64,000 nt of DNA from Rhodobacteraceae bacterium HTCC2083 (GTDB taxonomy: Bacteria > Pseudomonadota > Alphaproteobacteria > Rhodobacterales > Rhodobacteraceae). Within the stretch, counting starts at the first letter, position 1; every line of letters begins with the position of its first letter. The notes below the pieces were generated by a model. The model searched no databases. It saw nothing but the letters and a program-made list of their open reading frames with translations, and was not told where the DNA came from. This document shows positions 1-64,000 of this stretch, one piece after another. The translations under genes were made by a program, and so were the position numbers. The DNA lies in NCBI GenBank assembly GCA_000156115.1, contig DS995276.1, positions 2,597,483 through 2,661,482 of the forward strand, written 5' to 3'.

Positions 1-402
1 CATACTCGTACTGCCCGTTTGGGTTGACCAAACGAAGCGTTACCCCTTCGTTTTCGGCCTCGCCATTGGCGTCAACCCGTTCTCATCAGCGAGCTTGTAG
101 AGGCCATCATCAATGACAAGTTTTCCACCATTGTGGCGCACACGCCCTGTGGCGTTCCGTAGCTGCGCGTTTCCTGTACGCGCGGTCACTGTTGCACCGC
201 GCAACTGGCTGATTGTGTTGCTGGAGCTGCCGATCAAAGGCTCATAACTGGGTAGGTTGGGCACGGTCTGCTCTGGGGGCGTCGCTTCCCTGTCAGTGTC
301 ACCTCGGTCGTTTGGCAGGTTGTCTTAAGGGGTGATGCCTTCATTCGACGCGCAGGCGCTTAGGCAGACAAGAAGTAACACAACAGAAAACTTGAGGCTC
401 AC
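1..402 (-). pseudogene. Broken lipoprotein gene, runs off the left edge
   Basis: A GTG at 402, with AAGGA about ten bases upstream, opens a lipoprotein signal peptide (VSLKFSVVLLLVCLSAC, lipobox LSAC). The frame hits TAA at 325-327 after 25 codons. The same frame then stays open from 324 to 40 and reads as a normal Asp/Gly/Asn-rich exported protein (PSYEPLIGSSSNTISQL, then GNAQLRNATGRVRHNGG). Near 70-75 the sensible reading moves to another frame (DANGEAENEGVTLRLVNPNG) and runs off the window. One nonsense codon plus one frameshift make this a pseudogene. The style resembles roseobacter transferrin-binding-protein-like lipoproteins, but I cannot name the family with certainty. Confidence 0.65.
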
Positions 403-619
403 AATGGACTTCCTTTGCAACTCTTCGTTCGGATACCGGAATAGATGATTGAACTCAAATTAACCTTTCGCAAAACAGTGTTTCCAAATCTTCGATGTGC
501 TGAAGGGCTCGCCATGAATCGCTATAAATTGTTTGCAATCAAAAGCCCGTACCACTTGCGAAACAAGGCGGTTTCCGCGATATAGAGGTCAATTCGAATG
601 TTTGACTTAGGGCCCTCAG

Positions 620-931
620 ATGCGCGCACGTATTTTCCAACCGTCCAAAACCGCCATGTCTTCCGGCACGGCAAAAACGCATCTTTGGGTCTTGGAACAT
701 GCCCCTGCGAGTGCGCGTCAGGTTGATCCTTTGATGGGCTGGACATCGTCTGATGACACGCAAGCGCAGGTAAGACTGCGCTTTGAGAGCAAAGAAGCAG
801 CGCTGGCCTATGCAGAAGCCAACGGCATTGATGCCTCCGTGCGTGAGCCGAATAAGCGCAAAGCCAACATCCGCAAGGGTGGCTACGCAGAGAATTTCGC
901 GACAGACCGTCGGGGTGCTTGGACGCACTAA
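620..931 (+). CDS. NDUFS4-family complex I accessory subunit (ETC complex I subunit)
   Basis: A 103-residue protein with the features of the NDUFS4/18-kDa subunit family: [13 protein letters not shown] at the N terminus, WVLEHAP, a GW(T/M)SS-type stretch, and the conserved end [18 protein letters not shown]. In mitochondria and alphaproteobacteria this subunit binds the peripheral arm near the NADH module and stabilises complex I. It is cytoplasmic with no signal peptide. The gene is a single transcript followed by a strong terminator and lies almost 50 kb from the nuo operon at the other end of the window, so it is not co-transcribed with it. Length and both termini match the family. Confidence 0.9.
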
Positions 932-961
932 CGTCCGGCAGACTCCTTGTATCAGCGATCG

Positions 962-987
962 AAACCCGCCAGTTGAGCGGGTTTTTT
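962..987 (+). terminator. Rho-independent terminator of the NDUFS4 gene
   Basis: The stem AAACCCGC (962-969) pairs with GCGGGTTT (977-984) across a seven-base loop, and further Ts follow to 987. It lies 30 bases after the stop codon of the NDUFS4 gene. Confidence 0.85.
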
Positions 988-1015
988 GTTCGCATTGTAT
1001 TGCCTAGAACGACGA

Positions 1016-1037
1016 AAGGCCTCCCGAAGGAGGCCTT
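1016..1037 (-). terminator. Hairpin terminator downstream of tRNA-Gly
   Basis: A perfect nine-pair stem, AAGGCCTCC (1016-1024) with GGAGGCCTT (1029-1037). On the minus strand its loop is the very stable UUCG tetraloop. It lies 30 bases past the 3' end of the tRNA, so it most likely ends that transcript. The T run after it is weak. Confidence 0.6.
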
Positions 1038-1066
1038 GTCATACTAACGGGGTAAGTTAGTCCAAT

Positions 1067-1141
1067 TGGAGCGGGCGAGGCGATTCGAACGCCCGACCTA
1101 AACCTTGGCAAGGTTTCGCTCTACCCCTGAGCTACGCCCGC
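1067..1141 (-). tRNA. tRNA-Gly (anticodon GCC)
   Basis: Read on the minus strand this is a 75-base cloverleaf with CCA encoded at 1069-1067. The acceptor stem is GCGGGCG/CGCCCGC. The D arm is GCTC/GAGC. The anticodon stem AAACC/GGTTT carries the loop TTGCCAA, anticodon GCC. The T arm has the TTCGAAT loop. It reads GGC and GGT glycine codons. It stands alone between the MAPEG gene and the NDUFS4 gene. Confidence 0.97.
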
Positions 1142-1237
1142 ATCCGTTTGGTAATGGCTATTTAGGCCTGTGATCCGACACCCGCAAGAGGAAATATCGC
1201 TCTCATGTCACTTTTTTCAAACGGAGCAATATTTCCC

Positions 1238-1591
1238 TTAAAACAGGGTGTATAACAAAAGCCCGAGCGCGCTGAGCAAGATAATCGTTAGGGTTAAGAT
1301 CATCCCAAAGACAGGTCCGATCATCACAGGGGGTGGGGCAGAAAAGCCCCAAGCATGTAGCGCGCGCCCAATCACCAGCAACAGCCCCAACAAATGCACT
1401 GCAAGCGCCGGTGCGCCAGAAAACTCAACCAGTGCCAACAAGATCACCCCGAATGGAGCGTACTCGATGAAATTGCCCTGCGCGCGCATTCGCTCGAGGA
1501 GGCTGTTGTTGCCGTTGTGCCCCATCGAAATCTTGTTGCCACGGCGATAGACAATTACGCGGAGACTGAGCCACAAGAAAACAAACCTCAA
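1238..1591 (-). CDS. MAPEG-family membrane protein with a disrupted start
   Basis: The translated body (RGNKISMGHNGNNSLLERMR, then GNFIEYAPFGVILL) is typical of bacterial MAPEG proteins, small membrane proteins with four helices related to microsomal glutathione transferase. The later hydrophobic segments are also present. The family start should lie further upstream: the frame reads ITSLYAALLRF before the TTG at 1591 used here. The only ATG with a good ribosome site (GGAGG, four bases away) is at 1624-1622, and it is followed at once by TAA (1621-1619) in the same frame. Either the gene is damaged at codon 2 or translation starts from a poor codon such as TTG. The substrate is unknown. Confidence 0.7.
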   Translation of the reverse strand: MRFVFLWLSLRVIVYRRGNKISMGHNGNNSLLERMRAQGNFIEYAPFGVILLALVEFSGAPALAVHLLGLLLVIGRALHAWGFSAPPPVMIGPVFGMILTLTIILLSALGLLLYTLF

Positions 1592-1636
1592 AAGCGCAGC
1601 ATAAAGCGATGTGATTTCTTACATAAGGCCTCCAAT

Positions 1637-1671
1637 AGAAAACGCCCCACCAGAAATGGCAGGGCGCTTTT
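1637..1671 (-). terminator. Terminator downstream of pyc
   Basis: The stem CGCCC/GGGCG (1643-1647 with 1662-1666) continues inward as CCA/TGG around a GAAA loop (1653-1656), with small CA bulges and T/A runs on both sides. It lies 85 bases after the pyc stop codon and could also serve rightward transcription. Confidence 0.6.
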
Positions 1672-1755
1672 CATCTTTCTAGTTAAACTCTGGAGTTTGA
1701 GGCAGCGCCTCAACCCTTGCGCGTCAGCGCATATCAAGCGCGTGCGCAAGCACGC

Positions 1756-4700
1756 TCATTCCAGCTCGATCAACAAGTCCTTTGCATCGATCTGAGCGCC
1801 TGCTTGCACATGCACCGCCTTGATCACCGCGTCGCGCTCGGCGTGGATGCCGGTTTCCATCTTCATCGCTTCAATCGTGAGTAAGAGATCACCCGCCGCG
1901 ACTTTGGCCCCGACAGTTGCCGCAACAGACGCCACGACACCCGGCATCGGTGCGCCAATGTGGTTTTCGTCTGCGGGATCGGCTTTGGGCCGTGCGGCTG
2001 TTGCTGCTTTGACCGTTCGGTTAGGCACACGAATAACACGGGGTTGACCGTTGAGTTCGAAGAACACTTTCACATCGCCATCATCCAGCGTTTCACCAAT
2101 GGCTTGCAGGCGGATTTCCAGCGTTTTGCCTGGATCAATCTCAGCTGAAATCTCCTCAGTCGGCTCCATCCCATAAAAGAACGTGCGCGTCGGCAGGACT
2201 CGCACAGGGCCATAGGTGCGATGGCGGCCCATGTAATCAAGGAACACCTTCGGATACATCAAATAGCCATTGAGATCCTCATCATCACTCTCACGCCCCT
2301 CAAGCAGGTCGCTGAGCTTCGCGCGTTCTGCGTCCAAATCGACAGGTGCAAGTGACTTGCCCGGGCGCTCAACATTGGGCGTATCACCCTTCAGAACTTT
2401 CGCGACAATCCCATCTGGGAAGCCACCGGGAGGCTGGCCCAAATTGCCTCGCATCATATCAACTACGCTGTCGGGGAAGGCCACGTCATTCTCGGGGTTT
2501 TCCACGTCAGATCGACTTAGACCTTGGCTGACCATCATCAACGCCATGTCGCCGACAACCTTGGAACTTGGCGTCACCTTAACGATATCGCCGAACATGT
2601 CGTTCACGTCCGAATAGGTGCGCGCGACCTCTGGCCAACGTTCCTCTAGTCCAAGCGAGCGTGCTTGCGCCTTAAGGTTGGTGAACTGACCGCCGGGCAT
2701 TTCGTGCAAATATACCTCAGAAGAAGGAGCCTGCTGACCTGTCTCGAAGGCAGCATATTGCGCGCGTACCTGTTCCCAATAGTCCGAAATCCGGCGTACC
2801 GATCCGATGTCGATGCCCGTGTCGCGTTCAGTGTGACGCAGGGATTCGACCACTGTGCCCAACGTCGCTTGGCTGGTGTTGCCTGAGAGCGCGTCCATGG
2901 CGCAATCCACTGCGTCCACGCCAGCGTCAGAGGCAGCAAGAATGGTCGCGCAGGCAATGCCCGCTGTGTCATGTGTGTGGAAGTGGATCGGCAGGCCAAC
3001 CTCATCTTTTAAAGCCTTCACCAAGACCCGCGCAGAGGCTGGTTTCAGCAAACCCGCCATATCCTTTAGACCCAAGACATGCGCGCCAGCATCGCGCAGC
3101 TCTTTGCCCATTTGCACATAGTATTTCAGATCATATTTAGCGCGATCTGCGTTCAAGATGTCACCGGTGTAGCAAATCGTGCCTTCGCAGACTTTGTTGG
3201 CCTCGATCACCGCATCCATCGCGACGCGCATGTTTTCGGTCCAGTTGAGGCTGTCGAATACGCGGAACACATCGACGCCCGTTTGTGCCGCTTGGCGCAC
3301 AAATTCCTTCACTACATTGTCCGGATAGTTGGTGTATCCGACCCCGTTGGCGGAGCGCAGCAACATCTGTGTCATCACATTTGGCATCGCCGCGCGGATG
3401 TCACGTAGACGCTGCCATGGGCATTCTTGCAAAAAGCGATAGGCCACATCAAAAGTCGCGCCACCCCAGCATTCAACCGAGAAAAGCTGCGACATTTCAG
3501 AGGCATAGGTTGGTGCCACGCGGATCATATCGATGGAGCGCATGCGCGTCGCGAGCAAGCTTTGATGGCCATCGCGCATCGTTGTGTCTGTCAAAAGAAG
3601 CTGCTTTTGCGCACTCATCCAGTCCGCAACCGCTTGCGGCCCCTTGTCCTCTAGCAGATTGCGCGTGCCATATGGCGCGACTTCACCCTTGAAGTCTGGT
3701 GCGCGCGGAGTTTTGAGGTCGCTCGCAGGCAAGGGCCGTCCAGCGGTTTCGGGATGGCCGTTGACACTGATATCAGCGATATAAATCAGGATTTTCGTCG
3801 CGCGGTCCCGACGTTTTTTAAAATCAAACAGATCGTCTGTGTTGTCGATGAAGGTCGTCGTGTACTCGTTGCTGAGGAATGTGGGGTGTTTCAGCAGGTT
3901 CTCAACGAAGGCGATATTGGTGCTGACGCCGCGAATACGAAACTCGCGCAGCGCGCGGTCCATGCGGGCAATCGCAGCCTCAGGCGTTTGTGCGTGGGCG
4001 GTTACTTTCATCAACAGGCTGTCATAATAGCGTGTGATGACACCACCGGAATAGGCGGTGCCGCCATCAAGGCGAATGCCCATACCCTGCGCTTCACGGA
4101 ATGCTGTGATGCGGCCATAGTCGGGGATGAAATTATTGAGGGGATCCTCCGTTGTGATCCGTGTTTGCAGCGCGTGACCATTTAGGCGCACATCATCTTG
4201 GGATGCCTTGCCCGTGGCTTCGGCAATCGTTTTGCCCTCGGCAATTTTGATCTGCGCCTGCACGATGTCGATGCCTGTGACTTCTTCCGTCACCGTGTGC
4301 TCAACCTGCACGCGCGGGTTCACTTCGATGAAGTAGAACTTTCCGCTGTCCATATCCATCAAAAATTCGACGGTGCCCGCGCATTCATAATTCACATGTG
4401 CGCAAATCTTGCGGCCGAGATCGCAAATCTCTGTGCGCTGTTCTTCGCTGAGGTAGGGTGCAGGCGCGCGCTCTACCACTTTTTGATTACGCCGCTGAAC
4501 GGAGCAATCACGCTCAAACAGGTGATACATGCCACCTTGGCTATCACCGAGGATTTGCACCTCAACGTGCCGTGCGCGTACGATCATCTTTTCGAGATAG
4601 CCCTCGTCATTGCCAAACGCCGCTTCCGCCTCACGGCGCCCTTCGAGCACCTTCTCTTCGACTTCATCTTCGGAGTAGATCGGACGCATGCCACGACCGC

Positions 4701-5199
4701 CGCCGCCCCATGATGCTTTCAGCATCAAAGGATAGCCAACTTCGCCTGCCTCACGCTTGACCGCATCCATATCATTGCCCAGCACTTCAGTTGCGGGCAC
4801 GACAGGCACGCCCGCGTCCATCGCGACGCGGCGCGCAGAGGCTTTATCACCCAGCGCGCGCATGGTGGCGGCTTTGGGTCCGATAAAGGTGATGCCATTG
4901 GCGTCGCAAGCGTCTACGAAATCGGGGTTTTCTGACAGCAAGCCGTAGCCTGGATGGATCGCATCTGCGCCGCAGTCTTTGGCGACGCGAATGATCTCTT
5001 CGATCGAGAGATAGGCTGCGACCGGCCCCATGCCTTCGCCAATGCGGTAGGCTTCATCGGCCTTAAAGCGGTGCAGGCCCAACTTATCCTCTTCCGCGTA
5101 CACGGCGACGGTTTTCTTCCCCAATTCATTGGCCGCGCGCATGATGCGGATGGCGATCTCGCCGCGATTGGCAATGAGGATTTTGTTGAATTCAGTCAT
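1756..5199 (-). CDS. pyc: Pyruvate carboxylase
   Basis: A 1147-residue single-chain biotin enzyme that carboxylates pyruvate to oxaloacetate to refill the TCA cycle. The order of domains is classical: biotin carboxylase (about 5-460; ILIANRGEIAIRI, glycine-rich ATP loop KASWGGGGRGMRP), carboxyltransferase with its metal site (about 530-800; LLTDTTMRDGHQSLLATRMR, FHTHDTAGI), a linker, and a C-terminal biotinyl domain with EAMKMET, biotin lysine near 1113. The length is normal and the frame is intact. The ATG start gives the standard MTEFNKILIANRGEIA end. It is monocistronic, with its own terminator downstream. Roseobacters commonly use this enzyme for anaplerotic carbon fixation; that role is inferred from the family. 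Confidence 0.97.
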   Translation of the reverse strand: MTEFNKILIANRGEIAIRIMRAANELGKKTVAVYAEEDKLGLHRFKADEAYRIGEGMGPVAAYLSIEEIIRVAKDCGADAIHPGYGLLSENPDFVDACDANGITFIGPKAATMRALGDKASARRVAMDAGVPVVPATEVLGNDMDAVKREAGEVGYPLMLKASWGGGGRGMRPIYSEDEVEEKVLEGRREAEAAFGNDEGYLEKMIVRARHVEVQILGDSQGGMYHLFERDCSVQRRNQKVVERAPAPYLSEEQRTEICDLGRKICAHVNYECAGTVEFLMDMDSGKFYFIEVNPRVQVEHTVTEEVTGIDIVQAQIKIAEGKTIAEATGKASQDDVRLNGHALQTRITTEDPLNNFIPDYGRITAFREAQGMGIRLDGGTAYSGGVITRYYDSLLMKVTAHAQTPEAAIARMDRALREFRIRGVSTNIAFVENLLKHPTFLSNEYTTTFIDNTDDLFDFKKRRDRATKILIYIADISVNGHPETAGRPLPASDLKTPRAPDFKGEVAPYGTRNLLEDKGPQAVADWMSAQKQLLLTDTTMRDGHQSLLATRMRSIDMIRVAPTYASEMSQLFSVECWGGATFDVAYRFLQECPWQRLRDIRAAMPNVMTQMLLRSANGVGYTNYPDNVVKEFVRQAAQTGVDVFRVFDSLNWTENMRVAMDAVIEANKVCEGTICYTGDILNADRAKYDLKYYVQMGKELRDAGAHVLGLKDMAGLLKPASARVLVKALKDEVGLPIHFHTHDTAGIACATILAASDAGVDAVDCAMDALSGNTSQATLGTVVESLRHTERDTGIDIGSVRRISDYWEQVRAQYAAFETGQQAPSSEVYLHEMPGGQFTNLKAQARSLGLEERWPEVARTYSDVNDMFGDIVKVTPSSKVVGDMALMMVSQGLSRSDVENPENDVAFPDSVVDMMRGNLGQPPGGFPDGIVAKVLKGDTPNVERPGKSLAPVDLDAERAKLSDLLEGRESDDEDLNGYLMYPKVFLDYMGRHRTYGPVRVLPTRTFFYGMEPTEEISAEIDPGKTLEIRLQAIGETLDDGDVKVFFELNGQPRVIRVPNRTVKAATAARPKADPADENHIGAPMPGVVASVAATVGAKVAAGDLLLTIEAMKMETGIHAERDAVIKAVHVQAGAQIDAKDLLIELE

Positions 5200-5304
5200 G
5201 TCAGGCTTCCCGAGAGTATATGTTACGCGTTGTGTACAGGCTAAGTGAGGGGTGCGGTATTCGTAGTATTGGGTGTTTTGCGCTAACAGGAATTTATGGT
5301 AGCG

Positions 5305-6486
5305 CTAAGGGTTCATGTCAGCTGGCCCGTTTCTACTGAGTTGTGGGAGAATCGTTTGAGGCGCGTCGTGTAACTGAGTCAGTCCTAATTGCCCCATATT
5401 CGCGCGCAGATCAGATGCGAGCATATCTGCCAAATGCGCAGGGCCTTGCTCGCCAAGTGCGCCAAGCGCGTAATGCCAAGCGCGCCCGAGCATCACAAAA
5501 TCTGCACCAAGCGCGTAGGCGCGCAGGATATCCAACCCGCCCTCAATCCCGCTATCCATGATCAGCGGCAGCTTCGTCGCGGCGCGGATCTTGGGGAGGA
5601 CTTCAATCGGGGCAGGGGCCGCATCAAACTGACGACCCGCATGGTTGGAAAGCCAAAGCGCATCAATCCCTGTCGCTTCGGATTTGGTGACATCGCGCAC
5701 ATCCAAGACACCCTTGAGGATGAGCTTTCCGTCCCAATTGTCGCGCAGCCAGTGCACGTACTCCCAATCGGGTGAGGTGCGCAGAAGATAGCCGATATGT
5801 GCCGTGCTAGAGCGTTCTTCGCCTGCGTCTTTTACTTGATCAATGTACTTATCCAATGTGCGCATGCGTGGCATTCCAAGACGCGCGGTGCCAAGCGCCC
5901 AAGCTGGACATAGCGCGATTTGGGCCAGTAAGCGTGGGGTGATCTTGGGCGGTTGACGTAGCCCGCCGCGAATTTGGCGTTCACGACGGGACGCAACAGG
6001 GACATCAACCGTCAGCACCAAAGTGTGAAATCCGTTCGCTTTGACGCGCTCTAACATATCACGGCGAATTCCCTCGTCGCGGGGCGGATAGAGCTGGAAC
6101 CATCCATGTTGCCCAAGGCTTGGCGCGATATCTTCGGGGGTGCGCGTTGCCACAGTCGATAGGGTATAAGGAATGTCAAGCGTCGCGGCCTTGCTTGCGA
6201 GGATCGTTTCCGCATTCGGCCAGATCAGACCCGACATGCCAAGCGGCGCAATCCCGAACGGCAGCGGCAGCGTGTGACCCAGAAAATCAACTGATAGATC
6301 TGGTGTGATCTCCCCATGCAAGACGGAAGGCATCATCAGCACCTCATCAAGCTTTGTTCGATTGCGCGCCTTACTCGCTTCGAGCCCCGTGGCGCTGTCG
6401 AGGTATTCCCACACGAAATGCGGGATGCGGCGTTTGGCGGCGCGGTGCAGATCCGCGAGGGCAGGGTAGGGCGCGTGTAAATCCAT
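5305..6486 (-). CDS. lldD: FMN-dependent alpha-hydroxy acid dehydrogenase (L-lactate dehydrogenase type)
   Basis: A 393-residue TIM-barrel flavoprotein of the glycolate oxidase / L-lactate dehydrogenase family. FMN-domain signatures are present: the N-terminal RRIPHFVWEYLDSATG, IAPLGMSGLIWP, and the active-site segment SNHAGRQFDAAP with the catalytic histidine; DSGIEGGLDILRAYALGADF closes the phosphate site. The usual GG after the catalytic His is AG here. I chose ATG 6486 (MDLHAPYPALADL), which matches relatives; a start at 6525 would add 13 atypical residues. It oxidises a 2-hydroxy acid, most likely L-lactate, at the membrane or cytosol. Substrate choice within the family cannot be settled by eye. 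Confidence 0.85.
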   Translation of the reverse strand: MDLHAPYPALADLHRAAKRRIPHFVWEYLDSATGLEASKARNRTKLDEVLMMPSVLHGEITPDLSVDFLGHTLPLPFGIAPLGMSGLIWPNAETILASKAATLDIPYTLSTVATRTPEDIAPSLGQHGWFQLYPPRDEGIRRDMLERVKANGFHTLVLTVDVPVASRRERQIRGGLRQPPKITPRLLAQIALCPAWALGTARLGMPRMRTLDKYIDQVKDAGEERSSTAHIGYLLRTSPDWEYVHWLRDNWDGKLILKGVLDVRDVTKSEATGIDALWLSNHAGRQFDAAPAPIEVLPKIRAATKLPLIMDSGIEGGLDILRAYALGADFVMLGRAWHYALGALGEQGPAHLADMLASDLRANMGQLGLTQLHDAPQTILPQLSRNGPADMNP

Positions 6487-6590
6487 GCTCGTAGTTTTCG
6501 CTGCAATGCGGCATTTGTCTAGCAAAAGAATGCGGAACAGATCAAGAACCTCTCTTTTCCTATCGGCTTTTGCGCGCTAGAGTTACGCTC

Positions 6591-9044
6591 ATGAGCAATT
6601 TTGACGAAATGGACGCCTTTGAAGGCGCCTCCACGCCCCTCTCCCAACGCGCGATGTCTGCGCGGCCGATGCCGTATTTAGATGGGCTGAATCCCGCGCA
6701 ACGCGAAGCAGTGGAAACACTGTACGGTCCAGTTTTGATGTTGGCGGGTGCGGGTACAGGCAAAACCAAAGCACTGACCGCGCGCATTGTTCATCTGATG
6801 AACGCGGCCAAAGCGCGTCCCAACGAGATTCTGGCGGTCACCTTCACCAACAAAGCTGCGCGCGAGATGAAAAATCGCGTGGGCGGTATGCTTGGTCAAT
6901 CGATCGAGGGGATGCCGTGGCTTGGCACTTTCCATGCGATTTGTGTGAAGCTGCTGCGCCGACACGCGGAATTGGTGGGGCTTAAGAGCAATTTCACGAT
7001 CCTTGATACAGATGATCAGATTCGCCTCCTGAAACAGCTTTTGCGCGCTGAAAGCATAGACGATAAACGCTGGCCTGCGCGTATGCTTGCGGGCTTTATT
7101 GATGGCTGGAAAAACCGAGCGTTGACACCCGAAAAGGTGCCAAGTGCAGATGCAGGTGCGTTCAACAATCGTGGCACCGAGTTCTACGCGATGTATCAAA
7201 AGCGTCTTTTGGAACTCAACGCCGTGGATTTCGGCGATCTGCTGCTGCATGTTGTGACGATTTTCCAGACACATGACGATGTGCTCAATCAATACCAACG
7301 CTGGTTCCGCTATATTCTGGTGGACGAGTATCAGGACACGAACGTCGCACAGTATCTCTGGCTGCGCTTGCTCGCGGGCGGGCACAAGAACATCTGCTGC
7401 GTTGGGGATGACGATCAATCCATCTACGGTTGGCGCGGGGCAGAAGTGGGCAATATCTTACGCTTTGAGAAGGATTTTCCGGGCGCAAAGGTAGTCCGGC
7501 TAGAGCAAAACTACCGCTCCACCCCGCATATATTAGCGGCTGCCTCTAATGTAATTGCTGGCAATGAAGGCCGGCTCGGTAAGGATCTGTGGACTGCCTC
7601 GGAAGAGGGCGAAAAAGTCCGTCTGATCGGTCATTGGGACGGTGAGGAAGAGGCGCGCTGGATTGGCGAAGAACTGGAAGCGATGCAATCGGGCACGCGC
7701 GGTATGAACCCGATTTCGCTGAATGATATGGCTATTCTTGTGCGCGCGTCCCATCAAATGCGTGCGTTTGAGGATCGTTTTTTGACCATTGGTTTGCCCT
7801 ACCGCGTTATTGGTGGTCCACGCTTTTACGAGCGCATGGAAATCCGCGATGCCATGGCCTATTTTCGTATTGTGACCTCGCCTGACGATGATCTAGCATT
7901 CGAGCGTATCGTGAACACGCCAAAACGTGGCCTTGGAGATAAAGCACAGCAGAAAATTCAGATGGCCGCGCGCGCAAATGGCGTCAGCCTTGTCGAGGGT
8001 GCGCGGATCGTTGTGGAGAACAAAGCGATTGGTGGTAAGGGCGGAGCGGAGCTTGCTAAACTGGTCGATGGTCTCGATCGCTGGGCGGCCCTGACGCGCG
8101 GGCCACGGGTTGCGACGATCATTGACGATGATGCGGTGTTGGATGATGGTCCGCAAATGTCGGAGCCGGAGTTTGGCCCCCCTGAAATGAGCCATGTAGA
8201 ATTGGCGCAGGTGATCCTCGATGAAAGTGGCTACACCGCGCATTGGCAGAACGACAAAACCCCCGAAGGACCGGGGCGTCTGGAAAACCTTAAGGAATTG
8301 GTAAAAGCGCTGGAGCAATTTGAAAACCTGCAAGGGTTTTTGGAGCACGTCAGCCTGATCATGGACAACACTCAAGAGGACGAAGCTGCTAAAGTCTCGA
8401 TCATGACGTTGCACGGAGCCAAGGGTCTTGAATTCCCTGCGGTGTTCTTGCCCGGATGGGAGGACGGTTTGTTTCCCTCTCAACGCTCCATGGATGAAAG
8501 CGGTCTCAAAGGTCTCGAGGAAGAGCGCCGTCTTGCCTATGTGGGCATCACCCGCGCTGAGGATATTTGCACGATTTCCTTTACGGCCAATCGCATGGTC
8601 TTTGGCCAATGGCAAAGCCAATTGCCTTCGCGTTTTATCGACGAATTGCCAGAGGATCACGTTGAGGTGCTGACCCCGCCGGGCCTTTATGGTGGCAACT
8701 ACGGCGCGGCTGGCATGGGCATGGGAGGCAGTGGTCAAAGTGATCTCGAAAAGCGTGTTCAGGACGCGAATGTCTATAACTCGCCTGGCTGGAAACGCCT
8801 ACAAGCCCGCAAAGATAACCGCCCAATGTCCCAACCCGCAGAGAGCAAGAACATCACGATCGACATGACGGCTGTGTCGAGTTTTTCAATGGGCGAGCGC
8901 GTGTTTCACCAGAAGTTTGGCTATGGTGCGGTGATCGGAATTGAAGGCGACAAGCTTGAGATTGAATTCGAGAAAGCGGGCACGAAAAAGGTCGTCTCAC
9001 GCTTTGTGGCAGCGGCAGATGCGGCGGATGATATTCCATTTTAG
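6591..9044 (+). CDS. uvrD: ATP-dependent DNA helicase UvrD/PcrA family
   Basis: A superfamily 1A 3'-5' helicase of 817 residues. Visible motifs are Q motif LNPAQREAV, Walker A GAGTGKT (53-59), Ia TFTNKAA, Walker B VDEYQDTN, motif III DDDQSIYGWRGA, motif IV LEQNYRS, motif V TLHGAKGLEFPAVFLPGWED and motif VI EERRLAYVGITRA. The C-terminal 60 residues (GERVFHQKFGYGAVIGIEGD) form the Tudor-like domain seen in PcrA/UvrD that contacts RNA polymerase. It acts in nucleotide excision and mismatch repair. ATG 6591 (MSNFDEMD) was preferred to 6570. It is divergent from lldD and co-transcribed with the ACT protein downstream. Confidence 0.95.
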   Translation: MSNFDEMDAFEGASTPLSQRAMSARPMPYLDGLNPAQREAVETLYGPVLMLAGAGTGKTKALTARIVHLMNAAKARPNEILAVTFTNKAAREMKNRVGGMLGQSIEGMPWLGTFHAICVKLLRRHAELVGLKSNFTILDTDDQIRLLKQLLRAESIDDKRWPARMLAGFIDGWKNRALTPEKVPSADAGAFNNRGTEFYAMYQKRLLELNAVDFGDLLLHVVTIFQTHDDVLNQYQRWFRYILVDEYQDTNVAQYLWLRLLAGGHKNICCVGDDDQSIYGWRGAEVGNILRFEKDFPGAKVVRLEQNYRSTPHILAAASNVIAGNEGRLGKDLWTASEEGEKVRLIGHWDGEEEARWIGEELEAMQSGTRGMNPISLNDMAILVRASHQMRAFEDRFLTIGLPYRVIGGPRFYERMEIRDAMAYFRIVTSPDDDLAFERIVNTPKRGLGDKAQQKIQMAARANGVSLVEGARIVVENKAIGGKGGAELAKLVDGLDRWAALTRGPRVATIIDDDAVLDDGPQMSEPEFGPPEMSHVELAQVILDESGYTAHWQNDKTPEGPGRLENLKELVKALEQFENLQGFLEHVSLIMDNTQEDEAAKVSIMTLHGAKGLEFPAVFLPGWEDGLFPSQRSMDESGLKGLEEERRLAYVGITRAEDICTISFTANRMVFGQWQSQLPSRFIDELPEDHVEVLTPPGLYGGNYGAAGMGMGGSGQSDLEKRVQDANVYNSPGWKRLQARKDNRPMSQPAESKNITIDMTAVSSFSMGERVFHQKFGYGAVIGIEGDKLEIEFEKAGTKKVVSRFVAAADAADDIPF

Positions 9045-9056
9045 GAGGATCTTTTT

Positions 9057-9473
9057 ATGAGCGGTGAGCACGACTTCCAAACACTTTTGTGCGGCATGTC
9101 TGCACAGCTTGTTGAGGGAGTTTACGTTTTCGTGACGATCCCCGAGGGAGCGATGCCGCAAGATCTAACGCCTCGGATGGTTTTTCGCGAATCCGAAGGT
9201 GTCACTTTGATTGTCTTACAGGATGAAGCCGTGGCGCATCGCTTGCCGCATGAGTTTCCGAGCCGTATGATCACCCTCAACGTGCACTCCTCGTTGGATG
9301 CGGTTGGGTTTATCGCCTTGATCGCAACGAAGCTTGCGGCAGCTGGTATGGGTGTCAATCCGGTGGCAGGATTTTTTCACGATCACATCTTTATTCCCGA
9401 AGCTCGTGCAGAGGATGCGATGAATTTGCTTCAAGACCTTGCCGATCAAGGCTCTGAAACCGCAGCTTTTTAA
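9057..9473 (+). CDS. ACT-domain protein (DUF2241/ACT_3-ACT_7 type)
   Basis: A 138-residue protein of the small two-ACT family once called DUF2241. The N-terminal half (LLCGMSAQLVEGVYVFVTIP) and the C-terminal half (SLDAVGFIALIATKLAAAGMGVNPVAGFFHDHIFIP) both fit ACT-like folds, which usually bind amino acids or other small ligands. The start has an excellent ribosome site, AGGAGG eight bases before the ATG and overlapping the end of uvrD, so the two are probably co-transcribed. There is no catalytic or DNA-binding domain. Its ligand is unknown, and the link with uvrD may be only positional. Confidence 0.8.
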   Translation: MSGEHDFQTLLCGMSAQLVEGVYVFVTIPEGAMPQDLTPRMVFRESEGVTLIVLQDEAVAHRLPHEFPSRMITLNVHSSLDAVGFIALIATKLAAAGMGVNPVAGFFHDHIFIPEARAEDAMNLLQDLADQGSETAAF

Positions 9474-9717
9474 GCTAATGCACAATTCGAAATGTGTGCA
9501 ATTGCAACACTTCAGCTTGGGCTAACGGCCATGCGACTTTGAAAGTCGTATATTTTCAGTTACCCTCAACGGGATCGTGGCAAAGAGTGCGAATTTTTTA
9601 AGTGCATCGTCACTTTTAACAGGCAGAAGATCGAGCGGTTTCCTGCTAAATATTTTTGTCAACGCGTCCTTTTCGACGTGATGGTGTGCGCTATTTTTCT
9701 CAGCTAAAGGTGATTTG
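9474..9717. other. Intergenic gap, 244 bases
   Basis: No gene is seen here. A short palindrome, CGACTT-TGA-AAGTCG (9534-9548), followed by TATATTTTC, could be a weak terminator for the uvrD-ACT transcript. The rest, AT-rich toward 9690, probably holds the promoter for the next gene pair. Confidence 0.35.
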
Positions 9718-9939
9718 ATGAGTGCTTTTTCAACGACTCTAAAGCAACGTGAAGCGCAGTTTTCGGACAGGCATAGATCTGAACACAGCAACGCGCCCAA
9801 AGCGCGCGATGTGCTGACGGTCGAGGATGATCTGGGACCAGGCGCTGTCGCTTTTCAATTGTCCATGAAGGGTAAGCGATTGCTATTTCGCGCGCTTGAT
9901 CTTGAGCGCAAAGCAAAACTGCGCGCGGCTGACAAGTAG
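9718..9939 (+). CDS. Small hypothetical protein paired with the Hint-domain gene
   Basis: A 73-residue charged protein with no signal peptide or membrane segment; no family is recognised. The C-terminal half (GPGAVAFQLSMKGKRLLFRALDLERKAKLR) looks helical and basic. It ends nine bases before the Hint-domain gene, so the two are almost surely one transcript. A preceding ATG at 9715 is also possible; ATG 9718 has GGTGA upstream. I infer only that it acts with, or is regulated with, the Hint protein. Confidence 0.6.
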   Translation: MSAFSTTLKQREAQFSDRHRSEHSNAPKARDVLTVEDDLGPGAVAFQLSMKGKRLLFRALDLERKAKLRAADK

Positions 9940-9948
9940 GGGCACGCC

Positions 9949-10968
9949 ATGGCAACCTACACCGTAGAAGCGTTTCGTTGGTCTGGCACGGGCTACAACG
10001 CGCTTTATAACACGTCCTATACGGCCGTTTTGGACGACAATGACGGCAGCTTTCAGGGTGGCAGTGACGCGAGTGAAACTGTTGCGATCAACGGCGGTGC
10101 CGCGGGATCCACGAACAGCCTGCCTTATGCGATCAATGTGAGTTTTACCGACACCTTGGGCAATCCCCATGTGGAAACCTTCTTTTTTTTCAACACCAGT
10201 ACAGCGCCGACTGGGTGGTATTTTGTGCCTGCGCCTGGATCGGCCTTCACGGTTGGCGCGACCCTTGGCAGCTATCAAAGTCACACAACGGGTTGGACTT
10301 ATTCCTCGGTTGTGTGCTTTGCAGAAGGGACGATGATCGAAACGGATCAGGGGCCGTGCCTGGTTGAACGGCTGGAACCTGACGCGCGCATAGCTTTGGC
10401 GGGCGGCGGATTCGTGTCTTTGCGGTTGAACCTTCTCAGTGCGGTGAGTGCAGCACAGATGCAGGAATTTGAAACGCTGCGCCCTGTAATGGTGCGCGCA
10501 GGTGCGCTTGGGGGAGGGCTCCCTCTGCGGGATTTACGAGTGTCGCGCCAGCATAGAATGCAAGTCAGCTCAGCGATTACAGAGCGTATGTTCGGGTCAT
10601 CAGACGTGTTGGTCGCGGCCATCAGATTGACCGAGCTTCCGGACATTTATGTTGAGGATCATCAAGATGCGCTGAATTATCATCATTTGGTGTTTGATCA
10701 TCATCAGGTGGTCCTGGCCGAGGGTGCGCCCGCCGAAAGTTTTTATATAGGACGCGACGCAATTGCAGCGCTCAATCCCGATGCGCGTGGTGAAATTCTG
10801 ACGCTGTTCCCGCAACTCGCGCGCAAAGCGCGCAAGATGCGCCCCGCTATTCCAATTCCCGAAAGGGTGCAGCAAAAACAACTGATCGCGCGTCATCTAC
10901 GCAATGAAAAGCCGCTTTTAGGGGCGCTTGCGCAGCATGACGCCCTTGTGCCGCGCGCCACTCTTTAG
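9949..10968 (+). CDS. Hint-domain (Hint_2) protein
   Basis: A 339-residue protein. Residues about 1-115 form a Gly/Thr/Asn-rich beta-type domain lacking a signal peptide. From about residue 122 comes the roseobacter Hint_2 domain: VCFAEGTMIETDQGPCLVERL, then VMVRAGALGGGLPLRDLRVS, QHRMQV, and HLVFDHHQVVLAEGAPAESFYIG. The domain is related to inteins and Hedgehog C-domains, and its Cys in VCF is the expected nucleophile. No extein-like C-terminal Asn plus Cys/Ser follows; the protein continues for another 70 residues, so classical splicing is not expected. Such proteins abound in Rhodobacteraceae and are often exported without a Sec signal. Function unknown. Confidence 0.85.
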   Translation: MATYTVEAFRWSGTGYNALYNTSYTAVLDDNDGSFQGGSDASETVAINGGAAGSTNSLPYAINVSFTDTLGNPHVETFFFFNTSTAPTGWYFVPAPGSAFTVGATLGSYQSHTTGWTYSSVVCFAEGTMIETDQGPCLVERLEPDARIALAGGGFVSLRLNLLSAVSAAQMQEFETLRPVMVRAGALGGGLPLRDLRVSRQHRMQVSSAITERMFGSSDVLVAAIRLTELPDIYVEDHQDALNYHHLVFDHHQVVLAEGAPAESFYIGRDAIAALNPDARGEILTLFPQLARKARKMRPAIPIPERVQQKQLIARHLRNEKPLLGALAQHDALVPRATL

Positions 10969-10982
10969 GTAAGCTCAGCCCA

Positions 10983-11162
10983 TCAAGGTGCTGCCTCGTC
11001 AAACAGGTAGAGAATTGGGAAGCTGGTGGAAATCCGGCGCTGCCCCCGCAACGGTGTGGGCGAGAGATTTAGCAAGACCACTGAGGCGTTTAGCCTTGGG
11101 AAGGTGCTTTATCATGGTTCGATGCGACCACTCGCTCCAAGCCCGGAAACCAGCCTTGTTAC
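10983..11162 (+). promoter_or_regulatory. Cobalamin (B12) riboswitch
   Basis: The conserved core is easy to read: GGGAAGCTGGTGGAAATCC (11018-11036), then the B12 box CTGCCCCCGCAACGGT (11040-11055), and the closing AGCCCGGAAACCAGCC (11139-11154). AAGG near 10985 and CCTT near 11153 can close the outer helix. Aptamers of this class bind adenosyl- or methylcobalamin and usually shut off downstream genes. The only gene directly downstream in the same direction is the 93-residue protein at 11289. A GGCG-AGAGATG-CGCC hairpin after the aptamer may be part of the expression platform. Confidence 0.92.
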
Positions 11163-11288
11163 GAAGTCGAAACCGCGGGTGGCGGAGCAGGCGAGAGATG
11201 CGCCGCTTGTTTGCTTTGCCCATCTTCTCATCTGCACAGGCACCCGTTCACATACACAAGAACCACGGGGCGTGGGTAAGGAGACAAG

Positions 11289-11570
11289 ATGAGTGCAACA
11301 CAGATTTTCCATGCATTGCAGGAGTTTGATGGTGGCAGAGCTGCGTCATGCGAGGCCGCGAAAGCAGGCTTTCTAGAGTGGGCGATGGGATTAGGGCTAG
11401 AGACGGATGCAGCGTGTGAAGCGCAACGCGCCCTGTTGCATATCGAGGCTTTACCAGAAGATGGGCAAGCCGCACAGCTATTCCTTGAACATCTAAAGTG
11501 CGCGAGCCGCGTGTTGCCGCATCCCAAACGTCGCGGCGGTGCTAAAGCGCGACGGCGTATGTTGCACTAA
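11289..11570 (+). CDS. Small protein of unknown function under a B12 riboswitch
   Basis: A 93-residue soluble protein, mostly helical by composition (FLEWAMGLGLETDAACEAQR), with three cysteines and a very basic C terminus (PKRRGGAKARRRMLH). It has no signal peptide or membrane helix. The ATG has a clear ribosome site, AAGGAG, seven bases upstream. It starts about 125 bases after a cobalamin riboswitch, so its expression should fall when B12 is plentiful. I do not recognise the family. The basic tail could bind nucleic acid, but that is a guess. The next genes downstream are pseudogenes, so it stands alone functionally. Confidence 0.75.
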   Translation: MSATQIFHALQEFDGGRAASCEAAKAGFLEWAMGLGLETDAACEAQRALLHIEALPEDGQAAQLFLEHLKCASRVLPHPKRRGGAKARRRMLH

Positions 11571-11676
11571 CTTTGCACAAATCCGAGGCTTGGTACCGAC
11601 CAACTCGCGTCGCCTTTGAATGATCTACGACGGTTCCACGCGCTAGGCTCTGTGCAGACTAAAGTGAGATCATATC

Positions 11677-12821
11677 ATGCTAAATGAGGGCAAACAGTGG
11701 AGTATTACTCTGCAAAACCGCGTGCAAGAGCTGGGTATTAACCATGCAGTTTTCACATCTGATAGCTCCATCGCCTATCTTGCGGGATTCTGGGGCTTTT
11801 GGCATCGAGTTTGGTCGCCCTTCCATGCTTTTGGTGCGCGTGGAGGGCGATCCGATTGTGATCACACCCTTGATGGAAAGCGAAAGGGTCGCGGAAATGA
11901 CTTGGGTGGAGGACATACGCCGCCGCGAAGATGCAGGGCAAAACAGCTGGGCACTCGCGCTGAATGCGTGTTTGCCTGACGCGCCAAAAGAACTTTGCGT
12001 TGAACAGATGGAAATCCCCGCCATTGTTCGACACTTCATTGATGACAGGTACCGGGTGAAAAACTGCGCGACATCGGGCCGATCTTGGGGGCGCAGCGCA
12101 TGATTAAATCCCCGCTTGAGATCGAAGTGATGAAGCAAACAGGTGAGATTGCCGGAGCAATGATGGTCGCCGCACATGGGTCTTTGCGGGTTGGGGTGCA
12201 TGAATACGAAAGCGCGCTGGCGGTGATTGACGCAGGGACGCGAAAGGCCGCCGGTTTTCTTACGGATTTGGGCTGGGAGCGCTTTGTGTCGCCAATGATC
12301 CAAGGCTTACAAATCATGCAAAGTGGGCGCGACACATCCATGGTGCATCGCCGCGCTTCGGTGAAAACTTATGAAAAAGCGGATCCCGCCTATTTCTGTT
12401 TTTGCAATATGGCGCAGTTCAAGCAATACAAACTTGGCTTTGATCGCATGTTTCATGTGGCTGACGTCACCGATGATGCAGCAAAGGTGCAAATGGCAGT
12501 GTTTGACGCGCAACAAGCCGCGATCAAACCGGGGTTAAGGCAGAAGATATCGCCGCAGCTGCGAATGAGGTCTATCAGGATCGCGGGTATGAAACGGGAT
12601 ATCGCACGGGACGCTCGATTGGTGTGGCTTACCTCGAAGCACCGGAGTTGAAAGCAGGGGATAAGACTATTCTTCAAGAAGGCATGACCTTTGCCGTTGA
12701 TGGTGGGATCTCCGTGGATGGGGTAACTGCGGGGCGGATCGGCGAAAGTATTTTGGTGACGGAAACGGGCGCAGACTATCTGACACTATACCCGCGCGAG
12801 CTGCTTGTGACGGATCGTTAA
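11677..12821 (+). pseudogene. M24-family metallopeptidase (Xaa-Pro type), three frameshifts
   Basis: Conceptual pieces in three frames line up as one creatinase/aminopeptidase-P-like protein: NHAVFTSDSSIAYLAGFWG, then FGIEFGRPSMLLVRVEGDP, then GAQRMIKSPLEIEVMKQTGE and, after a last shift, KAEDIAAAANEVYQDRGYE to EGMTFAVDGGISVDG. Shifts lie near 11800 (an extra T in a TTTT run), near 12043 and near 12535 (each missing one base). The metal-site region survives only in part. The flanks are intact genes, so this looks like true decay, though homopolymer sequencing errors could explain single shifts. The intact gene probably formed an operon with the hydrolase four bases downstream. Confidence 0.85.
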
Positions 12822-12824
12822 AGC

Positions 12825-13617
12825 ATGTGTGATTTTCATTTGGCGCTGGCGCAAGCCCCGTCCGATTTGACCAGCAAATCAGCACGTCTGAAGTGGCTTG
12901 AAGCACAATTGCCAGATATTGCGGCGAATGGCACGGATTTGGTTCTTTTGCCTGAATTGTTTGCTTGCGGTTATGGCATTGGTGATCAAATCCATAGCTC
13001 GGCAGAGCCGCGTGGGGGCAAAAACGGCGCAAGCTTTGGCACGTTCGGCGCGTCAGTTTAGCGTTGCAATCCACTGAGGTTACGTCGAGCGCGATGGCGA
13101 TATGCTTTATAATAGCGCCAGTTGCATTGGTCCTGATGAGGGCGAGTTGGTTAATCAACGAAAGCTTGCGATTCCTCCGGGATTTGAGCTGGACTATTTT
13201 AGTGCGGGACAGGGCTGTAATCTGTTCACCTGCAAAGGCTTCAAGATCGCAACCCTGATTTGCTATGATGACGAATTTGCCGAAACCGTACGTCATGTTG
13301 CCGCGCAAGGCGCAGATTTGGTGCTGGTACCGACGGCGCTTGGCGCGGATTGGGATTGGGTCGCAGAAAAGGTAATGCCCACGCGCGCATTTGAGAATGG
13401 TATTTTCTTCGCATATGCGAATGGGGTGGAGACGCAGGGTGAAATGACCTTTCTTGGCAAAAGCGTTATCGCTGGTCCGTCAGGAACAGAACCGAGCCGC
13501 GCAGGCAGTGATCCAGAAATTCTACATGCTGCGCTTGATTTGCCTTTGGTCGCAAAAGCACAGTCGCGGCTGCCGTATTTGGCTGATCCTGGGTGGCTAA
13601 AGCTGGATTGCCAATAG
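12825..13617 (+). pseudogene. Carbon-nitrogen hydrolase (nitrilase superfamily), frameshift plus stop
   Basis: The N-terminal piece (12825 to about 13018) ends with the catalytic-Glu strand LVLLPELFACGYG. A one-base loss near 13015-13022 moves the reading frame to AQALARSARQFSVAIH, which then meets an in-frame TGA near 13075 where relatives have a codon. After the stop the same frame continues intact to 13617 with GYVERDGDMLYNSASC, the catalytic-Cys segment LICYDDEFAE and GADLVLVPTALGADW. The active-site Glu and Cys are therefore both still encoded, but not on one open frame. It was an amidase or nitrilase of unknown substrate, in an operon with the broken M24 gene. Confidence 0.85.
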
Positions 13618-13637
13618 GCCAACTACAAAAACGAAAA

Positions 13638-13668
13638 AACGACGATGTGTGGGAGGACACATCGCCGT
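13638..13668 (-). ncRNA. CcsR/cuckoo-type hairpin sRNA, copy 4, with terminator
   Basis: The stem CGATGTGT/ACACATCG (13643-13650 with 13657-13664) on the minus strand shows UCCUCCC in the loop. It is followed on that strand by TCGTTTTTTCG (13639-13629), so it also works as the rho-independent end of the array that starts at the DUF1127 gene. Confidence 0.8.
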
Positions 13669-13676
13669 TCTATGTA

Positions 13677-13712
13677 AGCACGCCGCTCGAAGGGAGGAGA
13701 AAGCGTAGTGCT
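13677..13712 (-). ncRNA. CcsR/cuckoo-type hairpin sRNA, copy 3
   Basis: Two stacked stems, AGCAC/GTGCT (13677-13681 with 13708-13712) and CGCT/AGCG (13684-13687 with 13702-13705). On the minus strand the loop carries CUCCUCCC (complement of 13692-13699). Same architecture as its three neighbours but with an unrelated stem sequence. Confidence 0.8.
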
Positions 13713-13743
13713 ATGAGTGGTCCGTTCTAGACCGTTGTTTTTA

Positions 13744-13775
13744 GCGGCAGTAAAATGGGAGGACTTTACTGCCGC
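13744..13775 (-). ncRNA. CcsR/cuckoo-type hairpin sRNA, copy 2
   Basis: An uninterrupted 11-pair stem, GCGGCAGTAAA (13744-13754) with TTTACTGCCGC (13765-13775). On the minus strand the ten-base loop reads GUCCUCCCAU. Confidence 0.85.
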
Positions 13776-13782
13776 CATGTTC

Positions 13783-13814
13783 GGCCAAGCTCTTTTGGGA
13801 GGAGTGAGCTGGCC
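13783..13814 (-). ncRNA. CcsR/cuckoo-type hairpin sRNA, copy 1
   Basis: The stem GGCCA-A-GCTC (13783-13792) pairs with GAGC-TGGCC (13806-13814) around one bulged A. The minus-strand loop is ACUCCUCCCAAAA. It begins 14 bases after the stop codon of the DUF1127 gene, so it is probably cut from the same transcript. Confidence 0.85.
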
Positions 13815-13828
13815 AATTCTTGAATTCT

Positions 13829-14044
13829 TTAGATCTTGTACGCTGTGTCCAGAGCAAGGCGGCGGATCATTGAGCGGTGAATGCCCAAGTCAGCCAATTC
13901 GCGATCTGAAAGTGTATTCAATTCACGTACCGTTGTGTTGTAAACAATGCGCTTTGCGTTTGCTTCTTTGATTCCAGTCCAGAGTGCAGCGATCTTGTCG
14001 CCAAATGTGCTGTGAGCGGAGAATGTGTCTGTGAGGAATGCCAT
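13829..14044 (-). CDS. DUF1127 small protein (CcaF1-like)
   Basis: A 71-residue protein; the second half is a typical DUF1127 domain (NTTVRELNTLSDRELADLGI followed by HRSMIRRLA), an arginine-rich two-helix motif. I chose ATG 14044 (MAFLTDTFSAHSTFGDK), preceded by AAGGATG; the frame is open further upstream to 14281 but that part has no family character. In Rhodobacter sphaeroides the corresponding DUF1127 gene, ccaF1, encodes a small RNA-binding protein co-transcribed with the CcsR1-4 sRNAs. Here too four hairpins with UCCUCCC loops follow directly, so I infer an orthologous stress-induced unit. Confidence 0.85.
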   Translation of the reverse strand: MAFLTDTFSAHSTFGDKIAALWTGIKEANAKRIVYNTTVRELNTLSDRELADLGIHRSMIRRLALDTAYKI

Positions 14045-14108
14045 GTGCATCATCCTTTTCTTCAGTTTATGTCGGTCGCTCGGCTGTATGCGTTGCTGTT
14101 GGATACGG

Positions 14109-14136
14109 ATATGGAGATTATGCTGCGCTTGCACAA
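14109..14136 (-). promoter_or_regulatory. Candidate promoter of the DUF1127-sRNA unit
   Basis: On the minus strand TTGTGC (14136-14131) and CCATAT (14114-14109) are 16 bases apart, with the likely start near 14100, about 55 bases before the ATG. The TTG and CCATAT parts resemble a heat-shock sigma (RpoH) promoter, which drives this locus in Rhodobacter sphaeroides. It is found by eye only. Confidence 0.3.
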
Positions 14137-14223
14137 TGTCCATTTCTTCAATGCTGCTATGCAGCAATTGCATGGGCGACGTAGGGTTAGCTAACGGTAA
14201 TCGTTTGCTTATTTTTTGACCAT

Positions 14224-14382
14224 TTGAATAACTTTCTGATTTCGAAGGTTTTTTCCCATATTTCTCTGTTCGCGCTAGCATTCATCTTGTCAGTCCTGTC
14301 GGCACTTGCACTTGCACTTGCACTTGCGCTCGCGCGTAAAGCTGCCAGTTATGACAAAACGCAGGTTAGGAGATTGAAATGA
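14224..14382 (+). CDS. Possible small hydrophobic protein upstream of mrp
   Basis: A 52-codon frame starting at TTG 14224 reads NNFLISKVFSHISLFALAF, then a single hydrophobic helix with an Ala-Leu repeat, then a basic tail (ARKAASYDKTQVRRLK). Its TGA (14380-14382) overlaps the mrp ATG as ATGA, the usual sign of translational coupling. Against it: there is no good ribosome site, no ATG, and the Ala-Leu stretch is produced by a simple six-base repeat. Treat it as a candidate only. Confidence 0.3.
   Translation: MNNFLISKVFSHISLFALAFILSVLSALALALALALARKAASYDKTQVRRLK
14302..14325 (+). repeat. Hexanucleotide tandem repeat GCACTT x4
   Basis: Four perfect head-to-tail copies of GCACTT, followed by the related GCGCTC. 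It lies 54 bases before mrp. Copy number changes would keep the surrounding open frame, since the unit is six bases. Confidence 0.9.
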
Positions 14383-15455
14383 GCCAAATAGAGACAGACA
14401 TTCGCGATGCTTTGGCACGTTTGGCTTTGCCTGATGGTGGCGATTTGATCAGCCGCGATATGATTCGAGCGCTTTCTGTGGACGACGCTACGGTGCGATT
14501 TGTGATCGAAGCTCCAAGCCCCGCGATCGCCCAGCAAATGGAACCTTTGCGCAAAGCCGCTGAAACTGCGGTTGCGGCAGTTGTCGGGACGCGCACCGTT
14601 AATGCTGCGTTAACTGCGCATGGACCTGCACCTGCAAAACCTGCGCCGCCCAGTTTGAAGATTGGTGGGCATCCCAAACCGCAAGAGGGTGGGCCAGCGC
14701 CTGTCTCTGGCGTGGACCGCATTCTCGCGATTGGCTCCGGCAAGGGTGGTGTCGGCAAATCCACGGTATCGTCAAACCTTGCGGTTGCATTGGCGAAGCA
14801 AGGCCGCCGTGTCGGCTTGCTCGATGCAGATATATATGGACCATCCCAGCCACGAATGATGGGTGTGAACAAACGTCCTGCTAGCCCTGACGGAAAAACC
14901 ATCATTCCATTGAAGGCGCATGGCGTCACGATGATGTCGATTGGCCTGATGATGGATCCCGACAAAGCCATCGTGTGGCGTGGTCCCATGCTCATGGGCG
15001 CATTGCAGCAAATGCTGGGGCAAGTGGAATGGGGCGAGTTGGATGTGCTCATTGTTGATTTGCCACCGGGCACGGGCGATGTGCAGCTCACGCTTTGCCA
15101 GAAAAGTCAGGTCACCGGCGCGATTGTTGTCAGCACGCCTCAAGACGTCGCCCTTCTAGATGCACGCAAAGCGCTGGATATGTTCGCGACGCTAAAGACG
15201 CCTGTGTTGGGCCTGATCGAGAACATGTCGATTTTTAAATGTCCTGATTGCGGATCAGAACATGCGATCTTTGGTCAAGGGGGCGTCGCAGCAGAAGCTG
15301 AGCGCTTAAAAGTTCCACTACTTGGTGCTTTGCCGATTGACCTTGATACGCGTCTTGCAGGTGATGGCGGTACGCCTATTGCAGCGGGCGAGGGAGATAT
15401 GGCGCAAGCCTATGCTAAACTTGCTTGTGGTTTAATCGAAGGCGGTGTGGCGTAA
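14379..15455 (+). CDS. apbC: Mrp/ApbC-type P-loop ATPase, iron-sulfur cluster carrier
   Basis: A 358-residue member of the Mrp/NBP35 family that carries and delivers Fe-S clusters in the cytosol. Residues 1-85 form the N-terminal MIP18/DUF59-like domain (IRDALARLALPDGGDLISR); then a Pro-rich linker and the ATPase domain with the deviant Walker A SGKGGVGKST (120-129), switch region DADIYGPSQPRMMG, and DLPPGTGD. The CxxC cluster ligands are seen as FKCPDCGSEH. AGGAG lies upstream of the ATG. The full family length and frame are intact. It stands between two leftward genes, so it is its own transcript. A likely client is the iron-sulfur-rich complex I encoded later in the window, but that is inference. 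Confidence 0.93.
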   Translation: MSQIETDIRDALARLALPDGGDLISRDMIRALSVDDATVRFVIEAPSPAIAQQMEPLRKAAETAVAAVVGTRTVNAALTAHGPAPAKPAPPSLKIGGHPKPQEGGPAPVSGVDRILAIGSGKGGVGKSTVSSNLAVALAKQGRRVGLLDADIYGPSQPRMMGVNKRPASPDGKTIIPLKAHGVTMMSIGLMMDPDKAIVWRGPMLMGALQQMLGQVEWGELDVLIVDLPPGTGDVQLTLCQKSQVTGAIVVSTPQDVALLDARKALDMFATLKTPVLGLIENMSIFKCPDCGSEHAIFGQGGVAAEAERLKVPLLGALPIDLDTRLAGDGGTPIAAGEGDMAQAYAKLACGLIEGGVA

Positions 15456-15464
15456 ACGCGATCG

Positions 15465-16217
15465 CTATATAGAGCCTGCTTCGACCATATAGTTGCACGC
15501 GCTGCACATTGCGGCGTCGTCAGAGGCGAGAAATAAGACCATGCGCGCCACGTAAACCGGATCAATCAAATCAGGCAAACACTGGCGTGAGCGATGCGCC
15601 TCAAGCGCTTCTGGCGTAGCCCAAAGCTCTTTTTGCCTCTCTGTCATGATCCAGCCGGGCACGACCGTATTGACGCGAATGCGGTGATCGCCAAGATCGC
15701 GCGCCATTGTGCGGGTCATTCCGTGAACCGCGGCTTTGGCCGTGGCGTAGGCGGGAAAACCACCACCGGCCTCCCACCATGAATTCGATCCCATATTGAT
15801 AATTGAGCCACCGCCCGCCGCGATCATCCCTGGCGCAATCGTTTGGATCGCAAAGAACATGTGGCGCAGATTGGTGTTTTGGCGCTCGTCCCAATAGTCT
15901 GGCGTAACGTCCCGCCAATCGTGACGATCATCGCGTGCGGCATTGTTCACCAAAACATGTGCTGGCCCTAATTTGTCCGTTAGTGTCGTGAGGGCAGCTT
16001 GAAGTGCGGAGATATCGCGTAGATCGCTTATTTCGTAGCTGACGTTTTCTAATTTCTCCGCCAGATCCGCGCTTGCGGCGTCATCAAGGTCCAGAAAGCC
16101 AACTCGCGCACCCTGAGCGGCAAAGGCTTTCACCATCTCAGCGCCAATGCCCTGCGCGCCACCAGATACGATGACGGTTTTGTTCTTGAGGCTAGGATAG
16201 ATGGCGAAGTTTGGCAT
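15465..16217 (-). CDS. Short-chain dehydrogenase/reductase (SDR family)
   Basis: A 250-residue classical SDR. The NAD(P)-binding motif SGGAQGIG is at 18-25, followed by an acidic LDLDD that favours NAD. NNAAR is the second nucleotide motif. The catalytic set is Ser in NMGSNSWW and the YATAK motif (YxxxK). The PGWIMTERQ segment and the end CNYMVEAGSI resemble sugar dehydrogenases that oxidise L-rhamnose, L-fucose or D-galactose-type aldoses, but the substrate cannot be fixed. The gene converges on mrp with only nine bases between stops and has no obvious operon partner. Confidence 0.85.
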   Translation of the reverse strand: MPNFAIYPSLKNKTVIVSGGAQGIGAEMVKAFAAQGARVGFLDLDDAASADLAEKLENVSYEISDLRDISALQAALTTLTDKLGPAHVLVNNAARDDRHDWRDVTPDYWDERQNTNLRHMFFAIQTIAPGMIAAGGGSIINMGSNSWWEAGGGFPAYATAKAAVHGMTRTMARDLGDHRIRVNTVVPGWIMTERQKELWATPEALEAHRSRQCLPDLIDPVYVARMVLFLASDDAAMCSACNYMVEAGSI

Positions 16218-16501
16218 AGGCTGTCCTGTCTTGGGAAAAATGAGTAGCTGGCAGCAGCTTTGCAGGTAGTTTCAGCGAACTCAACATCCAGCTAGGGCAA
16301 AAGTGCGTGAAGAGCGGAGGCGCTTTGGGAATTCATGGCACAGGGGATCAAATCACACCTATATTGTGGTGTCGCTACAAAGACCCACCTGCAAATATTG
16401 GCGTTGAGGACGATTACACGGTGAATCAGGTGTGATTCGTAGGGTGGGGGCGTGATATTGCATCGAAAATTCGTCCCGAATCGAATTATTATGCATAAAG
16501 T

Positions 16502-16516
16502 TGGGAAAATGTGGGA
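16502..16516 (+). promoter_or_regulatory. Candidate MraZ-binding box
   Basis: TGGGA at 16502-16506 and again at 16512-16516, exactly ten bases apart. MraZ binds direct TGGGN repeats separated by five bases and represses its own cluster. Only two repeats are present and the site is 466 bases before mraZ, consistent with a promoter for a long leader RNA. Confidence 0.45.
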
Positions 16517-16699
16517 AAAAAATCAAGAATTACGGTCGATCTACATATAGTAGCCAGGCATTATTTTTTCGCTATCAGTGGATCGTGTTCTTGAAGTGTT
16601 CTGTCTAAATGTTGTGCGTACAAGTCGCTCAAGGCAACATTTAATAAGCGCTTTCTAATATTTTCTATTGATTACCATCAATTCCCATGTCATCCCTAA

Positions 16700-16928
16700 T
16701 GACAGAAGAGGAGAGCGGGTATCACAACAACGGGACGCTAAACGATCCCAGCTAACAAGAACCATTAAGTCAGGTTTCATACAGGCACCCGCCATAATCC
16801 TCTCAACCAGATCCGGCGCGCGAGCGAGCAGACATCCCCCCAGGTGGCGCGCGCGATCGGACATTCCCGGCAACGGGACGTCGGCGGATCAAGCAGTGGC
16901 AGCAGCTTGATCCGCCTTTAATATTTTT
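16700..16928 (+). ncRNA. UpsM-like sRNA in the mraZ leader
   Basis: In Rhodobacter sphaeroides the dcw cluster has a very long 5' leader from which the abundant sRNA UpsM, about 200 bases, is released by partial termination. Here the matching place, just upstream of mraZ, ends in a strong terminator at 16883-16928 and contains structured, non-coding sequence, for example GCGGGTA and CATCCCTAATGACAG. The 5' end given is only an estimate from the known length. Sequence similarity to UpsM itself was not tested; the call rests on position and architecture. Confidence 0.6.
16883..16928 (+). terminator. Strong terminator/attenuator between leader and mraZ
   Basis: A perfect 12-pair stem, GGCGGATCAAGC (16883-16894) with GCTTGATCCGCC (16905-16916), loop AGTGGCAGCA, then TTTAATATTTTT. 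It sits 53 bases before the mraZ start, so read-through must occur for the dcw genes to be expressed from an upstream promoter. Confidence 0.9.
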
Positions 16929-16981
16929 AGGCCTTAGTTTTTGGGCAAGGTTTCGGGGGCAGGGCAAAGGGACGAGTTGGC

Positions 16982-17497
16982 GTGTCACGCAGATTCAGAG
17001 GCGAAAGCCACCATAAGGTGGATACAAAGGGGCGGGTCTCTATCCCAGCCGCTTTTCGTCGTGTAATCGAAGCGGCAGATCCCAATTGGACCGATGGTCT
17101 TCCTCCTGAATTGGTCATTGTGTATGGCGATCACCGTCGCAATTACCTTGAGTGTTACACCATGGAAGCGATCGAGGAGGTGGACGCCAAGATCGACGCT
17201 CTCCCACGTGGATCTATGCAGCGTAAAATGCTTCAGCGTCTCTTCCATGGCCAATCTTTTCCCACAACGATTGACGAGACTGGTCGCTTGGTTCTTCCCG
17301 CGAAGTTGCGTCAAAAAATCGAACTGGATAAAGAAGCCTTCTTTATTGCGGCGGGTGATACTTTCCAGATTTGGAAAACTGAGACTTACGAGGCCGACGA
17401 GTTGGCAAAAACCGAAGAGTGGCTTGAAGAGCTGCCCGACGATTTCGATCCGCTCGAGTTTCTTGATAGCGCTCCAACGTCCAGTCCTGCGGAGTGA
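16982..17497 (+). CDS. mraZ: Division/cell wall cluster transcriptional repressor MraZ
   Basis: A 171-residue protein with two SpoVT-AbrB-like DNA-binding halves, each with the DxxGR signature: HHKVDTKGRVSIPAAFRR near the start and IDETGRLVLPAKLRQK about residue 95. MraZ forms a ring that binds TGGGN repeats and represses the dcw genes. The start is GTG, with a weak ribosome site, which fits a low-level regulator. The C-terminal acidic tail (EEWLEELPDDFDPLEF) is longer than in enterobacteria. It is the first gene of an unbroken rightward run to murD; rsmH follows after three bases. Confidence 0.95.
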   Translation: MSRRFRGESHHKVDTKGRVSIPAAFRRVIEAADPNWTDGLPPELVIVYGDHRRNYLECYTMEAIEEVDAKIDALPRGSMQRKMLQRLFHGQSFPTTIDETGRLVLPAKLRQKIELDKEAFFIAAGDTFQIWKTETYEADELAKTEEWLEELPDDFDPLEFLDSAPTSSPAE

Positions 17498-17500
17498 TCC

Positions 17501-18484
17501 ATGACGCAGGCTGCCATTTCTGCCCCTCACATTCCGGTTCTTTTAGGGCCTATCTTAAAAGCGGCTGACCCTATATCTGGCGGTTGGTTGGATGGCACAT
17601 TCGGGGCAGGTGGCTATACGCGCGCACTTTTGGATGCGGGTGCGGATAGCGTCATTGCGGTAGATCGTGATCCATTAGCCTTTGAAATGGCGCAGCCTTG
17701 GGCTGATCAATACGGTGCGCGCTTGATACAGCAACGGGGCGTGTTTTCCGACATGGCCGAGTTCGCTCAGGATTTGGACGGTGTCGTCCTCGACCTTGGG
17801 GTCTCCTCGATGCAACTTGATCGGGCGGAGCGTGGCTTTTCCTTCATGCGGGACGGTCCTTTGGACATGCGCATGGGTCAAGAAGGGCAAAGTGCGGCTG
17901 ACATCGTTAACGATTATGACGCTGAAGAAATTGCTGAAATCCTTTATAATTATGGTGAAGAACGCGCCTCTCGCCGCATTGCGCGCGCGATTGTTGAGCT
18001 TCGCGCAGAGACACCTATTACCACGACTTTGCAGCTTGCAGGGTTGATCGAGAAATGTCTGCCCCGCAAGAAACCGGGGCAAAGCCATCCCGCGACACGC
18101 AGTTTCCAAGCACTGCGCATTGCGGTGAATGATGAGTACGGCGAGCTTTATCGCGGCCTTATGGCTGCGGAACGCGCTCTTGCGCCAGGTGGTTTGCTGG
18201 CCATCGTGACCTTCCATTCCGTGGAAGACCGCATGGCGAAACGTTTCTTGCAATCGCGCGCGGGGACAACGGGTAATGCCAACCGTTTTGCGCCCCAACT
18301 TGATGTCGAAAAGCCAGCGTTTGAATTGCTTAGTCGTAAAGCCATAACCGCGTCTGAGTTTGAATTAGAAAACAACGTGCGCGCACGTTCCGCGAAGCTG
18401 CGTCTCGCACGCCGCACCGATGCGCATGCGGGTGATATCGCGCCGAAAACGCTTGGCATGCCAATGTTACGAAGGGATCGTTAA
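17501..18484 (+). CDS. rsmH: 16S rRNA (cytosine1402-N4)-methyltransferase
   Basis: A 327-residue SAM-dependent methylase that modifies C1402 in the ribosomal P site. Diagnostic parts are HIPVLL at the start, the SAM loop [14 protein letters not shown], the acidic VDRDP strand, [11 protein letters not shown], and the C-terminal [18 protein letters not shown]-like stretch (here [18 protein letters not shown]) and VTFHSVEDR. The length is normal. The stop of rsmH and the ATG of ftsL are adjacent, so the genes are translationally close. Its role in ribosome fidelity is independent of cell wall synthesis, but it is a fixed member of the dcw cluster. Confidence 0.97.
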
Positions 18485-18865
18485 ATGCGTTCATTGTTAT
18501 ATATTGTGACGGCCCTTGCCGTAATTGGTCTCGCATTCTGGGCTTATCAAGAGAACTATCAAACGCAGGCGGAGGTCGCCAAAACGGAACAAATCAACCG
18601 CGAAATCGGCCAAGCGCGCGCGCGTTTGACGGTATTGCGCGCGGAATGGGCTTACTTAAACCGACCTGATCGTTTGCGTGACCTTGCGGATGTGAATTTC
18701 GACCGTTTGGGCCTGTCCTCTTTGCGCCCTGATCAATTTGGCAAGGTCGATCAAGTTGCTTTCCCCCGCCCGCCAGAGCCTGAGTTGGTTATCACCAATC
18801 CAGTTGACGTCTCTGGCATGAACGGTGGCGAAGACGTGACGCGCGGCGACGGTGTCTTCCCATGA
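18485..18865 (+). CDS. ftsL: Cell division protein FtsL
   Basis: A 126-residue bitopic protein. A short cytoplasmic start is followed by one membrane helix (about 3-20, LLYIVTALAVIGLAFWAY) and a helical coiled region (KTEQINREIGQARARLTVLR) with the family motif LNRPDRL. FtsL joins FtsB and FtsQ and activates the FtsW/FtsI synthase at the septum. Sequence identity in this family is low, so the call rests on topology, size and its place between rsmH and ftsI. Its end overlaps the ftsI start by four bases (ATGA). Confidence 0.9.
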   Translation: MRSLLYIVTALAVIGLAFWAYQENYQTQAEVAKTEQINREIGQARARLTVLRAEWAYLNRPDRLRDLADVNFDRLGLSSLRPDQFGKVDQVAFPRPPEPELVITNPVDVSGMNGGEDVTRGDGVFP

Positions 18866-20646
18866 TACGCACGCCGCTTCGCCCCCTTGCACGAATTCTG
18901 GAAGCGCGTGCCAGTGGTGAAAATCCCGACGCGATCGAGCGTGAAAACCTGCGGATTCGCCACGAACAGATGCGCGACAAAGCTCGCACGCGCGCCGAAG
19001 GACGTTTATTGATCCTCTCGGTGATATTCTTTTGCGCGTTTGGCGTCATTGGTGCACGAATGGGCGTGTTGGCCGCGACGGAACCGAGCGAGCCACGCGC
19101 GGCGGCAGCGGGCAGCATCATACAAGCGCAACGCGCTGATATTACAGACCGACATGGTCGTATTCTTGCGACGAACTTTGAAACCCACGCGCTTTATGCG
19201 CAGCCTTTGCAGATGGTTGACAAAGAGCGTGTTGCGGCTGAATTGGCGGCTATCTTTCCTGATTTGAAGCAGGAGAAACTGCTGAAGGATTTTACGGGTA
19301 AGCGTAAGTTCTTGTGGATCAAAAAGAAACTTAGTCCTGAGCAAAAACAAGCGGTGCATAACATTGGCGATCCTGGCCTGTTGTTTGGTCCGCGCGAAAT
19401 GCGTCTTTACCCCAACGGCAAGCTTGCCGCGCATGTTATGGGTGGTGCAAGTTTCGGGCGTGAGGGCGTACATGCCGCGGAAGTCATCGGTGTTGCTGGC
19501 GTTGAAAAATACTTCGACGTTGAGTTGCGCGATCCGGCTCGAAGTGGCGCACCCCTCGCTTTGTCACTTGATCTTACGGTGCAAGCTGCAGCAGAGCGTG
19601 TGCTTTATGGTGGTATGAAGCTGATGAACGCCAAAGGTGCTGCGTCGGTTTTGATGGATGTGCACACGGGCGAAATCATCTCGATTGTCAGCCTGCCTGA
19701 CTTTGACCCCAACGCGCGTCCAAGCCCACTGATTGAAGGCGATGCCTCAGACAGTCCTTTGTTCAATCGTGCCGTGCAGGGGGTGTATGAACTTGGTTCC
19801 GCCTACAAGATCTTCACCGCCGCGCAGGCGATGGATCTGAACCTTGTGAACCATCAAACCATGATCGACACAGGCAAGGCTTTGCGCGTCGGTGGGTTCA
19901 ATATTGGTGAGTTTAAAAAGAAGAATTACGGCGTTTTGAGTGTCGCGGACATCATTGTCAAAAGCTCGAACCGTGGCACGGGTCGTTTGGCGTTGCAGAT
20001 CGGTGTGAAACGTCAAAAAGAGTTCATGAAGCTGATGGGTTTTATGGATTACACCCCGCTTGAAATCGTTGAGGCAAAAGGTGGCAAGCCGCTTTATCCA
20101 GAGCGTTGGACAGATTTGAGCGCGGTTACGATTTCTTATGGCCACGGCATATCGAATTCGCCGCTGCATTTGGCCGCGGGCTATGCTGCGCTGGCAAATG
20201 GTGGTACCTATATCAAACCAACAATCGTCAAACGCACGGGAGCTCCGCAAGGTACACGTGTGATGCGCGAAGACACCGCGCGCTATGCGCGTCAGATGCT
20301 GCGTAAAGTGGTGACTGAAGGCACGGCAAGCTTTGGCGAAGTGCAGGGCTATGCGGTGGGCGGCAAAACCGGCACTGCCGATAAACCCAAGCCACGCGGC
20401 GGATATTATAAAGACAAGGTCATCGCGACGTTTGCGTCACTTTTCCCCGCGCACAATCCAAAATATGTGCTGGTCGTGACCTTGGATGAGCCGAGCGAAA
20501 CATCTGGCAAAAAACCGCGCAGAACTGCAGGATGGACCGCTGTTCCGGTCGCCGCTGAGATGATTGGCCGCGTCGCTCCGCTTTTGGGGTTAAGACCAGA
20601 GATTGAACCGGGTGAATTGGCTGGTATAACGCTTACATCGAATTAA
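18862..20646 (+). CDS. ftsI: Penicillin-binding protein 3, septal transpeptidase FtsI
   Basis: A 594-residue class B PBP that cross-links septal peptidoglycan. It has a basic cytoplasmic tail, one membrane helix (about 49-71), the pedestal domain starting with RADITDRHGRILA, and the transpeptidase domain. The active-site motifs are S313-AYK (SxxK), SSNRG (SxN) and KTGTA (KTG). The residue before the nucleophile is Gly, as usual (ELGSAYK). The family length is normal. It overlaps ftsL by four bases and partners FtsW, which is not in this window. Confidence 0.96.
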   Translation: MIRTPLRPLARILEARASGENPDAIERENLRIRHEQMRDKARTRAEGRLLILSVIFFCAFGVIGARMGVLAATEPSEPRAAAAGSIIQAQRADITDRHGRILATNFETHALYAQPLQMVDKERVAAELAAIFPDLKQEKLLKDFTGKRKFLWIKKKLSPEQKQAVHNIGDPGLLFGPREMRLYPNGKLAAHVMGGASFGREGVHAAEVIGVAGVEKYFDVELRDPARSGAPLALSLDLTVQAAAERVLYGGMKLMNAKGAASVLMDVHTGEIISIVSLPDFDPNARPSPLIEGDASDSPLFNRAVQGVYELGSAYKIFTAAQAMDLNLVNHQTMIDTGKALRVGGFNIGEFKKKNYGVLSVADIIVKSSNRGTGRLALQIGVKRQKEFMKLMGFMDYTPLEIVEAKGGKPLYPERWTDLSAVTISYGHGISNSPLHLAAGYAALANGGTYIKPTIVKRTGAPQGTRVMREDTARYARQMLRKVVTEGTASFGEVQGYAVGGKTGTADKPKPRGGYYKDKVIATFASLFPAHNPKYVLVVTLDEPSETSGKKPRRTAGWTAVPVAAEMIGRVAPLLGLRPEIEPGELAGITLTSN

Positions 20647-20688
20647 GGGGTGCGCATACGCGTGAACCGCAAGATGTAGGGGTAGCCC

Positions 20689-22170
20689 ATGGCAGCATCA
20701 GTGACTTTGCAACAGCTCGGTTTGACCGCGGCGGAGGGGCGTAATCCCGCCATCACGGGTATTGCGGTGGATAGCCGTGAAGTGCAGGCAGGCTTCTTGT
20801 TTGCGGCCTTGCCTGGCTCCAAAGTACATGGTGGTGAGTTCATTCAATACGCTTTGCGCATGGACGCGGGCGCGATCCTCACGGATGCGGTCGGTGCCGA
20901 AATCGCAGCGGATGAGCTTGCTAATTCCGATGCTGCCATCATTGTCACCGACGATCCGCGCAGCGCTTTGGCCTTTGCGTCGGCGCTTTATTTTGGTGCG
21001 CAGCCACAGATTATGACGGCTGTGACAGGCACCAACGGCAAAACGTCGGTGAGCACATTTGTGCGCCAAATTTGGAACCTTCTGGATCTTGAGGCAGTGA
21101 ACCTTGGCACCACGGGTGTCGAGGGAAGTCTGCATCTCCCGCTCGCGCACACAACACCGGAACCGATAACACTACATCGCACGCTTGCGACCTTGGTTCA
21201 CGAAGGGATTTCGCATGCGGCAATGGAAGCCTCGTCCCACGGGTTGGATCAACGTCGTCTTGATGGTGTGAACCTCGCTGCTGCTGGCTTTACCAACTTC
21301 ACTCAGGACCACCTTGATTATCACGGCACATTTGAGGCGTATTTCGACGCGAAAATGGGCTTGTTTACGCGGGTCTTGCAAGATGATGGCGTGGCTGTCG
21401 TCAATCTTGACGATCCCAAAGGGGCAGAGGTGGCGATGATCGCTCAAGCCCATGGGCACGAGTTGATCGGCGTGGGTCGGGACCCCGAAGCAGACCTGTG
21501 TTTACTGGGGCAACGCTATGATGGCACGGGGCAGTATCTATTGTTCAAATGGCATGATCGACCTTTCCAAGCGCGGCTCAATTTGATTGGTGGTTTTCAG
21601 GCAGAGAATGTTTTGCTCGCCGCTGGTCTCGTTATTGCGTGCGGTGAAGACCCTGCGCGGGTGTTTGACACGCTGGGTGATCTCGAAACGGTGCATGGTC
21701 GTATGCAATTGGCCGCGACGCGCACCAATGGCGCTGCGGTTTTCGTGGATTACGCGCATACGCCAGACGCCGTCGAAACCGCGCTGAAAGCAATGCGCCC
21801 GCATGTGATGGGGCGGCTTGTCGCCTTGATCGGCGCGGGTGGGGATCGTGATAGGGGCAAACGTCCCTTAATGGGACAAGCGGCCACCGAAAATGCCGAT
21901 CTGGTGTTTGTGACGGATGACAATCCGCGCTCTGAGGACCCCGCGTTAATTCGGGCTGCCGTGATGGGCGGCGCACCAGAGGCAATCGAGGTTGCAGATC
22001 GCGCCGAAGCCATTTTGCGCGCGGTTGACGCACTCGGGCCAGGTGATGCGTTGTTGATCGCGGGGAAAGGCCATGAGACGGGGCAAACCGTCGGCGACAC
22101 AGTGTTTCCGTTTGATGATTGTGAACAGGCCAGCGTTGCGGTTGCCGCTTTAGAGGGAGATCGCGCATGA
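20689..22170 (+). CDS. murE: UDP-MurNAc-L-Ala-D-Glu:meso-diaminopimelate ligase
   Basis: A 493-residue Mur ligase adding the third stem residue to the peptidoglycan precursor in the cytosol. The ATP loop is TGTNGKTS (about 113-120); the UDP-MurNAc contacts TTPEPITLHR and EASSHGLDQRR are typical. The motif DNPRSEDP (late third) marks meso-diaminopimelate, not lysine, as the amino acid added. The ATG at 20689 follows a 42-base gap after ftsI. The stop overlaps murF by four bases. The frame is intact and the length is normal. Confidence 0.96.
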   Translation: MAASVTLQQLGLTAAEGRNPAITGIAVDSREVQAGFLFAALPGSKVHGGEFIQYALRMDAGAILTDAVGAEIAADELANSDAAIIVTDDPRSALAFASALYFGAQPQIMTAVTGTNGKTSVSTFVRQIWNLLDLEAVNLGTTGVEGSLHLPLAHTTPEPITLHRTLATLVHEGISHAAMEASSHGLDQRRLDGVNLAAAGFTNFTQDHLDYHGTFEAYFDAKMGLFTRVLQDDGVAVVNLDDPKGAEVAMIAQAHGHELIGVGRDPEADLCLLGQRYDGTGQYLLFKWHDRPFQARLNLIGGFQAENVLLAAGLVIACGEDPARVFDTLGDLETVHGRMQLAATRTNGAAVFVDYAHTPDAVETALKAMRPHVMGRLVALIGAGGDRDRGKRPLMGQAATENADLVFVTDDNPRSEDPALIRAAVMGGAPEAIEVADRAEAILRAVDALGPGDALLIAGKGHETGQTVGDTVFPFDDCEQASVAVAALEGDRA

Positions 22171-23624
22171 CACTTTGGATAGCCCCAGACGCGGCGAAAG
22201 CCACGGGTGGCAAGGCGGTCGGCGACTGGTCGGTGAGTGGCATTTCCATCGACACACGCAGCATCGAGGTGGGCGATTTATTCGTTGCTTTGAAAGCCGC
22301 GCGCGACGGACATGAATTCGTGGCGCAAGCGCTGGCCAAAGGGGCAGGGGCTGCCTTGGTTACCCATGTGCCGGAGGGAGTGGCGAAGGATGCGCCTTTG
22401 CTGGTGGTCGAGGATGTGTTGAGTGCACTCGAAGATCTGGGCCGCGCAGGTCGCGCCCGCACAGAGGCACGCGTCGTGGCGATCACAGGCTCTGTCGGAA
22501 AGACATCCACCAAAGAAATGCTGCGCGATGTTCTGTCAGCGCAAGGGCGCACGCATGCCTCCGTGGCGAGCTACAACAACCATTGGGGCGTGCCTTTGAC
22601 CTTGGCGCGTATGCCGCAAGACACTGAATTCGCGGTGATCGAGATTGGCATGAACCACCCTGGTGAAATCGCGCCTTTGGCCAAGATGGCGCGTCCGCAT
22701 GTGAGCTTAATCACTACAGTCGCCGCTGCGCACCTTGAAGCGTTCGACAACATCGACGGCATTGCCGCTGAAAAAGCTGCCATCATGAACGGTTTGGAGC
22801 CTGACGGGGTTGCGATTCTCAACGCCGATATCGAGACCGCGCATGTCTTGAAATCTAAGGCTGAGGCTATGCACATAAACGCAGTTTGGTTTGGCGCATC
22901 GGCGGATGAATACTGCCTGGAAACATGCGTGTTACGCGGTAACACCACAGTCGTCGAAGCCAATATTCTGGGCACACCGCTGTTGTTCAAAATACAAAGC
23001 GCGGGACAGCATTTTGCGATGAACGGGTTGGGGGCTTTGGCGAGTGCTGAAGCGCTTGGCGCTGACCTCGCGCTCGCGGCGCAATCTATCGCGAAGTGGG
23101 TGCCTTTTACGGGACGCGGCGCACGTGAAGTGATCGCGCTTGACCCTGCAGACAGCCGCATGACCCTCGAGCTGATTGATGACGCCTATAACGCAAATCC
23201 AACCTCGCTGAGCGCGGCTTTGGATGTGCTCGCCGCAGCTGAGGTGACCCATGATATCGGGCGCGTTTCTAAGGGACGGCGCATTGCATACTTGGGGGAT
23301 ATGAAAGAGTTGGGCGACGATGAAAACGCGATGCACGAAGCCGTCGCACGGCTTTCCTGTATTGAGCATTTGGATATGATCCACTGCGTCGGGCCTTTGA
23401 TGCGCGGTTGCTATGAGGCTTTGCCCGACGCTAAGCGCGGCCACTGGTTTGAGACGAGCGCTGAGATGGCATCCACAGTGGGGCGCGATCTTGATGCAGG
23501 CGATGTGGTGTTGGCAAAAGGGTCTTTGTCGATGGGATTGGCCCGCGTAGTAGACGCTGTTCGCAAATTGGGCCATACGGCCAAGAAAGACGCTATGACT
23601 GCGCGTGAAAAGGACGATTTTTAA
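22167..23624 (+). CDS. murF: UDP-MurNAc-tripeptide:D-Ala-D-Ala ligase
   Basis: A 485-residue ligase that adds D-Ala-D-Ala, the last cytosolic step before the lipid carrier. It has the N-terminal domain [19 protein letters not shown], the ATP loop [28 protein letters not shown] and [13 protein letters not shown], and the C-terminal [15 protein letters not shown] with the family Asn. The start overlaps murE (ATGA), and the stop overlaps the mraY start as TAATG. The length fits the alphaproteobacterial family. Confidence 0.96.
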
Positions 23625-24706
23625 TGTTGTATTGGTTAACAGCCCTCTCTGATGGAGGCGATTTTTTCAACCTCTTTCGCTACATCACCTTTCGCGCGGG
23701 CGGTGCGTTTTTGACGGCGCTTATTTTCGGATTTGTGTTTGGCAAACCTTTAATCAATGTGTTGCGCCGCCGTCAAGGCAAGGGCCAACCGATCCGCGAT
23801 GATGGTCCCGAAGGGCATTTCTTGAAGGCGGGCACGCCCACGATGGGCGGGCTTTTGATTGTGGGGGCTTTGCTAACATCGACGCTGTTGTGGGCACGTT
23901 TGGATAATCCGTTCGTTCTTATTTGTCTTTTTGTTACAATGTCTTATGGTGCTATCGGGTTCGCAGATGACTACGCGAAAGTGTCAAGGCAAACCACCGC
24001 TGGCGTTTCTGGCAAGATCCGTTTGCTGCTTGGCTTTGCCATCGCCGCGATCGCGGGGTTTTGGGCGGCGCAGTATCATCCAGAAGGCTTGCAAAACCAA
24101 CTGGCCTTGCCGATCTTCAAAGATACACTGATCAATCTGGGCTATTTGTTTATCCCGTTCTGCGTGATTGTGATCGTTGGTGCGGCCAATTCCGTTAATC
24201 TTACGGACGGTCTCGACGGTCTTGCAATCATGCCTGTGATGATTGCCTCTGGCACATTGGGCGTCATCGCCTATGCGGTTGGGCGCGTCGATTTTACGGA
24301 GTATCTCGACGTACATTACGTCCCCGGAACAGGCGAAATCTTGATCTTCACTGCAGGCATATTCGGCGGCGGTCTTGGCTTTTTGTGGTACAATGCCCCT
24401 CCCGCTGCGGTCTTCATGGGCGACACAGGGTCCTTGGCATTGGGTGGCGCTTTGGGGGCCATCGCGGTGTCGACCAAGCACGAATTGGTACTGGCGATTG
24501 TGGGTGGCTTGTTCGTGGTCGAAGCGCTCTCGGTGATTATCCAAGTGCTCTACTTCAAACGGACTGGCAAACGTGTGTTCCTGATGGCGCCAATTCATCA
24601 TCATTATGAGAAAAAGGGTTGGGCCGAGCCACAGATCGTGATCCGCTTCTGGATTATTTCGTTGATCTTGGCGATGATAGGTTTAGCAACCTTGAAGGTA
24701 CGGTAA
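23624..24706 (+). CDS. mraY: Phospho-MurNAc-pentapeptide transferase MraY
   Basis: A 360-residue integral membrane enzyme with about ten helices that links phospho-MurNAc-pentapeptide to undecaprenyl phosphate, making lipid I. Catalytic and binding motifs are FADDYAK (double Asp near 120), [13 protein letters not shown] and [15 protein letters not shown], and the histidine motif [13 protein letters not shown]. It begins in the murF stop codon. It is followed by a 177-base gap with a hairpin, the only real break in this part of the cluster. Confidence 0.97.
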
Positions 24707-24714
24707 CGATTTTG

Positions 24715-24746
24715 GTTGCCTTGTGTGCTGCAGTACACGAGGCAAC
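24715..24746 (+). other. Hairpin in the mraY-murD gap
   Basis: GTTGCCT (24715-24721) pairs with AGGCAAC (24740-24746), continued inward by TGTGT with ACACG. No T run follows, so it is more likely an mRNA-stability or processing element than a terminator. The rest of the 24707-24883 gap shows no gene; GGGAGG before murD is its ribosome site. Confidence 0.5.
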
Positions 24747-24883
24747 TTCACCATCTCAGATTGTTTTGAAAGAAGGTTTCCAAAGATCTTCTAGAGTGCT
24801 TTGTCTCGCAGTATTGGACGGTGTAAGCCTTCCCAAACGGAGCTATTTCATCTAGCCAGATCGTAAGAATTGGGAGGCTAATC

Positions 24884-26284
24884 ATGATTCCAGTGCAAGG
24901 TTATAAAGGCGCACGCGTGGGTGTGCTGGGGCTCGGACGGTCCGGCTTATGCGCCGCGCGTGCTTTGCACGCGGGTGGCGCGATCCCAATCTGTTGGGAT
25001 GATAATGAAGCAGCCCGTGCAATCGCAGAAGGCGAGGGCTTTGAAACGGCGAAGCTCACTGGTCAAACGCTTGCCAATCTCGCGCTGCTCATCACATCGC
25101 CCGGGATTCCACATCTCTACCCGACGCCTAATCCTGTGATCAAAGAGGCACTGCAAATGGGCGTGCCTGTGGATAATGATATATCGCTCTTCTTCCGCTC
25201 TTTCGCGACCTCTGAATGGGACAACCTCGACGTCACCCCACGTGTGGTTGCTGTGACCGGATCCAACGGAAAATCCACGACATCGGCTTTGATCCATCAT
25301 GTATTAGAGCACGCGAATAGACCCACACAATTGGCAGGCAATATCGGGCGCGGTGTGCTCGACATTGATCCCGCGATAGACGGTGAGGTCGTGGTCCTTG
25401 AACTCTCGTCCTATCAAACCGACCTCGCGCGTGCTTTAACGCCTGACGTTGCGGTCTTCACCAACCTTTCGCCGGACCACTTGGATCGCCATCAGGGCAT
25501 GGGCGGCTATTTCGCAGCTAAACGACGTTTGTTCGCCGAAGGTGGACCAGAGCGCGCTATCATCGGCATCGACGAGGATGAGGGACTGTACTTGGCCGGA
25601 CAAATGGCCGAGGGACCACAGGATGATCGGGTGATCCGCATTTCTGTTGAGCGCAAACTGACCGACTTTGGCTGGGCTGTGTTCGCGAATAAGGGCTTCT
25701 TGTCGGAGTATCGCAAGGGGCGTCAAATCGGCTCGATCGATCTGCGCGCCATCAAAGGCCTGCCGGGCGCGCACAACCATCAAAACGCGTGCTGCGCTTA
25801 TGCGGTGTGTCGCACCTTGGGGCTGGCCCCGCGCGTGATTGAGGCGGGGTTTGCCTCCTATCCGGGCTTGCCGCATCGCTCACAAATTGTCGCGGATGTG
25901 GATGGAGTCACTTACGTGAACGATAGCAAAGCGACCAATGTGGATAGCGCGGCGAAGGCCTTGGGCGCGTTCAAAAAGATCCGCTGGATCTGCGGTGGAT
26001 TGGAAAAAGAAGGCGGCGTTGAGGCTTTGGCGAACGCGGCGGACGAAGTGCTGAAAGCCTATGTGATCGGGCGCGAAGCCTCCAGATTTGCGATGCAATT
26101 GGCAGGGGTTAAGACGGAGGTCTGTACCTCGATGGAGGAAGCCGTGGCGCGCGCGATGGAAGATTCGAGCGAGGGCGAAACGGTGTTGCTGGCCCCTGCG
26201 GCGGCGAGTTTTGATCAGTATGATAGTTTCGAGAAACGCGGTGAGCATTTCGCACAGTTGGTGCTGGGTGAATTGGCCAAATGA
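24884..26284 (+). CDS. murD: UDP-MurNAc-L-alanine:D-glutamate ligase
   Basis: A 466-residue cytosolic Mur ligase that adds D-glutamate. It shows the N-terminal dinucleotide-like fold [27 protein letters not shown], the ATP loop [34 protein letters not shown], and the C-terminal [17 protein letters not shown] and [15 protein letters not shown]. The ribosome site is GGGAGG, nine bases ahead. It is the last dcw gene in this window; ftsW, murG and murC do not follow, unlike the usual order. Confidence 0.97.
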
Positions 26285-26309
26285 AACACACCCAATTGAG
26301 GACTAAGAC

Positions 26310-26639
26310 ATGATCCAACCGACGCTTTCCTTCAAAGAAAACCTGCAGCTTTTGCCATCAATCGACACGCTCGCGCGCATCGAGCTTATCGGTACTACTG
26401 GCGATGTGATGGCGAGCATCGAAAACCAGCCGGGCAAACAGGGCTCACTGGTGGTTTATCAATATCTTTCCCAAGAATTCGGAAAGATTAACACGGAGGC
26501 TGCACAGCACGGTCTGGAAGTTTTTGCGGAACACACGGCAGATGCCAAAGCACGTCCCGGCGCGCATCCAAATATCGATCAATTGCTGGGCATTCTCAAT
26601 GGGGCTGAGACGCTTCAAGTGCGTTTGATTCCTGCCTAA
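26310..26639 (+). CDS. DUF2322 family protein
   Basis: A 109-residue soluble protein. The stretches IDTLARIELIGTTGDV, IENQPGKQGSLVVYQYL and the histidine-containing AEHTADAKARPGAHPNID fit the DUF2322 family of short conserved bacterial proteins with no known role. There is no signal peptide or membrane segment. It starts 25 bases after murD, with AGGAC before the ATG, so it may ride on the dcw transcript. A link to the cell wall is only positional. Confidence 0.75.
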   Translation: MIQPTLSFKENLQLLPSIDTLARIELIGTTGDVMASIENQPGKQGSLVVYQYLSQEFGKINTEAAQHGLEVFAEHTADAKARPGAHPNIDQLLGILNGAETLQVRLIPA

Positions 26640-26675
26640 TTCTGAGGGCCTTGGCGCTGTGAAATCGCTCGCAAC

Positions 26676-27026
26676 ATGTTAGCTGATCGCGTTCGCCGCC
26701 ACTTGACCGAACTTGCGGCGCAAGGCCGGTCTGTGACGTACCGCGTGCTTGCGCAACAGCTCGATCTTGAACCGCCCAACACCATTCAACAAGTGACGCG
26801 AGCACTTGAACAGCTGATGCAAGAGGATGCTGCGGCAGATCATCCGTTGATCGCAGCACTTGTTGTGAGCAAGGCGGCGGGTGGCATCCCGCGGCAAGGG
26901 TTCTTTGAATGCGCGCAGCGAATTGGGTGCTTTCAGGGGGATGCGTTTGGGGCGGAGGCGATCAGCTTTCATGAAGCGGAATTTAAGCGGGCCGTTGCTT
27001 ATTGGCGGTCTACTGCACTGCAATGA
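26676..27026 (+). CDS. Conserved hypothetical protein with winged-helix-like N terminus
   Basis: A 116-residue protein. The first 55 residues (RVRRHLTELAAQGRSVTYRV, then LAQQLDLEPPNTIQQVTRAL) look like a small winged-helix fold. The second half has the pattern PLIAALVVSKAAGGIPRQGF followed by F-E and ends VAYW, which I recall from uncharacterised bacterial proteins, some near restriction systems; no name can be given. It is 36 bases after the DUF2322 gene and converges on the ABC transporter genes. Two ATGs are possible; 26676 keeps the whole fold. Confidence 0.65.
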   Translation: MLADRVRRHLTELAAQGRSVTYRVLAQQLDLEPPNTIQQVTRALEQLMQEDAAADHPLIAALVVSKAAGGIPRQGFFECAQRIGCFQGDAFGAEAISFHEAEFKRAVAYWRSTALQ

Positions 27027-27052
27027 ACCTTGGCAGTTGGGCTTAAGGCGAC

Positions 27053-27784
27053 TTACTTCAAGGCGCGCGCCAAAAACTGTTGGGTGTCTTCGTTTTGGGG
27101 ACGCTCGAAAATCTCTTCTGGCTTGCCTTCTTCAAGGATGCGACCATCTTTCAGAAAACAGACTTTATCCGCGGCTTCACGGGCAAAGCCCATTTCGTGC
27201 GTTGCAAGGATCATCGTCATGCCATCTGCCTTTAGAGCGCGCAATGCGTCCAGAACGTCGCCCACGAGCTGAGGGTCGAGGGCGGATGTGATCTCGTCAA
27301 ACAGCATCACCTCAGGGCGCATAGCCAATGCGCGCACGATGGCGACGCGTTGTTGTTGGCCACCCGACAGTTGGTCCGGATATTTGCCCATGTGTTCGGC
27401 CAACCCGAAGCGCGCAAATAGGGCTGTAACTTCGGGCATCAGCTCTGCACGGGATTTTTTGTGGTTGCGGCGCGGGGCGAGCAGGACGTTTTCAACGGCT
27501 GTCATGTGCGGGAAAAGATTATAGCTTTGGAACACCATGCCAATGCGGCGACGCACGGGTTCAGGGTCCAGACCGGGAATGGAGACGTCCGCGCCATCCA
27601 GAAAGATCTCTCCGTCTTCAACAGGTTCCAACAGATTGATGCAGCGTAGAAGTGTTGATTTACCCGCGCCGGATGCGCCGATCAGGCAGACCATTTCCCC
27701 CGCATTCACGTCCAGATTAATACCATCACAAACCGTATTATCACCAAAGCGTTTCACCACGTCGCGCAGGGAGAGTTTGGGCAT
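27053..27784 (-). CDS. Polar amino acid ABC transporter ATP-binding protein
   Basis: A 243-residue ATPase of the GlnQ/HisP type. It has Walker A GASGAGKST, the Q-loop VFQSYNLFPHMTAVEN, the signature LSGGQQQR, Walker B VMLFDEITSALDP and the switch histidine LATHEMGFA. It drives import of polar amino acids through the permease encoded just upstream (one-base overlap of stop and start) with the binding protein before that. It ends the leftward operon 29440-27053. The specific amino acid is not readable; acidic or basic polar amino acids are typical. Confidence 0.93.
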   Translation of the reverse strand: MPKLSLRDVVKRFGDNTVCDGINLDVNAGEMVCLIGASGAGKSTLLRCINLLEPVEDGEIFLDGADVSIPGLDPEPVRRRIGMVFQSYNLFPHMTAVENVLLAPRRNHKKSRAELMPEVTALFARFGLAEHMGKYPDQLSGGQQQRVAIVRALAMRPEVMLFDEITSALDPQLVGDVLDALRALKADGMTMILATHEMGFAREAADKVCFLKDGRILEEGKPEEIFERPQNEDTQQFLARALK

Positions 27785-28617
27785 TAGCTGCGCTCCCTGT
27801 TTTGTTTGTTCATCAGATAATCGGCATAGCGCGTGGCAGGGATTGTAACGCAGAGAAAGATAACGGCTGCGCCCACATAGGGTGTGAAATTGGCGAGCAG
27901 GGATTTAAACACGCCCGCTTGGCGGAAGATCTCAACGGGGCCGATAAAGCTGAGGAGGGCCACGTCTTTTTGCAAAGCGATCAACATATTCATTTGCGCA
28001 GGCACCACGCGGCGGATCGCTTGGGGTAGGACCACGAACAGCATGACATCGCGCTCTGCAAGGCCCAGTGATTGCGCGGCCGCGCGTTGGCTTTGATGCA
28101 CTGATGTAATACCTGAGCGAAAGATTTCCGCGACATAGGCGGAGTAGGTGAGGATAAGCGCGAGGCTGCCCCAAATGTAGGGTGAATTCCATGGGCGCGG
28201 GAGGCCTAGGCCGGGGATGCCAAAGCCGATGAGGTAGACCGTAAGGACCACAGGCACGCCGCGGAAGATGTCGGTATAAAGTGCGCCAAAGATGCGTAGC
28301 GGGAAGAGCGCAGGAGCGCGTACATCGCGCATCAGCGCCACGGCGAGGCCGAGGATCGCGATGAGGGGCGCGCACCACGCGAAGATGGCGACGTCTAAAA
28401 GGAAAGCGTCGAGGAGTTTTGGAAAGGTTTTGAGAAAGACCTCTTTGTTGAAGAAGCTTTTTTGTACCTTTTCCCAACCCGGTGCCATCGGCACCAGAAT
28501 GAAAATAGCGAGTATCACCAACGCTGTAGAGCCACCCGCAATAAGCAAGGACCGGCGTCGAAGCCGATCCTCATAGAGCTGACGGCGGGTCTTGCCGCCT
28601 GTGGTCTGCATGCGCAT
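27784..28617 (-). CDS. Polar amino acid ABC transporter permease
   Basis: A 277-residue inner-membrane permease of the HisM/GlnP family. The first helix follows a basic start (RRSLLIAGGSTALVILAIFI); about five more helices follow. The coupling EAA loop reads RSGITSVHQSQRAAAQSLGL, with VVLPQAIRRVVP after it, the diagnostic pattern of this family. One permease gene only, so it probably acts as a homodimer. A start at 28611 (MQTTGGKTRR) is equally likely. It lies six bases after the binding-protein gene. Confidence 0.92.
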   Translation of the reverse strand: MRMQTTGGKTRRQLYEDRLRRRSLLIAGGSTALVILAIFILVPMAPGWEKVQKSFFNKEVFLKTFPKLLDAFLLDVAIFAWCAPLIAILGLAVALMRDVRAPALFPLRIFGALYTDIFRGVPVVLTVYLIGFGIPGLGLPRPWNSPYIWGSLALILTYSAYVAEIFRSGITSVHQSQRAAAQSLGLAERDVMLFVVLPQAIRRVVPAQMNMLIALQKDVALLSFIGPVEIFRQAGVFKSLLANFTPYVGAAVIFLCVTIPATRYADYLMNKQNRERS

Positions 28618-28623
28618 CAGGCG

Positions 28624-29439
28624 TTACTTAACCAGTGGAACACCTGTGGTTTGCTGAAGCCATTCGGCTTCAATCGCACCGAGTTTGCCGCTTTCCGTGA
28701 GTGCGGCCAGAGCTTCGTCGACGCAAGTCTTCAAGGGGTTGCCGTCTTCCATCAACATGCCGAACTCATCGCCGTCCCCGCTAGCGCTGGCGTCAAATTG
28801 ACCAATGACTTTGGAGCCTTCTATAACCACTGCGGAGAGATAGAGCGCTGTTGGCAGATCATAGAGGGCCGCGTCGATTTGGTTGGCTTGGATAGCGGCG
28901 TTGACGTCTGCGTTGTCACCGTAAAGTAGTAGATCGGAGGTTGGTTGCACCGCATCTGTGAGAACAGTTACGGCGGTTGTCGTGCCGACCGCGCCCCATT
29001 TTAGGGCTTTGAGCGCTTCTAGGGTTGGCGCAGTTTCAATCACGTTTGGCCCTGCAAGCACGGCCATGGGGGCTGCGTAGTAAGGGGATGAGAAATCGAC
29101 GACCTCGTCACGCTCGGGTGTGATGGAATATTGCTGCATGTTCAGATCGAAGTTCTTCACGCCCGGTTGGATCGCTTCGTCGAAAGACGAGCGTACCCAG
29201 ACGACATCGTCTGCGGCAAAACCCATTTCTTCAGCGACGGCATAGGCAACGGCGGCTTCAAAGCCTTTTCCGCTTTCAGGCGCATCGTCCATGACCCAAG
29301 GGTAGTAGGCGGGGTTGCCTGTGGCAAAGGTGATTTTGCCATCCGTGAGCGTCTTGTCAGCGGCGCAATGACCTGCGGCAAATGCGGATGTCGCGGAGAG
29401 GGCGAGGGCTAGTCCGGTCGTGAGAATTAGAGTTTTCAT
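28624..29439 (-). CDS. Amino acid ABC transporter substrate-binding protein (family 3)
   Basis: A 271-residue periplasmic binding protein. The signal peptide is clear: MKTLILTTGLALALSATSAF, cut before AGHCAADK. Family 3 marks are ITFATGNPAYYPWVMDD, GKGFEAAVAYAVAEEMGF, the FDLNMQQYSITPERDEVVDF segment, and ALYDLPTALYL in the second lobe. I chose ATG 29439, since the upstream frame to 29553 would hide the signal peptide. It heads the three-gene amino acid importer and follows dppC-like gene and a hairpin by 65 bases. Confidence 0.92.
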   Translation of the reverse strand: MKTLILTTGLALALSATSAFAAGHCAADKTLTDGKITFATGNPAYYPWVMDDAPESGKGFEAAVAYAVAEEMGFAADDVVWVRSSFDEAIQPGVKNFDLNMQQYSITPERDEVVDFSSPYYAAPMAVLAGPNVIETAPTLEALKALKWGAVGTTTAVTVLTDAVQPTSDLLLYGDNADVNAAIQANQIDAALYDLPTALYLSAVVIEGSKVIGQFDASASGDGDEFGMLMEDGNPLKTCVDEALAALTESGKLGAIEAEWLQQTTGVPLVK

Positions 29440-29470
29440 ATGTGATGTCCTTTGTTCGGGTGTTTGGTGG

Positions 29471-29493
29471 CCCTGCGTGCTCAGCACACAGGG
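29471..29493 (-). other. Hairpin between the two transporter operons
   Basis: CCCTG-C-GTGC / GCAC-A-CAGGG, a nine-pair stem with one mismatch and a TCA loop. It lies between the peptide permease stop (29504) and the amino acid binding-protein start. There is no T run on the minus strand, so it may set mRNA stability or partial termination. Confidence 0.5.
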
Positions 29494-29503
29494 TTGCTTT
29501 CGC

Positions 29504-30478
29504 TCAGCGCCCTCGAATGCGCGGATCAAGCGCATCACGTAGCCCGTCGCCAAGGTAGTTCACTGAAAGCACAGTTAGGGAAATGGCGATACCAGGCAGC
29601 ATCACGCGTTCCGGGTATTCGGTCATGCGCGGCACGCTATCAGCAAGCATTTTTCCCCATGTGGGGAAGTCGGATGGGAAGCCCACGCCAAGAAAGCTGA
29701 GCGCGCTTTCTGTAATGATCGCAGTCGCAAGACCCAACGTCGCTGAGACCATGATGGGCGACATGATGTTGGGCAGTAAATGGCGCGTGATGATTTTATA
29801 AGGCGTCGTGCCGATCGAGCGGGCCGCGAGGATGAATTCGCGCTCTTTCAATGCGAGAATTTCACCGCGCACGATGCGTGCGGTTTGCATCCATGAGGTG
29901 ATCGCGATGATGCCAACTATCAGCACGAACATGCCTTGCTCTGGCCCAAAGGCCGCGCGCAGGGGTTGGCGGAAAAGGGTTACAGCAACCAACAACAGGG
30001 GCAACAGCGGCAAGGACAGTACGAGATCCGTGAAGCGCATCAAAATGCCATCGAGGCGTTTGAAGTAGCCCGACAGCACGCCGATTAGCGTGCCGACGAA
30101 TAGCGCCAGCACCATCGCGGCCCAACCCACCGCGAGCGATGTGCGCCCGCCTTTTATAATATTGGCCAGCATATCACGCCCTAGATTGTCTGTACCAAAG
30201 GGGCGGGCCCACGACACTTTTGCATCGCTGTCCCACAGCCATGTGTAGATCGGGCGTACGTCTTTGTTGCGTATGTCGAGCTTTTGCGGATCAAGTTGCC
30301 AGATTAGCGGGCCGAGGATCACGAACAAGGTGATGAAGATCAGGAAGCCTCCACCGAACAACGCGCCTTTGTGTTTGCGGAACTGGTCCCACACGTCTTT
30401 CCACTGACTGCGTGGGGGCTGGGACGGTTCTTTGTCCTTGAGCGCTTCGATTGGGTCGAGTTGGGCGATATCAGTCAT
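29504..30478 (-). CDS. Peptide/nickel-type ABC transporter permease (DppC-like)
   Basis: A 324-residue permease of the OppC/DppC family. After a cytoplasmic start (MTDIAQLDPIEALKDKE), the first helix is GGGFLIFITLFVILGPLIW. A periplasmic loop with FGTDNLGRDMLANIIKGGRT is the family hallmark; about five more helices follow, with the EAA loop REFILAARSIGTTPYKII. ATG 30478 overlaps the end of the DppB-like gene by eight bases. It works with DppB, the binding protein at 31623-33326 and the double ATPase encoded divergently at 33678. Confidence 0.93.
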   Translation of the reverse strand: MTDIAQLDPIEALKDKEPSQPPRSQWKDVWDQFRKHKGALFGGGFLIFITLFVILGPLIWQLDPQKLDIRNKDVRPIYTWLWDSDAKVSWARPFGTDNLGRDMLANIIKGGRTSLAVGWAAMVLALFVGTLIGVLSGYFKRLDGILMRFTDLVLSLPLLPLLLVAVTLFRQPLRAAFGPEQGMFVLIVGIIAITSWMQTARIVRGEILALKEREFILAARSIGTTPYKIITRHLLPNIMSPIMVSATLGLATAIITESALSFLGVGFPSDFPTWGKMLADSVPRMTEYPERVMLPGIAISLTVLSVNYLGDGLRDALDPRIRGR

Positions 30479-31478
30479 AGCGGATCCTCGGATCAAGCAC
30501 GCCGTAGAGAATATCGGCAATCAGGTTAAAGAGTACGATCAGGATCGCAAAGATGAAAGTTAGGGTTAAGACCATCGGGATGTCATTGGCAAATAGAGCG
30601 GTGAGCAGAAGCTGCCCGATGCCGTTCACTTTGAACACATTTTCGGTGATGATCGCACCACCAAAGATCGCGGGCATCCCAAGCGCAATGACCGTGACCA
30701 CGGGGATCATCGAGTTGCGCAAGACGTGGACCATGACGACCACAGCTTCCGACAGTCCTTTGGCGCGGGCAGTGCGCACATAATCTTGGTTGAGATTTTC
30801 GAGCATTGACGCACGCATATAACGGCTGATTTGCGCAGTGGTTTGCAGCGCGAGCACCATGACCGGCATGATCATTTGTAAAAACTGCACTTTGAAGCTG
30901 GCCCAGTCTGTCACAACATGTGTGGTGTCATAGATCGAGGGGAACCATCCAAGCTGCACCGAGAACAGCACGATCAGCAAAGGCCCCGTAAAGAACGGAG
31001 GAATAGAGAAACCGATCATCGACACGAATGTGCCCGCTTGGTCAAACACTGAATACTGGCGATAGGCGGAGTACACGCCAATCGGCAGCGCAATCAGGAT
31101 GCCCACGATATAGGCCATCCCAACCACCCAAAGCGTTTGCGGCATACGCTGGATCACGATGTCCATCACTGGGCTGCGGGTCTGCCACGAAATGACTCGC
31201 TGCACGCCTTCTGTGTGGGCGGTACCCCACAGATAGTCCCAAAACACCATCGGCTCTATGACGAAGAACTGATAAAGCCACTTGAGATAGCGAATATAGC
31301 CGGGCTGACCGAGACCAAGTGCTTCACGCATTTTTTCTTTGACCTCGGGTGGTACGGTTAAGGGCACCTGCGCCATCGGATCACCGGGGGCGAGTTCCAT
31401 CAGCAGAAAAATCACGAGGCTGATAAAGAGCAACGTCGGAATGGACAGAATCAGACGTCTAATCGTGAATGTCAGCAT
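30471..31478 (-). CDS. Peptide/nickel-type ABC transporter permease (DppB-like)
   Basis: A 335-residue permease of the OppB/DppB family. The start MLTFTIRRLILSIPTLLFIS gives the first helix, followed by LMELAPGDPMAQ. About six helices are visible; the EAA loop is DYVRTARAKGLSEAVVVMVH and the end reads ADILYGVLDPRIRYD. It forms a heterodimer with the DppC-like partner. The gap of 144 bases before it, after the binding-protein gene, holds a short palindrome over the binding-protein stop codon (31607-31624), which may lower permease expression relative to the binding protein. Confidence 0.93.
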   Translation of the reverse strand: MLTFTIRRLILSIPTLLFISLVIFLLMELAPGDPMAQVPLTVPPEVKEKMREALGLGQPGYIRYLKWLYQFFVIEPMVFWDYLWGTAHTEGVQRVISWQTRSPVMDIVIQRMPQTLWVVGMAYIVGILIALPIGVYSAYRQYSVFDQAGTFVSMIGFSIPPFFTGPLLIVLFSVQLGWFPSIYDTTHVVTDWASFKVQFLQMIMPVMVLALQTTAQISRYMRASMLENLNQDYVRTARAKGLSEAVVVMVHVLRNSMIPVVTVIALGMPAIFGGAIITENVFKVNGIGQLLLTALFANDIPMVLTLTFIFAILIVLFNLIADILYGVLDPRIRYD

Positions 31479-31606
31479 GAGGATCCAGACTTGAGATCGG
31501 GTTGATTAGCGACTGCGCCTTGAGAGTATGGCGTCGGGCGAAGCGGCAAACAAACCAGTGGGTTGGGGGAGATACGCCCCGCCAGTGAACGACCAGCAGG
31601 GCGCGA

Positions 31607-31624
31607 AAGCTAATGAATTAGCTT
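31607..31624 (-). other. Palindrome at the 3' end of the binding-protein gene
   Basis: AAGCTAAT-GA-ATTAGCTT, a perfect palindrome that overlaps the TAA of the family 5 binding-protein gene. Placed between a highly expressed binding protein and its permeases, it could stabilise the upstream mRNA. No strong T run follows. Confidence 0.45.
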
Positions 31625-33326
31625 ATTTTACACGGTGCCAATCTGCGATGTTCCACAGTTCGCTGTCCCAAACATTTAGAACAACGCCACCGAGTGAGTT
31701 TGCATGCGCGGAAACGCGTGCACGGTTCACCAATGGAATGATCGTGTTTGTGTCTTTCGTAACCATATCGTTCATCTTACGCGCGATTTCACCACGCTTG
31801 TCGATGTCACCTGTACGGCCAAGCTCATCAATCATCTCGTCATATGCTGGATCGCAGAAACGGTTGATGTTCTCACCCTGCCATTGGCTGGATGGCTTTG
31901 GCTCGGCGCCACAGCGATATGCGGCAAGGTACTGCTGCGGATCTGTGCCGTTGAACGTGTTCGCATACATTTCTACGTCTGCGTAGAATTTCTGGAACGT
32001 GTCAGGCGATCCGGGATCACCACCGAAGAAGACAGACGCGTCGAGGTTACGAAGCTCTGTTTCAACACCGATCTGGCTCCACCAGTCTTTGATCAACGCT
32101 TGGAAGTCCTGACGAACCGCATTTGTGGATGTTTGGTAGAGGATGGAAAGCTTCACGCCGTCCTTCTCACGCACACCGTCGCCGTCGCTATCAACCCAGC
32201 CAGCACCGTCGAGCAGCGCTTTTGCGCCATCGAGATCTTGCGTCAAGCAAGCAGTGTTGTCGGATGCATAGATTGCAGGAGCAGGCACGAGGTTACAAGT
32301 TGGTGTACCCGCTTTACCGTAGCCAACTTCTGTCAGAAGTGCGCGGTCGATGGAGATAGACAGAGCTTCACGAACCGCAGGATCGCTAAGGAACGGGTGA
32401 GGTTCCGCAACCGTAGAGCGCGTCTCTGCTGGCAGATCAGGGCTTGGGTTGGTCATGTTCATCTCAAGACGCTCAACCAACGGGCCGAAACCTGCGATTG
32501 CTTTGCCTTTGCCTGCTTCTTCCATCTTCGCGATGACGTCTGGCGCCAACTGAAGGTTCCAAGCGTAATCGAATTCGCCTGTCTCAAGAACAGAACGACC
32601 CGCACCATTCGCGTCGCCGCCACCTTTGAAGTTCACTTTCGCGAACGCAGGCTTTGCAGGGTCACGGTAGTTCGGGTTCGCGGACATTTGGATCACGTCG
32701 TTTGGACGGAAATCGTCAACCACGAAGGGACCTGTGCCGATTGGGCTAAAGTTTGCCTCTGTGCATTCTGGTGCTTTTGCTCCAAGGCAATCTGCGAATT
32801 GTGCCGCTTGGATGATCGGGGACTGACCGCCAACGAAGGGGCCATATGGGTTTGGCTTAGGCTCGCTGAAGGTGACTTTGACAGTCAGATCATCAACCGT
32901 TTCTACGCTTTCAACGCCGTCAAAGAACGCCAGCTGCGCGCATCCGCCTTCTGGGTGCATACAATATTCGGCGGTGAACTTCACGTCCGCGGAGGTGAGC
33001 GGCGTGCCATCAGACCACAACAGGCCCGGAGCGATTTTCCACGTGATCTGTGTCAGATCCTCGGAAACGCCGCCATTGGCAACTGTTGGGATTTCTGACG
33101 CAAGGAAAGGAACCATTTCACCGGTTTCATTGTAACGCGCGAGTGGCTCGATCACGAGGGATGCTGATTCGACGTCCTTTGTGCCGCCAGATAGGAACGG
33201 GTTCAGGATGGAAGGCGCTTGCCAATAGATGATGTTCACAGTGCCGTCGGATCCGCGCTCAGCCATAGCCATTGGGGCCATCGCAAAACTCGCAGCAGCA
33301 CCCAACATGAGTGTACGAAGCTTCAT
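31623..33326 (-). CDS. ABC transporter substrate-binding protein, family 5 (peptide type)
   Basis: A 567-residue periplasmic protein. The signal peptide is MKLRTLMLGAAASFAMAPMA, cut near AMAERGSDG. Family 5 marks are QAPSILNPFLSGG, EPLARYNETGEMVPFLASE, the ITWKIAPGLLWSDGTPLTSA segment, and PVREALSISIDRALL-like DPAVREALSISIDRALL. These proteins bind oligopeptides, modified amino acids, opines or glycosides. It is the first gene of a leftward operon with the two permeases. The divergent operon encodes the ATPase and three M20 hydrolases, so the cargo is probably an N-acyl amino acid or peptide-like compound. Confidence 0.93.
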   Translation of the reverse strand: MKLRTLMLGAAASFAMAPMAMAERGSDGTVNIIYWQAPSILNPFLSGGTKDVESASLVIEPLARYNETGEMVPFLASEIPTVANGGVSEDLTQITWKIAPGLLWSDGTPLTSADVKFTAEYCMHPEGGCAQLAFFDGVESVETVDDLTVKVTFSEPKPNPYGPFVGGQSPIIQAAQFADCLGAKAPECTEANFSPIGTGPFVVDDFRPNDVIQMSANPNYRDPAKPAFAKVNFKGGGDANGAGRSVLETGEFDYAWNLQLAPDVIAKMEEAGKGKAIAGFGPLVERLEMNMTNPSPDLPAETRSTVAEPHPFLSDPAVREALSISIDRALLTEVGYGKAGTPTCNLVPAPAIYASDNTACLTQDLDGAKALLDGAGWVDSDGDGVREKDGVKLSILYQTSTNAVRQDFQALIKDWWSQIGVETELRNLDASVFFGGDPGSPDTFQKFYADVEMYANTFNGTDPQQYLAAYRCGAEPKPSSQWQGENINRFCDPAYDEMIDELGRTGDIDKRGEIARKMNDMVTKDTNTIIPLVNRARVSAHANSLGGVVLNVWDSELWNIADWHRVK

Positions 33327-33677
33327 AAAAGTCTCTCCTTGTTATGCAAAAACAGCGCTATATCTGCAGCGCTCCCTTGCGTTCATTGCGGACCGGTTTC
33401 GGCCGATCTCGTCCTCACAGCTCGGGAAGATAGCGCAGCGATAATGCGTCAAAAGACGCAAAGTGTACACAAAAGTCCCCCAGCCAATAGCGCCATCGAA
33501 ACAGAGTTTAAGAAAATTGCAAGCACCTTGCGAGACTGATTTCGTATTGCTTAACAATTTGTTGGTCCCCGTCTTGCGGTGGGGCACTGTGAAACGTCTA
33601 AGCTGTTTGACATCGCGCGCGATGTGCCTCTAGCGTATCGAAAGACACGTCGGATGTTGCCGGCTGGGGGACCTCAT
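33327..33677. promoter_or_regulatory. Divergent promoter region of the peptide-transport locus
   Basis: About 350 bases without a gene, between two genes that serve one transporter. It contains an exact inverted repeat TGCGTC-AAAA-GACGCA (33445-33460), then GTGTACAC (33463-33470), and AT-rich stretches near 33540-33560. These are candidate operator sites for a shared regulator; no regulator gene is adjacent. Confidence 0.5.
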
Positions 33678-35498
33678 ATGCTCGACCAACCAATTGCACA
33701 GATTGAAAACCTAAGGGTTGAATTTCAAACTAAAGACGGACCCGTGGTCGGGGTAGAGGATGTCTCCTTCTCGATAAATCCTGGCGAAACGGTCTGCGTG
33801 GTTGGAGAATCAGGGTCTGGCAAATCGGTGTCTTCGCTGTCGTTGATGCGCCTTGTGGAATACGGCGGCGGCGAAATTGCGGGCGGGCGCATGATCTTTG
33901 ATCGCAAAGACAGTGGCGCGATGGATCTGCGCGACGCGAACCCCGATCTGATGCGCACCATTCGTGGCAATGAAATTGGAATGATCTTTCAAGAGCCGAT
34001 GACCGCATTGAACCCAGTGTTCACAGTGGGTCGTCAGTTGACCGAAGGCCTGCGGGTGCATCGTGGCATGAGCAAGAAACAAGCAGAAGAACGCGCGTTA
34101 GAGCTGATGCGCCAAGTGCGAATTCCTGAACCTGAGAAACGTCTTGACCAATATCCACATGAATTGTCCGGCGGTATGCGCCAGCGCGTGGTGATTGCGA
34201 TTGCATTGGCGTGCGAGCCGCGTTTGCTGATCGCGGATGAGCCAACGACGGCTTTGGATGTGACCATTCAAGCGGAAATATTAGCACTGATGGATCGACT
34301 CAAGCGCGAGACTGGCACGGCCGTGATGTTCATCACCCATGATATGGCCGTCGTCGCGCAGATGGCGGATCGTGTTGTGGTGATGTTCCGGGGCAATAAG
34401 GTCGAAGAGGGCACCGTCGAAGAGATTTTCGAAAATCCGCAGCATCCCTATACCAAGGCGCTCTTGGCAGCGGTCCCGAAGCTCGGCGAAATGCGCGGTA
34501 AAGCTGCGCCGGAACCGATGAAATTGCTGGGCAGCGATCAGGGCGAGATCAAGCCCATCCTTGGCACGAATGAGCCTCTTTTAGCCGTAACAGGCCTCAC
34601 AACGCGGTTCCCTGTGACGGGTGGTTTGCTGCGACGCGTGGTTGCGAATGTGCATGCTTCGGAGGATATTTCGTTCACCATCAACAAGGGGCAAACACTA
34701 TCTTTGGTGGGCGAATCGGGCTGTGGCAAATCTACAGTCGGGCGGTCATTGCTACGTCTGGTTGAGCCTTTGAGCGGGCAGATCACGCTGGATGGCAAAG
34801 AGATTATGGAGATGAACCAATCCGAGCTACGCGAAAGCCGTTTGGATATGCAGATGATTTTCCAGGATCCCTTCGCATCGCTGAACCCGCAGATGCAATT
34901 GATTGATCAAGTCGCCGAACCCATGCGCAACTATGGAACGGAAATTGGCCAAGCGCTGACGGATCGTGTTGAAATGCTTTTTGATCGTGTGGAACTGCCG
35001 CGCTCTTTCTTGCGCCGCTTCCCGCATGAGCTATCGGGTGGTCAACGCCAGCGTGTCGCGATTGCGCGAGCTCTTGCGCTAAACCCCAAGTTGATTGTCG
35101 CGGATGAAGCGGTCTCTGCGTTGGACGTGTCCGTGCAGGCGCAGGTGGTCAATTTGATGATGGAGCTTCAGGCAGAAATGGGTCTGAGCTATCTGTTTAT
35201 TAGTCACGATATGGCTGTGGTGGAACGTGTAAGCCATTATGTGGGCGTGATGTATTTGGGCCGAATCGTTGAAATGGGCCCGCGCGCGGCGGTGTTTGAA
35301 GACCCGCGCCACGCTTATACGCAAGCATTGATGAAAGCGGTGCCGATTGCCGATCCGCGTAAACGCAAGGATGAGAAAGACTTGAATTTCAAACCGATCC
35401 CGTCGCCGATGCACCCAGTTGGCTACTCGCCCGAGCCGTCGATGTATGAAGAGGTGTCGCCAGAGCATTTCGTGTTGTTGACCAATAGTGGGTATTGA
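33678..35498 (+). CDS. Double ATP-binding subunit of peptide ABC transporter (DppD-DppF fusion)
   Basis: A 606-residue protein with two complete ABC cassettes. Cassette 1 has Walker A GESGSGKS, signature LSGGMRQRV and Walker B LLIADEPTTALDV; cassette 2 has GESGCGKST, LSGGQRQRV and LIVADEAVSALDV. Each ends in the oligopeptide-type C-terminal region (HPYTKALLAAVP and HAYTQALMKAVP). In enterobacteria these are two proteins, DppD and DppF. ATG 33678 was chosen (MLDQPIAQIENLRVEF), with GGGGGA upstream; an earlier ATG at 33579 adds unlikely sequence. It powers the importer encoded leftward and leads the M20 operon, with argE-like start two bases after its stop. Confidence 0.95.
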   Translation: MLDQPIAQIENLRVEFQTKDGPVVGVEDVSFSINPGETVCVVGESGSGKSVSSLSLMRLVEYGGGEIAGGRMIFDRKDSGAMDLRDANPDLMRTIRGNEIGMIFQEPMTALNPVFTVGRQLTEGLRVHRGMSKKQAEERALELMRQVRIPEPEKRLDQYPHELSGGMRQRVVIAIALACEPRLLIADEPTTALDVTIQAEILALMDRLKRETGTAVMFITHDMAVVAQMADRVVVMFRGNKVEEGTVEEIFENPQHPYTKALLAAVPKLGEMRGKAAPEPMKLLGSDQGEIKPILGTNEPLLAVTGLTTRFPVTGGLLRRVVANVHASEDISFTINKGQTLSLVGESGCGKSTVGRSLLRLVEPLSGQITLDGKEIMEMNQSELRESRLDMQMIFQDPFASLNPQMQLIDQVAEPMRNYGTEIGQALTDRVEMLFDRVELPRSFLRRFPHELSGGQRQRVAIARALALNPKLIVADEAVSALDVSVQAQVVNLMMELQAEMGLSYLFISHDMAVVERVSHYVGVMYLGRIVEMGPRAAVFEDPRHAYTQALMKAVPIADPRKRKDEKDLNFKPIPSPMHPVGYSPEPSMYEEVSPEHFVLLTNSGY

Positions 35499-35499
35499 G

Positions 35500-36672
35500 A
35501 TGGTTGAAACGCTTACGCCTTTAGAGTTGATGACCAAGCTCATCAGCTTTCCGACCGTGTCGCGCGATAGCAATCTGCCATTGATTGATTGGGTGGAGGA
35601 ATATCTCACGTCGCACGGTATTACTTGCCACCGCTACTACGATGACGATGAGAACCGTACCGTCGAAAAGGCCGCGTTGTTTGCTCATGTGGGACCGGAT
35701 CAAGAGGGCGCTATCGTACTGTCTGGTCACACTGACGTGGTGCCGATTGATGGCCAACCTTGGGACACGGATCCTTGGTCCGTCACCGAAAAAGACGGCA
35801 GATACTACGGGCGTGGGACCTGCGACATGAAGGGTTTTGACGCCCTCGCGATCTGGGCCTTGGTTGAGGCGCACAAGCGTGGTGTAAAGCGGCCTTTGCA
35901 GATTGCCCTTAGCTTTGACGAGGAAATCGGCTGCACAGGTGCGCCGCCTATGATCAATCGCATGCTTGACGTTTTGCCCAAGGCGAGCGCGGTGATCGTG
36001 GGTGAGCCCAGCATGATGCAAGCGGTTACGGGACACAAAGGCGGGCGCGGTTACATGACGCATGTGAAGGGCTTCGAGGTGCACTCATCCTTACTGCACA
36101 CGGGCGTCAACGCGATCATGTATGGATCAAAGTTGATTGATTGGGCCAATGATGTGAACGCCGCGAATATGGCGCAAGAGCCAACAGACGTCGCCGCACA
36201 ATTCGATCCGCCGTTCACCAGCGCACATGTCGGCGTTATCGAGGGTGGCACTGCACATAATATTACGGCCAAGGACTGCCACTTCGGCCTAGATTTTCGC
36301 GTTGTCCCTGGCGAAGATCCCCTTGATTGGCGCGACCGCTATTTCGCGAAAGTCCGCGATGTGGAAGCGATGATGCAAGCTGTGGTGCCCGAAACGTCGA
36401 TTGAGCTGACCGAGCGTTTTAACGTGCCCCCTTTGGTGCCCGAAGAAAACGGCGAAGCAGAAACACTGGTGCGCCAGATTACGGGCGACAATGCGAGCCA
36501 CAAGGTGAGTTACGGCACCGAAGCAGGCCAGTTCCAAGAGCGTGGCTATTCCGCTGTGATCTGTGGTCCGGGTGATATCGCGCAAGCGCATCAACCGAAT
36601 GAGTTTTGCACCGTTGCGCAGTTCAATGCAGGGCACGCCTTTATGGAGAAGCTGCTTGAGCGCCTGATGTAA
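35500..36672 (+). CDS. argE: M20 metallohydrolase, acetylornithine deacetylase type
   Basis: A 390-residue di-metal deacylase of the ArgE/DapE branch. Metal-site motifs are SGHTDVVPIDGQPW, GRGTCDMKGFDA (bridging Asp), the catalytic pair in SFDEEIGCTGAP, and the C-terminal CGPGDIAQAHQPNEF. It removes an N-acetyl or similar acyl group from an amino acid. ATG 35500 follows the ATPase stop by one base. The setting, with a peptide transporter and two more M20 enzymes, points to a catabolic role instead of arginine synthesis; the gene symbol reflects family only. Confidence 0.85.
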   Translation: MVETLTPLELMTKLISFPTVSRDSNLPLIDWVEEYLTSHGITCHRYYDDDENRTVEKAALFAHVGPDQEGAIVLSGHTDVVPIDGQPWDTDPWSVTEKDGRYYGRGTCDMKGFDALAIWALVEAHKRGVKRPLQIALSFDEEIGCTGAPPMINRMLDVLPKASAVIVGEPSMMQAVTGHKGGRGYMTHVKGFEVHSSLLHTGVNAIMYGSKLIDWANDVNAANMAQEPTDVAAQFDPPFTSAHVGVIEGGTAHNITAKDCHFGLDFRVVPGEDPLDWRDRYFAKVRDVEAMMQAVVPETSIELTERFNVPPLVPEENGEAETLVRQITGDNASHKVSYGTEAGQFQERGYSAVICGPGDIAQAHQPNEFCTVAQFNAGHAFMEKLLERLM

Positions 36673-38012
36673 TGGCGTTTCCGATCACTGATCAAAGCCC
36701 GATTGAGCATGACGCGCCACTGCCAAGTGACGCGGATGCTGTGGTGATTGGTGGCGGGATTATTGGGGTCATGACCGCTTGGGAATTGGCCAAAGTGGGT
36801 CTGAAACCTGTGCTTTTGGAGAAGGGCCGCATCGCGGGGGAGCAATCTTCGCGCAATTGGGGCTGGATCCGTGTACAAGGGCGCGACCTTGCAGAAATCC
36901 CCATCATGCTTGAGGCGCAATCCATGTGGCGCGACTTGGATGTGCGCGTTGGTGGGTTAGGCTTGGCACAGACGGGCACACTTTTCATGGCTGCAAAGGA
37001 CGGCGATATGGCGGGCTTTCAGGAGTGGCTGGACCTCGCCGCCCCGTATCAGCTCAGCTCGAAACTACTCAATGCGCATGAACTGGCAGATCACATTCCG
37101 CATGCAAACGCGCGCTGGGCGGGGGCGCTTTATACGCCGAACGATCTGCGCGCGGAGCCTTGGGTGGCCGTGCCCGCTTTGGCGCGCGCGGCGGTAGAGG
37201 ATGGCGTCACAATCATCGAGAATTGCGCGGTGCGGATGCTTGATATCGAAGGCGGCGCTGTCACAGGGGTGATCACCGAAAAGGGCCGTATTAAGTCGGA
37301 ACGCGTTGCGCTGGCGGGTGGGTCGTGGTCCTCACTTTTGCTTCGTCGCCATGGCGTGTCGATTCCACAATTGTCCGTACGCGCGACTGTGGCCGCGACC
37401 GATGCTTTGCCCGAGGTGGTCAGCGATAGTGGCGTGGATGATCGCCTTGCGTGGCGGCGGCGCGCGGACGGGGGCTATTCGCTAGCGCCGTCAGGATTTC
37501 ACGAATTGTTCGTTGGCCCTGATGCGTTTCGCGCGGCAATGGGATTTTTGCCGCAGTTGCGCCAAGACCCGCTTGGCACGCGCTATTTGCCCGCTGCCCC
37601 TAAGGGGTTTCCTGATGCCTGGGGGACAAAGCGACGGTGGAGCGCGGATAAGCAAAGCCCGTTCGAGAAGATGCGCATCCTCAATCCCAAGCCCAATGCG
37701 CGAAAGGTTGAAAAACTCGCACGGGAATTTGCGGGCACTTTCCCCAGCCTTGGTGCGGTGACGATCAAAGACGCATGGGCCGGCATGATTGACGTAATGC
37801 CTGATGTTGTGCCTGTGGTGGATGCCTGTGCGGCCCTGCCCAACCTTACGATTTGCACAGGGATGTGCGGACACGGCTTTGGGATTGGGCCTGCGTTTGG
37901 GCGGATCACTGCTAAATTGATGCAGGGCAAAGAGACTGGGCATGACTTGAGCCGATTCCGCCTAAGCCGGTTTTCTGATGGCAGCACGTTGGAGTTGGGT
38001 CCGAACCTATAG
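36672..38012 (+). CDS. FAD-dependent oxidoreductase (DadA/D-amino acid oxidase-like)
   Basis: A 446-residue flavoprotein of the DAO superfamily. The dinucleotide fold ADAVVIGGGIIGVMTAWELA lies at about 23-45, followed by SSRNWGWIRVQGRD. The second FAD contact near the C terminus is CTGMCGHGFGIGPAFGRI. Members oxidise D-amino acids, sarcosine, opines or other secondary amines to imines. The ATG overlaps the argE-like stop (TAATG), so a product released by the M20 enzyme is a reasonable substrate. No covalent-FAD motif is obvious. The exact substrate is unknown. Confidence 0.85.
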   Translation: MAFPITDQSPIEHDAPLPSDADAVVIGGGIIGVMTAWELAKVGLKPVLLEKGRIAGEQSSRNWGWIRVQGRDLAEIPIMLEAQSMWRDLDVRVGGLGLAQTGTLFMAAKDGDMAGFQEWLDLAAPYQLSSKLLNAHELADHIPHANARWAGALYTPNDLRAEPWVAVPALARAAVEDGVTIIENCAVRMLDIEGGAVTGVITEKGRIKSERVALAGGSWSSLLLRRHGVSIPQLSVRATVAATDALPEVVSDSGVDDRLAWRRRADGGYSLAPSGFHELFVGPDAFRAAMGFLPQLRQDPLGTRYLPAAPKGFPDAWGTKRRWSADKQSPFEKMRILNPKPNARKVEKLAREFAGTFPSLGAVTIKDAWAGMIDVMPDVVPVVDACAALPNLTICTGMCGHGFGIGPAFGRITAKLMQGKETGHDLSRFRLSRFSDGSTLELGPNL

Positions 38013-38069
38013 CGCTTGCCCAATGCGGCGAGATAGGACAGGTTGCTGCCAAACAGGGGGAGAGCGCAT

Positions 38070-39245
38070 ATGCCAATTCATAATCGTTTCGCAGATTTAC
38101 ACGCTGAAATCACCGAGTGGCGCAGACATCTGCATACGATCCCTGAGTTGAATTTTGACCTGCCTAAAACCGCCGCTTACGTCGAAGAACGCCTGCGCGA
38201 GATTGGTGTCGATAGCCTTGAGACGGGTGTTGCACAGACAGGTATGGTCGCGGTGATCAAAGGTAAGACCGACACCTGTGGCCGCGTCATTGGGTTGCGT
38301 GCGGATATGGATGCGCTGCCGATCCATGAAACGGCCGAAGTTGATTATAAATCCACGCACGCCGGTAAAATGCACGCTTGTGGCCATGATGGTCACACGG
38401 CGATGCTACTCGGAGCCGCTAAATATCTTGTGGAGACGCGTAATTTTGATGGCACTGCAGTGCTGTTGTTCCAACCCGCAGAAGAGGGCGGTGGCGGTGG
38501 CAAAGTCATGGTCGATGAGGGCGTGATGGATACATACGGCGTGCAAGAGGTCTATGGCCTGCACAATATGCCCGGCGGTGCCGTGGGTGAATTTGCGATT
38601 CGTGCGGGCGGATTGCTCGCGGCAACGGATGAGTTCGCGATCACCATCACTGGCAAAGGCGGGCACGGCGCTGCTCCGCACGAGGCGATTGATCCGAATG
38701 TCGCCTCTGCGCATATCCTTTTAGCGTTGCAAAGTATCGCAAGTCGCAATGTTGATCCTTTGGGCAATGTTGTTGTCTCGGTCTGCATGATGAGCAACGA
38801 CAGTGCTGCGTTTAATGTGATTCCGCAGATGGTAAAACTCGGTGGCACTGTGCGCACGCTTGATCCTAAAGTGCGCGATCTTGTGGAGGGGCGCTTCCAA
38901 AAGATCGTCACCGCGACAGCGGAGGCGTATGAGTGCGTCGTCGAGATCAACTATGACCGCGGCTATCCTGTAACCGTGAACACGGAAGAAAACACCGTTT
39001 TCGCCGCCGACGTTGCGCGCGCGGTTGCAGGCGGAAGTGCTGTGGATGATGACACGCCGCCGATCATGGCGGGGGAAGATTTTTCCTACATGTTGGAAGC
39101 GCGTCCCGGGGCCTATATTTTTCTAGGAAACGGTGAAGAGGGTGCGAATGTGCATCACCCCGACTATGTCTTTAACGATGATGCGATCCCTGCGGGCTGT
39201 TCCTGGTTTGCGGGCATGATCGAAACCCGCATGCCTGCTGCTTAA
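38070..39245 (+). CDS. M20 amidohydrolase (HipO/aminoacylase-like), first of a tandem pair
   Basis: A 391-residue member of the amidohydrolase branch of M20 (hippurate hydrolase, IAA-amino acid hydrolase, AbgB relatives). Metal ligands are in HACGHDGHTAM, the catalytic Glu in QPAEEGGGGG, then GLHNMPG, GKGGHGAAPHEAIDP, and the C-terminal HHPDYVFND. Such enzymes split N-acyl or N-aroyl amino acids. I chose ATG 38070 (MPIHNRFADLHAEITEWRR). It is paralogous to the next gene over its whole length, which marks an in-situ duplication. Confidence 0.9.
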   Translation: MPIHNRFADLHAEITEWRRHLHTIPELNFDLPKTAAYVEERLREIGVDSLETGVAQTGMVAVIKGKTDTCGRVIGLRADMDALPIHETAEVDYKSTHAGKMHACGHDGHTAMLLGAAKYLVETRNFDGTAVLLFQPAEEGGGGGKVMVDEGVMDTYGVQEVYGLHNMPGGAVGEFAIRAGGLLAATDEFAITITGKGGHGAAPHEAIDPNVASAHILLALQSIASRNVDPLGNVVVSVCMMSNDSAAFNVIPQMVKLGGTVRTLDPKVRDLVEGRFQKIVTATAEAYECVVEINYDRGYPVTVNTEENTVFAADVARAVAGGSAVDDDTPPIMAGEDFSYMLEARPGAYIFLGNGEEGANVHHPDYVFNDDAIPAGCSWFAGMIETRMPAA

Positions 39246-39257
39246 GGAGCCACTGAG

Positions 39258-40424
39258 ATGCCTATCAAAAATCGCCTTGCCGAAATGCTGCCCGAGATCA
39301 CCGAATGGCGCCGTGATCTGCACGAGCATCCTGAAATCCTGTTTGAAACCCATCGCACTTCAGCGATTGTTGAAGAAAAGCTAAAAGCGTTCGGTTGCGA
39401 TGAGGTTGTGGGCAAGATTGGCCGCACGGGTGTTGTTGGTGTGATTAAGGGAAAGCAAAACGGCTCTGGCAAAGTGATCGGCCTGCGCGCGGATATGGAT
39501 GCGTTACCGATCCATGAGGAAACGGGTCTGGACTACGCCTCCAAGACGCCCGACGCGATGCATGCATGTGGTCATGACGGGCACACGGCGATGCTTTTGG
39601 GTGCCGCGAAGTATCTAAGCGAGACACGCAATTTCGACGGCACAGTTGTGGTGATTTTCCAACCCGCGGAAGAAGGCGGCGGTGGCGGTCGCGAGATGTG
39701 CGAAGATGGCATGATGGAAAAGTTTGGCATTCAAGAAGTCTATGGCATGCATAATTGGCCGGGCCTGCCTGTTGGGGAATTCGCAATCCGTTCTGGTCCA
39801 TTCTTTGCGGCGGCGGATCTTTTCGAGATCGAGCTGGAGGGCAGGGGCGGTCATGCGGCGAAACCGCATGACACCGTGGATACGACTGTCATGGCGAGCC
39901 AGCTGGTGCTGTCTTTGCAGACGATTGCGTCGCGTAATGTGGATCCGGTAGAGCAGCTTGTTGTGTCTGTAACGTCGTTTGAAACATCCTCCAAGGCACA
40001 CAATGTGATCCCCCAAAAGGTTCACATCAAAGGCACAGTGCGCAGCCTTAGCAACGCTACGCGCGATTTGGCTGAAACGCGGATGGGTGAAATTTGTGCA
40101 GGTGTCGCTGCGACCTATGGCGGGCGGATTGATCTGGATTACACGCGCAACTATCCGGTGATGGTGAATTCCGAGGAACAGACTGAGTTCGCAGCGAAAG
40201 TGGCTGAAAGCGTGTCAGGCAAGCCAACAGAAGAAGCGCCGCTTGTCATGGGAGGCGAGGACTTCGCCTTCATGCTGGAAGAGCGCCCCGGTGCTTATAT
40301 CGTTGTCGGCAATGGCGACACGGCGATGGTGCATCACCCTGCGTACAACTTCAACGATGAGACGTCTCCGTCAGGCGCGAGCTGGTGGGCCGAAATTGTT
40401 GAGCAACGCATGCCTGCGGCCTAA
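39258..40424 (+). CDS. M20 amidohydrolase (HipO/aminoacylase-like), second of a tandem pair
   Basis: A 388-residue paralogue of the preceding gene, with the same motifs: HACGHDGHTAM, QPAEEGGGGG, EGRGGHAAKPHDTVD and HHPAYNFND. It differs in the substrate-facing loops, for example GMHNWPGLPVGEFAIRSGPF and VTSFETSSKAHNVIP, so it may take a different acyl group or amino acid. It starts 12 bases after the first copy with AAGGAG as ribosome site, and its operon ends at the hairpin at 40431. Confidence 0.9.
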   Translation: MPIKNRLAEMLPEITEWRRDLHEHPEILFETHRTSAIVEEKLKAFGCDEVVGKIGRTGVVGVIKGKQNGSGKVIGLRADMDALPIHEETGLDYASKTPDAMHACGHDGHTAMLLGAAKYLSETRNFDGTVVVIFQPAEEGGGGGREMCEDGMMEKFGIQEVYGMHNWPGLPVGEFAIRSGPFFAAADLFEIELEGRGGHAAKPHDTVDTTVMASQLVLSLQTIASRNVDPVEQLVVSVTSFETSSKAHNVIPQKVHIKGTVRSLSNATRDLAETRMGEICAGVAATYGGRIDLDYTRNYPVMVNSEEQTEFAAKVAESVSGKPTEEAPLVMGGEDFAFMLEERPGAYIVVGNGDTAMVHHPAYNFNDETSPSGASWWAEIVEQRMPAA

Positions 40425-40430
40425 GCGCCA

Positions 40431-40461
40431 GTTGCTTTACGTGCTAAGCACGTAAAGCAAC
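40431..40461 (+). terminator. Strong hairpin at the end of the M20 operon
   Basis: A perfect 14-pair stem, GTTGCTTTACGTGC (40431-40444) with GCACGTAAAGCAAC (40448-40461), and a TAA loop. CTTTGTCTTG follows, a broken T tract. It begins seven bases after the stop codon. Confidence 0.8.
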
Positions 40462-40503
40462 CTTTGTCTTGCCCCACACAGATGTCCCGCGTAGACCGCA
40501 CTC

Positions 40504-41304
40504 ATGAATACACCTGCTACAATCGTCTGCATCAAATGGGGCACGCTTTTCGGCCCTGAATACGTGAACCGCCTCTATTCCGGTGTGCGCCGTAACATGA
40601 GCCGTCCTGTCCGGTTTATATGTATGACAGAAGACACGCATGGCTTTCATCCTGACATCGAAACGCTCAACCTGCCCGTGGAGCCGTTCCTAGGTCCGAT
40701 GAATGACGCATTGGCTGTGGCAAACCGCCAAGGCGCAATGCGCAAAGTGTCCCTATTCAAACCGGGCCTGATCCCTAATCTTGAAGGGCCTGTCTTGGGC
40801 TTTGATCTGGATGTGGTGATCACCGGCCGATTGGATGACATATACGACATGGCCCCGGGTAAAATTGCGATGCGCCACGATTGGACCGAAAAACGCAAAG
40901 GTCGCCCCACGGGCCATGGATCGGTTTTTCGATATGACCCTGAGGCGCACACATTTCTCTACAATGACCTTGCCGCAAATCCTTATGCGGAGGTCGAAAA
41001 AGCACGCGGATCTGAGCAGCGTTACACCTCGCACAAAGCCATGGACAACGACTGCTTTGCATACATCCCACCAGAATGGGTCGTATCCTTCAAATACGAC
41101 ACCAACTCATTCCCAATGAACTACTTGCGGCCATCAACACTCCCCCAAGTCGCGCGCGTGGTTTGCTTTCATGGCCGCCCAAAGATGTCTGACGCACTCA
41201 CCGGTTATACAGGTCAAATCATCCGCTACGCCAAACCCTGTGCGTGGTTGCAAGATCACTGGATCGACCGCGCCAAAGCGGACCTTGGATCAGATTACGC
41301 ATAA
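40504..41304 (+). CDS. Glycosyltransferase-like protein
   Basis: A 266-residue cytosolic protein that looks like a small GT-A glycosyltransferase. IVCIKWGTLFGPEYVNRLYS opens the first strand, and GPVLGFDLDVVITGRLDD holds a DxD motif that would bind the metal and nucleotide sugar. DWTEKRKGRPTGHGSVFRY and HGRPKM are conserved-looking positions. There are no membrane helices. It has no neighbours in cell-envelope synthesis, so its acceptor and sugar are unknown. It stands alone between a terminator and an intergenic repeat. Confidence 0.7.
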   Translation: MNTPATIVCIKWGTLFGPEYVNRLYSGVRRNMSRPVRFICMTEDTHGFHPDIETLNLPVEPFLGPMNDALAVANRQGAMRKVSLFKPGLIPNLEGPVLGFDLDVVITGRLDDIYDMAPGKIAMRHDWTEKRKGRPTGHGSVFRYDPEAHTFLYNDLAANPYAEVEKARGSEQRYTSHKAMDNDCFAYIPPEWVVSFKYDTNSFPMNYLRPSTLPQVARVVCFHGRPKMSDALTGYTGQIIRYAKPCAWLQDHWIDRAKADLGSDYA

Positions 41305-41315
41305 CCCGCAGCTTT

Positions 41316-41347
41316 CTATCTCTATTAACATCCCCACCGGAGGCTCC
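41316..41347 (+). repeat. Short interspersed intergenic repeat, copy A
   Basis: The block CTATCTCTATTAACATCCCC followed by ACCGGAGGCTCC shares 28 of 32 bases with copy B at 53484-53515. On the other strand its core reads GGAGCCTCCGGTGGGGAT. Short elements built on CCTCCGGCGGG are frequent between genes of Rhodobacteraceae. It follows the stop of the glycosyltransferase-like gene. Confidence 0.75.
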
Positions 41348-41457
41348 GCCATCCGCCAAAATGGGCTGTGCTATTCATTTACGCGCACCGCTTGACGAAA
41401 TCGTACGCCTGAGCCATTATCTGAACAAGCGTTCAATAAAATTCGGGAGCTACCGCC

Positions 41458-42621
41458 ATGTTCACCCATTCAATGAGTTTCGATCTGGGCGAAGACATCA
41501 ACGCGCTGCGTGATATGGTGCATCGGTGGGCGCAAGAGCGCGTGAAGCCAATGGCTGGGCAGATCGACGCTGAAAACTCGTTTCCACCAGAGCTTTGGGC
41601 CGAGATGGGCGCGCTGGGCCTGCATGGTATTACTGTGGATGAAGAGTTCGACGGCTCCAATATGGGCTACCTCGCGCACGTGATCGCGGTTGAGGAAATC
41701 GCGCGGGCCTCGGCCTCCGTGTCGCTCAGCTATGGTGCGCATTCCAATCTTTGTGTGAACCAAATCAGCCTTAACGGTACGTCAGAACAAAAAGCGCGAT
41801 ATCTACCAAAGCTCGTGTCTGGCGAGCATGTGGGCGCACTTGCGATGTCGGAACCGAATGCGGGCAGTGACGTGGTTTCGATGAAGCTGCACGCGGAGAA
41901 GCGCAATGATCACTACCGCTTGAACGGCAATAAATACTGGATCACCAATGGCCCAGACGCGGACACCTTGGTGGTTTATGCAAAAACTGATCCGGATGCG
42001 GGGTCGAAAGGTATGACAGCGTTCCTTATCGAGAAATCGATGACGGGCTTCTCTACCTCTAACCATTTCGACAAGCTTGGGATGCGTGGCTCCAATACGG
42101 CAGAGCTGATCTTTGAGGACGTTCAAGTTCCGTTTGAGAACGTGCTCGGTGAGGAGGGCAAGGGCGTGCGCGTGCTCATGTCTGGTCTCGATTACGAACG
42201 CGTGGTGCTCTCCGGCATTGGCACAGGGATCATGGCCGCCTGTCTGGATGAAATCATGCCCTACATGGTTGAGCGTAAGCAATTTGGCCAAAGTATTGGT
42301 AATTTCCAACTGATGCAGGGCAAGATCGCCGATATGTACACTAAAATGAACACAGCGCGCGCCTATGTGTATGAGGTCGCAAAGGCCTGTGACAAAGGCC
42401 AAGTCACACGTCAAGACGCAGCTGCTTGCGTGCTCTATGCCTCGGAGGAGGCGATGGTTGTCGCGCATCAAGCGGTGCAAGCGATGGGCGGAGCCGGGTT
42501 TCTGAATGATAGCCCTGTTGCGCGGATTTTCCGCGATGCCAAATTGATGGAAATTGGTGCAGGCACGTCGGAAATTCGCCGCATGTTGATTGGGCGCGAA
42601 TTGATGGGAGCGATGAGCTAA
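41458..42621 (+). CDS. ivd: Isovaleryl-CoA dehydrogenase
   Basis: A 387-residue flavoprotein that oxidises isovaleryl-CoA to 3-methylcrotonyl-CoA in leucine breakdown, passing electrons to ETF. Acyl-CoA dehydrogenase marks are [45 protein letters not shown] and [20 protein letters not shown]. The Glu in [13 protein letters not shown] lies where IVD has its catalytic base, unlike straight-chain enzymes that use a Glu near the C terminus. It is the first gene of the leucine operon; the next ATG overlaps its stop (TAATG). Confidence 0.93.
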
Positions 42622-42929
42622 TGTCCCGCTGGTTACTTTGGATGCCCGTTGCGGCGCTCACGGTGGCCACGGCTTTGTTCGGGTTGCGCGTGGGCGTGCT
42701 GACTTCAAACCTCAGTGAAACTGATATGATCAACCAAGCTGCCGAGCGCTATTTAGCAGGTGGGCAGGATAGATCGCTGACCGATTGTAGCGCGCGCCCC
42801 AGTGCTGAGCGTGATGTCTGGTTGACTGTCACATGCGTGCCTAAGGCGGGCGCGCCGGAGCTCTATCATGCAAGCCCCCTTGGTCAGCTTAGCCAAGTGC
42901 AGTCCGCACGAACAGCGCCAGAGGCCTAG
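42621..42929 (+). CDS. Small membrane-anchored hypothetical protein in the leucine operon
   Basis: A 102-residue protein with one N-terminal hydrophobic segment (LLWMPVAALTVATALFGL, about 5-22), either an uncleaved anchor or a signal peptide, followed by a small periplasmic domain with two cysteines (TDCSARP and VTCVPKAG) that could form a disulfide. Family not recognised. The start overlaps the ivd stop, and the synthetase gene follows after three bases, so it is co-transcribed. Its link to leucine breakdown is unknown. Confidence 0.7.
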   Translation: MSRWLLWMPVAALTVATALFGLRVGVLTSNLSETDMINQAAERYLAGGQDRSLTDCSARPSAERDVWLTVTCVPKAGAPELYHASPLGQLSQVQSARTAPEA

Positions 42930-42932
42930 GAA

Positions 42933-44474
42933 ATGCTGGACAAAGGGCGCACCTATGAGGGCTTGTATCGTGAGTTTCGCTGGCACTTACGTGCGCGCCT
43001 GAATATGGCGGAGCAGTGTTTGAGGCATCCACCTGATCAAGTGGCGATCCTCGATTTGGAGCAGGGTCCGATATCTTACGGTGTTCTTGAGGGGATGAGC
43101 GTGACCTTGGCTACAGCTCTGCAAGAGCGTGGCATAAAGAATGGGGACCGTGTTGGTGTGTTGCGTTCGCAAGACGCATGGACTGCGGCGGCGCATCTTG
43201 CGATCTGGTCTCTTGGTGCGATTTCTGTACCGCTTTTTACTTTGTTTCAGGGGCAAGCGCTGGATGCGCGTACTTCGGATGCTGGCGTGTCTTTGATCAT
43301 CACAGATGCTAACAACGCGCTGCGCACTATGACCGCGCCCGCGCTGGTTCCTGAGGGTTTAGCCCAACTGGCCAACCAAAACCTTTACTATGAAACGACA
43401 ACGCCCGACACACCCGCCTGCTTGATCTACACATCTGGAACAACTGGCGCGCCGAAGGGGGCGTTGCACGGGCATCGTTTGCTTACGGGGCATTTGCCCG
43501 GCGTCGAGATGAGCCATGATTTCCTTGGCCAAAAAGATGATTGCCTTTGGACCCCAGCGGATTGGGCATGGATCGGTGGTCTTTTCGATGTGTTGATGCC
43601 CGCGCTCGCACTTGGTGTGCCTGTCGTCGCAGCGCGCTTGCCAAAGTTCACGCCCGAGGCGTGTTTGGACGTCATGTCACGTGCGCCAATCCGCAATGTG
43701 TTCTTCCCACCGACTGCGCTGCGGATGCTCAAAGCGGCTGACATTCGGATAGACAGCCTGCGCTCCGTCGCGTCAGGTGGGGAGCCTTTGGGGGCTGAAA
43801 TGTTAGCCTGGGGCAAACTCGCATTCGGCTTGGATATTAACGAATTTTATGGCCAGACTGAATGCAATATGGTGGCAAGCTCCGCTGCGTCCTTGTTTGC
43901 GCCGCGCCCCGGATGCATCGGAAAAGCCGTGCCCGGTTTTGAGATTGCAGTGCTGGACAGGGTTGGCCGCAAGACATTGGGCGAGGGCGACGTGGTGATC
44001 CGTAAGGGTGCTGCTTCGATGATGCTTGGATACTGGAACAGGCCCGAAGAGAGTGCCGAGAAGTTCAAAGACGAATGGATGCTGACAGGGGATCGCGGGA
44101 TTTGGGACGCGGATTATCTGCGCTTCATTGCACGCGAAGATGATGTGATCACGTCATCTGGTTACCGCATTGGCCCCGCTGAAATTGAGGATTGCTTGCT
44201 CACTCATGATAGCGTGGCGACCGTGGGGGTGGTTGGTAAACCCGATGCTTTGCGCACAGAGATAGTTAAGGCCTACGTCGTGCTGAAAGAGGGGATCACT
44301 GAAAGCGCAGTATTAGCAAATAAACTTCAGGTGTTTGTTAAACAACGCCTCGCATCTTATTCATATCCAAGAGAAATCGAATTCCTTTCTGAATTACCAA
44401 TGACCGTCACGGGTAAGGTGATACGTAAAGAACTCAAAGCGCGTGCCTGCGCTGAACAGGAGGCTGCACAATGA
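42933..44474 (+). CDS. AMP-dependent acyl-CoA synthetase
   Basis: A 513-residue adenylate-forming enzyme that makes acyl-CoA from an acid, ATP and CoA. Core motifs are [18 protein letters not shown] (P-loop), [22 protein letters not shown], and the C-terminal catalytic lysine in [12 protein letters not shown]. Its size and the W-rich [14 protein letters not shown] segment resemble medium/short-chain synthetases of the AcsA group. From the operon I infer isovalerate, 3-methylcrotonate or acetoacetate as possible substrate; it is too short for a classical acetoacetyl-CoA synthetase. It overlaps mccB by four bases. Confidence 0.85.
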
Positions 44475-46075
44475 AATTAACCAGCACAGCGCTGCCAAGC
44501 TCCGCCGAGTTTCAAGCCAATGTTGCGGCTCATGAAGAGGCCCTCGCGCAGATCGCAGTGGCTGCGACTGAAGCGGCATTGGGTGGTGGTGAAACCTCGC
44601 GCGCGCGTCACATCAGACGCGGTAAAATGCTGCCGCGCGACCGTGTCGCCAACCTTCTAGATGCGGGCTCGCCCTTTCTTGAAATCGGCGCAACTGCGGC
44701 GCATGGGCTGTATGACGGCGCGGCCCCAAGTGCAGGCGTGATCGCGGGGATTGGCACGGTAGAGGGCCAAGAGTGCATGATCGTGTGCAACGATGCGACT
44801 GTGAAGGGTGGCACCTATTTTCCGATGTCCGTCAAAAAGCACCTGCGTGCGCAGGAGATAGCGGAAGAGAATAACCTGCCCTGCATCTATCTTGTGGATA
44901 GCGGTGGTGCGAACTTGCCCAATCAGGATGAAGTCTTTCCAGACCGCGATCACTTCGGGCGCATTTTCTACAATCAAGCAAGGATGAGCGCAAAGGGCAT
45001 ACCGCAGATCGCTGCGGTTATGGGCTCCTGCACGGCGGGTGGTGCCTATGTGCCTGCGATGAGCGATGTGACAATTATCGTGCGCGAACAGGGTACAATA
45101 TTCCTAGCAGGGCCACCCTTAGTGAAAGCCGCGACAGGGGAAATTGTGTCCTCAGAAGATCTTGGTGGCGGCGATGTGCACACGCGCCTGTCTGGTGTGG
45201 CGGATTATCTGGCGGAAGATGACGCGCATGCGCTTGCCCTTGTGCGCCGTGCTGTTAGCCACTTGAACCGTACTAAAACGCAGACGGTTCAATGGCAAAG
45301 CTCAGAAGAGCCAGCCTATGATCCTAGCGAATTGTTTGGTGTGGTGCCCGCTGACTTGCGCACGCCTTACGACATCCGCGAGGTGATTGCGCGGGTTGTT
45401 GATGGCTCGCGATTTGACGAGTTTAAGCCACGCTATGGCGAGACTTTGGTAACAGGGTTTGCCCACCTCAAAGGCTGTCCTATCGGAATTATTGCCAACA
45501 ATGGCGTGCTGTTTTCGGAAGCTGCACAGAAGGGTGCGCACTTCGTTGAGTTGTGTTCGCAGCGTAAAATTCCGCTGGTGTTTTTGCAAAATATCACGGG
45601 CTTTATGGTCGGGCGAAAGTACGAAAACGAGGGTATCGCACGTCACGGTGCGAAGTTGGTGACGGCGGTCGCAACCACCTCGGTGCCCAAGATTACCATG
45701 CTTGTTGGCGGTTCTTTCGGGGCTGGAAATTACGGTATGGCAGGGCGTGCCTATCAGCCTCGTTTCCTTTGGACTTGGCCGAACAGTCGAATTTCTGTGA
45801 TGGGCGGCCCGCAGGCGGCGGGCGTGCTTGCGACGGTGAAACGCGATGCGATTGAGCGAAAGGGTGGAACATGGTCCGCAAATGAAGAGGCGCAATTCAA
45901 ACAGCCGACAATTGATATGTTCGAAGAACAAAGCCATCCGCTTTATGCGTCAGCGCGGCTCTGGGATGACGGTGTTATTGACCCGCGAAACACCCGCGAT
46001 GTACTGGCGCTCAGCTTGTCAGCTGCGTTGAACGCGCCGATTGAAGACACGCGCTTTGGCGTGTTTCGAATGTAG
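44471..46075 (+). CDS. mccB: Methylcrotonyl-CoA carboxylase, carboxyltransferase (beta) subunit
   Basis: A 534-residue carboxyltransferase of two crotonase-like halves. It transfers the carboxyl from biotin to 3-methylcrotonyl-CoA. Typical stretches are [55 protein letters not shown], the [19 protein letters not shown] loop and [20 protein letters not shown]. The pattern [15 protein letters not shown] is characteristic of MccB as opposed to propionyl-CoA carboxylase. It is followed by a 64-base gap and mccA. Confidence 0.95.
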
Positions 46076-46139
46076 AGAGTTAAGTTATGTTTAACTTTAG
46101 AGTTCTTTCGCAAGCATATGAATTAAAAGGATAGTAAAA

Positions 46140-48086
46140 ATGTTTAAGACCATCCTGATTGCCAATCGCGGCGAGATTGCTTGCCGCATTATGCAAACCG
46201 CGCAAGCGATGGGAGTGCGCTGTATCGCGGTATATTCCGATGCTGACGCCACTGCGCGCCACGTCGAAATGTCGGATGATGCTATCTATATCGGAGAATC
46301 ATCGCCTGTTCATAGCTACTTACGTGGCGAGGTTATTATAAAAGCAGCGCGTGCGACGGGTGCCGAAGCAATTCACCCCGGCTATGGCTTTCTGTCCGAG
46401 AACCCTGACTTCGTTGAGCAGGTCGAAGCGGCGGGATTAACCTTTATCGGACCAAGCAGCGTTGCAATTCGTGCAATGGGATTAAAAGATGCTGCTAAAG
46501 TATTGATGGAAAAGGCAGGTGTGCCGGTTGTGCCAGGTTATCATGGCGCTGATCAAAACGATGATTTACTAGCGCGAGAAGCTGAAAAGATTGGCTACCC
46601 CGTCCTGATCAAAGCGGTTGCTGGCGGTGGTGGCAAAGGTATGCGTCTAGTCGAAACTCCGCAGGAATTTGCGGATGCACTGGATAGCGCACGATCAGAA
46701 GCGAAAGCAGCGTTTGGAAATTCCGACGTTCTCGTTGAGAAATTCGTAACCAAACCGCGTCATATCGAAGTTCAGGTGTTCGGTGATGGCGAGACTGCGG
46801 TGCATCTGTTTGAACGTGACTGCTCGCTACAACGGCGTCATCAGAAGGTGATTGAAGAAGCGCCTGCGCCGGGCATGACTGATGCTGTGCGCCGAGCGAT
46901 GGGCGACGCGGCAGTGCGCGCAGCTGAGGCGATTGGCTATGCCGGGGCGGGCACGATTGAATTCATCGTCGACGGTTCGGACGGGCTGCGCGAGGACGGG
47001 TTCTGGTTCATGGAAATGAACACGCGCTTGCAGGTGGAGCATCCTGTGACAGAGGCTGTGACAGGTGTTGATCTGGTCGAGTGGCAATTGCGCGTGGCTT
47101 CGGGAGAGGCCTTACCGCTTAAACAGGAGGAGTTGAGTCTTACAGGCCATTCTTTCGAGGCGCGCATTTATGCGGAGGACGCTGAACAGGATTTTTTGCC
47201 TGCAACGGGGCGTTTGGCGCATCTAGAATTTGCGCAGAACGCGCGTGCGGACACTGGGGTGCGTGGGGGGGACGACATCAGCCCGTTTTACGATCCGATG
47301 ATCGCAAAATTAACGGTGCATGGGTCAACCCGTTCGGTCGCGTTGGCCAAATTGCGCAAAGCCTTGGCGGAAACACAGGTCGCGGGCACTGTGACCAACC
47401 TTGGATTCCTACACGCGCTTGCTAGCCATGAAGCGTTCGCAGCTGGTGATGTGGATACGGGTCTAATCGCGCGGGATTATGCGGCGTTGATCGCAAAACC
47501 GCCGTTGAGCGCTGCGAACCTTGCGCAAGCTGCAGTGATGGTTGCCGGTGTGGATGATCTCCCTGCATCAGCTGGTTTTTCCCTTTGGGCACCGCTCGCT
47601 CGCACGATTACGCTGCGTCGCACCGGCGAAGACTTTTCATGTGTCTTGCGCTTTTCCGGCGCGGATAATGTCACGATTGAAACGCCTCTTGGAACCTGCG
47701 GTGCGCAGCGACACAAGACAGGGTGGCAGATTGATCAAACTGCCTTTGAACCCGCAAAACGCATCGAGAACACGGTCTTTATGTTCGGACCAAATAGCAT
47801 CACTTTCGAGGTCGTTGATCCGCTTGATCGCAGCTCCGATCTTGCTGGTGACATGGACGTTGTGAACGCTCCTATGCCTGGGTTGGTTAAAGCAATGCTT
47901 GTGAAAAGCGGACAAAAAATACACACTGGGGATCGAATATCCGTTCTAGAGGCTATGAAAATGGAACATTCGCTACTTGCGCCGCGCGATGGGGTCGTGG
48001 CTGAAGTGCTCGCGCAAGAAGGGGATCAAGTTGAGGCAGGTGCCGCGCTTGTGCGCTTGGCACCCGTCGAGGAAGCCGCATCATGA
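46140..48086 (+). CDS. mccA: Methylcrotonyl-CoA carboxylase, biotin carboxylase (alpha) subunit
   Basis: A 648-residue subunit with biotin carboxylase (about 1-450: ILIANRGEIACRI, KAVAGGGGKGMRLV, ERDCSLQRRHQKVIEEAPAP, FMEMNTRLQVEHPVTEAV), a BT linker domain and a C-terminal biotinyl domain with EAMKMEH, biotin lysine near 607. It charges biotin with bicarbonate using ATP and feeds MccB. The sequence is AT-richer near its start than its neighbours. The stop overlaps the GST start by four bases (ATGA). Confidence 0.95.
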   Translation: MFKTILIANRGEIACRIMQTAQAMGVRCIAVYSDADATARHVEMSDDAIYIGESSPVHSYLRGEVIIKAARATGAEAIHPGYGFLSENPDFVEQVEAAGLTFIGPSSVAIRAMGLKDAAKVLMEKAGVPVVPGYHGADQNDDLLAREAEKIGYPVLIKAVAGGGGKGMRLVETPQEFADALDSARSEAKAAFGNSDVLVEKFVTKPRHIEVQVFGDGETAVHLFERDCSLQRRHQKVIEEAPAPGMTDAVRRAMGDAAVRAAEAIGYAGAGTIEFIVDGSDGLREDGFWFMEMNTRLQVEHPVTEAVTGVDLVEWQLRVASGEALPLKQEELSLTGHSFEARIYAEDAEQDFLPATGRLAHLEFAQNARADTGVRGGDDISPFYDPMIAKLTVHGSTRSVALAKLRKALAETQVAGTVTNLGFLHALASHEAFAAGDVDTGLIARDYAALIAKPPLSAANLAQAAVMVAGVDDLPASAGFSLWAPLARTITLRRTGEDFSCVLRFSGADNVTIETPLGTCGAQRHKTGWQIDQTAFEPAKRIENTVFMFGPNSITFEVVDPLDRSSDLAGDMDVVNAPMPGLVKAMLVKSGQKIHTGDRISVLEAMKMEHSLLAPRDGVVAEVLAQEGDQVEAGAALVRLAPVEEAAS

Positions 48087-48751
48087 GCCGCATTGTTTTG
48101 CACCACTGCCCGCAAACGCGATCGATGCGATCGCTTTGGTTACTTTATGAATTGGATGTGCCGTTTGAAATCGTCGAGCACGCGTTCGACAAAAGCCTAC
48201 GTGCACCTGCGTATCTATTGGTGTCGCCCGCTGGCCGCGTTCCTGCACTAGAGATTGACGGCGCGCGCATGTTCGAGACGGGAGCGATCACCGAATATCT
48301 TTGCGAGCGATTTCCGGAAGTAGGACTTGGACGTGAAGCGGACCATGGGGAGCGTATGGAGTGGTTGGTTTGGGTGCATTTTGCTGAAACCATCAGTCAG
48401 CATGTCGCGGCATTGACCCAGCAACACATTGTGTTGCGCGATGATACCATGCGCTCGCCCGCGGTTATGAAGTTGGAAGCGGCGAGATTGTCCAAGTGTT
48501 ATGATGCGATTGAAGCGCGGCTTAACGCACCGCGCGATACTCTGTTGGATGCTGGGTTTTCAGCAGCGGATATCAGTGTTGGGCAGGCGATGTATTTGGC
48601 GCTGAAGTTTTGTACGCTTGAGCAACATCCCAAGACGGCTGCGTGGTTCAAACATTTGCAGTCGCGCGAAGCGTTTCAAAAGAGCCTGCCGGACTCGGAT
48701 GGTCTGCTTTACACGCAGGACTTCTACGCGCCATGGGATATGCCAGAATGA
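48083..48751 (+). CDS. Glutathione S-transferase family protein in the leucine operon
   Basis: A 222-residue cytosolic protein. The N-terminal thioredoxin-like domain (1-80) has HHCPQTRSMRSLWLLYELD, the cis-Pro segment SPAGRVPALEIDG and the glutathione-binding ETGAITEYLC. The all-helical domain follows (85-210). It overlaps both neighbours by four bases, so it is part of the leucine transcript. GSTs here may handle reactive enoyl-CoA intermediates such as methylcrotonyl-CoA; that is inference from position only. Confidence 0.88.
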   Translation: MSRIVLHHCPQTRSMRSLWLLYELDVPFEIVEHAFDKSLRAPAYLLVSPAGRVPALEIDGARMFETGAITEYLCERFPEVGLGREADHGERMEWLVWVHFAETISQHVAALTQQHIVLRDDTMRSPAVMKLEAARLSKCYDAIEARLNAPRDTLLDAGFSAADISVGQAMYLALKFCTLEQHPKTAAWFKHLQSREAFQKSLPDSDGLLYTQDFYAPWDMPE

Positions 48752-49611
48752 GCGAGCGGGTTGAATTGTTCGAAGTAGGACCGCGCGATGGCTTGCAAAA
48801 CGAAGCGACGCCTATTTCGGCGCAGGATAAGATCGCGTTGGTGGATTTGCTTAGCACCGCAGGGTTTCGCAGGATCGAAGTGGCAAGCTTTGTGAGCCCC
48901 AAATGGGTGCCGCAAATGGCCACCAGCGCGGATGTCTTGGCAGGGATCACGCGAAGTGAAGGTATTTCTTACGCCGCGTTGACCCCGAATATGCGCGGGC
49001 TTGAAGGCGCGATCACAGCCCGCGCGGATGAGGTGGCGATCTTCGGTTCCGCGAGTGAAGGGTTTTCCAAGGCCAATATCAACGCCAGCATTGAAGAAAG
49101 TCTGGAGCGGTTTCACCCAATCGCCAAGACCGCGATCGAGCGCGGGATTCCCGTGCGCGGCTACATTTCTTGTGTGATCAACTGCCCCTATGATGGGCCG
49201 ACCGATCCAACTGCAGTTGGATCGGTCGCGCGGGAGTTACATCAGATGGGCTGCTATGAGCTATCTCTGGGCGACACCACGGGTCATGCTTATCCTGAAG
49301 AAATTACCAAAATGCTGTGCGCCGTGAAGGACGTTGTGCCCGACGCTGTCCTAGCGGGGCACTATCATGACACCTCTGGTCGTGCGCTTGCCAATGTCGA
49401 GGCATCTTTACAAGAGGGTGTGCGGGTCTTTGATACATCAATTGGTGGTTTGGGCGGCTGTCCGTATGCGCCGGGTGCTTTGGGCAATGTTGCCACTGAG
49501 GCTGTCGCCGTGCGTCTGTTGGAACTCGGCTATGAAACGGGGTTGAATAGGGATGTTTTGGCACAGGCAGCGCGTTTTGCAACATCCTTGCGGGGAGAGG
49601 CGAAAGTATGA
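48748..49611 (+). CDS. mvaB: Hydroxymethylglutaryl-CoA lyase
   Basis: A 287-residue TIM-barrel lyase that splits HMG-CoA into acetyl-CoA and acetoacetate, the last step of leucine breakdown. The signatures are VGPRDGLQNEA at the start, the metal-binding HYHDTSGRALANVE, SLGDTTGHAYPEEI, and the catalytic-Cys loop SIGGLGGCPYAPGALGN. ATG 48748 overlaps the GST stop (ATGA); a start at 48643 would add 35 residues lying inside the GST gene. Soluble, homodimeric in relatives. Confidence 0.96.
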   Translation: MSERVELFEVGPRDGLQNEATPISAQDKIALVDLLSTAGFRRIEVASFVSPKWVPQMATSADVLAGITRSEGISYAALTPNMRGLEGAITARADEVAIFGSASEGFSKANINASIEESLERFHPIAKTAIERGIPVRGYISCVINCPYDGPTDPTAVGSVARELHQMGCYELSLGDTTGHAYPEEITKMLCAVKDVVPDAVLAGHYHDTSGRALANVEASLQEGVRVFDTSIGGLGGCPYAPGALGNVATEAVAVRLLELGYETGLNRDVLAQAARFATSLRGEAKV

Positions 49612-50402
49612 CGTTTGAAACCATAAAGCTAAGCTGCGATGAACGTGGTGTGGCGACGCTGACCCTTGCGCGCGCGGACAAGCATAATGCGATGTCGGAA
49701 TTGATGCTTGACGAGCTAACCGCTGCAGCCAGACAGATCGCAGCGAACAAAGATATCCGCGTTGTTATTTTATCTGCCGAGGGTAAGAGTTTCTGCGCTG
49801 GTGGCGATCTCGCGTGGATGCGTGCGCAGATGGATATGGATGCAGGGATGCGCAGCGGGCAGGCGGGTAAGCTGGCCTATATGTTGCAAGCGCTTGATAC
49901 GCTGCCGCAACCTTTGATTGGGCGCATTCACGGCAATGCTTTTGGTGGTGGTGTCGGGTTGGCGAGTATCTGCGACGTCGCAATCGGGGTCGAGGGGGCG
50001 TTGATGGGCCTCACCGAAACGCGGCTTGGGCTGATCCCCGCAACGATTGGACCTTATGTGATTGCACGAATGGGGGCGGCAAATGCGCGGCGGGTCTTCA
50101 TGTCAGCTCGCCGCTTTGACACTGAGGAAGCGCAAGATCTTGGGCTGTTGGCGAAGGTTGTCGCACCGGATGCGCTTGATGCGGCTGTTGAGGCGGAGGT
50201 GATCCCGTATCTTTCCTGCGCGCCAGGCGCTGTGGCAGATGCGAAGGCACTGATCCGCGCACTATCCGCGCCGATTGATGAGAGCGTGATCCAGCATACT
50301 ATCGGAGCGCTGGCAAATCGGTGGGAAGACCCTGAATCTGGCGAAGGCATCGGAGCATTTTTCGAAAAACGTGCACCTGATTGGTCTAAGGAGCAGAGCT
50401 AG
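49608..50402 (+). CDS. liuC: Methylglutaconyl-CoA hydratase (enoyl-CoA hydratase family)
   Basis: A 264-residue crotonase. The oxyanion-hole loops are SAEGKSFCAGGDLAWMRAQM and GNAFGGGVGLASICDVA, and LTETRLGLIPATIGPYVI holds the catalytic Glu region. The residue set matches the hydratase that turns 3-methylglutaconyl-CoA into HMG-CoA between MccAB and MvaB. It overlaps mvaB by four bases and closes the operon, which then contains every step from isovaleryl-CoA to acetoacetate. The family alone would not fix the substrate; the neighbours do. Confidence 0.9.
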   Translation: MTFETIKLSCDERGVATLTLARADKHNAMSELMLDELTAAARQIAANKDIRVVILSAEGKSFCAGGDLAWMRAQMDMDAGMRSGQAGKLAYMLQALDTLPQPLIGRIHGNAFGGGVGLASICDVAIGVEGALMGLTETRLGLIPATIGPYVIARMGAANARRVFMSARRFDTEEAQDLGLLAKVVAPDALDAAVEAEVIPYLSCAPGAVADAKALIRALSAPIDESVIQHTIGALANRWEDPESGEGIGAFFEKRAPDWSKEQS

Positions 50403-50707
50403 CCGGCGGCTTGGCGTATTTTCGATAGGAATCGCAGATATGTCTCGCGATCTTTTGCCTCATGTGATCACAAATTTCTGAGCAAGTTGTCGGATTGATC
50501 ACTCGGATCTTACAGTTTTTTAAGCCTTTGACCGTTAAGCCCCTAGAAATAAGGGGAATAGCGATACACAGCCTGTTTCAATTGTTGCACGCGTGGAGTT
50601 GACCCTCTGTGCGGGGCTCGGTAAACCCCACAACAACTCCAAATTAGCCATTTGCGTGCGCAATCGACAAACAAATGCGCGCGCAAAACCGAAGGGACCC
50701 GGTCTTC
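50403..50707 (+). promoter_or_regulatory. Promoter and structured leader of the nuo operon
   Basis: About 300 bases with no gene. It holds TGATCAC twice (50465-50471 and 50496-50502, 31 bases apart), an AT-rich stretch near 50510-50530, a small CCCCT/AGGGG hairpin (50541-50557), and a larger two-part fold in which GGAGTTG (50595-50601) pairs with CAACTCC (50634-50640) around GGGG/CCCC. The start codon follows 68 bases later. It probably contains the main promoter of the operon. Confidence 0.5.
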
Positions 50708-51609
<902 letters not shown>

Positions 51610-51630
51610 GGCGCGTTTGAGGAGACGCAG

Positions 51631-52239
51631 ATGAGCGCAGCATTGATAGAACTCGGCACTCACATCGAAGCCAAACGCCCCGACTGCGTGCTGGCTTGGG
51701 CGATAGAGCAGGGCGAGTTGAATGTGACCGTGGCCCCTTCAAATATCGTGGGGCTTGTCGATTTTCTGAAAACCGACCCGAATTGCAAGTTTTCGTCTTT
51801 GGTTGATATCACGGCGGTGGATTACCCCGAGCGCGGGAAGCGCTTCGATGTGGTGTATCATTTCCTATCCATGTATTTGAACCACCGTATTCGTTTGCGC
51901 CTGCAAGTGCGCGAAGATGATATGGTCCCCTCAATCGTGGAGGTGCATCCCAGCGCCAATTGGTTCGAGCGTGAAATCTATGACATGTTCGGCTTGCTGT
52001 TCTCGGGCCACCCTGATTTGCGCCGCATCCTGACGGACTACGGTTTTCGTGGGTATCCTTTGCGCAAAGATTTCCCCACGACGGGCTATACCGAAGTGCG
52101 CTATGACGAAGTTGAAAAGCGCGTTGTCTATGAGCCTGTGAGTTTGGTGCAAGAATACCGCCAGTTTGATTTTATGTCCCCGTGGGAAGGTGCCAAATAT
52201 GTGCTTCCGGGTGATGAGAAACAGGAGGAGGCGAAATGA
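51631..52239 (+). CDS. nuoC: NADH-quinone oxidoreductase subunit C
   Basis: A 202-residue hydrophilic subunit (30-kDa type) of the quinone module. The conserved segment [20 protein letters not shown], then [20 protein letters not shown] identifies the family. It is separate from NuoD, as in most alphaproteobacteria, unlike the fused NuoCD of enterobacteria. Ribosome site GAGGAGA; it overlaps nuoD by four bases. Confidence 0.97.
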
Positions 52240-53462
52240 TGGACGGCTCCAAATTCGACGACAACTCTGTTGATGCGCTTTCGGGCGAACAGAAAATCCG
52301 CAACTTTAACATCAATTTCGGCCCGCAGCACCCTGCGGCGCATGGGGTTCTGCGTCTTGTTCTGGAACTCGACGGCGAAATTGTAGAGCGTTGTGATCCG
52401 CATATCGGCTTGCTGCACCGTGGCACAGAAAAGCTGATGGAAAGCCGCACGTACCTGCAAAACCTGCCATACTTCGACCGTCTCGATTATGTGGCCCCGA
52501 TGAACCAAGAACATGCTTGGTGCCTCGCGATTGAAAAACTCTGCGGTGTTGAAGTGCCGCGCCGCGCCTCGCTGATCCGTGTGCTCTATTCCGAGATTGG
52601 CCGCGTGCTGAACCACCTCTTGAACGTCACGACTCAAGCGCTCGACGTTGGCGCGCTCACCCCGCCGCTTTGGGGTTTTGAGCAGCGTGAACAGTTGATG
52701 ATCTTTTATGAGCGTGCTTGTGGCGCGCGTCTTCATGCCGCCTACTTCCGCCCGGGTGGCGTGCATCAGGACCTGCCAGACGCTTTGCTCGATGATATCG
52801 AAGCATGGTCGCATGAGTTTCCAAAGTTCATGGACGATATGCATGGCCTGCTGACTGAGAACCGCATCTTCAAACAGCGTAACGCTGACATTGGTGTGGT
52901 CACGGAAGAAGACATCTTAAACTACGGCTTCTCTGGCGTGATGGTGCGCGGCTCTGGTTTCGCGTGGGATTTGCGCCGCGCGCAGCCCTATGAGTGCTAC
53001 GATGAGTTCGAGTTCCAGATCCCAGTGGGCAAGAACGGGGATTGCTATGATCGCTACCTGTGCCGCATGGAAGAGATGACGCAATCCGTCTCCATTATTA
53101 AGCAAGCTATTGCCAAACTGCGCGAAGAGCCCGGTGACGTTATGGCACGCGGTAAACTCACGCCGCCCAAGCGAGGCGATATGAAAACCTCGATGGAAGC
53201 CTTAATCCACCACTTCAAACTCTACACCGAGGGCTTTCACGTGCCAGCGGGCGAAGTCTACTGCGCGGTCGAAGCCCCCAAAGGCGAGTTCGGCGTTTAC
53301 CTTGTCGCGGATGGCTCTAACAAACCCTACCGTTCCAAAATTCGCGCGCCGGGTTTTTTGCACTTGCAGGCGATGGATCACATCACAGTGGGTCACCAGC
53401 TCGCCGATGTGGCCGCGATCATTGGTACCATGGACGTCGTCTTCGGCGAAATTGACAGGTAA
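52236..53462 (+). CDS. nuoD: NADH-quinone oxidoreductase subunit D
   Basis: A 408-residue subunit (49-kDa type) that forms the quinone site with NuoB. Characteristic parts are [38 protein letters not shown], the tyrosine-bearing [12 protein letters not shown], and the C-terminal [20 protein letters not shown]. Full length. ATG 52236 or 52239 are both possible. The 86-base gap to nuoE is filled by an intergenic repeat. Confidence 0.97.
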
Positions 53463-53483
53463 CTGATGATGCGCCTTGCCCTT

Positions 53484-53515
53484 CCTATCTCTAAAAATAT
53501 CCCCGCCGGAGGCTC
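53484..53515 (+). repeat. Short interspersed intergenic repeat, copy B
   Basis: CTATCTCTAAAAATATCCCC followed by GCCGGAGGCTCC; matches copy A (41316-41347) at 28 of 32 positions. It lies inside the nuo operon between nuoD and nuoE, so it is transcribed; the core CCCCGCCGGAGG can form only a small hairpin. Confidence 0.75.
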
Positions 53516-53548
53516 CTATACCTCCATCGCGCACAAAGGGTCGTTCTA

Positions 53549-54703
53549 ATGCTCCGCCGCCTTCACAAAGACCAGCCCGATAGCTTTGCTTTCACCCTTG
53601 CGAACCAAGCATGGGCAGAAGCGCAGATTACGAAATACCCTGAGGGACGCCAAGCATCTGCAATCATTCCGCTTTTGTGGCGTGCGCAGGAACAGGAAGG
53701 CTGGCTTACGCGTCCGGCGATTGAACATGTGTCTGACATGCTCGGCCTAGCTTACATACGGGGTCTTGAGGTGGCGTCGTTCTATTTTATGTTCCAGCTG
53801 CAGCCGGTTGGTTCTGTCGCACACATCCAGATTTGCGGCACGCTGTCGTGCATGATTTGCGGTGCCGAGGATCTTGTTGCGGTTTGCCGCGAGAAAATCT
53901 CTAACAAGCCGCACGTGATTAGCGCAGATGGAAAGTTTTCATGGGAAGAGGTGGAATGCCTTGGCGCATGTACGAACGCACCTATGGCGCAAATCGGCAA
54001 GGATTATTACGAAGATCTGACCACTGAGGGTCTGGTCAAACTGCTCGACGATATGGCCGCAGGTTCCGTGCCAACACCGGGTCCGCAAAATGGCCGATAT
54101 TCTTGTGAGCCGCTCTCGGGTTTGAGCAGCCTTAAGGATTACGATAGCGGTAAGACGCAGTATAATGCCTCCGCCCAATTAGCGAGCGACATTGGCGATA
54201 CGATCAAACGCATTGATGGCACTGAAGTGCCGTTGCTTGCCCCATGGCAGGGTAAAACCGCGTCCAAGCCAACAAACAAATCAAAAGCAGCGGCTGCGAA
54301 AAAAACGTCTGTGCCTAAAGCAAAAGCCGCAAACGAAAACCCAGGGGCAACGTCCAAAGCAAAACCTACGTCCAAGCCTGCGACTACACCCACGGAGGCT
54401 ACAAGCGCCAGAGCGGGCAAGAAACCTCGCACAATGAAAGCACCGCGCAAAGCTGGCGCGGATGATCTCAAAATGATCAAAGGTGTTGGACCAAAAATGG
54501 AAAAATTGCTGAACTCGCTCGGCTTCTTCCATTTCGACCAAGTTGCAAAATGGACCGCTGACGAAGTGTTATGGGTCGATCAAAATCTCGAAGGATTCAA
54601 AGGTCGCGTCAGCCGTGACAATTGGGTGCAACAAGCCGGAGTGCTTGCAAGCGGGGGCGTCACTGAATTTGCATCCCGTGTTAAAAAAGGGGGCGTCTAT
54701 TGA
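53549..54703 (+). CDS. nuoE: NADH-quinone oxidoreductase subunit E with C-terminal helix-hairpin-helix extension
   Basis: A 384-residue protein. Residues about 1-175 are the 24-kDa thioredoxin-like NuoE with its [2Fe-2S] ligands in [14 protein letters not shown] and [13 protein letters not shown] Lys/Ala/Thr-rich linker follows (about 235-300), then an 80-residue tail, [20 protein letters not shown] to the C terminus, with a helix-hairpin-helix look. Ordinary NuoE has about 170 residues; long forms are known in Rhodobacter. The tail is duplicated at the end of the next protein. The core passes electrons in the NADH module; the tail's role is unknown. Confidence 0.95.
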
Positions 54704-54730
54704 TGTACCTTATAAACTGGGAGAGTCATA

Positions 54731-55618
54731 ATGAGTGACCTTAAGAAAAAGTCATCCTGCCAAGTGGGATGCTGGGCAATGGCCGCGGCTGCGGGGGTGC
54801 TGACGTTTATAATGTTATCAACAATTGGCGATTACAGCTTTTTACCGGCAGTCGTTTTGGGAATTTTGATTTTTGGTTTGTTGGGTCTTTTGTTCAATTG
54901 GCTGTTCTGCGCACCGCTCCCAGCGGCGCGTGAAAAAACTGATTTAAGTGCTGCATCTGCTGATGCTGCTTCAACGAGCACAAGCGCATCCAGTGCTTCG
55001 AACGCAGGGGCGGCAACAGTCACAAGAGATAGCGCAGCCGCCGATAAAGCAGCTGTAGAGGCCAAAGCTCAAGCTGCTGCTGACAAAAAGGCCAAGGTGG
55101 CCGCTGACAAGAAAGCAAAAGCTGCCGCGGACAAGAAAGCCTCAGACAAGAAGACTAAAGCGGATGAAAAAGCCGCAAAAACCAAGGCTGACGCAGATCA
55201 GAAGGCGGCTGATAAGAAAGCCAAGGCCGCGAAAACGAAAGCTTACAAAACAGCCGCTGCAAAAGCGGAAGCCGATGCAAAAGCTGGTGAAGATTTCGAC
55301 GGTGATGACGTGCGCGAAGCGGCCGATGAAGGCACCAAGCCTGCGACGCTTGCGGCCGCACGCGAAGGTGGTGCGGATGATCTCAAGCGGATCAAAGGAA
55401 TCGGACCAAAACTCGAAAAGCTCTGCAACACGATGGGCTTCTTCCACTTTGATCAAATCGCAGCTTGGACGCCGGATGAGATGGCGTGGGTAAATGCGAA
55501 CCTAGAAGGGTTCAAAGGCCGTGCGACACGTGACAAATGGATTGATCAGGCCAAACTTTTGGCTGCGGGCAAGGAGACTGAATTCTCCAAGCGCGTAGAC
55601 AAAGGCTCGGTTTACTAA
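54731..55618 (+). CDS. Membrane protein with Ala/Lys-rich linker and NuoE-like C-terminal domain
   Basis: A 295-residue protein without a family name. Two membrane helices are visible (about 13-30 and 37-58: AVVLGILIFGLLGLLFNWLF). Then comes a long, repetitive Ala/Lys/Asp linker (about 100-200, AAADKKAKVAADKKAKAAAD) likely to be an extended coil, and a C-terminal domain DDLKRIKGIGPKLEKLCNTM with GFFHFDQIAAWTPDEMAWVN, closely matching the NuoE tail. It lies between nuoE and nuoF. A membrane-anchored assembly or tethering factor for complex I is a fair guess, not shown. Confidence 0.8.
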   Translation: MSDLKKKSSCQVGCWAMAAAAGVLTFIMLSTIGDYSFLPAVVLGILIFGLLGLLFNWLFCAPLPAAREKTDLSAASADAASTSTSASSASNAGAATVTRDSAAADKAAVEAKAQAAADKKAKVAADKKAKAAADKKASDKKTKADEKAAKTKADADQKAADKKAKAAKTKAYKTAAAKAEADAKAGEDFDGDDVREAADEGTKPATLAAAREGGADDLKRIKGIGPKLEKLCNTMGFFHFDQIAAWTPDEMAWVNANLEGFKGRATRDKWIDQAKLLAAGKETEFSKRVDKGSVY

Positions 55619-55630
55619 GGAAACACCCCA

Positions 55631-55858
55631 ATGGGCCAAGACAGAACAGAGGACGCGTTGGCGAAAAAAGGGCGCATGGTTGCGCTTGTTATCGCGGGAT
55701 CGATGCTTCTTTGGATCTTGGCCCAATGGATCGCACCAATGCTCGGAGTGCCGGGCAGGTTCGTATTTCTCTTCGACTTTGCCGTCCTCGCGGCGCTTAT
55801 TTGGTCGATGGTTGTGACGTATCAAATCTGGCGTGCGCGTCAGGACACGAAAGGATGA
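55631..55858 (+). CDS. DUF5337 small membrane protein of the nuo operon
   Basis: A 75-residue protein with two membrane helices ([18 protein letters not shown] and [18 protein letters not shown]) and short polar ends. It fits DUF5337, small proteins found in this position of rhodobacterial nuo operons. It starts 12 bases after the preceding gene with AAGGAA upstream and ends eight bases before nuoF. Possible accessory or assembly subunit; no function is known. Confidence 0.8.
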
Positions 55859-55865
55859 CCCTAAG

Positions 55866-57167
55866 ATGCTAGCCGATAAGGATCGCATTTTTACCAACCT
55901 CTACGGCATGCATGACCGTACCCTTAAGGGTGCGCAAGCGCGTGGACATTGGGACGGCACAGCCGCGATCATCAAAAAGGGTCGTGATTGGGTCATTGAT
56001 CAGATGAAAGCCTCAGGCCTGCGTGGGCGCGGTGGCGCTGGTTTCCCGACTGGTTTGAAATGGTCGTTCATGCCCAAGGAAAGCGACGGACGTCCTGCGT
56101 ATCTTGTTGTGAACGCGGATGAATCTGAGCCGGGCACATGTAAAGATCGCGAGATCATGCGCCATGATCCGCATACGCTGATTGAGGGCTGCCTGATCGC
56201 CAGCTTCGCTATGAACGCGAACGCTTGCTACATCTACATTCGCGGCGAGTACATCCGTGAAAAAGAAGCGCTGCAAGCCGCGATTGATGAGGCATATGAC
56301 GCTGGTCTCGTTGGCAAGAACGCTGCAAAATCCGGTTGGGATTTCGATATCTACCTCCACCACGGGGCAGGAGCTTATATTTGCGGTGAAGAGACGGCGC
56401 TCCTTGAAAGCCTTGAGGGCAAAAAAGGCATGCCGCGTATGAAACCGCCGTTCCCAGCGGGCGCGGGTCTTTATGGCTGTCCGACGACTGTGAACAACGT
56501 AGAATCGATAGCGGTGGTACCGACGATTTTGCGCCGTGGTCCTGAATGGTTTTCCAGCTTTGGGCGTCCGAACAATGCGGGCACCAAGCTCTTTGCGATC
56601 TCTGGCCATGTGAATAACCCATGCGTTGTTGAAGAAGCGATGAGCATTTCATTCGAAGAGCTAATCGAAACCCATTGCGGCGGTATCAAAGGCGGTTGGG
56701 ATAACCTTAAAGCAGTTATTCCGGGCGGTTCTTCGGTGCCCTGTGTGCGCGGCGAAAAGATGCGCGATGCGACGATGGATTTCGATTATCTACGCAATGA
56801 TCTTGGCTCTGGTCTGGGTACGGCTGCGGTGATCGTGATGGACAAAGACACAGACATTATCAAAGCGATTTGGCGCCTTGCGAAGTTCTACAAGCATGAA
56901 TCCTGCGGGCAGTGTACGCCTTGTCGCGAAGGCACAGGCTGGATGATGCGCGTCATGGAACGTTTGGTGCATGGTAATGCTGATCCAAGCGAAATCGATA
57001 TGTTGTGGGACGTGACCAAACAGGTTGAAGGCCATACGATTTGCGCGCTTGGTGATGCGGCGGCTTGGCCAATCCAAGGGTTGATCAACAACTTCCGCGA
57101 TGAGATCGAAGATCGAATAAAAGCGCAAATCTCTGGTAAAACCACACGCGCGGTTGCGGCGAAATGA
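55866..57167 (+). CDS. nuoF: NADH-quinone oxidoreductase subunit F
   Basis: A 433-residue subunit (51-kDa type) that binds NADH and FMN and cluster N3. NADH/FMN loops are [20 protein letters not shown] and [19 protein letters not shown]; the [4Fe-4S] ligands are [14 protein letters not shown] and [16 protein letters not shown] 55866 ([14 protein letters not shown]) matches relatives. It overlaps the following lipoprotein gene by four bases. Confidence 0.97.
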
Positions 57168-57493
57168 TCCGCACAGCGCTCATATGTGGGTCGATTATTG
57201 GCCTTTTGGCGGGATGTTCGGATCCTGACAAGCAGGTTTTGTTCGACGGGCAGCAATTTAATGGACGCTTGAAAGCGGACAAAGAGGACAAACGTAATTT
57301 TGTCGCCTCTGCTGGACCTGTTAGCCGAAGCCTTGAAGGCGCGCGTGAAGCCGCACGGTTCGAGGGCACGACGTATTGCATTCGCAGATATGGTCGGTCT
57401 GATATCGAGTGGGTCGCAAGCCCCGAAGCTGAAGCAACTGCGCTGAATATTGTCGAAGACGTTCTGATCGTGCAAGGACGCTGCGCAGAGTGA
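57164..57493 (+). CDS. Small lipoprotein in the nuo operon
   Basis: A 109-residue protein with a lipoprotein signal ([19 protein letters not shown], lipobox LAGC at about 14-17) and a short domain with two cysteines ([15 protein letters not shown] and VQGRCAE). No family is recognised, but similar small genes occur between nuoF and nuoG in rhodobacteria. ATG overlaps nuoF (ATGA). Mature form would be in the periplasm or outer membrane, away from the peripheral arm, so its link to complex I is unclear. Confidence 0.75.
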
Positions 57494-57633
57494 TGGGATA
57501 CAACGAAATAAGGGATGTTATTGCATATCAAGCTGTTCAAACCCCATTTGGGGATCAGGTTTTGGCACGCAGCTTTGAAGCTCGCCGAATTTTGAGAGCA
57601 GTTTGCATGGCAGGAGAAAACACATGCTTTTGA
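57493..57633 (+). CDS. Possible 46-residue protein between the lipoprotein and DUF5333 genes
   Basis: An ATG that overlaps the lipoprotein stop as TGATG opens 46 codons: [20 protein letters not shown], then DQVLARSFEARRILRAVCMA and a TGA ten bases inside the next gene. It exactly fills the gap and its composition is protein-like. The ribosome site is weak, and a CCCC-ATTT-GGGG hairpin (57542-57553) lies inside. No family recognised. Confidence 0.4.
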   Translation: MGYNEIRDVIAYQAVQTPFGDQVLARSFEARRILRAVCMAGENTCF

Positions 57634-58034
57634 CTCGTACATTCACCGCTTCCCTTTTCGCCATGAGCCTTGCCTTTGCAGCGCCTCTTTCCGCCAAAGG
57701 GTTGCAAGATGAAATACAGATCAACAACGGCCTGTTGGCTGTGGGCATTGCCGACGAAATTCGCAATCGCTGTGATAGTATTTCCGCGCGCACGTTTACG
57801 GCGCTTGGCTTTTTGAATTCTCTCAAACGCGGCGCGCGTTCCAAGGGCTATTCGAACGATGAAATCAATCGCTACACCAAAAGCAAAACTGAGAAGGCCA
57901 AGATGCGTAAACGCGGTCAGGTTTATCTAGCGCAGAATGGTGCTTCCACATCCGATGCCGCATCCATGTGCCGTTTGGGCCGTGCGGAAATTAAGAAACG
58001 CAGCCAAATTGGCGTTCTTCTAAGAGCAAGGTAG
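57624..58034 (+). CDS. DUF5333 exported protein of the nuo operon
   Basis: A 136-residue protein with a signal peptide (MLLTRTFTASLFAMSLAFAA, cut near PLSAKG). The mature part (INNGLLAVGIADEIRNRCD, then RTFTALGFLNSLKRGARSKG) with two cysteines fits DUF5333, found with nuo genes in Rhodobacterales. CAGGAG lies eight bases before ATG 57624, which I prefer to the upstream 57603. It ends three bases before nuoG. A periplasmic protein of unknown function. Confidence 0.8.
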   Translation: MLLTRTFTASLFAMSLAFAAPLSAKGLQDEIQINNGLLAVGIADEIRNRCDSISARTFTALGFLNSLKRGARSKGYSNDEINRYTKSKTEKAKMRKRGQVYLAQNGASTSDAASMCRLGRAEIKKRSQIGVLLRAR

Positions 58035-58037
58035 AAC

Positions 58038-60059
58038 ATGTCCGACCTACGCAAGATCATCATCGACGATAACGAAGTCGAAGTAGACGGGGCGATGACC
58101 CTTATTCAGGCCTGTGAAGAGGCGGGGGTCGAAATCCCTCGCTTTTGCTATCACGAACGTCTGACGATTGCTGGCAATTGCCGCATGTGTCTTGTTGAGG
58201 TCGTGGGTGGTCCACCCAAGCCTGCCGCGTCTTGCGCTATGCAGGTGCGAGATTTGCGCCCCGGTCCAGAAGGTCAGCCACCTGTGGTCAAGACCAACTC
58301 GCCCATGGTTAAGAAAGCGCGCGAGGGCGTGATGGAATTTTTGCTGATCAACCACCCGCTTGATTGTCCGATCTGTGATCAGGGTGGCGAGTGCGATTTG
58401 CAAGATCAAGCCATGGCCTATGGCGTCGATTTCTCGCGTTTCCGCGAGCCAAAGCGCGCAACGGACGATCTGGATCTAGGCCCACTGGTCGAAACCCATA
58501 TGACGCGTTGCATTTCCTGCACCCGTTGTGTGCGCTTCACATCTGAGGTCGCGGGCATCACGCAGATGGGCCAAACAGGTCGCGGCGAGGATGCGGAGAT
58601 CACGTCTTACTTGGGCGAGACTTTGGATAGTAACTTGCAGGGCAATATCATTGATCTGTGCCCTGTTGGGGCGTTGGTCTCGAAGCCTTACGCCTTTACT
58701 GCGCGCCCTTGGGAACTGACAAAGACTGAATCCATTGATGTTATGGATGCGCTTGGCAGCTCTATCCGTGTGGACACAAAGGGCCGTGAAGTGATGCGCA
58801 TGTTGCCGCGCAATCATGATGGCGTGAACGAAGAGTGGATTTCAGACAAAACGCGTTTTGTTTGGGATGGCCTGCGCCGTCAGCGCCTTGATCGTCCGTA
58901 TATCCGCGAGAACGGCAAATTACGTGCGTCTAACTGGGGCGAGGCGCTTGGCGCTGCCGCTGCTGCGATGAAGGGCAAGAAAGTTGCGGGATTGATCGGT
59001 GATCTGGTCTCTGTCGAAGCGGCGTTTGCGTTGAAGCAATTGGTTCAAGGCATGGGTGGCAATGTTGAGTGCCGCACGGACAAAGCGAAACTGCCTGCGG
59101 GCAATCGCTCTGGCTACGTTGGTACGGCAACGATTGAAGATATCGATGTCGCCAACAAAATCCTGCTTGTTGGGACTAATCCCGTGGTTGAAGCCCCTGT
59201 CTTGAACGCGCGCATTCGCAAAGCGTGGAGCAAAGGGGCAGATGTCGTCATGGTCGGCGAGAAAGTTGATTTGACTTACGAATACGAACATATGGGCACA
59301 GATCGCGCGGCACTCGCGCATGTCTCAGGTCTTGACATGGCGTCTTTGCAGGACTTGAATAGTATTGTCATCGTAGGTCAGGGTGCTTTGCAAGAAGCGG
59401 ACGGCGAAGCGGTGCTTGGCACTGCTATGGCGATTGCGGAAAAGTCTGGCGGTAAGTTGATGATCTTGCACACAGCCGCAGGTCGCGTTGGTGCGATGGA
59501 TGCTGGGTGCACCACGGATGGTGGCGTTGAAGCGGCGACTTCGGATGCGGAGGTGATTTATAACCTTGGTTCTGACGAAGTTGACATCGATGCAGGGGCG
59601 TTCGTAATTTATCAAGGCAGCCACGGTGATCGTGGGGCGCACCGCGCCGATATCATTCTGCCGGGCGCAGCCTACACTGAAGAGCAGGGCTTGTTCGTTA
59701 ACACAGAAGGGCGCCCGCAACTTGCGATGCGCGCTGGGTTTGCACCGGGTGAAGCAAAAGAGAACTGGGCAATATTGCGTGCGTTGTCTGCAGAGCTTGA
59801 TGCGACACTGCCATATGACAGTCTTGCAGCATTGCGCACGGCTTTGATTGCAGACGTTCCCCATCTTGCAGACATCGACGAAGTGCCTGAGAACGAATGG
59901 GACGCACTGCCAGCCAAAAAGATGGGCAAAGCAGAATTCCGCAACGCTATCAGCGATTTCTACCTGAGCAACCCGATTGCCCGCGCCTCCGAGTTGATGG
60001 CAGAGCTGTCAGCGAATGCAAAAGCGCGCCGTGACGCAGATAAGATTGCTGCAGAGTGA
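58038..60059 (+). CDS. nuoG: NADH-quinone oxidoreductase subunit G
   Basis: A 673-residue subunit (75-kDa type), the largest of the peripheral arm. N-terminal clusters are N1b ([20 protein letters not shown]), N5 (the [18 protein letters not shown] region) and N4 ([17 protein letters not shown] with [14 protein letters not shown]). The rest is a molybdopterin-oxidoreductase-like domain that has lost its cofactor, as usual. It carries electrons from FMN toward NuoI. GTGA overlap with the next gene. Confidence 0.97.
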
Positions 60060-60460
60060 GATCAGCGGCGATCATATCCCCCATGGCACTGGCGCTCGCC
60101 AGCGCTGTATCTGGCTGTGAACAGCAAACGGGTGATAAACCTGCGCCGTTCAAGCCGGAATATGACGGCGTGCAAACGCGCCTTCTCGATGATGATTTGG
60201 TGAGCTTTCAAGTTAAAATGAAGGGCGCGCGCAACAATTCTGACGTGGACGCTTACGCAGAATGTGCCGCTGCACAGTACGCGTTAATCAGAGGTTATGG
60301 TTTTGCGCGTCATTTACGCACAAACACGGCCGAAGAGGGTGGCACATGGGTCGGGGATGCTGTTTACACCATCTCGCCAGCGCTCCCACGCGGGCTGAAA
60401 ACGATAGATGCAGAAGTCACGGTTTCGGCCTGCGACGAGAACAAGATACCGACGGTGTGA
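60056..60460 (+). CDS. Small lipoprotein between nuoG and nuoH
   Basis: A 134-residue protein starting at GTG inside the nuoG stop (GTGA). The signal peptide [15 protein letters not shown] has a lipobox ending in Cys 21. The mature part is charged, with cysteines in [19 protein letters not shown] and [10 protein letters not shown]. No family is recognised. It is co-transcribed with nuo; with the lipoprotein at 57164 and the DUF5333 protein, three exported small proteins are encoded inside this operon. Confidence 0.75.
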
Positions 60461-60467
60461 GGACCTA

Positions 60468-61508
60468 ATGTACGACTTTTTCACCACCACAACATTGGGC
60501 ATGGGCCTGACAATCGTTGGGCAAATCTTCTTGCTCGTGATCCCTTTGCTGCTCGCATTAGCATTCTTGATGTATGCGGACCGTAAAATCTGGGCCGCCG
60601 TCATGATGCGCCGCGGACCAAACGTTGTAGGCGTCTTTGGCCTGCTGCAAAGTTTTGCGGATTTCTTGAAATACATCGTTAAGGAAGTTGTCTTCCCTGC
60701 CGGCGCGGATAAAGCGGTTTTCTTGATGGCACCGATGGTCACTTTGGTGATGAGCCTGATCGCTTGGGCGGTGATCCCGTTTAACGAAGGCTGGGTGCTG
60801 TCGGAGATCAACGTCGCGATCCTTTATGTCTTCGCTGTGTCATCGCTTGAAGTATATGGCGTGATCATGGGCGGTTGGGCGTCTAACTCGAAGTACCCGT
60901 TCCTTGGAAGCTTGCGTTCTGCGGCGCAGATGATCTCTTATGAGGTCTCTATCGGATTGATTATTATCGGTATTATCCTGTCGTCTGGATCGATGAACTT
61001 CGGTGCAATCGTGGCCGCACAGGATAGCGACTACGGACTGCTCAGCTGGTATTGGCTGCCGCACTTCCCGATGCTGGTGCTTTTTTTCATCTCAGCGCTC
61101 GCTGAAACGAACCGCCCACCGTTTGACCTTCCTGAAGCGGAATCTGAATTGGTGGCGGGCTATCAGGTAGAGTATTCGTCAACGCCGTTCCTGCTCTTTA
61201 TGATCGGCGAGCTCGTCGCTGTCGTTTTGATGTGTGCGCTGATCTCGTTGATGTTCTTTGGTGGATGGTTGTCACCAATCCCAGGTTTGCCCGATGGCAT
61301 CTTCTGGATGGTGAGCAAAATGTTCTTGGTATTCTTCTTCTTCTCCATGGTGAAAGCGATCACACCGCGCTACCGCTATGACCAATTGATGCGCATTGGT
61401 TGGAAAATCTTCCTGCCTACGAGCCTCGCTTGGGTCGTATTCGTCGCATTTGCAGCAAAATTTGGATGGTTCTGGGGCGTTTACGCGCGCTGGACAGTAG
61501 GGGGTTAA
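60468..61508 (+). CDS. nuoH: NADH-quinone oxidoreductase subunit H
   Basis: A 346-residue membrane subunit (ND1 type) with eight helices that contacts the quinone chamber. Hallmarks are [20 protein letters not shown] near residue 40, [20 protein letters not shown] and the end region [20 protein letters not shown] 60468 gives the standard start [11 protein letters not shown] with AGGACC upstream. Followed by nuoI after three bases. Confidence 0.97.
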
Positions 61509-61511
61509 CCA

Positions 61512-62006
61512 ATGGCTGACTTCGATTATGGCCGCGCGGCCAAGTACTTCCTCCTCGCAGACTTTGTGAAAGGTTTCGGTCTTGGCCTGCGCTACATGTT
61601 CGCACCGAAAGTGACGTTGAACTACCCGCATGAGAAGGGACCTTTGTCGCCGCGTTTTCGTGGAGAACATGCGCTGCGCCGTTACCCGAATGGGGAAGAA
61701 CGGTGCATTGCTTGCAAGCTTTGCGAAGCGGTTTGCCCTGCGCAAGCGATCACGATTGATGCAGAGCCACGCGATGACGGCAGCCGGCGTACCACGCGCT
61801 ATGACATAGACATGACGAAGTGCATTTACTGTGGTTTCTGCCAAGAAGCTTGTCCGGTGGATGCGATTGTCGAAGGGCCAAATTTTGAATTTGCCACCGA
61901 AACCCGTGAAGAGCTGTTTTACGACAAGGACAAATTGCTTGAGAATGGCGATCGTTGGGAAGCGCAGATCGCGCGTAACCTCGAGATTGATGCGCCCTAC
62001 CGATGA
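61512..62006 (+). CDS. nuoI: NADH-quinone oxidoreductase subunit I
   Basis: A 164-residue ferredoxin-like subunit carrying clusters N6a and N6b: [16 protein letters not shown] and [16 protein letters not shown]. The amphipathic N terminus ([20 protein letters not shown]) lies on the membrane arm. The length is typical of alphaproteobacteria. It overlaps the next gene by four bases. Confidence 0.97.
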
Positions 62007-62410
62007 CTGATGCGAACAACCCCTTTGCCATGATGATGGCCCAAGCTCAGGAGATGGCGAAAGCCCTCAATCCTGCGCTTTCGGGTGCGTCCACGCAGGC
62101 AATGGAAAATCTTTGGCCGACAATGACGAAGGACATGATGGAAATGTCTTTCGGCAAAGGTGCGTCCAAAGAGGGGTTGGATGCAAAGACGCGATTGTTG
62201 TTGACGCTGGCTGGTTTGACCATGCAAGGCGCACAGAATGAAACGCAGATTAGAATGACCGTGCGCCATGCTGTCGAGGCCGGTGCAACTAAAGATGAAG
62301 TGACTGAAAGCATTGCACAAATGTCGATGTTTGCCGGTCTCCCCGCCATGACCCGCGCGATGGAATTCGCGAATGAGGTTTTGCAAGTTAGCAAGGAAGC
62401 GCAAACATGA
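62003..62410 (+). CDS. Carboxymuconolactone decarboxylase-like (AhpD-like) protein in the nuo operon
   Basis: A 135-residue helical protein. After a Met/Ala-rich start, [40 protein letters not shown] and [20 protein letters not shown] follow the carboxymuconolactone decarboxylase pattern. The CxxC of AhpD peroxidase relatives is absent, so peroxidase activity is unlikely. It overlaps nuoI and nuoJ by four bases on each side, so it is firmly inside the operon. Function unknown. Confidence 0.8.
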
Positions 62411-63015
62411 GCGTCGCTGTATTTACCTTTTACCTGTTCGCGATCTGCACGTTCACGGGCGGCCTGTTCACAGTGATCAGCCGCAATCCGGTGCACTCTG
62501 TGCTGTGGTTGATCCTTGCCTTCCTGTCATCTGCGGGCTTGTTCGTATTGCTTGGCGCAGAATTCGTGGCGATGCTGTTGATCATCGTTTACGTGGGCGC
62601 GGTCGCGGTTTTGTTCTTGTTTGTTGTCATGATGCTCGACATCGATTTTGCGGAGCTGAAAGCGGAAATGGTGAAATACATGCCGCTTGCGTTACTGATT
62701 GGCCTTGTTTTACTGATGCAATTCACCATGGCCTTCGGCGTTTGGGAAGCGAGCGATCAAGCTGCGGGCCTGCGCGGAGCGGTCACACCGACGGATGCGC
62801 ATAACACTGAGGCACTTGGCCTTCTACTTTATGACAAATACTTCCTGATTTTCCAGCTCTCTGGGATGATCCTGCTGGTTGCGATGATTGGCGCGATTGT
62901 CTTGACGCTGCGCCACCGTACTGACGTGAAACGTCAAGACGTAATGGCGCAAATGCACCGCGATCCAGCAAAAGCGATGGAGCTTAAAGACGTAAAACCG
63001 GGGCAGGGGCTGTGA
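62407..63015 (+). CDS. nuoJ: NADH-quinone oxidoreductase subunit J
   Basis: A 202-residue membrane subunit (ND6 type) with five helices. It opens with [20 protein letters not shown] and has [20 protein letters not shown] and the [20 protein letters not shown] helix with its pi-bulge region. The last helix ([18 protein letters not shown]) is followed by a polar tail. ATG overlaps the AhpD-like gene; the stop overlaps a GTG that opens a 38-residue frame. Confidence 0.96.
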
Positions 63016-63128
63016 TTGTTCTTGCTGCATACGTCCTATTCGGAGCCGCAATCGGTGCGACGGTTGTGCTCTACTTGAATTCTAAGAATACGAACAATAA
63101 CAAGGACATCGATAATGATCGGTCTTGA
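63012..63128 (+). CDS. Possible 38-residue single-helix protein between nuoJ and nuoK
   Basis: GTG 63012 overlaps the nuoJ stop as GTGA and opens [20 protein letters not shown], one clear membrane helix, then [18 protein letters not shown], a polar tail. The frame fills the whole 99-base gap and ends 14 bases inside nuoK. The coupling and topology argue for a real small protein; there is no separate ribosome site and no known family. Confidence 0.45.
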
Positions 63129-63420
63129 GCATTACCTGACAATCGCGGCAACGCTGTTTGTCATTGGCATTTTTGGGCTCTTTGTGAACCGCAAGAATGT
63201 GATCATTCTGCTCATGTCGATTGAGCTGATGCTGCTGGCGGTAAACATTAACCTTGTCGCCTTTTCCAGCTTCCTCGGGGATTTGGTTGGGCAGGTGTTC
63301 ACGCTCTTCGTTCTGACAGTCGCCGCCGCAGAGGCGGCGATTGGTCTCGCGATACTCGTCTGTTTCTTCCGTACTCGCGGCACTATTGCGGTCGAAGATG
63401 TCAACGTGATGAAAGGCTGA
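63115..63420 (+). CDS. nuoK: NADH-quinone oxidoreductase subunit K
   Basis: A 101-residue membrane subunit (ND4L type) with three helices. The start [20 protein letters not shown], the proton-channel Glu in [13 protein letters not shown], and the [20 protein letters not shown] segment are typical. AAGGAC lies before the ATG. It is followed by nuoL four bases later. Confidence 0.97.
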
Positions 63421-63424
63421 TCAG

Positions 63425-64000
63425 ATGGAAACGCTCATTCTTTTCGCGCCTCTTATCGGCGCACTTATTGGTGGCTTTGGTTGGCGGTTGATCGGTGAAA
63501 AAGGCGCAATGTGGGTGACCACGGGCCTGCTCTTTGTCGCATGTTTCTTTAGCTGGATTGTCTTTTTAGGGCATGACGGCGTCACGGAAAAAGTGCAGAT
63601 TTTGCGCTGGATCGAAAGTGGTAGCCTGAGTACAGATTGGGCGATCCGTTTGGACCGCCTCACCGCTATTATGCTCATCGTGATTACGACGGTTTCGGCG
63701 CTGGTGCACCTTTATTCCTTTGGCTACATGGCTGACGACCCTCAGTGGAAAGAGGGCGAAAGCTACAAGCCACGATTCTTCGCATACCTGTCGTTCTTTA
63801 CATTTGCGATGTTGATGCTGGTGACCTCTGACAATCTTGTGCAGATGTTCTTTGGTTGGGAAGGGGTTGGCGTCGCGTCCTACCTATTAATCGGGTTTTA
63901 CTATCGCAAACCCACAGCAAATGCGGCGGCGATCAAAGCGTTCGTGGTGAACCGAGTCGGTGATTTCGGTTTCGCGCTGGGTATCTTTGCTCTGTATTAC
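63425..64000 (+). CDS. nuoL: NADH-quinone oxidoreductase subunit L (partial, runs off the right edge)
   Basis: The first 192 codons of an antiporter-like membrane subunit (ND5 type). [20 protein letters not shown] gives the first helix; [44 protein letters not shown] and [17 protein letters not shown] carry the conserved Glu of the proton channel. [15 protein letters not shown] follows before the edge. The complete protein should have about 700 residues. Confidence 0.96.

Follow-up and report, generated by a model that had tools for sequence, protein, structure and literature searches.

A ccaF1-CcsR-type operon in a Planktotalea-like genome, with two predicted anti-Shine-Dalgarno RNAs and transporter genes as candidate targets

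A DUF1127 gene and, behind it, five hairpins (A1, B1, the small c, A2 and B2) occupy the minus strand at 13636-14044 of the window, the whole 64-kb stretch of DNA analyzed in this study. With a probability of roughly 85%, we read the locus as a ccaF1-CcsR operon, from which two anti-Shine-Dalgarno (anti-SD) CcsR RNAs would pair with GGGAGGA and most likely damp uptake, under a promoter with a putative site for a LysR-type regulator. The locus, its structure, covariation and conservation, the promoter boxes and the enrichment of candidate targets in the window genome are described below from the sequence. Statements on published systems follow excerpts of the papers cited.

Organization of the locus

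The features are as follows.

14159..14172, minus strand: promoter box 1, TGCA-N6-GCAT (TGCAATTGCTGCAT)
14120..14133, minus strand: promoter box 2, TGCA-N6-GCAT (TGCAAGCGCAGCAT), 39 bp from box 1
14109..14136, minus strand: candidate -35/-10 elements, TTGTGC-N16-CCATAT, RpoH-like by form only
13829..14044, minus strand: DUF1127 gene, ccaF1 orthologue, 71 aa (Pfam PF06568, E 1.6e-12)
13781..13816, minus strand: hairpin A1, 11 bp, loop ACUCCUCCCAAAA (RNAfold)
13742..13777, minus strand: hairpin B1, 15 bp, loop CCUCCC; with A1, putative CcsR unit 1
13719..13733, minus strand: spacer hairpin c, 5 bp, without the motif in the window (fold; double changes in 2 of 5 pairs)
13677..13712, minus strand: hairpin A2, 10 bp, loop UCUCCUCCCUUC (RNAfold)
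13636..13671, minus strand: hairpin B2, the terminator, 15 bp, loop CCUCCC; with A2, putative CcsR unit 2

The hairpins begin 12 nt past the DUF1127 stop on the same strand (gene end 13829, first hairpin from 13816), and the stem of B2 leads into a T tract. The Pfam match, the short gap and the T tract bear out the initial annotation, which had placed a DUF1127 gene directly before the hairpins and a terminator last. The stretch it had delimited, 13638-14044, holds the gene and the array, but the promoter, which extends to 14172, lies outside.

TCCTCCC is found on the minus strand at 13651-13657, 13692-13698, 13757-13763 and 13797-13803. RNAfold places all four copies in or at hairpin loops, in agreement with the four minus-strand UCCUCCC hairpins first described; for B1 and B2 the prediction leaves only CCUCCC in the loop and puts the U of the motif in a pair at the loop base. 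The predicted minimum free energy of the array is -78.3 kcal/mol (z -8.3), a stability equalled in 0 of 200 shuffles. Both strands of the window together hold 6 TCCTCCC copies against 4.8 expected by shuffling, so the total is ordinary, whereas four copies within 153 bases are not. Among 2000 dinucleotide shuffles of the 200-nt array, TCCTCCC was obtained once in 60 shuffles and never twice. Genome-wide, CTCCTCCC shows no excess (31 versus 33 in the control), nor do CCTCC-N28-58-CCTCC pairs (67 versus 67 in the reversed control), and the pairs were therefore used only together with a hairpin test. By this combined scan, which is blind to single-hairpin or unstructured anti-SD RNAs, the array is the only stretch of the genome with at least two CCTCC-loop hairpins of at least 8 bp (61 stretches, 67 listed pairs).

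The ccaF1-orthologous protein has matches in all six genomes of the genus, its own included. Its four closest DUF1127 relatives (L001, at 89%, to L004) are all Planktotalea, and the window genome is that of a Planktotalea-like member of Rhodobacterales. The genome has three further DUF1127 genes, none of them with an array: there is one CCTCC in L081 and none in L083 and L084. At L081 (1303), the sequence CTGC-N3-GCAG precedes the gene start by about 130 nt.

Several neighboring elements were also observed. Convergent to the array, a carbon-nitrogen hydrolase gene is split over two frames (12825-13061 and 13102-13617, plus strand), with Pfam PF00795 in both pieces; homologues lie behind the array in L001 and L003. 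A cobalamin riboswitch (110 bits) is located at 10969-11172 on the plus strand, and a short tandem repeat of GCACTT at 14302-14327, plus strand, in the intergenic region before mrp.

Family membership and spread

Assignment of the locus to the ccaF1-CcsR (CIN1, cuckoo) family of Rhodobacterales, with a shortened loop motif, is supported by sequence comparison. The locus is known as CIN1 and in Rhodobacter sphaeroides as ccaF1-CcsR1-4, where CcaF1 is likewise of 71 aa (PMC10253847). We kept the best 80 of 197 DUF1127 relatives; 79 of these have the gene end, L004 being without a stop in the stored DNA. Downstream of the gene, 76 of the 79 carry 2 to 11 CCTCC-loop hairpins of any stem length, or 75 with a minimum stem of 6 bp (L003 drops out), counts that refer to related sequences and not to independent events. 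The three loci without an array are L022 and L043, which have CCTCC hairpins further downstream, and L045, whose DNA ends after 159 nt. Upstream, 64 of 81 loci show a divergently oriented mrp match, which is short and weak in two of them (L011, L074). The identity proposed in the initial annotation is thus upheld by the 71-aa DUF1127 protein, CCUCC in every loop, the terminator and the shared arrangement in the relatives.

The loop motif itself is divergent. The longer motif of the family (CCUCCUCC or CCTCCTCC) occurs in 427 of 487 loops at the other loci, and CCTCCTCC in 1 of 13 loops of the window and L001-L003; with stems of at least 6 bp the figures are 416/475 and 0/11. None of the four window loops has the full motif CCUCCUCCC, and all retain the core UCCUCCC. 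One loop of L120, from the same genus, contains CCTCCTCCC, so the shortened motif is not fixed in the genus.

Rfam models gave little in the window: RF02344 (ar14) scored 28.2 and 30.6 bits, below its gathering score of 58.8, and RF02791 (CcsR1, gathering score 65.3 bits) had no match at E up to 10. Among six loci scanned, the ar14 threshold was reached only by L432 (102.8 bits) and L005 (59.0 and 58.8 bits), and the CcsR1 threshold of 65.3 bits by none, the best score being 53.5 bits. Since these relatives mostly fall below the thresholds too, the failure of the window says little. A whole-genome ar14 search was discarded as evidence; it yielded no match with an E of 10 or less, and its control was positive in 9 of 14 unrelated genomes.

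Three known systems can be compared with the array. The R. sphaeroides ccaF1-CcsR1-4 locus has the same parts, a 71-aa DUF1127 gene, tandem CcsR RNAs and a terminator, but with four units instead of two, CCUCCUCCC instead of UCCUCCC as loop motif, and a reported RpoHI/RpoHII promoter where that of the window is RpoH-like by form. The alpha-r14/NfeR1 RNAs of rhizobia (RF02344) also combine variable stems with an anti-SD motif in each loop; they differ in having three hairpins and, in Sinorhizobium meliloti, their own sigma-70 promoter. On plasmid pPR2 of Rhizobium leguminosarum (L432), an ar14 array scoring 102.8 bits is located about 220 nt behind a DUF1127 gene. AbcR1 and AbcR2 are likewise anti-SD RNAs that control transporter mRNAs, but they have two distinct anti-SD motifs and no tandem CCUCC hairpins behind DUF1127.

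Two loci deserve separate mention. A locus labelled Exiguobacterium profundum (L016) shows a Rhodobacterales-type DUF1127-mrp arrangement with an array, and probably comes from a mislabelled genome. In Sulfitobacter (L078), the best unit match (2181-2258; E 3.6e-11) lies upstream of DUF1127, between DUF1127 and mrp, and weaker unit matches lie downstream of DUF1127.

Covariation within the genus

Five genomes of the genus (the window, L001, L002, L003 and L120) were aligned over the array, and the A-B-c-A-B layout is common to all of them. Twenty-one of 60 base pairs are changed on both sides. Cells with double changes number 33 against 14.4 in shuffles, and 0 of 500 shuffles reach 33; 88.9% of the pair cells are standard, and the signal is destroyed by sliding the partners. 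One of the five measures, the number of further pair types, stays within the shuffle range (50 of 500 reach it). TCCTCCC is retained at 18 of 20 loop positions; A1 of L001 and B2 of L002 no longer have it. The stem of terminator B2 (helix 6) behaves differently, with double changes in 0 of 17 pairs and 13 of 17 pairs invariant. In L120, the hairpin at the c position, between the units, has CCTCCC in its loop, and gain or loss of the motif is thus possible there.

Conservation of the loops in related genomes, which had been named as one point on which the first interpretation could fail, is borne out by the 18 of 20 positions. The idea that selection acts on the loops, with stems unrelated in sequence, stands as far as the retained loops and the compensating stems go, but not for the terminator stem, which is conserved in the genus. 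The belief that copy number and stems are specific to this genome has to be given up, as five genomes share the layout and the terminator stem hardly varies. These data also bear on whether the hairpins are only a structural 3' UTR or a multi-hairpin terminator without function in trans. The last hairpin is indeed a terminator and the stems are stable, yet the loop letters are kept while the stems change with compensation, and arrays of 2 to 11 hairpins recur in the relatives; we regard a purely structural role as very improbable.

Number of RNAs

The array is most likely composed of two CcsR RNAs of two hairpins each, with the fifth, motif-less hairpin between them. This reading is based on the rhythm of the gaps, the span of the CcsR1 model and two matches of an independent model. 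Gaps are 3 and 5 nt inside the hairpin pairs and 29 nt between them. Among loci with at least four hairpins, the window included, the second hairpin follows the first within 15 nt in 210 of 229 cases; the distance from the second to the next is longer in 128 of 177 and short in 49, so the rhythm is not universal. In L005, L014 and L028 the 83-position CcsR1 model of Rfam extends over a single A-B pair, scoring below its threshold, with four matches in L028 and 89-nt steps in L005. In the latter locus (2857-3297) the steps are exactly 89 nt, a sign of recent tandem amplification.

A covariance model, R1, was built from 38 non-Planktotalea pairs only. It matches the window at 13742-13822 (E 0.014) and 13637-13716 (E 0.00023), and nowhere else in the 64 kb at E up to 1. 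The structure of R1 is one stem of 8 pairs, and the model thus leans on the loop sequence and stem B. The check by covariance model suggested at the outset therefore recovered the array and nothing else in the window at that E value. The expectation of four processed RNAs of 40-70 nt, one per hairpin, fared less well. Four separate stable hairpins are predicted, but the narrow gaps within pairs against the wide one between them, the similar though not universal rhythm in the relatives and the extent of CcsR1 over two hairpins make four RNAs quite unlikely, and two RNAs are the preferred reading.

Candidate targets with GGGAGGA

UCCUCCC is complementary to GGGAGGA, and GGGAGGA-N2-9-ATG occurs at 55 sites of the genome versus 7 in the reversed control. 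Once ORFs shorter than 100 aa are set aside (among them L187, of 81 aa and with a binding-protein-like start), the sites lead to 34 different ORFs, and 21 of the 34 encode periplasmic solute-binding proteins (Pfam DctP, SBP_bac, Peripla_BP, TctC, NMT1_3). The target idea came from the readable part of the first 30 sites, and the other 25 were taken later as a second set; the solute-binding share is 9/16 in the first and 12/18 in the second. Among the Pfam matches listed for other GGAGG starts, 2 of 50 ORFs are solute-binding (Fisher 4.6e-9 versus 21/34); one of these scans listed 25 of 71 families and may conceal a lone, weaker match to a binding protein. Both positives belong to the AGGAGGA starts, for which the proportion is 2/18 (Fisher 4.8e-4 versus 21/34). 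These controls were drawn from the first listed 75 of 696 GGAGG sites, all 29 AGGAGGA sites and 30 of 107 GGGAGGB sites; the 134 sites gave 59 ORFs, 51 without repeats and 50 after removal of L236, which is on the wrong strand. Ten controls were chosen for their N-terminus and scanned individually.

In a second Planktotalea (G001), 9 of 23 GGGAGGA ORFs are solute-binding (3.0e-4 against the controls of the window genome, not its own). Here 30 of 49 sites were read; nine of the ORFs were scanned with Pfam, three were assigned via blastp to scanned orthologues and the rest by N-terminus. The orthologues of L202, L203 and L104, all solute-binding, keep GGGAGGA in this genome. No enrichment was found in Ruegeria lacuscaerulensis, with 5/24 GGGAGGA against 2/18 AGGAGGA ORFs (Fisher 0.68), and 5/24 is lower than the 21/34 of the window genome (0.003). 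These figures come from 30 of 73 and 30 of 61 sites, with 8 of 24 and 3 of 18 ORFs scanned with Pfam and the rest judged by N-terminus; one ORF is in both sets (L344 = L376), and the AGGAGGA loci L372-L375 lie around Ruegeria's own array. Its loops contain CUCCUCCUCCC, which fits both Shine-Dalgarno forms, and the comparison is therefore weak. We take the Ruegeria result as giving no support to the target claim as a family rule, and do not count it as a refutation.

The calculated duplex between loop and target is -14.4 to -15.8 kcal/mol with GGGAGGA and -10.7 to -10.9 kcal/mol with AGGAGGA. For the 16S tail, with the sequence we take it to have, the value is -10.2 kcal/mol with both. GGAGG before a start codon is also simply a ribosome site.

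The array might instead act on a few specific targets (flhR, C1 metabolism, as in R. sphaeroides). The GGGAGGA excess would then reflect the strong ribosome sites that highly expressed genes have, or some other anti-SD RNA. In R. sphaeroides, flhR is the published CcsR target (PMC8307010), Ruegeria has no excess, and rhizobial AbcR RNAs, with similar anti-SD motifs, silence the same class of genes (PMC8844928). Against this stand the AGGAGGA starts, which are not enriched, and the genome scan for CCTCC pairs, which revealed no second array, though an RNA with a single hairpin or no structure would escape it. We consider such a narrow target range the less likely case, with an appreciable chance of being right. 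Regulation of solute-binding genes by these RNAs, which we prefer, has a counterpart in NfeR1, which silences mRNAs of periplasmic binding proteins via CCUCCUCCC loops (PMC10746234, PMC8844928).

Promoter boxes and a candidate regulator

Upstream regions of 250 nt were collected from the 63 of 81 loci (80 loci and the window) whose match begins with ATG and whose DNA is usable. TGCA-N6-GCAT is present in 52 of the 63 and TGCA-N6-GCAW in 62, window included, against means of 1.4 and 3.0 in dinucleotide shuffles. Of 1106 control windows from the same loci, largely coding, 5 and 10 contain the respective forms. Pairs of boxes 39-40 bp apart occur in 27 upstream regions and in 0 of the 1106 control windows. 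The single region without TGCA-N6-GCAW is that of L016. We regard this as a strong operator signal at the sequence level. In the window, box 2 overlaps the likely -35 region. TTG-N18-21-CYATNT is found in 42/63 upstream regions (mean 1.2 in single-base shuffles), and an RpoHI/RpoHII promoter is reported for R. sphaeroides ccaF1 (PMC10253847).

The simplest interpretation of the boxes is that a LysR-type regulator akin to LsrB and VtlR binds there. LsrB binds TGCA-N6-GCAT and activates NfeR1 (PMC10746234), and two copies of this published form are present upstream of the window gene. VtlR activates abcR1 in Agrobacterium tumefaciens (PMC7486931), and an LsrB motif is described in the abcR1 promoter of S. 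meliloti (PMC8844928). A 14-mer identical to box 1 stands about 120 nt upstream of the DUF1127 start on pPR2 of R. leguminosarum (L432). A DNA search of plasmids with the promoter gave 32 records, all of them weak, with E of at least 0.3 among the matches listed; two records were opened, and in both the match was upstream of a DUF1127 gene. GCAT-N3-TG-N3-T, the box described for VtlR/LsrB in Brucella and Agrobacterium (PMC7486931), is absent upstream of the window gene and present in 8 of 63 upstream regions. LsrB is reported to be confined to Rhizobiales, according to a small tree in which R. sphaeroides was included (PMC11975290).

PhaR, which would tie the array to the carbon store PHB, is another candidate reader of the boxes. 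The exact PhaR operator has the form CTGC-N3-GCAG. This form is present in 46/63 upstream regions versus 9/1106 control windows, PhaR sites are TGC-rich (PMC10888616), and in S. meliloti PhaR represses MmgR, an RNA with an anti-SD loop (PMC12542648, PMC7143759). TGCA-N6-GCAW nevertheless covers 62 of the 63 regions, and of the two boxes in the window only box 1 has the form CTGC-N3-GCAG. PhaR is accordingly an unlikely reader, and a LysR-type regulator is preferred.

Proposed mechanism and meaning

We infer transcription, processing, pairing, the effect on uptake and the regulator from these patterns and from the published systems. One promoter, stress-controlled in R. sphaeroides, would produce a transcript encoding CcaF1 with the CcsR RNAs in its 3' UTR. 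This region would comprise two RNAs of the CcsR type, about 80 nt long; in each, a weaker hairpin (A) precedes a stronger one (B), and the final B would terminate the transcript. RNase E, with CcaF1 involved, would cut the transcript and free the RNAs, as reported for R. sphaeroides. The UCCUCCC of each hairpin could then pair with GGGAGGA, for which the calculated duplex is clearly stronger than for AGGAGGA, and so block translation. As GGGAGGA stands mainly before solute-binding genes of TRAP, ABC and tricarboxylate transporters, the array would most likely damp nutrient uptake under stress. A bolder proposal, which we hold with somewhat less than even confidence, is that an unnamed LysR-type regulator reads the often-paired TGCA-N6-GCAW boxes across Rhodobacterales, an operator of the type that LsrB uses at NfeR1, the rhizobial sister RNA, and that the Planktotalea RNAs shut a regulon of TRAP and ABC solute-binding genes via GGGAGGA.

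The array itself is of a known kind, while the target set and the operator may be new. Neither was found in the excerpts of the literature examined; the founding papers, outside that scope, may already contain either. The sigma factors RpoHI and RpoHII are the only transcription factors named in the excerpts on the ccaF1-CcsR operon. The candidate targets and the operator turn a stress RNA of few known targets into a testable uptake switch. If the bolder proposal is true, DUF1127, cuckoo RNAs and a LysR-type switch would form an uptake-control module common to Rhizobiales and Rhodobacterales, and loop length and Shine-Dalgarno form would evolve together, a co-evolution for which this locus is a natural test.
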